From assembly GCA_012514645.1 (NCBI GenBank), contig JAAYZW010000251.1, forward strand, positions 1 to 34,049: a stretch of 34,049 nt of DNA. Reading direction: 5' to 3'. This stretch comes from Chloroflexota bacterium. Its GTDB lineage: Bacteria > Chloroflexota > Anaerolineae > Anaerolineales > Anaerolineaceae. Position numbers and translations under genes: made by a program. The notes beneath the pieces are model-generated. The model worked only from the letters and a program-made list of their open reading frames with translations, had not been told where the DNA came from and made no database searches. This document shows positions 1 through 34,049 of the stretch, one piece after another. Within the stretch, counting starts at the first letter, position 1. Each line of letters begins with the position of its first letter.

Positions 1-920
1 GTAATCGTCCTTACGATCACCCAGATGTAGCTGCCATAATATGCCAGGTTCGAGAGCATGCCCCAGGCAAGGCTTGCGAAAGTGTTGCGCCGGGCAATCG
101 AAGCATCTTCTTCTAAAAATTGGGTGAACAGGTCTCCATATCGTTCCTTGAGTGCCGGACCGAGACCGAAAAGCTTGATTTCCTTGACGGTTTCATTGCT
201 GGTCAGCAGCGTTTCAATGTAACTGAGCAGGCGCGATTCCGGCGCGCGGCGGCTTAGCGCCCGGAATGACATCTCGGCGAAGCGTGAATTTGACAAGAAG
301 TTCGGCACGGCAGCCAAAATTACCACAACAGCCAGCCAGGGGCTGAAGCCAACCAACAGCGCTACCAGGGAAACCAGGGTGATGAATTGCTGAGCAACCT
401 GTGAAATTGAGCTGACGATTGCCAGGGCAGAGCTGTCAGCCCGCCGCCGGGCGTTTTGCATGCCATCGTAGAAAACCGGGTCCTCAAAATATTGCAGGTC
501 GAGGTTTATGGCTTTGTCGATGATTAAGGTGTTTACATGCCTGGTGAGCAGTGAGCGCAACACGTTGTTGGAGAGACTGCTGAGTGAATTTAGCAAGGTG
601 CTCACGAGCAGGAGGGCGAATTCGATCAACACAAAGGGCAAAACCAAGTCAAGCCCACCACGAACATCAGCGCCAATGTCGATCGCCTGGAGGATACGGT
701 CGACAATCATCTTGCCCACCCAGGACTGCGCGGCTGGTAGAACGGCAACCAGTGGAATCAGGCAAAAATTGATCAGGGTGTGGCGTCTGCTGGCGTTCCA
801 GACCAGTTTGAAGGCTTGCGGTGTGTTTCGCAGAGCTTCAGCGGTATCTTTCCAGGAATTTGAAATTTTTTCTTTGAGGTTTTTTGGTGCTTGGTTTCGA
901 GGTGTGTTTTCAGGTCGCAT
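1..920 (-). CDS. ABC transporter, N-terminal/transmembrane part (partial; C-terminal part beyond the window start)
   Basis: Own reverse-strand translation from the cat at 918-920: MRPENTPRNQAPKNLKEKISNSWKDTAEALRNTPQAFKLVWNASRRHTLINFCLIPLVAVLPAAQSWVGKMIVDRI...; open to the window edge. Type I ABC exporter TMD character. Confidence 0.8.
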   Translation of the reverse strand, partial: MRPENTPRNQAPKNLKEKISNSWKDTAEALRNTPQAFKLVWNASRRHTLINFCLIPLVAVLPAAQSWVGKMIVDRILQAIDIGADVRGGLDLVLPFVLIEFALLLVSTLLNSLSSLSNNVLRSLLTRHVNTLIIDKAINLDLQYFEDPVFYDGMQNARRRADSSALAIVSSISQVAQQFITLVSLVALLVGFSPWLAVVVILAAVPNFLSNSRFAEMSFRALSRRAPESRLLSYIETLLTSNETVKEIKLFGLGPALKERYGDLFTQFLEEDASIARRNTFASLAWGMLSNLAYYGSYIWVIVRTI

Positions 921-974
921 AGGTTTTCCAGTTTTGTTTAGAGTACGACCATTTTAACGCAGAAGCGGGTAATC

Positions 975-1010
975 CTGTGGGTAATAACCAATCTGTGGGT
1001 AATAACCAAT
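975..1010. repeat. Perfect tandem duplication of an 18-bp unit (CTGTGGGTAATAACCAAT x2) upstream of the ABC transporter
   Basis: Direct reading: 975-992 and 993-1010 are identical. Confidence 0.9.
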
Positions 1011-1131
1011 TTGGGAAGTAATATCTTGCCGGTGACCCCGACATGGACGGGAATTAGCCGAAGGGCTCCAAAATACAGGACGCTTGCAGAGAAAATGTGT
1101 GCCCACTCGGGAGACTGGCTCTATTACATGC

Positions 1132-2772
1132 TTAACTCATCGCCGCGTCGACAATTTCCCGAGCTTCAGCCTGGATCTGCGCGAGGTGCTCTGCACTTTT
1201 CAGGCTCTCGGCATAAATTTTATAGATCTCTTCCGTGCCAGATGGTCGGGCGGCAAACCAACCGTTCTGTGTGACCACTTTCAAGCCTCCGATTGGCGCG
1301 TTATTGCAGCTGGCAGTGGTCTGTTTTGCCAAAATCGGGTCACCAGCCATCATTTCGACTGTAACCAGGTCGGGCGACAGGTCTGCCAAAACCGCTTTTT
1401 GCCCGGCGGTGGCTGGGGCATCCAGGCGCGCATACCACGACCCGCCCAGTTTAGCCTCCAGTTCCTGATAGTGCAAACCAGGGTCTTTACCGGTAACAGC
1501 CAAAATCTCCGCTGCCAACAGGTTGAGGATAAAACCATCTTTGTCAGTCGTCCAGGTTTTCCCATTCCTGCGCAAGAAGGAGGCGCCAGCGCTCTCTTCG
1601 CCGCCGAAACCGATTTCGCCGCTGAGCAAGCCGGGCACAAACCACTTAAAACCAACCGGCACTTCGCAGAGCCGACGGCTAAGCTTTTGAACCACCTTGT
1701 CGATGATCGAACTGGAAACCAAGGTTTTACCCACCGCGCTGCCATCAGACCAACCCGGGCGATTTTGGAACAGGTACCAGATGGCGACGGCGAGATAATG
1801 ATTGGCGTTCATCAAACCAACACTGGGGGTGACGATGCCATGTCGATCGAAGTCGACGTCATTCCCAAAGGCGATATCAAAGTCATCTTTCAGGGCGACC
1901 AGGCTTGCCATCGCGTAGGGCGAAGAGCAGTCCATGCGGATTTTACCGTCTTTGTCCAGGGTCATAAACGAGAAGGTCGGGTCAACGCGCTTATTGACCA
2001 CTTTGAGGTTCAGTTTATACATGTCTGCCATCGGCTCCCAATAAGCCACGCCAGAGCCGCCCAAAGGATCAGCCCCGATAAGAATTCTGGAATCTGCGAT
2101 CGCGCGCATATCAATTACACTTTCAAGATCTTCCAGGTAAGGGGTCATCATGTCGATCTGAGAGGTTGTGCTGGCTGCCATGGCTTTGTGCAGCGAAATT
2201 CTGCGCACGTTTTGCAATTTGTTGGCGATGATCTCGTTGGCGCGGTTTTGAATCCACCTGGTGGTGTGGGTGTCTGCGGGACCACCATTGGGCGGGTTAT
2301 ATTTGAAACCACCATCCTCAGGGGGGTTATGCGAGGGCGAAATTACAACGCCGTCGGCTATACTGCGTGGAAATTCACGATTGAAGGTCAGGATCGCATG
2401 CGAAATCACGGGTGTGGGCGTGTATTGATGACCCTGGTGGATGCGGATATCCACACCATTGCCGGCGAAGACCTCGATGGCGGTGAAAAGAGCTGGCTCT
2501 GAGAGCGCGTGCGTGTCCATGCCCATATATAGCGGTCCGTTGATCGCTTCGCCGCGGCGATATTCGACGATTGCCTGCGTGATGGCAGCGACGTGGTCGT
2601 CGTTAAAACTGTTGTCGAGCGAACTGCCGCGGTGACCGGAGGTGCCAAAAGAGACTTGTTGGCTGGGTTCGCCGAGCTCGGGGTGATTGGTGTAGTAGGC
2701 AGAGATAAGCCGTGGGATATTGGCGAGGTATTCGATTGGCGCGGGCTTTCCTGCGAGAGGATGAAGGCTCAT
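1132..2772 (-). CDS. pgm: Phosphoglucomutase (alpha-D-glucose phosphate-specific)
   Basis: Protein [27 protein letters not shown]...[17 protein letters not shown]...[28 protein letters not shown]...; hallmark SPSHNP active-site serine loop. Start moved to 2772, with an upstream GGAG. Confidence 0.95.
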
Positions 2773-2924
2773 GAGGGCTCCTGTCTGGTTTGTTAAGTGC
2801 GTGGCGTAACAGAATGAAAACAAATTGATTCTATCACGTCAGCTCGAGAGAACAGGAATGATTGTAGGGAAGGTGTTCGTTATTTGCGCGATGACCTGAA
2901 AGAAACGACGCCTGGAGCGCCACT

Positions 2925-2957
2925 GCTGGCATTCTGAACAAAACCAAGAATGCCAGC
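2925..2957 (-). terminator. Possible terminator hairpin downstream of the sbcC-like gene
   Basis: Perfect 11-bp inverted repeat GCTGGCATTCT (2925-2935) / AGAATGCCAGC (2947-2957), just past the stop at 2965; no strong U-tract. Confidence 0.5.
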
Positions 2958-2964
2958 TAAAAAC

Positions 2965-5541
2965 TTACCCCAGGATGATTTCCACCTGCGAGCCGCCGGG
3001 ACCCTTGGTGACCTCAATACGATTGGAGAAATAATCTTTCAACTCCTCCAGATGGGTGATAATCAGCACCTTCTCAAAATCTTGTCTGACGATATTAATC
3101 GCTTCGATTAAACGCTGACGACCTTGCGCGTCCTGATTGCCAAAACCCTCATCAATTACCAGCGTCTGCAATTTCGCGCCGGCACGGCGGGCAAGCACCC
3201 GGCTGAGTGCCAGGCGAATCGAAAAATTGATGCGGAAGGCTTCGCCGCCGGAATAGGTCTCATAGTCACGCGTGCCAGAACCGTCACTGACGACGATGTC
3301 GAGCGTCTCCATCATGTCTTTACGCTTGCTATCTTTATATGCCCTCTGAGGGTTGAAACTGACGCTCATACTGTAGTCAGACAGCCGGGCGAGCAGCAGG
3401 TTTGCCTGTGTTTCCAGTTCAGGCAGGGCTTGTTCAATCAGCATTGCCGGCACGCCGTCTTTACCAAAAGCGGTTTCCAGCTTGGCATATTGGCGGATCT
3501 GCTCATTGAGGGTTTCCTTCTCCGCCCGCAGCCTGATCTGGCGTTCACGCTGGGTCTGAATGGTCGCCAAAGCTTGGTCGACTTCGCCGAGCTTGCGGTT
3601 GACACTGTCTTGCCCCTCACGCAGTTCTACCAACGCTTTTTCAATTTCGCGGCTGTCTGGCAGGTTGGCTCGGGCTTCCCGCAGAGCTTGCGCTTCTGAC
3701 ACAAAGCGAGCTTCTGTTTCTCGCAGTTCTTCCTGCTCATGGGCAATATCTTTCTGCAGAGATTCCAGTTCAGCGTGGTGCAGCGAGCTGCTGGTTCTGG
3801 CTATCTGCAGTTCCTGCCAGGTCTCTTCAGCCGCCGCCGTTTCCTGTACCGCCTGCCGAAGTTGGTTGTGAGCATTTTGGTCATAAGACAGTTCCGCTAA
3901 TTGTTGAGCGACCACAGCGATTTCTGCCCGTACTTCGGGTAAAAAGTTGTCGTTCTTAATCTCTGCTTGTGCTACCTTAAGACGGGCTGCTTTGCCGCTG
4001 TTCCAGACCCTCTCTCGATCTTGCAGCTGCTCCGTTTTCTGCTGCAACAAAGCCTGTTGAGTGGTCAGTTTGTGCCGCTGGGCTTCCTGCTGCTGTGCCT
4101 TTTTTAACTGGCTATCCAGTTCCTCTTTTTCTGCTTTCACTTTTTCCGTCTCGGTGCGGTTGGATCGGAACTGGTCGCCCAAGGGTTTGCCAAGAATATT
4201 GATTTCGCTGATAATCTCGAGTCTGTGTTCAGCGGTCAGATCTTGCCCGCACATTGGGCAAGCGCCGCCTTTGGCAGATTCCACTTTGCTGCGCCGGTTT
4301 GCCAACTCATCCATGCGCGCTTTCAGACTGCCCTTCTCGCCCTCCAGCCGCTCAATCTGGCTGGAGAGTACGTTGATCTGCTTGGTCAGTTCTGCCTGCT
4401 CTGGCATCATAGAAAGTTCCGCTAATTGATCAGCCAGTTCTTTTAACTGCTCATTCGTCTGGCTGGAAGATTTCAATGCCTCCTGTAACTCACGCTCTTC
4501 ATCCCGCAGTGAGGCAACCTCTCGTTCGAGCGATTGCAGATAGCTTTTGATTTGAGAATCGAGCCCAGCGCGCTGACGTTCCAGGGACCAATATTTTTGA
4601 GAAATTTGGTCATAGCCATTCAGGCTCTGTCGGTTGCTCAGCAACTTCTGGTAGGCATTTTCGATTTCAACAGCCTGGGCAAGCTTCTCTTGATAACCAG
4701 CCAGCGCAGCCTGCTTTTCAGAGGCTTGTTGTTCTTTCCTCTTGACTGCCTGGCGCTGCCGCTCAACCTGTTGTACGAGATTTTCAAGCTGACGTTCCTG
4801 GTTGGCTACCAATTGCGCTTGTGCTCTGGCAGCGTCAAGCTGTGCCTGCTGGGTGCTGGTTTTCTCACGCAGCAACGCCAGTTCACTCTCCAGCAACTTG
4901 CGCTCTTGTTTTTGGTGGTCTTCAGTATCGAGCTCTTCCTGGATTTGGGCGATATTAATGTCGAGCAATTTTGCGTCGGAACGAGCCTTGCGGTTTTTTT
5001 CGTTAGCGGCTTTGCGAAACACTTCCCACTGGTCAAGCCCCAAAATCGTGGAAAGAATCTCTTTTCGCTCAGACGGCTTTTTGGTGGCAAAAGAATCGGC
5101 TTTGCCCTGCAAAAAGAAAGATGCATTCACAAAGCTTTCATAATCCAGCCGAAGCGTATTGAGTATTTTCGCATCGGTCTTGCGTACGGTGTACTCTGTC
5201 AGCGGCTTCCAATTGAAACTATCGGAATCAGCATCCGGATTCTGGATGAAGAAATCGAGTGTCGTTGATTTACCCCTGGTGTTACGGCGGCAGACACGGT
5301 AGACCTGGTTTTCATATTCGAAATCGAGCGTGACCTCAGCGAATTTACTGGCAGTGTTAATGATCGCTTCGTTTTGTACCCGGGCTTTGCCATATAGCGC
5401 GTAGGTGATCGCATCCAGAATCGAAGATTTGCCGGCACCGTTTGCGCCAGAGATACAAGCCAGGTCAAAACCGGTAAAGTTGATATTGACTGCCTCACGG
5501 TAAGAGGTGAAGCCTTCAAGGCGTAAGTTAATCGGAATCAT
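2965..5541 (-). CDS. SbcC/Rad50-type SMC-like ATPase with zinc hook
   Basis: Walker A GANGAGKSS near the N-terminus, long coiled coil, central CPMCGQ zinc hook, TYSGGEAFRINFSIRLALSRVLA signature, TLVIDEGFGNQD Walker B. Confidence 0.92.
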   Translation of the reverse strand: MIPINLRLEGFTSYREAVNINFTGFDLACISGANGAGKSSILDAITYALYGKARVQNEAIINTASKFAEVTLDFEYENQVYRVCRRNTRGKSTTLDFFIQNPDADSDSFNWKPLTEYTVRKTDAKILNTLRLDYESFVNASFFLQGKADSFATKKPSERKEILSTILGLDQWEVFRKAANEKNRKARSDAKLLDINIAQIQEELDTEDHQKQERKLLESELALLREKTSTQQAQLDAARAQAQLVANQERQLENLVQQVERQRQAVKRKEQQASEKQAALAGYQEKLAQAVEIENAYQKLLSNRQSLNGYDQISQKYWSLERQRAGLDSQIKSYLQSLEREVASLRDEERELQEALKSSSQTNEQLKELADQLAELSMMPEQAELTKQINVLSSQIERLEGEKGSLKARMDELANRRSKVESAKGGACPMCGQDLTAEHRLEIISEINILGKPLGDQFRSNRTETEKVKAEKEELDSQLKKAQQQEAQRHKLTTQQALLQQKTEQLQDRERVWNSGKAARLKVAQAEIKNDNFLPEVRAEIAVVAQQLAELSYDQNAHNQLRQAVQETAAAEETWQELQIARTSSSLHHAELESLQKDIAHEQEELRETEARFVSEAQALREARANLPDSREIEKALVELREGQDSVNRKLGEVDQALATIQTQRERQIRLRAEKETLNEQIRQYAKLETAFGKDGVPAMLIEQALPELETQANLLLARLSDYSMSVSFNPQRAYKDSKRKDMMETLDIVVSDGSGTRDYETYSGGEAFRINFSIRLALSRVLARRAGAKLQTLVIDEGFGNQDAQGRQRLIEAINIVRQDFEKVLIITHLEELKDYFSNRIEVTKGPGGSQVEIILG

Positions 5542-7276
5542 CGTCCATCCCTAATGCTTTGTTAGCCGCGCTGGTGGTCATCGGCGGTTTTTCTTCGCCC
5601 AACAGATCCTTCCAGAATTGGTGATCGTACCTGCGCGAGCGGATCGGAATGGGCATGGGCACGCCCCAACCGAGCATGAGCACCTCCTCTTTGGGCTGCA
5701 GTTTGGCAAGCATCCCGCGTAGCCCGCCCCTGCCGGGCAACCCCGAGAGCACGGCGTTAATATCGTTTTCATCGCCGAGCGAGCCTGAAATCCGCGTGCC
5801 CAACTGAGACATAACCTCATCATAAATCTGTGACGGGCGCTGGTCAATGATCAGCAGGGTAACGTAATACTTGCGCATTTCACGAGCGATGGTGCTGAAA
5901 ATGGTCTGGGATGCCATCTCACGATTGAGCAATTTGTGGGCTTCTTCCACGACAACCACAAGCGGTCGCGGCTCCGGACCATTACCGCTGTGGTAACTCT
6001 CGGTGGCGCGCTCCCAGGCATCACGGATCTTGCGGGTGATCAGATTGGTTACCAGCAAATAGTCGAGTTCGCTGTCAAATTTTCCGAATGAAAGCACAAC
6101 ATGGCGCTTGTTTTGCAGGGCAGTAATGATATCCTGCAAACCGTTGCTAGCTGGCGAATCAATTAAATAAGGTCGATTATAGAGGCGACCCAACTTGCTG
6201 CGGAGCGCCTCAGCCGCGCCAGCGTGAATGCCAGCCTGGCGCGCCCAAAAAGCGACGCTGTCTGGGGCGGGTTCGGTTTTTCCATCCTCATTCTCAACAG
6301 TGCTGCCAACGTTCATTTGCATGAAGGCATTAAACCAATCGCCGTGGAAATCGTTTTCGAGCTTGTCCAGCGTTGTTGGTGTGGTCTCTTTGAGATTGAG
6401 GATTTGGGTCAACTGTAAGACATCCTCAGTGGTGATATCGCTGTGGCTGATCTCGAGACTGAAGTCAGCATTCCTGTTTCCAAACCTGGTTCCTGCACCG
6501 AGTCCAACCAGGCGAACCTTGTTGTCAAACTTGCCTTTCAACCCGGGCACAGCGCTGCCGGTATCTGAAGAGGTTGTGTCAGGTCCATATTCGTTATGCA
6601 TGTCAAAAATCAATGTCGAAGCATGGTCTGCGTTGATCAAACCAGCCAAAATCATGCGCGCCAGGAACGACTTGCCCGAACCGGTGGTGCCAAAAATTCC
6701 GGAAGAACGCTGCACGAACTTGTCCAGGTTTAGGCACACCGGATGCCCCTGCTCGCGGGTACTGCCAACCCGAAAAATCGTCTTGTTGTCTTCTTTCCCG
6801 AAAATATCAGCGATGTCGGCTTCGTCAGCCAGTTTGACCGAGGCGTGGTGGTTTGGGACGGTTTTGACAGGCATGGGTGCAGGGTCGTCTGTGTTATTTA
6901 GGCGCCAACTCGAATAATCAGGCGAGTCCAGGTCTGGACCTTTATCGCGCATCAGCACGGGCATGATTGCCAGGTTTGTATAAAGGGTTTGCTGATTCAA
7001 ATACTGCGCCAGGTTCGGGGCGAAACGCTGGGCATTGAGTTGGTTGGCATATTGCTCATCAATTGCCCGCAAGCGCAGATCAGTCACCAATCCATAGAAG
7101 CGCCAGTTGTTGCTGTCAATTACAACAAAAGCGCCTTCCTGTACCTCTTGGGGAGCAACCGTAAGCCGCGCTTCAAGGTTGGCTTCCAGCCCGCCGCCGG
7201 TTATGTAGCCAATCGCCAGATCATGGGTTAATTCTTCGGTTGAGGCGTTGATTATTTTTTGTTCCATCTTATTCAT
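5528..7276 (-). CDS. HerA-like DNA translocase ATPase (DUF87 / HerA-HP family)
   Basis: HAS-barrel-like N-terminus, Walker A GTTGSGKS, Walker B LVVVVEEAHKLL, HerA-type C-terminus (IIDQRPSQIYDEVMSQLGTRI). Overlaps both neighbours. Confidence 0.9.
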   Translation of the reverse strand: MNKMEQKIINASTEELTHDLAIGYITGGGLEANLEARLTVAPQEVQEGAFVVIDSNNWRFYGLVTDLRLRAIDEQYANQLNAQRFAPNLAQYLNQQTLYTNLAIMPVLMRDKGPDLDSPDYSSWRLNNTDDPAPMPVKTVPNHHASVKLADEADIADIFGKEDNKTIFRVGSTREQGHPVCLNLDKFVQRSSGIFGTTGSGKSFLARMILAGLINADHASTLIFDMHNEYGPDTTSSDTGSAVPGLKGKFDNKVRLVGLGAGTRFGNRNADFSLEISHSDITTEDVLQLTQILNLKETTPTTLDKLENDFHGDWFNAFMQMNVGSTVENEDGKTEPAPDSVAFWARQAGIHAGAAEALRSKLGRLYNRPYLIDSPASNGLQDIITALQNKRHVVLSFGKFDSELDYLLVTNLITRKIRDAWERATESYHSGNGPEPRPLVVVVEEAHKLLNREMASQTIFSTIAREMRKYYVTLLIIDQRPSQIYDEVMSQLGTRISGSLGDENDINAVLSGLPGRGGLRGMLAKLQPKEEVLMLGWGVPMPIPIRSRRYDHQFWKDLLGEEKPPMTTSAANKALGMDDDSD

Positions 7277-7886
7277 GCTCCAGGTCGGTCAATACATCCA
7301 GCACGGCGGTGAGACGCAGATAATCGTCGCGCAGCAAAGTGATCAATTTTTGACATGCTTGTTCATACCAGCCAGTGTTGCCAGTGGATTCGTGCGCAGC
7401 TCTGGCGCGGCGTAGGTGTGCAGCCAGGATTTCTTCAATTGGTTGATCGGGCAACCGCAGAATGTGCCGAAGATAAGCCTGGTTGTTGAGCGAAGTGAAG
7501 CGAGCCAATTCTTCGGCATGACACAGGTGCATTTCATCCAGGCTCAGCGGCGGTCGCGGTGGCAGGCGGTGAGAGATTTGCCCGTTTTGGGTATAGCCGA
7601 CAGTCAAAACATGGATTTCGACCGGCAGGTTGCGATTGTAGCGGTTATCGGCTGTATATTCGGTAGGGATGCTCACCCCTGAAACCAATTGCCTCACCAG
7701 GCTGTCGTCGTTGATCAGGATATTTGTGATCAGCCCATAAATTTCGCTATGGTCTTCAAGCCTGACCTTGACCAATGCTCCCAATGCGGGTGTGTCCAGT
7801 TCACGCACCCGGCAGCCAGCCACAAAGTTGCTGTTCTCGGCTCGCAAAAGTTTGCCAATCGGTATGTTTTTCTGTCGTTCGCTCAT
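7269..7886 (-). CDS. Small HAS-barrel-like protein encoded between nurA and herA
   Basis: IPIGKLLRAENSNFVAGCRVRELDTPALGALVKVRLEDHSEIYGLITNI resembles a HerA HAS-barrel N-terminus but no P-loop is present; ATGA overlap with nurA. Confidence 0.65.
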   Translation of the reverse strand: MSERQKNIPIGKLLRAENSNFVAGCRVRELDTPALGALVKVRLEDHSEIYGLITNILINDDSLVRQLVSGVSIPTEYTADNRYNRNLPVEIHVLTVGYTQNGQISHRLPPRPPLSLDEMHLCHAEELARFTSLNNQAYLRHILRLPDQPIEEILAAHLRRARAAHESTGNTGWYEQACQKLITLLRDDYLRLTAVLDVLTDLEHE

Positions 7887-9046
7887 TTAAGACCTTTCAG
7901 ATAATCTTTGTTGGATCGATAACCGCTTAGTTGACTGTCGGCAGGAAATCTTGAGAGCAGTAGGTTTTCGATCTCCTCGTATTCCGCCTGCCTGACCACA
8001 GCCAGCTCGTGGGCACGGTGCAGCGAATAGGGGTAGGGGTGGGAGTCGAGCACCTGGGCATCATAATAGAGAGCGGCATGCACCAGGCTGACCAGCTCCG
8101 GATGCTGCGTGAGCCAGAACGGGATTTCGACTCTTGCCAGCCAGGGGTGCTCTGCCGCATTGCTGACATTCAGATAGAAAAACGCCACTCTTAACCGGTC
8201 AGCCGGTTCGCTTGGACGCTTGGAGATGATCTCGAAAAGTGCCGAACGTTCACCTGGTAAAATGCGGTCAGCCAGCAGCAAGCGGTCACTGATGCTCAGT
8301 TTGCGGTTCTGCTGCGAAGGCATTGTGGATTCCCCGAATTCGGCGAAAACCTCGAGCATGTTATGGAGCATCGATGAGCCGGGTTTGTCGATGTAACCTG
8401 CGCTCAGAATGCCCTCGCGCTCCATGTATTGGTCGATTTCAAAGACTTCCCGCTGGGCAGCCTGTGCTTTTTTGCCCTGGATATCACTCGGAAAAAAAAG
8501 ATCGAGGGGACCATCGGTCACAGTCAGAACTGGTCTGGGCAGACTGGGGGAGATTTCGTTGGCAATCAGGGTGCGCTCGGTCATATCCCGTATCAGAGTA
8601 ATATCTTCTTCGCTGATCAGGTTGCCATCATCTCTCAATATTTCTTCGTACGAGAGCAGTTCGGTGACCAGTTTGGTCGCGGGGGGTTCGCCGCTGCCAA
8701 AACGGACAGTCAGCATACCGATGTTGATCAGACCGAATTGCAGCGAGCGATGCCGGCTTGGGACGATCTGTGAACCATCGACGGTCAGCAAAGTATAGGA
8801 TTCTGGTAAACCGCCCAATGGGTAGCTTTGCAGCAGATCTTCATGCAACGGCTTCGCAAGGTAAAGCTTCGGCTTGCTTTGCCGGGCTTGCTCGATAGTC
8901 TTCTTGAGCCCTTCTGTATCAAGGCAGGCTTCCTCAAACAACGATCTCAATTTTCCGGTCGCTTTTCTGCTCTCTGCCAGCCAGTTATTGGCTTGCTCGG
9001 CATAGCGACTGGCATTTTGATCTACAGAGGCATAATTTAAGGGCAT
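7883..9046 (-). CDS. NurA-domain nuclease
   Basis: TVDGSQIVPSRHR (catalytic Asp motif), VTDGPLDLFF, GYIDKPGSSML, C-terminal YPYSLHRAHELAVV; typical NurA motifs. Start chosen at MPLNYASVDQ. Confidence 0.85.
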   Translation of the reverse strand: MPLNYASVDQNASRYAEQANNWLAESRKATGKLRSLFEEACLDTEGLKKTIEQARQSKPKLYLAKPLHEDLLQSYPLGGLPESYTLLTVDGSQIVPSRHRSLQFGLINIGMLTVRFGSGEPPATKLVTELLSYEEILRDDGNLISEEDITLIRDMTERTLIANEISPSLPRPVLTVTDGPLDLFFPSDIQGKKAQAAQREVFEIDQYMEREGILSAGYIDKPGSSMLHNMLEVFAEFGESTMPSQQNRKLSISDRLLLADRILPGERSALFEIISKRPSEPADRLRVAFFYLNVSNAAEHPWLARVEIPFWLTQHPELVSLVHAALYYDAQVLDSHPYPYSLHRAHELAVVRQAEYEEIENLLLSRFPADSQLSGYRSNKDYLKGLK

Positions 9047-9133
9047 GAGATCTCCGGAAAGAAAACAAAAGGAACAACCATAAGGCAATTATAACTATGA
9101 AAGGTTGCTCTTCCAGCCCAATTCTGACCGATT

Positions 9134-9492
9134 AGCAATTCTAAATTTGGGAAATTTTAGATCGAAAAGTGGAATGAACGCTTAATCGGACTTCGAATTT
9201 GAGGCTATTACAACACAACTGAATATAAATTTATAACAACCGTAGAGGTGGGTTCAGGGCGTGAGCAGAAGTGATTTTTTTAATCAGCCAAACCCACCTC
9301 GCTGGAATCACGGTTAATTATTGGTTTTCAATGCCTGTTCGCAGTGCTTAAGCTGGGGAGGTCTGACTATGTATGTGTTGATTGAGTGCCCACGATTTGG
9401 AACCTCCCCGTATGTTTCTGTAGTTATGCTACATATAGCCTCTGCACTTTATTAGGGCAAAAAGCTATAGTTTTTTTATATTTATAGTTGCT
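9134..9492 (+). repeat. Copy 1 of a ~340-360 bp intergenic element with imperfect terminal inverted repeats, internal hairpins and a mini-ORF
   Basis: Left end AGCAATTCTAAATTT (9134-9148), right end ATATTTATAGTTGCT (9478-9492), RC AGCAACTATAAATAT; homologous in inverted orientation to 21887-22224 (shared blocks TTTTAGATCGAAA, GTTCAGGRCGTGAGCA, AAACCCACC, AATGCCTGT, GGAGGTCTGAC, GGGCAAAAAG). Confidence 0.8.
9369..9455 (+). other. Mini-ORF (28 aa) inside element copy 1: MYVLIECPRFGTSPYVSVVMLHIASALY
   Basis: GGGGAGG Shine-Dalgarno at 9355-9361 just upstream; the first seven codons are similar in copy 2 (MYAVIEC). Confidence 0.4.
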
Positions 9493-9585
9493 GCTGACCT
9501 TTGAGAAAAAAGCCGACCTAATAGATTGGAACTAAAAGAAACTGACAAACGTCTAAGAGGTGAAGAAAGTTTTCAAGGAGAAAAA

Positions 9586-10344
9586 ATGAAAAGCAAAACT
9601 TTACCCTACGCAATCTCTGTCCTGTTGCTGGTCAGCTTAATTTTAGGAGCCTGTCAAATGCCACCCACTGCCAATGCACAAAATACCATTACACCGATCC
9701 CCGGAGACCTTCGCACAATCGCTGTTACCGGAAACGGAGAAATTGTTTTAGTGCCCGACATGGCATATATCAATATTGGCATTCACACCGAAGCTGACGA
9801 TGTCAGTTCTGCGGTGACCGCCAATAATCAGCAAGCCTCAGAAATCAAGGAAGCAATTTTGAGTATGGGTGTGGAAGAAAAAGATATCCAGACCTCCAAT
9901 TTCAACGTTTACTCGATGAATCAATATGACAATATGTCGAATGTTGTCGGAACTACGTTCGCAGTCGACAATACACTTTACATCATCGTGCGGAACCTGA
10001 CAATGCTCAGCGAGTTGCTGGACGCTGCTTTGGGTGCCGGTGCCAACCAGATCTATGGGATCAGCTTTGATATCGCCGACCGCAGTGGTGCCGTCGCACG
10101 CGCCCGCGACCTGGCTATTCAGGATGCTGAAGCCAAGGCAGCCGCAGTTGCAGAAACCGCTGGCGTTGCTTTGGGCAAAATCCATACGATCAGTGTGGCT
10201 AACACTTCTTACGTCCAGCCGCTTGCTGGTTATGGATACGGATCAGGCGCCATGGCTGAAGATTCGGTTTCAGTACCGATAGCAGCCGGCCAAATTGTCG
10301 TGACCGCCAGCGCAGATTTGGTTTACGAATTTGGCGATAAATAA
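9586..10344 (+). CDS. SIMPL-domain (DUF541) lipoprotein
   Basis: Lipoprotein signal MKSKTLPYAISVLLLVSLILGAC; RTIAVTGNGEIVLVPDMAYINIGIHTEADD typical of SIMPL; RBS AAGGAG. Confidence 0.9.
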   Translation: MKSKTLPYAISVLLLVSLILGACQMPPTANAQNTITPIPGDLRTIAVTGNGEIVLVPDMAYINIGIHTEADDVSSAVTANNQQASEIKEAILSMGVEEKDIQTSNFNVYSMNQYDNMSNVVGTTFAVDNTLYIIVRNLTMLSELLDAALGAGANQIYGISFDIADRSGAVARARDLAIQDAEAKAAAVAETAGVALGKIHTISVANTSYVQPLAGYGYGSGAMAEDSVSVPIAAGQIVVTASADLVYEFGDK

Positions 10345-10382
10345 GCAAATTTTTCTGATCTACCCCTGAATCAGGAAAAGGA

Positions 10383-10417
10383 AGCCCCCGGAATTTTACC
10401 GGGGGCTGTTTTTTTTT
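10383..10417 (+). terminator. Rho-independent terminator after the SIMPL gene
   Basis: AGCCCCCGG (10383-10391) / CCGGGGGCT (10399-10407), followed by G and a run of nine T. Confidence 0.93.
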
Positions 10418-10464
10418 GAGTTGGTCAGGCAAGCTTACTTCTTGGTTAAGCAGCAATCAAATAA

Positions 10465-11931
10465 TTACTCAACCGCTGCTGTAGTCATTCCATCGGCGGC
10501 AGGATGAATCTTGAGCAGCGCGATAGTCGAAAAGAGAAACAGGAAACCATAGAGCCCCATCAGGACCACATAGCCCGCGCCGTCGCCAATCGGACCACCG
10601 ATGTAACCACCGATCGCGCCGGCACCAGCGCCAGCCAGGTTCGAGATTCCCAGCCACCGCCCGGCTTCTTTTTGCGGAACCAATTCGGTCCCGAGCGCCC
10701 AGTTGGCAACGAAGAAGATGCCGGTTGCCAGCCCGATCAGGATCCCACCAACGTAGATTAAGGTCATGTTGGGGGTCAGAATAACCAGCAGTGTACCAAT
10801 CGCTGCCATGATGCCGCTGATGAAGATGAGCGGTTTCTTGCCAAATTTGTCGGTCAGCCAACCAGACGGAATTGAGATTATCAGGATGGCAACACCCACA
10901 GCCAGCATCAGGCGCGAGGTCGGTCCGGCAGCGGCGTTGCCCTGGTATTGCGGGAACCTTTCCTGGATGAAATAGAGCACAAAACTAGCCAGGTTGTTGG
11001 CACCTACCAAAAACGCCAGGCGATTGACGACCCACCAGGTGAAGGCGGGGCGTTTGCTGGCTTCTTTTCCCAAACTTATGCGCACAGAAACGATAACGCC
11101 AAGGGCAACAGCGATGAGCATTCCGACAACCCCGATCATAGCGATAAAAATTGTCGATCGGTTACCTTCGAACCCCTGGGCAAAGGGCAATAATTCTTTC
11201 ACGCCCCAACCCACCAACAGGATAATACCGGTAAAGGCGACTGTCATCGCGACCAAACGTCCGATTGAGCTCCAGTCCATTCGCTCCTTTGGACCTTTTT
11301 GTGGGCTCTCGCGCACGAACATGGTCAAAACAACGGCGATCAGCATAACCACGCTGATAAAAATGAGGGCTCCCCAAATATTGCCGGCGCTGACCATTCG
11401 GCTGACGGTAAAGGCGACCACGATCAGAGGCAGTGGCAGTTCGAAGAAGGCTTTAATCGCTGAATACTTGCCGCGCTGATCTGACGGCACCAGGTCTGGA
11501 ATGAGACCCTGTGCCGCTCCATGACCGATATTGGATGAGACCATCGAAAAGATGATCACGGCGAAAAGCGCAGTGTAGCCCGCCATGCCGTCCATCGTCC
11601 CGGCAATCACCCCGATGGCGATAAATGCGATAATTTCCAAGATGCCACTGACCATGATGAAAGGTCGCCGCTTGCCCAGGCGCGATGTGCTGCGGTCGGA
11701 AAGCTGCCCCGCCAGTGCCTGTATCAGCAGCGCGACCATTAGTGAAACCAAGCGAAGGTTGCCATAGCTGGTGCCCTTGGTTTCGTCACCGACAAATTGT
11801 TGCACCAAAAGGGGAACAATCAGAGGTGTCAAGGTTTGGGAGCGCAGCGTGATGGCAAGGTAGATCACGTTCATCGTGATGGCGTCGTACCATCGAAGTG
11901 GTTTTTTCTCGCTAATCAATTCTTCCTTCAT
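10465..11931 (-). CDS. MFS transporter (multi-TM)
   Basis: MKEELISEKKPLRWYDAITMNVIYLAITLRSQTLTPLIVPLL..., GQLSDRSTSRLGKRRPFIM, many hydrophobic helices; GGAGGA RBS upstream of 11931. Confidence 0.9.
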   Translation of the reverse strand: MKEELISEKKPLRWYDAITMNVIYLAITLRSQTLTPLIVPLLVQQFVGDETKGTSYGNLRLVSLMVALLIQALAGQLSDRSTSRLGKRRPFIMVSGILEIIAFIAIGVIAGTMDGMAGYTALFAVIIFSMVSSNIGHGAAQGLIPDLVPSDQRGKYSAIKAFFELPLPLIVVAFTVSRMVSAGNIWGALIFISVVMLIAVVLTMFVRESPQKGPKERMDWSSIGRLVAMTVAFTGIILLVGWGVKELLPFAQGFEGNRSTIFIAMIGVVGMLIAVALGVIVSVRISLGKEASKRPAFTWWVVNRLAFLVGANNLASFVLYFIQERFPQYQGNAAAGPTSRLMLAVGVAILIISIPSGWLTDKFGKKPLIFISGIMAAIGTLLVILTPNMTLIYVGGILIGLATGIFFVANWALGTELVPQKEAGRWLGISNLAGAGAGAIGGYIGGPIGDGAGYVVLMGLYGFLFLFSTIALLKIHPAADGMTTAAVE

Positions 11932-11996
11932 GGCAAATCCTCCAATGGTATTAACCAAAAAAACGCAGCTGGTTGCAGTTGAAATGAGCTGCGCGA

Positions 11997-14507
11997 TTAT
12001 AACAGGCTTGGCGGGTTCACCTCGACCAACCAGTCCTTGAGAGCCAAGGTTGGCAGCAAAACTTCCGGGTTGGGTCCGCGTAAAACAAGCTGCCAGCGCC
12101 AATATCCATGTAAACGTGAGTAATAAGCCGGCAGCGGGCCGATAAAACCGGTTTGCCTCAGCCCTTCCTCCTCTATCCGCTCCTCGACCTGGCGGGCGAG
12201 CTTGTGAGCCTCTTGCTCCGCTTTCTGTTGGGAGAGATGACGGTATTCCAGCCGGATCAGGTGATTAAAGGGCGGGTAAGCCAGCAACCGGCGATACGCC
12301 AGTTCCTGTTCGTAGAAACCTTCAAAGTCATGCCGAGAGGCTGCCTGTATGACGTAATTTTCAGGTTGGTAGGTCTGCATAACCACTTCACCGCCCAACG
12401 GGCTGCGACCAGCACGACCGCTGACCTGAGTTAGCACCTGGAAGCTGCGCTCTGCTGCCCGATAGTCGGGCAGATTTAAGCCAACCTCTGCCAGAATGAT
12501 TCCAACCAGGGTAACGAGGGGCAGGTCGAGACCTTTCGCGAGCATTTGTGTCCCGATCAAAATGTCGGCACGGTGGGCGCTGAAGTGTGAAAGGATCAGT
12601 TCGTGGTCGCCCTTATTGCGCGTAGTATCGGCGTCCCAGCGCAGTAAACGGGCTTCTGGGAAACGTTCTTTTACCAGTTCTTCCAGTTTTGCGGTGCCTA
12701 ATCCAAGTTGGCGGATTTGTTTGCTGCCGCAATTGGGGCACACTTTGGGCATCTGCCACGTGTACCCACAGGTATGGCAAACAAGCCCGCGCTGATTGCC
12801 GTGCCAGGTCAGGGGCTGATTGTCATTCGGACAGCGCATGCTGTAACCGCATTGCCGGCAAAAGACGTAGGTTGCTTTCCCGCGGCGGTTAAGGAACAGG
12901 ATCGCCTGTTGATTCTTGTCGAGCACATTCTCGAGCTTACTTTCCAGACTGCGGGAGAGTACATTGGTATTTCCACTGGCAAGTTCCTTGCGCATGTCAA
13001 CGACCTGCACTTTGGGCAAGTCAAAGGTGAGCAGATCGTCAGTAGCGCAATCTGGCGGCAAGCTGAATTTGAGCGAAGCAGCCTGGTTGACAAGAGTTTG
13101 GCGGTGAGCCAATATTCGCCTGGGCATTTTCACCAGGCGCCAATCGCCGCGCTGGGCTTTATGGTATTGTTCGATGGATGGTGTCGCGCTGCCAAGCAGC
13201 AGCCGGGCACCGCTAATATCTGCCAGGGCTTCCGCCGCAGGAACCGTCTGGTAGAACGGCGGTCGCTCGCTTTCGTCGTAAGAACCGTTGTCGCATTCAT
13301 CAATGGCGATTAAGCCCAGTCTGGGCAGGGGCACAAACAGCGCGCTGCGCGAACCGACAATGATGCGCAGGTCGCCCTGACGGGCGCGCCTCCAGGTGTC
13401 ATAACGCTCGCCTTCAGATAATTTGGAATGGTAAAGCCCCACCTGGTTTGGGAAGCGAGCCATAAACCGCCGCACGGTTTGGGGGGTCATGGCTATTTCT
13501 GGCACCATCACCAGACATTGCTTGCCACTTTCGAGTGTCTCTTGAACAGCACGCATGTATATTTCAGTCTTCCCCGAACCGGTGACACCGTGCAGCAGCA
13601 CCGGTCTCGGATTTTCGAGACGCCATTCATCTTCCAACCCCTGCCAGACTAGGTTTTGATCGCTGGTGAACTCCGGGCATTTATCCAGCGCCACCTCAAC
13701 CTCAGCCAGGGGGTCGCGCCACACTTCGGTTTCATTGAAATGGATCAACCCGGCATCTGCCAGGTAAGACAAGTCGGCATAATTGGCACCGGTCTCGGCA
13801 TAAACCCACGAAAAGTCGAGTGGAAAAGCTTGCCCGAAGAGCAGGTCCATTACTTTCTTGCGTCGTTCCTGGGTCACTTCGGTCTTACCAAGCGCTTCGT
13901 TAGGCAGCGATGGAACTGCCGAAGGCGGAATAGACAGCGCAGCAGTCCGAAGCGTTTTGGGAGCGATGCGCGGTGGCGGCAGCACGTGTTCTGTTTTGAT
14001 CAGCCCATGTGAGCGCAGCAAATCGAGCCCACGTCGCCAGTCGACTTTGGGAATCGCGCGGTCAATTTGCGCGCCGCGCAGCTCACCGCGTTTCTGCAGC
14101 AGGCTGAGCAGCCTTTGCTGCGTAGGTGAATACGTACTCAATTTCGAAGGCAGCTCAGCAAGCAGCGCGACCGAAATATCTGCCCGCAAAGAAAGACCGG
14201 TTGGGATCATCAGCTGAATATAGACGCCAAGCGGCGCCTGGTTGTATTCAGCCAGCCACTTTGCCAGCTGGATTTGTTCTTTAATCAGCAGGGTATTTGG
14301 AGCCAGCAGTTCGATGATATCTTTCGTGCCTTCAACTTCGGGCTCGTCAAGCAGCGCTAACACAACCCCCTGGACAACTTGCTTGCCAAAGGGCACCACA
14401 ACCAGGTTACCTGGCTGAATCTGCCCCCGCAATTGTTCTGGAACGGAATAATGGTAGGTGCGCTCAATTTGGCTCAGGTTGATGCTGACTTCTGCGTAAG
14501 CGCTCAT
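11997..14507 (-). CDS. priA: Primosomal protein N' (replication restart helicase PriA)
   Basis: HGVTGSGKTEIYMRAV, DECDNGSYDESERPPF, zinc-binding CRQCGYSMRCPNDN...CHTCGY...CPNCGS, GTQMLAKGLDLPLVTLV, QVSGRAGR. Confidence 0.96.
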   Translation of the reverse strand: MSAYAEVSINLSQIERTYHYSVPEQLRGQIQPGNLVVVPFGKQVVQGVVLALLDEPEVEGTKDIIELLAPNTLLIKEQIQLAKWLAEYNQAPLGVYIQLMIPTGLSLRADISVALLAELPSKLSTYSPTQQRLLSLLQKRGELRGAQIDRAIPKVDWRRGLDLLRSHGLIKTEHVLPPPRIAPKTLRTAALSIPPSAVPSLPNEALGKTEVTQERRKKVMDLLFGQAFPLDFSWVYAETGANYADLSYLADAGLIHFNETEVWRDPLAEVEVALDKCPEFTSDQNLVWQGLEDEWRLENPRPVLLHGVTGSGKTEIYMRAVQETLESGKQCLVMVPEIAMTPQTVRRFMARFPNQVGLYHSKLSEGERYDTWRRARQGDLRIIVGSRSALFVPLPRLGLIAIDECDNGSYDESERPPFYQTVPAAEALADISGARLLLGSATPSIEQYHKAQRGDWRLVKMPRRILAHRQTLVNQAASLKFSLPPDCATDDLLTFDLPKVQVVDMRKELASGNTNVLSRSLESKLENVLDKNQQAILFLNRRGKATYVFCRQCGYSMRCPNDNQPLTWHGNQRGLVCHTCGYTWQMPKVCPNCGSKQIRQLGLGTAKLEELVKERFPEARLLRWDADTTRNKGDHELILSHFSAHRADILIGTQMLAKGLDLPLVTLVGIILAEVGLNLPDYRAAERSFQVLTQVSGRAGRSPLGGEVVMQTYQPENYVIQAASRHDFEGFYEQELAYRRLLAYPPFNHLIRLEYRHLSQQKAEQEAHKLARQVEERIEEEGLRQTGFIGPLPAYYSRLHGYWRWQLVLRGPNPEVLLPTLALKDWLVEVNPPSLL

Positions 14508-14521
14508 ACCAAAACCTGCGC

Positions 14522-15502
14522 CTACGGTGTCACGAAGATCAGGTAATCGGCGGAATAGACCATCCTGTTAATCTGGTCGGCAGGTATATCGGCACCGCTG
14601 ACCAAATAGTTTTGCCAAATATGTGCCATGGTGGTTTGCCCGGTCATCTGGTTGAGCTCATTAAAAGCGAAGAAGGGCGAAAAACGCGCCGCCGATGCGC
14701 TGATGCGGTCCATGTCGAGGTAGATCTGGTTCCAATCGTCGCGCTCCAAAATGACCGGATGGTCTGCCAGCAGAATGACCTGTGCGGGCAGATCCCTGAG
14801 ATATTGCTCGAGTTCAGCCAGGCGCATGGTGTTGAAGAGCGGCTCACGCTGGCTTGGCGGCAGAGTCCACTCCTGGTGCAGCTTCCAGGGCTCAAACAGG
14901 TCGGTCGCCCGGCGGGAGTGCACGCTTAAGAAGTTGGAACCATCGGCGGGTAAATTGCGAATCTCAAGATTGGTGCCGTAAACGCCGGTCAAAACCAGCT
15001 TTACTTCCGAAATGGTGCCATTAAACTCATGGCGGACACGCAGATAGAAAATGGTGACATCATCACCCAACACCTGGACGACTTCGCTGTGAATGCCGCG
15101 ATCCATTAACTGGAAGGAGACCATACCGGAAAGATTGAGCAAACCGCCATCTTCACGATTTTCTTTTTGGGTGACGTAATAGTAGCCCCAATCCACAATC
15201 TGGCTTCCGGTGGTGAGCACCGGCAAATTCGCCAGTTGGGTCGGGATGGGGGTGGGCGTAAAGGTTGAGGTAGGCGTTGGCACCAGCGTGGGTGTGGGTG
15301 TCAGGGTTGGCGTCGGTGTCATCGTTGAGGTCGGTGCCGGGGTGGAGGTGAAAGTCGCGGTTGGAGCGACAGTCTCGGTGGGCGCCTCTGTCGGGAAGGC
15401 AGTTGGTCGCCCTTCATAAATTGGTGTGCAGCCGCTCAGAATTATGGCTGCGCACAGCAGGCTGAAAAACAGAACACGTGCCAACGGTTTAACTTTACTC
15501 AT
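14522..15502 (-). CDS. Lipoprotein with Thr/Pro-rich linker, unknown function
   Basis: MSKVKPLARVLFFSLLCAAIILSGC lipobox, then a (T/P)-rich PTPTLTPTPTLVPTPT linker and a globular domain. Confidence 0.85.
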   Translation of the reverse strand: MSKVKPLARVLFFSLLCAAIILSGCTPIYEGRPTAFPTEAPTETVAPTATFTSTPAPTSTMTPTPTLTPTPTLVPTPTSTFTPTPIPTQLANLPVLTTGSQIVDWGYYYVTQKENREDGGLLNLSGMVSFQLMDRGIHSEVVQVLGDDVTIFYLRVRHEFNGTISEVKLVLTGVYGTNLEIRNLPADGSNFLSVHSRRATDLFEPWKLHQEWTLPPSQREPLFNTMRLAELEQYLRDLPAQVILLADHPVILERDDWNQIYLDMDRISASAARFSPFFAFNELNQMTGQTTMAHIWQNYLVSGADIPADQINRMVYSADYLIFVTP

Positions 15503-16364
15503 GCTTGTCCTCAGAGATAATCGCGGAAACGTAGCCGACCACCGAAGCGTAGTCTTTGCTCACATCACCAGAGGTGCGATAGTCAGCAACAGTGACCTGG
15601 CTGGCACCGAGCGCTTTGGCGGTCAATAAGACTGTGGCGATCGCACCGAAGCCGCAGGCTTCAACCTGGTTAAGCGATTTGAGCAGGTAGGAAACATTGG
15701 GATCAAATTTTTTCAGCGTCTTAATCGTTCGCTGGTCGAGGGTATTAGCCTGGTCTTGCTCATAAAAATGCGAGAGATCGCTGGAGGCAATCAGCAAGGT
15801 TGTTTCGCCTTGCGGATAACCAGAAATCAAACCAACCAAAATTTCAGAAAATGTTTTAACCGTCGCGTTTCCCTGGTCCATCAGCATCAATGGGATCAGC
15901 TGGAAGCCATCCGTGAGCAGGTATTGCAAAAAAGGAAGCTCGATCTCGATGGAATGTTCGCGGTCGTTGCGGATATAGTTCAGCTCCAGCCCAGAGCTTT
16001 CCAACCTGTCCTGGAGCAACCGGAGAGATGCATGATCGACCGGCACTTCACCGAGCGGGGTGCTGTAAGCTTCGTGAGCGCTGGTGAGAATGTGCCCCCG
16101 GTATGCCTGGTGGGAAGGTGAAATGATAATGACGCGATCGTAGCGTTGACCAGCGATCGCCTTGAGGGCATACGCGGCAGTCAAGCCTGAGTAGATTAGA
16201 CCAGCGTGGGGTAGAATAAGCCCCCGAATCTTTTCGCTCACGATAGGGGGCTTAGCGTTATCCAGATATCCGACCAGTACCCGGCGCAATTCTTCTGCGT
16301 TTCCCGGATACCAACTGCCGGCGATTGGTGATGGACGAATATCCCTGCGGTTTTGCTTCTGCAT
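15495..16364 (-). CDS. amrB: Memo-family protein (AmmeMemoRadiSam system protein B)
   Basis: RPSPIAGSWYPGNAEELRRVL, GLILPHAGLIYSGLTAAYAL, IIISPSHQAYRG, NDREHSIEIELPFLQYLL, ASSDLSHF. Confidence 0.92.
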   Translation of the reverse strand: MQKQNRRDIRPSPIAGSWYPGNAEELRRVLVGYLDNAKPPIVSEKIRGLILPHAGLIYSGLTAAYALKAIAGQRYDRVIIISPSHQAYRGHILTSAHEAYSTPLGEVPVDHASLRLLQDRLESSGLELNYIRNDREHSIEIELPFLQYLLTDGFQLIPLMLMDQGNATVKTFSEILVGLISGYPQGETTLLIASSDLSHFYEQDQANTLDQRTIKTLKKFDPNVSYLLKSLNQVEACGFGAIATVLLTAKALGASQVTVADYRTSGDVSKDYASVVGYVSAIISEDKHE

Positions 16365-16406
16365 GCCTCTATTTTAACACGGAGGCGCAAGAAGGTGAAC
16401 CAAGGT

Positions 16407-16856
16407 TTATTGCTTGCTTATCAAGTCGTGATAGTAATCAGCGTACTCTCTTAACAAACCCAGCATTGCTTCCAGGTCTTCAGCCTTGTGTTTGTTAGAG
16501 AAAACCGTAAAAACGTCCTGAATATGGGCGGCGATTTCGTCAGTTGCTTTGACTCCAAGCGTATCAAGCGTAATCGTCCAGACGCGTTTGTCTTCTTCGT
16601 GGCGAACCCGCTGGATTAATCCCTTTTCTTCGAGAACTTTACAGGTCTTGCTGAGGTTGCCTGGATTAATATCGAGCTCTTCCGCTAATTCAGTCAATGT
16701 GGTCGACTGATTGGTTCTGATTTGCAGGAGGATTCTCACTTGTTGTTGGGTCAGGTCGTATTTTTTGCAGAATTCAAAACATAACCCGAGGCGGCTGCGC
16801 TGGAGCTCCCTGGTTAGATTCCACAATTCCCAAATAAAATCTTCTTTTTTCATCAT
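16407..16856 (-). CDS. MarR-family transcriptional regulator
   Basis: LTQQQVRILLQIRTNQSTTLTELAEELDINPGNLSKTCKVLEEKGLIQRVRHEEDKRVWTITLD winged-helix pattern. Confidence 0.88.
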   Translation of the reverse strand: MMKKEDFIWELWNLTRELQRSRLGLCFEFCKKYDLTQQQVRILLQIRTNQSTTLTELAEELDINPGNLSKTCKVLEEKGLIQRVRHEEDKRVWTITLDTLGVKATDEIAAHIQDVFTVFSNKHKAEDLEAMLGLLREYADYYHDLISKQ

Positions 16857-16960
16857 TCCCTCGATTTTTGTTTAATCTGGTCTTTAGTTGTCAAATAATA
16901 ATACTAAAACATACGGAATGCAAGTATTTATACAACGAATATGTTGTTTAGTTTAGAAAT

Positions 16961-17812
16961 TTACTTAAAGAATGTTGGACTGAATGGGCGGATCAACAGG
17001 AATCCTGCAGTGCCGGTCATACCGAGTTCCTGCCTGTATTCGTCGTCGGTTATCTCGTAAAACAAACCTTCGCCGGGACGCCTGGGGTCATAGAGCATTT
17101 CTTCTTCGATCACGAAACCGTTGCCATGATTAATGTTGGTGACTGAGTATGCCCGACCTTGTTCATCAACCCTGGTCACCACGATCATATGGTCGAAACC
17201 GGTGTAATTGGATACGCCCTTGAGTACAAACAGGTAAAGCCAGTCTCCAGGCTGCAGAGGGTTGCTTCGCCAGTTGTAGGCGCCGACGCTCTCCTTGACC
17301 CGCGTATACTCGTATTGCTCAGGAGGGAAAAAGGTGCGTTGAAGGATGCGCATACCGTGACAATCGGGCTCCTCTTCGCGTGGGCACAATAGCCACATGT
17401 CATGTGGGCTTGCATCGGCGGGCAAATAACCGGCATCCCGCATTATTGCAACGGTCAGCGGACCACACATATTGTCCGGGCTTTCGTACGGTCCTTCGGT
17501 AAACTTGATCTCTCTGGCTACCTGCAATGCCCTTTCAGGCGTGTTAGCCAGGTAAGCTAGGCTGGCGTCATACAGTCGAATTTCAGCATGCTCTTGCTCG
17601 GTTAGTGTCGCGGTAGGTGTCGGCGGCAGCGGTGTGGCGGTGTTGGTGGGTGTGGGTGTCAGTGTGCTGGTGGCAGTCGCCGTCGGGGTAAGCGTCTCGG
17701 TGGGGGTCACAGAAGGAGTCGGTGTTGCTGTGGGCGAAGGAAAAACGACCCCGCAGGCTCCCAAAAAAAGGAGTGCGGTGAGCAGAAGAATCGCTTTGCT
17801 TAGTTTTTTCAT
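16961..17812 (-). CDS. Lipoprotein with TPT linker, unknown C-terminal domain
   Basis: MKKLSKAILLLTALLFLGAC lipobox; TPTPSVTPTETLTPTATATSTLTPTPT linker; DNMCGPLTVAIMRDAGYLP and FDHMIVVTRVDEQG (Cys...His) hint at a papain-like/NlpC-like fold, unverified. Confidence 0.8.
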   Translation of the reverse strand: MKKLSKAILLLTALLFLGACGVVFPSPTATPTPSVTPTETLTPTATATSTLTPTPTNTATPLPPTPTATLTEQEHAEIRLYDASLAYLANTPERALQVAREIKFTEGPYESPDNMCGPLTVAIMRDAGYLPADASPHDMWLLCPREEEPDCHGMRILQRTFFPPEQYEYTRVKESVGAYNWRSNPLQPGDWLYLFVLKGVSNYTGFDHMIVVTRVDEQGRAYSVTNINHGNGFVIEEEMLYDPRRPGEGLFYEITDDEYRQELGMTGTAGFLLIRPFSPTFFK

Positions 17813-18975
17813 TGCAAGAAGTCCCACGGATTCACGCGACCATACTCATCGTTGCGCAGTTCAAAATGAAGGTGAGCGCCGATCGCCATTCCGGTGTCAC
17901 CGATTGTACCAATCAAGTCTTGGCGATAGACTTCTTGTCCACAGCTGACTTCGACTGTACTCAAGTGCGCATAGAGCGATTGCCAGCCCTGACCATGATC
18001 GACCACGACCATATTGCCATAGCCCCAGTCGTTCCAGCCGGCAAACACGATCACGCCATTGTCAACGGTGTGGACAGGCTCTCCGATGTTGCCGGTGATA
18101 TCAATGCCATGGTGGTTGGCAGCAGGGGCATAGTCGTAACCGGAAAGGTCGTGAGAGCTCACAGGCCAGGTAAAGTTGAGCGTTCCCAGTACGCCATCAT
18201 AACTGTCGGGGCAAGCACCCGGACCAATATTTAAAGCAGTCGCCGGGTCTTCCCGAGTAATTCGCGGAACACGCCAGTCGGAGTATTGTCCCTTTCCTCC
18301 GGGAATGATTAGCATCGTTCCCGGTTCGATGTTGGGGTTCGAAAGATCTCCAAGCGAAGCCAGCCTTAGGTTGTTTCCTGGATAATTGATGATCGTGTTG
18401 GGCTCAACCTGGTAAAACTCTGCCACGCCGTTCAAACCTTCGCCGGCACTCCAAATGTGCAGAGTGCCGTCGGTTGGCATGATCACCAGCTCTTGCCCAG
18501 GGAAGATCATGTGCGGGTCATCGCCGATGTTATAACGGTTGCTCCAGAGCACGGTTTCGGGGGTTAACCCAAAGCGGGCTGCAACGGAAAACAAGGTGTC
18601 ACCGGGCTCGACCGTGTAATTGTCCAATTCAGTGCGGTGCCTGAGCGGCAAGACAGTGTCAAGCGCTGTGTCACGCTGCAGCGTTCCGGTTTGATTTGCG
18701 CTCAAAGGCGGCAAGAGCAATTCGGGCTCCGACATCGCCCTGGCTGGGTCGGGAATCTGGAATTGAGTCACCAGGCTGCCATCGGCATTCACATAAAACC
18801 GGCGCAAAACCGCCACCATTACCAGCATCACTGCGATCGTCGCTACCAGGGTGATCGCATGCAGCAGTTTGGTCGAGAGACCTAACTGGGTGAACCGCGC
18901 CCAAAATTTTTCTGCCAGCGCCTCACCAGGCAATTGTGTGACGTCCCTATCATTTTCAGGGGCTTTGTTTTCCAT
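17809..18975 (-). CDS. LysM-domain M23 family metallopeptidase
   Basis: LysM YTVEPGDTLFSVAARFGLTPETVLWSN; M23 HHGIDITGNIGEPVHTVDNGVIVFAG...VVVDHGQGWQSLYAHLS...GAHLHFELR; N-terminal TM segment. Confidence 0.93.
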   Translation of the reverse strand: MENKAPENDRDVTQLPGEALAEKFWARFTQLGLSTKLLHAITLVATIAVMLVMVAVLRRFYVNADGSLVTQFQIPDPARAMSEPELLLPPLSANQTGTLQRDTALDTVLPLRHRTELDNYTVEPGDTLFSVAARFGLTPETVLWSNRYNIGDDPHMIFPGQELVIMPTDGTLHIWSAGEGLNGVAEFYQVEPNTIINYPGNNLRLASLGDLSNPNIEPGTMLIIPGGKGQYSDWRVPRITREDPATALNIGPGACPDSYDGVLGTLNFTWPVSSHDLSGYDYAPAANHHGIDITGNIGEPVHTVDNGVIVFAGWNDWGYGNMVVVDHGQGWQSLYAHLSTVEVSCGQEVYRQDLIGTIGDTGMAIGAHLHFELRNDEYGRVNPWDFLQ

Positions 18976-19048
18976 ATTGTCGATAATATCACGACTCGTC
19001 AAATTTATTTTGATGATGTGTTTGCTGTAGACGTGATAATATTATGCC

Positions 19049-19582
19049 ATGCAAGCATTGGTAACCGTGTTACCCGACCCCTATTACCAGGCTGTTGAGG
19101 AGCTCTGGGCTGAGCTGGATGCGAAGTTTGGCTGCCAGCATGTATATGTCAGACCGAAGCCACATTTCACCTGGCAATACGCGGAAGAGTACGCCCCCAA
19201 TTACGCTGAGGTCCTTGACCAGCTCTGTCATAAGTTCGCGCCAATTGAAGTCAAGACTGATGTCGTCACTACTTTTTCAGAGCTTGATCCGGTTTTGTTT
19301 GTGCGCATTATTCAGACCCCAGAATTACTGGAAATCCATCGGCTCTTATGGGAAGCATTGCTGCCGCTCGGTCATGAGCCCTGCATGCTGTACGAACCGG
19401 GAGTGTGGGTGCCGCACATCACTTTGTCAAATGAAAGTTGGTGCAATCTCGCTGGAGCGAAGAAGTATTTGATCGACAAAGATACGCGCTGGACTTTCAT
19501 GGTCGAGACTCTGGTTATGTTACATCTGGGTGATGATAATGCCTGGGGAGTCGAACAGGAATTCCGGCTCGGAATGGGCTAA
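19049..19582 (+). CDS. 2'-5' RNA ligase / LigT-like phosphoesterase family protein
   Basis: Two HxT/S-type motifs: PHFTWQYAEEY and PHITLSNESW. Confidence 0.75.
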   Translation: MQALVTVLPDPYYQAVEELWAELDAKFGCQHVYVRPKPHFTWQYAEEYAPNYAEVLDQLCHKFAPIEVKTDVVTTFSELDPVLFVRIIQTPELLEIHRLLWEALLPLGHEPCMLYEPGVWVPHITLSNESWCNLAGAKKYLIDKDTRWTFMVETLVMLHLGDDNAWGVEQEFRLGMG

Positions 19583-20802
19583 CGGCTTAATTCCCCCTGC
19601 AGTACATTACGCAGTTGATCGGGCTGTGCCCAATCAATCTCCACAGACTGGAGCCCTTGCCAGGCTGCATACGTTTTCAGTGTTGAGGCAAGATCCTTTA
19701 CCAGGCTTGCGCCCAGGCGCACTCCTGGTTCCAGATAAATCCTGATCACCTGGAGGCGGTTTTCTTTGCGCCAGGCTTTGGCATCCAACCGCCCGACCAT
19801 TTTCCCCTTACGAAGGATTGGCAAAACGAAATAACCGTAAATCCGTTTCGGAGAAGGGGTATAGCATTCAATGCGGTAATCAAAGTCGAACAGGTCGGTG
19901 GCACGCCCGCGGTCGCTGATCAGTGGGTCAAATGGTGACAGAATGCTTGTATGTATGGGGCGGAGCACGCCTTCAATAGCCTGATCAAGCAAGTTAAGGT
20001 TATCTGAATGAACGTAAAAGGGACTGCCTTTAAGCCCCTCCACATCAACAGCGAAAACCAACCTCTCAGTGACCAACTGCTCCAGGGCAATTGCTGCTTC
20101 TGCTTTCTTCAAATAAAAATAATTCGCAGCCCAGGTGGCATTGGCAACACCGAGTGCCTTGACAGCGTTGCCTGCCAGTGCTTTGACTGCCTCTTCGTAA
20201 GACGGAGCCTGGCTATCATACCAGGTGGGCAAAACGCGCTCGCGCAAATCGTATACCCGCTGGAATTTCTCCCGCCGCGAGATCATCAGGTCTCCGCGAT
20301 AATAGAGGTGCTCCAGGGCGATCTTCTCAATTTTCCAGTCCCACCACTTTCCGCGTGATTGCTTCCGTTCGAAGTCTGCAGAGCGGACTTCTCCATTTGC
20401 ATGGATGTGCTCCAGGATATTGGTTAGCACCTGCTGATTTTTTTCTCCCCAGTCGCGGATATTTCCCCAGCCCATAAATTTTTTTATCATCAGGGCGCGA
20501 GAAAGTGGGTAGTCTTCGATCGGCATCAGGCTCACACCATGCGAGAAATATTCAAAAAGCTGCCCTTCGGCGTGAAGTTCCTCCAGCCAGGTCGGGTCGA
20601 AATCGCCAAGGCGTGACCAGAGGATGTGCAAATGGGCGCGAGCCACCACCGAAATCGTGTCCAACTGTAAATTGTGGATCTGGCGGATATTGGAGAGCAG
20701 GTCTAATTTGGTTGCCTTTTTAGGCGGTTTTTTCAGCAATCCCAAACAAGCCAGCATGAGTTGCTGGGCTTGAGTTTTGGTGAGAGAGAACGTTCCAAGC
20801 AT
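19579..20802 (-). CDS. YcaQ/AlkZ-like winged-helix DNA glycosylase family protein
   Basis: IRQIHNLQLDTISVVARAHLHILWSRLGDFDPTWLEELHAEGQLFEYFSHGVSLMPIEDYPL; QLD fits the QxD motif of YcaQ-like proteins. Confidence 0.85.
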   Translation of the reverse strand: MLGTFSLTKTQAQQLMLACLGLLKKPPKKATKLDLLSNIRQIHNLQLDTISVVARAHLHILWSRLGDFDPTWLEELHAEGQLFEYFSHGVSLMPIEDYPLSRALMIKKFMGWGNIRDWGEKNQQVLTNILEHIHANGEVRSADFERKQSRGKWWDWKIEKIALEHLYYRGDLMISRREKFQRVYDLRERVLPTWYDSQAPSYEEAVKALAGNAVKALGVANATWAANYFYLKKAEAAIALEQLVTERLVFAVDVEGLKGSPFYVHSDNLNLLDQAIEGVLRPIHTSILSPFDPLISDRGRATDLFDFDYRIECYTPSPKRIYGYFVLPILRKGKMVGRLDAKAWRKENRLQVIRIYLEPGVRLGASLVKDLASTLKTYAAWQGLQSVEIDWAQPDQLRNVLQGELSR

Positions 20803-21035
20803 GCGCCAATTGTATCGTGATTGTGTTCGTGTGGTGGATGACTGCAGGGCATTTCACCACCAATCAGGCGGCATCTGCCATACCGTATAGGCAGCCTTCG
20901 CCCAAAAACCGTGCTCACGGAGATGCTAACACGATTGGTTTTGAGCAATTTCTCTCGTTGGCAACAATTCTGAGAGTTCCTGATAGTTTCTTTTGGCTAT
21001 ATTGGAGCCTGAAAGAAACCATGCAGGAGACTTAT

Positions 21036-21437
21036 ATGGAAGTTCCACGATATTGGAGATTAAGAAAACAACGATACGCACTGCAGGGCGAAATCTGCCC
21101 CCACTGCACTGCAAAAATATTCCCACCACGCGATGTCTGCCCGGAATGCGGTGGCGAAGCAAAAACTCCCTTTAGCTTTAGCGGTCAGGGTGAAGTTTAT
21201 TCATACACACTGATTTCCAATGCCCCTGCCGGCTTTGAAGAACAAGCCCCTTACACAGTTGCGTTGATTAAGTTGAATGAAGGTCCGGTTGTGACCGGAC
21301 AGCTCACCGACCTGGGCGATGAGCATGTGCGCATTGGTATGCCCGTCGAAATGGTTACCCGCAAAATTCGTAATGACGGCGATGAACGCGGTATCATCGT
21401 TTATGGATATAAATTCAGACCGGTGATGTCTAAGTAA
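21036..21437 (+). CDS. Zn-ribbon domain OB-fold protein (DUF35)
   Basis: MEVPRYWRLRKQRYALQGEICPHCTAKIFPPRDVCPECGG rubredoxin-like Zn ribbon plus OB fold; GGAG RBS before 21036. Confidence 0.9.
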   Translation: MEVPRYWRLRKQRYALQGEICPHCTAKIFPPRDVCPECGGEAKTPFSFSGQGEVYSYTLISNAPAGFEEQAPYTVALIKLNEGPVVTGQLTDLGDEHVRIGMPVEMVTRKIRNDGDERGIIVYGYKFRPVMSK

Positions 21438-21451
21438 AGAAAATAAAATCC

Positions 21452-21479
21452 GAAACGCTCACCAATTGGTGGGCGTTTC
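21452..21479 (+). terminator. Hairpin between the DUF35 and VOC genes
   Basis: GAAACGCtCACCAATTGGTGgGCGTTTC near-perfect inverted repeat followed by TTCTTG. Confidence 0.65.
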
Positions 21480-21500
21480 TTCTTGTTTGGAGGAATCGAA

Positions 21501-21878
21501 ATGTACCGTGTGCAAGGAATTGGTGGAATATTTTTCAAAGCAAAAGACCCGGAGGTGCTGCGGGAATGGTATCGCCGACACCTGGGCATCAAACTGGAAG
21601 AATGGGGCGGGGCGGTAATGTTCACCAATGCCGGGGAGAAGAACCCAGGTTACCAGATTTGGTCTATTTTTGATTCAACAACAGCGTATTTTGAACCAGG
21701 CAACGCCACATTCATGATCAATTATCGTGTTGATGACCTCAAAGCGCTTTTGGAAGTGCTGAAGCTTGAGGGCTGCCAGGTAGACGAACGCATCGAGGAA
21801 TCGGAATTCGGCATTTTCGGTTGGGTGGTTGACCCGGAAGGGAATCGCATTGAACTCTGGCAGCCGCCAGTGGAGTGA
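21501..21878 (+). CDS. VOC / glyoxalase-like family protein
   Basis: MYRVQGIGGIFFKAKDPEVLREWYRRHLGIKLEEWGGAVMF...VVDPEGNRIELWQPP; GGAGGA RBS. Confidence 0.92.
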   Translation: MYRVQGIGGIFFKAKDPEVLREWYRRHLGIKLEEWGGAVMFTNAGEKNPGYQIWSIFDSTTAYFEPGNATFMINYRVDDLKALLEVLKLEGCQVDERIEESEFGIFGWVVDPEGNRIELWQPPVE

Positions 21879-21886
21879 TGTTTCCC

Positions 21887-22224
21887 AGCAATTCTAAATT
21901 AGAAAACTAACAATGTCTTTTTGCCCTGATAAAGGCAAAATTTAATATGCATAACGGTAGGGGGAGATCCCGATCATGAGCATTCAATTACTGCGTACAT
22001 GGTCAGACCTCCTCAGCCCAAGAATCGCAGACAGGCATTAAAAACCGAAAATTTACCGCCATTCCAACGGGGTGGGTTTGCCTGATTGATAAATTCAACT
22101 ATGCTCACGTCCTGAACTCACCTTCTGCCGTTGTTACAATAGTATTGTAGCAGCCACAAATTCGGGTTTCGTTTATCCCGCATTCTGTAATTTCGATCTA
22201 AAAATTCCCATATTTAGAATTACT
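21887..22224 (-). repeat. Copy 2 (inverted orientation) of the intergenic element seen at 9134-9492
   Basis: Ends AGCAATTCTAAATT (21887-21900) and TATTTAGAATTACT (to 22224) form a terminal inverted repeat; RC aligns along its length with copy 1. Confidence 0.8.
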
Positions 22225-22266
22225 GGATACTTCCATGATTTAAAATTGGTTTACAATCCAGGAGCA

Positions 22267-22635
22267 ATGAAAAACCTTGCAAAAATTCTCCAACAAGAAC
22301 AAGCCACCCTTGAGCAAATAATCGGGCTTTATTGCCACACCCGGCATAGAACGAAAGGCAGTTTATGCGTTGAATGCCAGGAGCTGCTCGATTACGCCCG
22401 TGAGCGTGTAAGCCACTGCCAGTTTTTGCCAGACAAGCCGGTTTGCGCTCGCTGCCCGGTGCACTGCTATAAGCGCTCCTATCGTGAGAAGGTTAGGGAA
22501 ATGATGCGCTTTGCTGGTCCGCGATTGATCTTTAAAGACCCGATTGCCGTTGTAAGACATTTTCGCTTGAACCTGCGCCAGGATTCTGAACAGGTGGCAA
22601 AGGCTCGGGCGCGATCGCAGATTAGGGCAGACTGA
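22267..22635 (+). CDS. YgbA / 'nitrous oxide-stimulated promoter' family protein
   Basis: IIGLYCHTRHRTKGSLCVECQELLDYARERVSHCQF...CARCPVHCYKRSYREKVREMMRFAGPRLIFKDP. Confidence 0.85.
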   Translation: MKNLAKILQQEQATLEQIIGLYCHTRHRTKGSLCVECQELLDYARERVSHCQFLPDKPVCARCPVHCYKRSYREKVREMMRFAGPRLIFKDPIAVVRHFRLNLRQDSEQVAKARARSQIRAD

Positions 22636-22838
22636 ACTTATTTGGTTCTGATATTGTCGTATGTTAATGCCCCGAAAGCTACTAATTAGGTAAAATTAGT
22701 CAATACCGAAAAATAAGACTCACCAAGGTCGCTGGCATTGGAACCAGATGATTATTCCATTCTCACTTACAGATGGTTCACTTGCCAAGAATGTATAGCC
22801 CTGCGCAATTTATTTTTTACTTTCAAAAAGGAGAATCA

Positions 22839-23117
22839 ATGTACTCAAAAAAAACCAACCTAATTAACGCATCGGGTCTTCACGCCCGACCCGCCTCAGA
22901 ATTTGTCGCCTTGGCGAAGACTTTTGAATCGAAAGTGACCGTTCAGAAGCTTGAGGACGAAACCGCGCTGCCCGCCAATGCTAAATCGATTATTAAAATT
23001 CTGGCACAGGGTATTTCGGTTGGCACTCTAATCGAGATCGCTGCTGAAGGTCCGGACGAGCAGGAAGCCGTCGAAAAACTGTTTGAATTGGTTGAATCGG
23101 GCTTCGGCGAGGATTAG
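22839..23117 (+). CDS. ptsH: HPr family phosphocarrier protein
   Basis: ASGLHARPASEFVALA (active His) and NAKSIIKILAQGI (Ser46-like site); RBS AAGGAG. Confidence 0.94.
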   Translation: MYSKKTNLINASGLHARPASEFVALAKTFESKVTVQKLEDETALPANAKSIIKILAQGISVGTLIEIAAEGPDEQEAVEKLFELVESGFGED

Positions 23118-23257
23118 CGAACAGAACGCGCAGAGCGCATAAGGCAGCAGGACGAGTAGTGCACATCCCCTCAAAATCTGGAACGGGAAAGCGGCATGCT
23201 TGTTCACTACGAATGGGCTGTGCGATTACAACTTAAAAGAGATCAAAAGGAGAAGCG

Positions 23258-24976
23258 ATGAGGATCTTAAAAGGTAACCCCGTTTCCAGAGGCATTGCTC
23301 TTGGAAAGGTATATATCTACAAAGCGTTCAAGGCAGATGTTCACGAATCGTATTTCGAGGCAGGAAAAGAAGACGAATATTTCAAAAAGTACCAGGACTC
23401 CGTAAAAACCGCGGAAGAGGAACTGAACAACATCATTGAAAGCATGTCGGAAGAATCACCTGAAAAAGCAAAAATCTTCACCGCGCATGTTGAAATTCTC
23501 ATGGACGAGGAAGTTGAAGAAGGTGTCAAAGAGATGATCTATGACAGCCGCGCCATGCCCGACTATGCCGTTGATGAGATTTATACCGACTTTGCCAACC
23601 TGCTGGCAAAAGCGAAAGATCCCCTGATTGCCGGGCGCGCCGCAGACCTGCGCGACGTTCGCAACCGCGTTTTGAGAATTCTGAAGGGCGAGAAGGAACG
23701 CAACCTTTCGAACTTGCGTGACAACGTAATTGTGGTCGCGCATGACCTTCTGCCAAGTGATACCGCTACGATGGACCGCAACCGCGTTATGGGGATCATC
23801 ACCGAAGTTGGCGGTGCCACTTCGCATACTGCCATTCTGGCGCGCGGTTACAAGATACCAGCTGTTTTGGGTGTCGCTGATGCCACAGAGATCATGAGCA
23901 ATGGAGATAACATTATCCTCGATGCGCTGGCAGGCAAAGTGCTGCTTGACCCTGAGAAAGAGACCGTCAAGGAATATCAGGTAAAACTGGTCGAGTACAT
24001 TAAAGAGGAACGCGAAACCAGCGAATATCTGAACAAGCTGCCCCTGGTTAAAAGCGGCGAACGTTTTAGCATTGGGCTGAACATTGGTGATACTGACCCG
24101 GACGAGAGCTTTAAGTATGCCGACTTTGTCGGCTTGTTCCGCACCGAATTCCTCTACATGAGCAGCGAAAACATGCCTACCGAACAAGAACAGTTCGACG
24201 CTTACAGACGAGTGCTGGCAAATGCCATGGGCAACCCTGTCACGCTGCGTACGCTTGACATTGGCGGCGATAAAACCCTCCGATATATGAACCTGCCTAA
24301 AGAAGATAACCCCTTCCTGGGCAACCGCGCCTTGCGGCTCTGCTTTACCCATATTGATATGTTCAAAACCCAGTTAAGGGCTGCTTTGAGGGCTTCCGCC
24401 TTTGGTCCGCTTCAGATCATGTTCCCGATGGTTGGCACGATGGATGACATCAGGGCGGCAAAGGCTGTGGTCGAAGAAGTCAAGGAAGATCTTCGAACTG
24501 CTGGGATCGCCTTTGATGAGCGAATCGATATCGGGATCATGATTGAGATTCCGTCGATCGGGATGATCGCTGACATGGCAGCAAAAGAGGTTGATTTCGC
24601 AAGTGTTGGCACGAACGACCTGACCCAATACCTGCATGCTGTTGACCGGATGAATCCGGCTATTACCGGATATTTCCAGAGCATGTCACCCTCGATGTTC
24701 CGCATTTTAGGGCGCATTTTTGCCGAGTTCAACAAGGCTGGCAAGCCAATTTCGGTTTGTGGCGAGCTGGCAGGTGACCACCTGGGAGCATTGGTGATGT
24801 TTGGGCTGGGGCTGCGCAAATTTAGCATGAACGCCGCCAATATCGGTCGCGTAAAACGCACCCTGTCGTTGTTTACAAAAGAAGAAACTGAGGAGATTGC
24901 TAAAACGGTGCAAAATCTGCAAACTGAAGCTGAGGTGATCGCCTTTCTTGATGCTGAGGTTGAGCGAAAAAGTTAG
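23258..24976 (+). CDS. ptsI: Phosphoenolpyruvate-protein phosphotransferase (PTS enzyme I)
   Basis: GGATSHTAILARGYKIPAVLG phospho-His motif; GLFRTEFLYM; TLDIGGDKTLRYM; VGTNDLTQYLHAVDR. Confidence 0.97.
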   Translation: MRILKGNPVSRGIALGKVYIYKAFKADVHESYFEAGKEDEYFKKYQDSVKTAEEELNNIIESMSEESPEKAKIFTAHVEILMDEEVEEGVKEMIYDSRAMPDYAVDEIYTDFANLLAKAKDPLIAGRAADLRDVRNRVLRILKGEKERNLSNLRDNVIVVAHDLLPSDTATMDRNRVMGIITEVGGATSHTAILARGYKIPAVLGVADATEIMSNGDNIILDALAGKVLLDPEKETVKEYQVKLVEYIKEERETSEYLNKLPLVKSGERFSIGLNIGDTDPDESFKYADFVGLFRTEFLYMSSENMPTEQEQFDAYRRVLANAMGNPVTLRTLDIGGDKTLRYMNLPKEDNPFLGNRALRLCFTHIDMFKTQLRAALRASAFGPLQIMFPMVGTMDDIRAAKAVVEEVKEDLRTAGIAFDERIDIGIMIEIPSIGMIADMAAKEVDFASVGTNDLTQYLHAVDRMNPAITGYFQSMSPSMFRILGRIFAEFNKAGKPISVCGELAGDHLGALVMFGLGLRKFSMNAANIGRVKRTLSLFTKEETEEIAKTVQNLQTEAEVIAFLDAEVERKS

Positions 24977-24997
24977 CTCATAAGAACGGAAACACCA

Positions 24998-25019
24998 CAA
25001 GGCTGCTTTTGCAGCCTTG
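24998..25019 (+). terminator. Hairpin downstream of ptsI
   Basis: CAAGGCTGC-TTTT-GCAGCCTTG perfect 9-bp stem; weak T-tract. Confidence 0.6.
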
Positions 25020-25127
25020 TCGGCATACACGTCTCACTCCACCTGTAATTACTAAGTAATATCATGTACAATCAATTGGTACATTTTCAATGAAAATCGA
25101 TATTACAACCAAGAAACAAGGAAAAAT

Positions 25128-27149
25128 ATGCAAGCAAATACTCAGTTCCAGGAAGAAGCATTAAACACAATTCGATTCCTGAGTGCCGACGCTGTAAAAC
25201 ACGCAAATTCCGGGCATCCCGGGTTGCCGATGGGCACTGCCGCGATTGCTTATACTCTGTTCACCAAACACATGCGCTTTAACCCTGCCAACCCAGAATG
25301 GGCAGACCGCGACCGCTTTATTCTCTCTGCAGGGCATGGTTCCATGCTCCTCTACAGCCTGCTTTATCTGACTGGCCACGCAGACATGACCATGGAGCAG
25401 CTAAAAACTTTCAGGCAGCTCGGCAGCCTAACCCCCGGGCACCCGGAATATAAGCACACGCCTGGCGTCGAAACCACCACCGGTCCGCTTGGGCAGGGGC
25501 TGGCAACAGCGGTTGGTTTTGCCATGGCTGAAGCCCACCTGGCATCAGTCTACAATACCGAAGCCCGGAAAATCGTCGATCATTGCACCTACGTAATCGC
25601 GAGTGATGGCGACCTGATGGAAGGGGTTACCTCTGAAGCTTCCTCCTTAGCCGGGCACCTCGGCTTGGGAAAACTGATTGTTTTCTATGATGACAATAAA
25701 ATTACGATCGATGGCAGGACTGACATAACCTTCACCGAAGACCGCGCCAAACGTTATGAGGCTTATGGCTGGCAGGTTTTGCATGTAAAAGATGGCAACA
25801 ACATCAGCGAAATCGACCAGGCTATCCAGACAGCCAAGGCTGACCCTCGCCCTTCGCTGATTATTTGCAAGACGATTATTGGTTTTGGCTTCCCCACCTG
25901 GGCTGATAACCCGGCGGCACACTCGGGTATTCCCAGCGATGAAGAGCTGGACGGCGCGAAGAAAGCTCTCGGATATCCGGTTGAACCGCATTTTTATGTC
26001 AGTGATGAAGTGCTGACTCATTATCGTGAAGCACTGACCAGGGGCAGGCAGGCAGAAGCCGAATGGAAAAAGAATTTCGATGAATACCGGCAGAAGCAGC
26101 CTGATCAAGCTCGTGAGTTTGAACGTGTTATGGCTGGTGGTTTACCTGAAAACTGGCAAGATGTGGTTCCTACCTTCCCAGCCGATGCCAGGGGTTTGGC
26201 TACCCGGGCAGCATCGGGCAAGGTTTTAAATGCCCTTGCGCAAACACTGCCGGAATTAATCGGTGGTTCGGCTGATCTGGCTGGCTCAAACTCGGTTAAT
26301 CTCAATAACCAGGGCAGTTTCCAGAAAGAGAATTATGCTGGCAGAAACATCCATTTTGGCGTCCGCGAACACGCGATGGGCGCGATCAGCAATGGATTGA
26401 CCCTCCACGGCGGTTTGCGCTCTTTTGTGGCTACCTTCTTTGTCTTTTCGGATTATTTGCGTCCGGCACTGCGGCTGGCAGCCCTTTCCGAAGTTGGCAA
26501 CGTTTGGGTTTTTAGCCACGACAGCTTCATGGTCGGAGAAGACGGACCCACTCATCAACCAGTAGAGCACCTGAATTCATTAAGGGCAATGCCGAATATC
26601 GCACTCTTGCGTCCGTCTGATGCCAATGAAACAGCAGAGGCATGGAAGGTCGCCATTGAAAGAAAAGACGCGCCAACCATTCTGGCGCTAACCCGCCAGG
26701 CTGTTCCAACGCTGGACCGGCAGAAATTCGCCAGCGCAGAGGGGCTTCGCAGGGGCGCCTACGTATTAGCAGACCTGGGAGAAGGATCAACAGAACTGGT
26801 TTTGATGGCGAGTGGTTCGGAAGTGGATCTTATCGCAAAAGCTGGTCAGATTTTGGCAGAAGAGGGTGTGAGCTTGCGCCTGGTTTCGTTCCCCAGCCTG
26901 GAACTCTTTGAGACACAAACCAAAGAATATCAGGACGGCGTCATGTTGCCCGGGGTGAAAGCCAGGCTGGCAGTTGAAGCTGGTTCGAGCCTGGGCTGGC
27001 ACCGTTGGGTTGGTGCGGATGGAGCCCTGATCACTATGGATCGTTTTGGCGCCAGCGCTCCCGCAGAGGAGCTGTTGGTGGAATTCGGCTTCACAGTTGA
27101 AAACGTGCTCGAAAAAAGCCGCCAATTGCTGGCTGGATCATTTCAATAA
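25128..27149 (+). CDS. tkt: Transketolase
   Basis: [33 protein letters not shown]-type [36 protein letters not shown]. Confidence 0.97.
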
Positions 27150-27162
27150 CCTAATATTTGTC

Positions 27163-27233
27163 GTAGGGCGGAATTAGGTGGGTGCGAAATTTGGATATTG
27201 CGATGTTTTTGCTCCCACCTAATTCCGCCCTAC
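27163..27233. repeat. Palindromic repeat R1 (71 bp, 20-bp perfect arms)
   Basis: GTAGGGCGGAATTAGGTGGG (27163-27182) / CCCACCTAATTCCGCCCTAC (27214-27233), between convergent genes. Confidence 0.92.
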
Positions 27234-27281
27234 AGCTATTCCTTATCAGCCATCAGATTCGTCGTTGTTGTCTCCGAAACA

Positions 27282-28163
27282 CTATTCAGAGCAAGTTATT
27301 TGTTGTTCTGCAATATGGGTCTCGTTGATGATCACAGAGATCGTGACTGGTAATGCTAACTGCTTTTCCGGTTTCAGGCTGAGTACAAACCCGCTGAAAA
27401 GGTAATTTTCATCCTCAAAATGGTTCGCGACATCAGGGCGATCATATTTTTCGGTTTCGAAATAATAAATCTTGCCATCCCCGCTGGTCACCTGGATCTG
27501 GACAGTATCCGCAGTCGCACTCTGATCGGTCAGGTATGCCCAACCTTTGACTGTCAATCGGTCTTCGCTTATCTTGCAAGCCTCGACATTAAAATTGACT
27601 TGGTTCGATCGTTCGAAATCCTTCAGTTCTTCAAGTGGTTGACCGGCTTCCTTCTTAGTTTCAATAAATGCGTTCCCATTCTTTTGAAAGTATTTATTTG
27701 TACTGATCACAACCGGATCCCGGTCAGCCTGGTCGAGTTTGATGAACATTTCATAGAACCCAGTATCGATCGCGATGGTCGAAAACGAGCCAATAAAGCC
27801 CAATTCATCCGGGGTGAGGTTCATCTCCGGAAACGCCCTGGAAACATCCGGGCGTCGGTATCGGTCAGCCTCCAATTCATAGGAAAAATCCACAGACTTC
27901 AATATCAGCGATGCATGCTGCCCGGTCTCCGGCTGGTTCGCCGGATTAAATGCCCAGCCTTCGAAATAGACCTTTTGTAAAAGCCCCTCCGGGCTGGAGA
28001 AACGATTGATGTCGAAATGAATTTCAGATGAGGTTGTGAACTCGTCATTTTTAATCTTCTCGAGGTTGTACCCAGTAGCGATTAAGGTCAACCGGGTGGA
28101 GAAGAAAAATAACAACAGCCAAACCAGGGCTAAGACAATTAACCACTTCTTCTTGGAATCCAT
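27282..28163 (-). CDS. Membrane-anchored protein with two internally repeated domains, unknown function
   Basis: N-terminal TM; repeated GWA...Y(R/D)RPDV(S/A)...F...GF pattern in the two halves. Confidence 0.75.
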   Translation of the reverse strand: MDSKKKWLIVLALVWLLLFFFSTRLTLIATGYNLEKIKNDEFTTSSEIHFDINRFSSPEGLLQKVYFEGWAFNPANQPETGQHASLILKSVDFSYELEADRYRRPDVSRAFPEMNLTPDELGFIGSFSTIAIDTGFYEMFIKLDQADRDPVVISTNKYFQKNGNAFIETKKEAGQPLEELKDFERSNQVNFNVEACKISEDRLTVKGWAYLTDQSATADTVQIQVTSGDGKIYYFETEKYDRPDVANHFEDENYLFSGFVLSLKPEKQLALPVTISVIINETHIAEQQITCSE

Positions 28164-28164
28164 C

Positions 28165-29655
28165 TTACTCCTCCGGCTCCGCAATCAACCCCAGGTCCAG
28201 GTCCAGCACCTTGTCAAGGGTCAATCTCACGATATTAATCCCTGAGTAACCTTCGATGTTCAAAGGCTCGCCAGCTGTATAAACAGCACCAAAAATATTG
28301 CGCATGTAGTACAGCTTCGTGTCGTAATCTTCCACATCTTGCCCTAAAACGTCTCTCAGTTGGCGCGGCTGCCTGTAGGCATGGTCTGACAAAAGGATAA
28401 TAGTGGCTTCTGGATCGTTCTCAAGGATCTCCTCCACCAGTTCGAGGATCAGTTTATTGGCATACTTGAGCTGGCCGAGATAAATATTCGGATTCTCCCA
28501 ATTAACGCGGTCATTCGGGTCTGTTTCGTTCCCAAATTCATCAAAAACCCAAGGGCTGTGTGGAAACATCATGTATGCAATCGTAAACAGGTTCGATTCC
28601 TGGAGTTTGCTTGATTCTTTTGAGACAGAGAACAGCTCATTTATTTCGACGATTCGGGTCAGGCTCGAAGCGCTGCGCAGTGGATAATAGGCAGATTTGT
28701 CAATCAGGAGGGTGAGCAAGCTTTCTTCTAAACTCAAAACCCCCTGTGGTGTGTATTGATAACGGAAATAAGTCTCCGGAGTGGAGATGTAACCCTGGTC
28801 GTTAATTAAATTGATGTCATAACCTAGCGACCGCAGCAGCGAAAACAGATAAGGGTTCTGGAGCATTTGGTCTTTTTCCGTTTCGGTATAGTTGAGGCTA
28901 TTAACGGAAAGATTTAAGAGATTTGTTATCTCTACAATCGACCAGATGGTGTAATTCCGGCTGTGCTTCGTAGTGTTGAAGCCCAGCTGGTTTAACTGGT
29001 CATAAAAATCCTGATTGTCGTATCCGGTGAAAAGCGGAAGGGTTTCGTAGCCGCTATACTCGTCAAATATAAACATATAAATATTCGGTAAGTTTTCATT
29101 CGCAGCCACAGGGGCTTTGGAGTCTATATTTACCGGAGCGGATACTGATTCCCGGTTTTTTTGATTTTGGATAACTCCTGGTACCGCAAAAACGACATTC
29201 AGAATCATCAAAAACAAGAAAATTGACCCGAAAACAAGGTTGATCTTCACAGTTGTATCTTGTCGCAAGTGTTTACGGATCAAATACCAGACCACCCCAA
29301 AAACTGTGACCAGCAGAATCAGCCCATGCCAATAATAAAAGGATGGTATCAGGGAGCTGACTATATTCAACCCGCTATGGAAAAGGCTCAGCGGTATCAC
29401 CGCAGCCGTTGTTGCTAGCGAAGCCTTATGGATGTTTTTCATCATCAGGAAACTGATCGCGAAAATCACCAGCCAGTGGAGGGATACCAAGCCAACTGAG
29501 ATCAACAGATCGTCAGTGCCGAGCTGACTGAAGTTGCGGGTAACCAGGTATACACAAGGGAACAAGGCAGCAACCAGCGAAGCCAGGACACTGCCAATAA
29601 CATGGAGCGAGCTCAAATGTTCTGCTGGTGTGTGGTTATCTATTTCAGTCGTCAT
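28165..29655 (-). CDS. Alkaline-phosphatase-superfamily (sulfatase-like) membrane protein
   Basis: Several N-terminal TM helices, then NIYMFIFDEYSGYETLP...MFPHSPWVFDEFG...EATIILLSDHAYRQPRQ. Confidence 0.75.
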   Translation of the reverse strand: MTTEIDNHTPAEHLSSLHVIGSVLASLVAALFPCVYLVTRNFSQLGTDDLLISVGLVSLHWLVIFAISFLMMKNIHKASLATTAAVIPLSLFHSGLNIVSSLIPSFYYWHGLILLVTVFGVVWYLIRKHLRQDTTVKINLVFGSIFLFLMILNVVFAVPGVIQNQKNRESVSAPVNIDSKAPVAANENLPNIYMFIFDEYSGYETLPLFTGYDNQDFYDQLNQLGFNTTKHSRNYTIWSIVEITNLLNLSVNSLNYTETEKDQMLQNPYLFSLLRSLGYDINLINDQGYISTPETYFRYQYTPQGVLSLEESLLTLLIDKSAYYPLRSASSLTRIVEINELFSVSKESSKLQESNLFTIAYMMFPHSPWVFDEFGNETDPNDRVNWENPNIYLGQLKYANKLILELVEEILENDPEATIILLSDHAYRQPRQLRDVLGQDVEDYDTKLYYMRNIFGAVYTAGEPLNIEGYSGINIVRLTLDKVLDLDLGLIAEPEE

Positions 29656-29778
29656 TAAAATATGCCCTGGAAATCAAGGCTCATCTCCCGGAATTCTTTA
29701 AGGTTTGCACTATTTTACCCCCTTATCAGAGAACGGGATATATGAACAATAAGTGTCTTTTCGTATCAGCCATCAGAT

Positions 29779-29933
29779 CGTAGGTCGGGATGAGAGCGCT
29801 CATGAATGTTGGAGAACGAGAACCTTGTCGCGCTCTCACTCCGACAGCCAATCCAACATCACAAGCGGCGGAGTGAGGCAGGAGCAAAACCAGCGTAATA
29901 TCCAAGCCCCGCGCCCACCTCATTCCGCCCTAC
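29779..29933. repeat. Palindromic repeat R2 (155 bp, two-module form)
   Basis: Ends GTAGGTCGGGATGAG / CTCATTCCGCCCTAC; RC half matches R1 including the loop (TTGGATATT.CG..G.TTTTGCTCC). Confidence 0.85.
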
Positions 29934-29935
29934 AG

Positions 29936-31039
29936 CTAATCCCTTTCACCGGTTTCGACAAATTTAACCACTTCTCCGACACTCATATCCTTAATTCCGA
30001 GGCGGTTGACGGTGCGACCTTTGCGGCGGTAATCTGTGCCATGAATAAAATTAGCCAGGTTGATAATGCTCTCTATTCCATTCACTGAAACACCATAGGT
30101 TTTAGCGAAAGAAGCAATCGGCACCAGGCTCATGGGGATCTCCTCCGTGATATAGCGGTGATTCAGCGTGCCAGGTGCGCGGATGCCATAATATCCGGTC
30201 TGATTGTGCATAGCTTCGTGCAGGTCATTACCCGTCGCGTTGTATGCAAGTTCCAGCCATTCCAGAGCGGTTCTGGCTTTCAACCCAATCGCCGATGCCA
30301 CCGTAACCCGTTCGCGGTCCAACACTTCCAACACCTTGGCTACTGACGGGGTGACGCCATCCACGTAAAACTCAAAATCTCCTGAGGTAGCCTCGATCCA
30401 GCCGGCATTAAGCAGAGCGAGGGCTGGATGAAAGATAGCGCCCATGTTGTTCAGCCCGGTTTGCAAAACGTTTTTCCCATCGATAAATTGCGGAAAAGCC
30501 GGGTGGATTGCGTCCAGAACCGTTACGGTATTTGTGGCAGGCAGAGCAGCCAACGGCACTGCTTCTTTGATTCGGAAGATGCGTGCCTGGCTGGGTCCTT
30601 CTGAACGGCTGGCGAAAAGGAAGGTCTCAGCTTCGGCGATGATCGGTTTTGTCGGGCAATGCTCTTGTTCGAGTGTGAAGCGGAATTCCAACGCGCCGCC
30701 AGTGCGCCCGGGGTTCAAAACCACAATGTGATCATCCCTCAAGTACTGGGCTGCGGCTTTGGCAATATCTGCGTGGGCAGTAGATGGGACAACCACCATG
30801 ATGATATCAGCTTCGTTGAGGGCTTCTTCCATGTTATCGGTGACTTTGTGCAGCCTGCCGAATCCATTTGGTTCGCTTGGGTTCTCGAGATCGATCCCAC
30901 CGCGCAGCCGAATGATCTCCACCCGATTGGCAGTGCGGTTATATAGAGTAACCTGAGCTCCCAAAAGAGCCAGGTAAGCAGCCATGGCTTTTCCCCCGTT
31001 GCCAGCGCCAATTACAGCATATCGATATTTGTTTTCCAT
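29936..31039 (-). CDS. NAD/NADP octopine/nopaline (opine) dehydrogenase family protein
   Basis: YAVIGAGNGGKAMAAYLALLGAQVTLYNR Rossmann; central HPALALLNAGWIEATSGDFEFYVDGVTPSVAKVLEVLDRER typical of the family. Confidence 0.88.
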   Translation of the reverse strand: MENKYRYAVIGAGNGGKAMAAYLALLGAQVTLYNRTANRVEIIRLRGGIDLENPSEPNGFGRLHKVTDNMEEALNEADIIMVVVPSTAHADIAKAAAQYLRDDHIVVLNPGRTGGALEFRFTLEQEHCPTKPIIAEAETFLFASRSEGPSQARIFRIKEAVPLAALPATNTVTVLDAIHPAFPQFIDGKNVLQTGLNNMGAIFHPALALLNAGWIEATSGDFEFYVDGVTPSVAKVLEVLDRERVTVASAIGLKARTALEWLELAYNATGNDLHEAMHNQTGYYGIRAPGTLNHRYITEEIPMSLVPIASFAKTYGVSVNGIESIINLANFIHGTDYRRKGRTVNRLGIKDMSVGEVVKFVETGERD

Positions 31040-31046
31040 TATTACC

Positions 31047-32678
31047 TCAACTTAAAAATATTTCCAAACGATCCTGTTCGGAGATTGGTTGGCTATGCTC
31101 GTCCACCGATTCACTGGCACCGTTTACGACACGTGTTTTGATCGTGCCCGGAGCAAATGGATTGTTCTTTAACTGGGGGGCATCCAGGATGCCGAGTTTG
31201 ACTGCCCTGGTCAGCGTTGCCGGGTCGGTGAACGGATCTTCAGTATCTGCCGGGGCGATATTGCTGATCGACCTTAGGGTTGCTTGTGCTTGTTCGATCA
31301 GATGGTGTTTCCGAGCCTGAATTTTAGAGTCAGCAGTCAAATCAGGCTGACCCGACAGGGCGTTTTCGATACTGCGCCGGGCAGCCAGGCTGGCATCAAT
31401 GATGTCTTCTGGAGTGGCAGCATGGTCAGCTTCGGTGTGACCAACAATGTGGATGATGTGCGGTTTCAGAGCCATTTGCAGGTAGATGCTTGTTGCCAGG
31501 TGGGCACGGGCGGCATTATCTTCCAGCGGATAGCTGAGCAAACCGGTCCGCGTCTGGCGCCAAATGTGAAAATTGTTGTCTTCGAGAGGGGCGATCATTT
31601 CGAGGATGGCGAGCATTTTTGCCAAATCCATCGAATCCGAAAGGTTGGGCGGGCTGTTGAACATCAGCTGCGCGATGTAATCTTTGACACCGAAAGCTTT
31701 GGAATTGTAAGCAGAAAGAAAACCGGAAACGACAAAGACCACGTCTGAAGCATCGCGCATGCCCCAGTGGTGCGGCTCGTTTAACTCCACCGGAATGTTA
31801 CGCTCGCCATACCATGACATCACATGCTGGTGTTCGCGGATGGATTCTTCCAGCGTTAGCGGACCGCGTCCGTCCATCAGGTTAAACCAAAACAGCGGGA
31901 TGGCACACCAGGCGATATTGATGGTTTCGACATACATTTCAGCAAGGCGGATGAAATCATCGGTGCCGGAATAGGTGCGCATCAGCGGGAAGTTGCCAGT
32001 GCGAGAAGCCTGGTAAAGCAAGCGATAGTCTTCAGCACTGCGAACGGGGACACCACCGGCACCGGTGCTGCGAGGGTTTTGCCGTTCCGGGTGGAAAAAA
32101 TTAGCCTGGGCATCTTGATCGATCCCCAGCGAAATCACATCCAGTGCTTTTGCTTCAGCTATTTCAGAGATACCGGCGATGGTGGCTTGAATGGTTGGCA
32201 GACCAAAATGGTGTCGCAAAAGTGGAAAGGGCTGTTTCCAGTGAATGCGTTCGATCGTACTTTGAGGATAAGCCGATTCACCTGTAGAAGAAATGTTTTC
32301 ACTGCGTAGGTAGGCAAGGATGTCTTCGCGGCTTTCGCTCCCATCGTAAACCGTCTCAAAAAAGCCCTCCAAAGTTTCAACTTTACGGCAAACCGGAGGA
32401 GTGCCACCAAAACTAAAGCGGACACCCTGGCTGTGCAAGTCGGCAGCAGCCTCTGCAAATTCAGCAATGAGGCGTTCACCTGTTTCAGGAGTAAGTCGGT
32501 AAGATACACCAACCAGGCCGGCTTTTTCGCGTTGAGCAACCTCGATAAAGGTCTCGATCGGGACAGCAGGACCGAGAAAGATGGTTCGCCACCCAGCTGA
32601 TTCAGCCAGGCGAAGAAAATTACTCACTCCTGCGACATGAACACATTCCCCCAGGGCTCCGGCTACAACGGTTTTCAT
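31047..32678 (-). CDS. Cobalamin (B12)-binding-domain protein, mutase-like
   Basis: N-terminus MKTVVAGALGECVHVAGVSNFLRLAESAGWRTIFLGPAVP...GVSYRL...FSFGGTPP fits a B12-binding fold (xxHxxG, SxxL, GG); followed by a ~400 aa domain. Confidence 0.75.
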   Translation of the reverse strand: MKTVVAGALGECVHVAGVSNFLRLAESAGWRTIFLGPAVPIETFIEVAQREKAGLVGVSYRLTPETGERLIAEFAEAAADLHSQGVRFSFGGTPPVCRKVETLEGFFETVYDGSESREDILAYLRSENISSTGESAYPQSTIERIHWKQPFPLLRHHFGLPTIQATIAGISEIAEAKALDVISLGIDQDAQANFFHPERQNPRSTGAGGVPVRSAEDYRLLYQASRTGNFPLMRTYSGTDDFIRLAEMYVETINIAWCAIPLFWFNLMDGRGPLTLEESIREHQHVMSWYGERNIPVELNEPHHWGMRDASDVVFVVSGFLSAYNSKAFGVKDYIAQLMFNSPPNLSDSMDLAKMLAILEMIAPLEDNNFHIWRQTRTGLLSYPLEDNAARAHLATSIYLQMALKPHIIHIVGHTEADHAATPEDIIDASLAARRSIENALSGQPDLTADSKIQARKHHLIEQAQATLRSISNIAPADTEDPFTDPATLTRAVKLGILDAPQLKNNPFAPGTIKTRVVNGASESVDEHSQPISEQDRLEIFLS

Positions 32679-32734
32679 GGTAACTCCTGTAAGGTCGTTG
32701 ATGGTCGTGTTCTAAACCCGAATTATCTTGGGTA

Positions 32735-32753
32735 ACCTGCAAGGTTTGCAGGT
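32735..32753. promoter_or_regulatory. Perfect 8-bp inverted repeat in the divergent intergenic region
   Basis: ACCTGCAA-GGT-TTGCAGGT between the B12-protein gene (-) and pncA (+). Confidence 0.4.
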
Positions 32754-32881
32754 GGACAAAGTTATTTCTTAAGTTTACTCGAAATGAAAGAAGTTGTGGA
32801 ACAAGAAGAAGGTTGTGTAAAACCCAGTATGGTGAGGAGTATTGACTATAATTTTGAAAACCTTTTAGAGAGGAGTGAAAA

Positions 32882-33475
32882 ATGACGACAGCATTGATCA
32901 TTGTTGATATGCAAAATGATTTTCTCCCCGGAGGTGCCCTGGCGGTTGCCGGAGGTGATGAAATCATTGATGAAATCAACCGAATTTCAAAGGCTTATGA
33001 CCTGGTTGTAGCAACTCAGGACTGGCACCCGCACAACCATGGCAGCTTTGCCTCGCAGCACGAAGGCGCCCGGCTGTATGAAATGGGCGTGTTGGCTGGC
33101 ATGCCCCAAGTAATGTGGCCCGACCACTGCGTGCAGGGAACGTTTGGTGCCGACCTGACCAAGCACCTCGACCAGGAGCGGGTGGAAGCCATTTTCAGAA
33201 AAGGCACGGATGCAAAAATTGACAGCTACAGCGCCTTTTTTGACAATGGTCACTTGAAGGCGACCGGTTTGGCGGGGTATCTGCAGGGGCGCGGAGTTGC
33301 CGATGTGCATATCGCTGGATTGGCGGCGGATTTTTGCGTTTGGTATACAGCGCAGGACGCAATCGCGCTTGGGTTTGAGGCTGCAATCCTACTCGATGCA
33401 ACCAGGGCAATCGACCCGGTTGGGTTCGATAAAATCAAGCATAAATTTGTGGATTTGGGCGGCAGATTAATATAA
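32882..33475 (+). CDS. pncA: Nicotinamidase / isochorismatase-family protein
   Basis: ALIIVDMQNDFLPGGALAVAGGDEII, ATQDWHPHNHGSFAS, WPDHCVQGTFGA, FRKGTDAKIDSYSAFFDN, GLAADFCVWYTAQDA. Confidence 0.95.
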   Translation: MTTALIIVDMQNDFLPGGALAVAGGDEIIDEINRISKAYDLVVATQDWHPHNHGSFASQHEGARLYEMGVLAGMPQVMWPDHCVQGTFGADLTKHLDQERVEAIFRKGTDAKIDSYSAFFDNGHLKATGLAGYLQGRGVADVHIAGLAADFCVWYTAQDAIALGFEAAILLDATRAIDPVGFDKIKHKFVDLGGRLI

Positions 33476-33705
33476 CAGTTTGTTTATCACACCCTCTTCG
33501 GCAACCTGATTGTTTTTTCAAACCGCTGGAGATGCTTTATCAGAACAATTTCGAGATCATGCCCTCAGTGTAGTTTGGGCGAAGCACAGGGAGTGCCATA
33601 TTGATTCAGATTGGTTACTGATTTATCTTCAGGTAGAGGAGACATTAGTATTGACTTTGGTAAGAACCGGTAGCCACAGCGATCTGTTTCGGTAAGATAA
33701 GTGCT

Positions 33706-33857
33706 GTAGGGCGGAATGCGCTTTGTTTTGACCCGGGAGCGTGGTGACTACGGCTGCGCACACCGCCGTCACGATTGCCAGCACTCACGATGTCGGAGTG
33801 AGACCGCGCGAAAAACACGACAAGCCTACACCTGTTACCGGTCTCATTCCGACCTGC
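33706..33857. repeat. Palindromic repeat R3 (152 bp, same family as R1/R2)
   Basis: GTAGGGCGGAATG (33706-33718) / CATTCCGACCTGC (33845-33857); internal TGTCGGAGTGAGA.CGCG and CGACAAG shared with R2. Confidence 0.8.
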
Positions 33858-33862
33858 GATTG

Positions 33863-33988
33863 TCATCCTGAACATCTTTTGTGAAGGATCTCATACCACT
33901 ATGTAGGGAACGGTCTTGCGCCGTTCCGCACATCAAGGGAATGGGACAAGCCACATTCCCTACAAACCATTCGCTACGCTCAGAATGA
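33863..33988. repeat. Nested palindromic repeat cluster R4 next to leuS
   Basis: Outer TCATCCTGAAC (33863-33873) / GCTCAGAATGA (33978-33988); inner TGTAGGGAA (33902-33910) / TTCCCTACA (33956-33964) with hairpins GGAACGG/CCGTTCC and GGGAATG/CATTCCC. Confidence 0.8.
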
Positions 33989-33998
33989 TGGGTGGCGG

Positions 33999-34049
33999 TT
34001 ACACAACCACGTTCACCAACCGACCTGGCACGACGATGACCTTGCGCAC
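33999..34049 (-). CDS. leuS: Leucyl-tRNA synthetase, extreme C-terminus (partial)
   Basis: Reverse translation VRKVIVVPGRLVNVVV*, matching the conserved LeuS C-terminal K.I.VPG.LVN.VV tail; runs off the window. Confidence 0.8.
   Translation of the reverse strand: MRKVIVVPGRLVNVVV

Follow-up and report, generated by a model that had tools for sequence, protein, structure and literature searches.

The window, by which we mean the whole 34,049-nucleotide stretch analyzed here, carries two copies of what is very probably a composite non-autonomous mobile element, in which an outer MITE encloses a pair of GTAG-tagged hairpins; we infer its mechanism from its anatomy. We propose that a RAYT-type palindrome pair inserted into a MITE in an ancestor, before three species separated, or was moved between them, and that the composite would then have multiplied as MITE cargo, its outer terminal repeats being acted on by an ISNCY-type transposase supplied in trans. 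In origin, the hairpins would have been single-stranded DNA sites that a RAYT recognized. Copies in the window's own genome now look mostly decayed.

Two window copies belong to a dispersed family

Copy 1 aligns end to end with the reverse complement of copy 2 (70% identity by blastn), so that an earlier note on this DNA, made from the sequence alone, was right to treat the two stretches as homologous. The element also lies where that note had placed it, but both copies extend one base further on each side (Table 1), and the terminal inverted repeats that it had given as AGYAATTCTAAAT are longer, measuring 17 bp with the consensus CAGCAATTCTMAATATG. Neither copy overlaps a credible gene, in agreement with the non-coding status assigned to them before. 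Copy 1 is flanked by a NurA gene that points left and a SIMPL/DUF541 gene that points right; the neighbors of copy 2 are glyoxalase-like and YgbA_NO genes. Adjoining copy 1, the minus strand carries consecutive SMC/Rad50-like, HerA, and NurA genes (2965-9088; HerA and NurA were labeled by Pfam and SMC/Rad50-like by eye).

Table 1 Features of the two element copies in the window
Feature	Position	Strand	Basis
Element copy 1, MITE with internal head-to-head GTAG-tagged palindrome pair	9133..9493	+	own-genome alignment, terminal-repeat search
Copy 1 5' terminal inverted repeat TAGCAATTCTAAATTTG	9133..9149	+	15/17 to CAGCAATTCTVAATATG
Copy 1 3' terminal inverted repeat (TATATTTATAGTTGCTG on + strand)	9477..9493	-	14/17 to consensus
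Copy 1 left target-site duplication CTGACCGAT	9124..9132	+	7/9 with 9494-9502, decayed
Copy 1 right target-site duplication CTGACCTTT	9494..9502	+	7/9 with 9124-9132
Copy 1 left GTAG-tagged REP-like unit (GTAGAGGTGGGTTC...AAACCCACCTC), first hairpin of the earlier note	9242..9300	+	unit model R2, E 2.5e-10; two alignments
Copy 1 right GTAG-type unit, inverted, foot decayed to ATAC, second hairpin of the earlier note	9355..9413	-	R2, E 3.1e-7
Element copy 2	21886..22225	-	alignment, blastn, terminal-repeat search
Copy 2 5' terminal inverted repeat CAGTAATTCTAAATATG	22209..22225	-	1 mismatch to consensus
Copy 2 3' terminal inverted repeat CAGCAATTCTAAATTAG (+ strand)	21886..21902	+	2 mismatches
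Copy 2 target-site duplication GATGTTTCC	21877..21885	+	7/9 with 22226-22234, decayed
Copy 2 target-site duplication GATACTTCC	22226..22234	+	7/9 with 21877-21885
Copy 2 left REP-like unit	22069..22128	-	R2, E 2.7e-7
Copy 2 right REP-like unit, GTAG foot intact	21957..22014	+	R2, E 7.3e-9

The search for further copies that the earlier note had suggested revealed a dispersed family. The own genome, a 2.03-Mb MAG of 252 contigs (92.6% complete, 6.0% contamination), holds 49 blastn matches to copy 1 and 85 matches to R1, a covariance model built from the core, and the repeat pair in the window is therefore not a chance similarity. At least one MITE arm is retained in 55 of 64 scored own-genome matches, indicative that the composite, rather than the bare hairpin pair, was amplified. 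Among the 28 other species of the genus, the core model matched only two, Anaerolineaceae bacterium Go_UH_bin_107 (G027; 27 matches) and G006 (7 matches), and R2, which models one hairpin unit, was limited to the own genome and these two among the 61 genomes searched. The plasmids and viral contigs searched contained nothing close to the composite or to its core.

The outer part of the element behaves as a MITE

The outer part has terminal inverted repeats, no coding capacity, a small size, and a target-site duplication, all features of a MITE. Terminal repeats near the consensus are evident in the alignment of own-genome copies, and counts of the pattern are 114 in the own genome (7 for a reversed control), 185 in G006 (control, 1), and 51 in G027 (control, 0). 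Of 400 genomes of the order, 35 have the exact repeat; they represent 24 of 130 sampled genera, and the reversed control was found in none.

Target-site duplications, which the earlier note had proposed looking for, were assessed in the 25 of 64 own-genome matches in which both terminal repeats were recognizable at the threshold used. The flanking 9-mers of these 25 copies matched at a mean of 4.24 positions, compared to 2.30 in cross-paired flanks, and duplications of 9-10 bp matching at 7 or more of 9 bases were seen in seven copies, compared to 0.0 expected from cross-pairs; both window copies reach 7/9. Fresh duplications of 8-10 bp, near-perfect or perfect, flank elements in G006 (e.g., CTGATTCACC, CTCTGAAAAT, and CCCAGGACGA). 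Most terminal-repeat elements of G006 have no core, yet many of these show perfect duplications, from which it follows that the outer element moves independently of the core.

The terminal-repeat elements of G006 (L194-L213) measure 141-1414 bp, include 66 exact terminal repeats, lie in many cases at contig ends, and contain masked or repetitive DNA; they represent an apparent recent burst. Although they reach 1414 bp, the single one translated (L194) had no transposase-like open reading frame. Separately, two elements of 515-520 bp that are 87% identical (L093:478-992 and L089:504-1023) bear the terminal repeats of the window elements and carry an additional palindrome (GTAGGGCGAGATTGG...) nested in the REP region; that of L093 has a perfect 10-bp duplication, ATACCTGAGC.

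An autonomous ISNCY-type insertion sequence shares the ends

In another genome of the order (G387), identical copies of the 17-bp terminal repeat enclose an element of 1581 bp that has an open frame of 440 aa (L244:197-1516, minus strand). This complete autonomous copy was seen once only and begins at the end of a contig, where its own target duplication is unreadable. The 440-aa protein had no Pfam match and a chance-level match at most in NCBIfam, where no curated family covers the Anaerolineales protein. Its relatives on cyanobacterial plasmids are 45-50% identical, one of them being annotated as an ISNCY family transposase, and their elements have CAGCAATTCTCATTTTG ends flanked by 9-bp duplications. 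Partial copies of the protein adjoin the terminal repeat in two further genomes (L233 and L249). The protein thus belongs to a transposase family that lacks a Pfam model and is common to Anaerolineales and cyanobacterial plasmids.

A search of the own genome with PF01609 gave one degraded transposase with none of these terminal repeats nearby, which we rejected as the MITE partner; the ISNCY-type protein escapes Pfam. The same search of G006 and G027 gave zero matches.

These findings bear on whether a RAYT alone could move the whole element, with the outer terminal repeats being incidental. The units are bona fide GTAG palindromes arranged head-to-head in the REPIN layout (PMC3116915), as such an explanation would have it. 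However, the target duplications sit outside the outer terminal repeats, which contradicts it, and both the perfectly duplicated core-less elements of G006, with their identical terminal repeats, and the autonomous insertion sequence that shares the element's ends make it hardly credible. The earlier suggestion of a MITE-like non-autonomous element is instead borne out by the terminal repeats, the target duplications above control, and the high copy number, as well as by the patchy presence in sister species and the autonomous insertion sequence.

The core is a head-to-head pair of GTAG-tagged hairpins

The 170-nt core contains two hairpins, GGGGTGGGTT/AACCCACCCC and GGGGAGGTCT/GGACCTCCCC, and both of the hairpins named previously in copy 1 (9245-9254/9291-9300 and 9355-9362/9402-9409) are indeed present. 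Alignment of the left unit to the reverse complement of the right gave a local score of 26 (2000 shuffles: mean 12.8, maximum 26). Since the two are homologous in this orientation and both start with GTAG, we regard the core as an inverted head-to-head pair. The GTAG foot is in the consensus of both units and in most of the 43 aligned units, with that of the copy 1 right unit decayed. Inverted dimers with GTAG facing outward are formed in both window copies and in most others, the two units of copy 1 being 54 bp apart. Stems of 9-10 bp fall within the 6-13 bp expected of REPs, and 96.5% of stem cells are paired across the 43 units from three species. The unit length of 58-60 nt, with a loop of approximately 36 nt, exceeds the 20-40 bp with a short loop that is usual for, but does not strictly define, a REP.

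Units of the same length in G027 and G006 have stems that differ from those of the own genome, with compensating changes. Between subfamilies, the 43 units showed 67 doubly changed stem cells compared to 22.3 in shuffles and a covariation score of 0.381 compared to 0.157, a value reached in 0 of 500 shuffles. Among 34 own-genome copies, by contrast, there were seven doubly changed cells compared to 4.6, and three covarying pairs compared to 3.5 in shuffles. The covariation asked for in the earlier note is thus strong between subfamilies and absent within the genome, as expected of copies that decay after insertion from a few related masters.

G027 also has units that lie free of a MITE, and G006 has units arranged in tandem. 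In several elements (L090, L108, and L061), the left unit is broken just after or near GTGAGC by short repeats of the GGGAACA/GGGAGC type, as though insertions recurred at this site. Elsewhere in the window, 27163-27233 and 29780-29933 hold further GTAG-tagged palindromes, including GTAGGGCGGAATTAGGTGGG...CCCACCTAATTCCGCCCTAC, which resemble in design those beside RAYT genes in two other genomes (G009 and G005).

Folding as DNA probably accounts for the core better than a functional RNA

The earlier note had also raised a dispersed structured RNA, and the core could in principle be a functional one (a small RNA or a cis-regulatory element) that was spread by the MITE and whose fold was selected after insertion. 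The consensus is predicted to fold stably, and core columns are better conserved than the arms (0.67-0.93 versus about 0.34-0.80), a contrast that is inflated because copies were found via the core, so that the core's higher conservation is partly a result of the search. A third inverted repeat, CGTGAGC/GCTCACG, could make a loop-loop contact; we rejected this kissing loop because the homology of the two units explains the repeat better.

Against an RNA stands, besides the lack of covariation beyond shuffles among the 34 own-genome copies, the absence of any strand preference, the two strands folding about equally well. Helix P1 shows more A-C mismatches than G-T wobbles, which gives no support for selection on a plus-strand RNA. 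Rfam returned zero matches at the gathering score and chance hits only at lax thresholds, in line with the earlier failure to recognize a known riboswitch, 6S RNA, or tmRNA. RNAalifold gave no structure on an alignment of 38 core copies, and structures were therefore named by hand and counted. The covariation between subfamilies does not prove an RNA either, because a GTAG-tagged REP recognized as folded single-stranded DNA would show the same. Taken together, we consider a functional RNA very unlikely. Nothing points to a dedicated RNA gene; a role as RNA for some transcribed copies is conceivable.

A RAYT gene of a sister species has the same units on both sides

Contig C99 of G027 encodes a 179-aa RAYT-like protein (Y1_Tnp by Pfam), which scores 65 bits against NCBIfam REP_Tyr_transpos, below the cut-off of 80. 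Directly 5' of the gene lies a unit nearly identical to the right-unit consensus of the window element, and 3' of it lie one degenerate unit, two units arranged head-to-head, and a further unit by itself. A RAYT gene flanked by these units is thus found at this locus and not in the own assembly. The 3.2-kb locus lacks MITE ends, with no terminal repeat above 11/17. Across the genus, RAYT homologues are often flanked by different GTAGGGG palindromes of matching design, several with 23-40-nt loops. RAYTs are known to bind folded single-stranded REPs via GTAG and irregular or loop positions (PMC8266576), which makes recognition of the present hairpins by a RAYT plausible.

The hairpins might instead be merely the interior of a MITE, with the GTAG foot and the RAYT likeness being coincidence or the G027 RAYT having inserted beside existing repeats. 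In keeping with this, no cognate RAYT for these units was found in the 92.6% complete own genome, and the 95% complete assembly of G006 carries units without any Y1 transposase at all. The close match of the unit 5' of the G027 RAYT, the further units 3' of it, the repeated association of RAYT homologues in the genus with other GTAGGGG palindromes, several of them long-looped, and the MITE-free units of G027 and tandem units of G006 all argue against it, and we give this explanation very little credence. What counts against our own composite reading is that neither of the two transposases was seen in the own genome, where the search for a MITE partner covered PF01609, that both terminal repeats are recognizable in 25 of 64 matches and a complete autonomous copy was seen once, that the RAYT of the own genome is distant (34% identity) and lies beside a different palindrome, that the G027 RAYT falls below the cut-off, and that the loops are longer than those of published GTAG REPs. 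No further close relative of the G027 protein was present in the genome collection searched.

Beyond the composite reading, it is a speculative and rather unlikely extension that this is a two-transposase element in which the palindrome pair and the MITE help each other (e.g., the RAYT aiding excision or copying) and in which loops of approximately 36 nt reflect a distinct mode of RAYT-REP recognition.

Comparison with known systems

GTAG REPs, REPINs, MITEs, and ISNCY elements are all known already, and GTAG repeats have been recorded in Chloroflexi (PMC3733652); the distinguishing features here are the length of the loop and the composite build. In the open-licence literature, we found no paper describing a MITE-REP composite or such a long loop. 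The element links MITEs moved by DDE-type transposases with REPs tied to single-strand HUH transposases, which are usually described apart. Should this composite be typical, the abundance of some high-copy REP families would stem from a MITE carrier rather than from a RAYT. Our analysis also supplies a full-size insertion sequence for the order's terminal-repeat family and widens the range of sizes seen in GTAG-tagged palindromes.

With GTAG REPs and REPINs (Di Nocera 2013, PMC3733652; Bertels and Rainey 2011, PMC3116915), the core shares the GTAG foot, a G+C-rich stem of 9-10 bp, an intergenic location, head-to-head dimers within 20-100 bp, subfamilies with compensating stem changes, and a RAYT gene flanked by the same units, here in a sister species. 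Unlike the published units, which are 20-40 nt long with loops mostly of 2-3 nt and up to 27, those described here have the greater length and loop given above, and the pair sits within a MITE and spread along with it. With MITEs derived from insertion sequences (e.g., RUP, NEMIS, and Nezha; PMC3733652), the element shares a non-coding sequence of about 220-360 bp, a high copy number, terminal repeats (17 bp here), target duplications, and the ends of an autonomous insertion sequence. Its interior, however, is a RAYT-type palindrome pair and not a remnant of an insertion sequence, and the autonomous partner was seen in another genome of the order and not in the own assembly, which was searched with PF01609. 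Finally, the ISNCY-type insertion sequences on Anabaena, Calothrix, and Gloeothece plasmids, whose transposases are those 45-50% identical to that of G387, have a terminal repeat that likewise starts CAGCAATTCTCA and 9-bp target duplications (GAAATATAC and GGCAACGAC), but their repeat ends in TTTTG, whereas that of Anaerolineales ends in ATATG.
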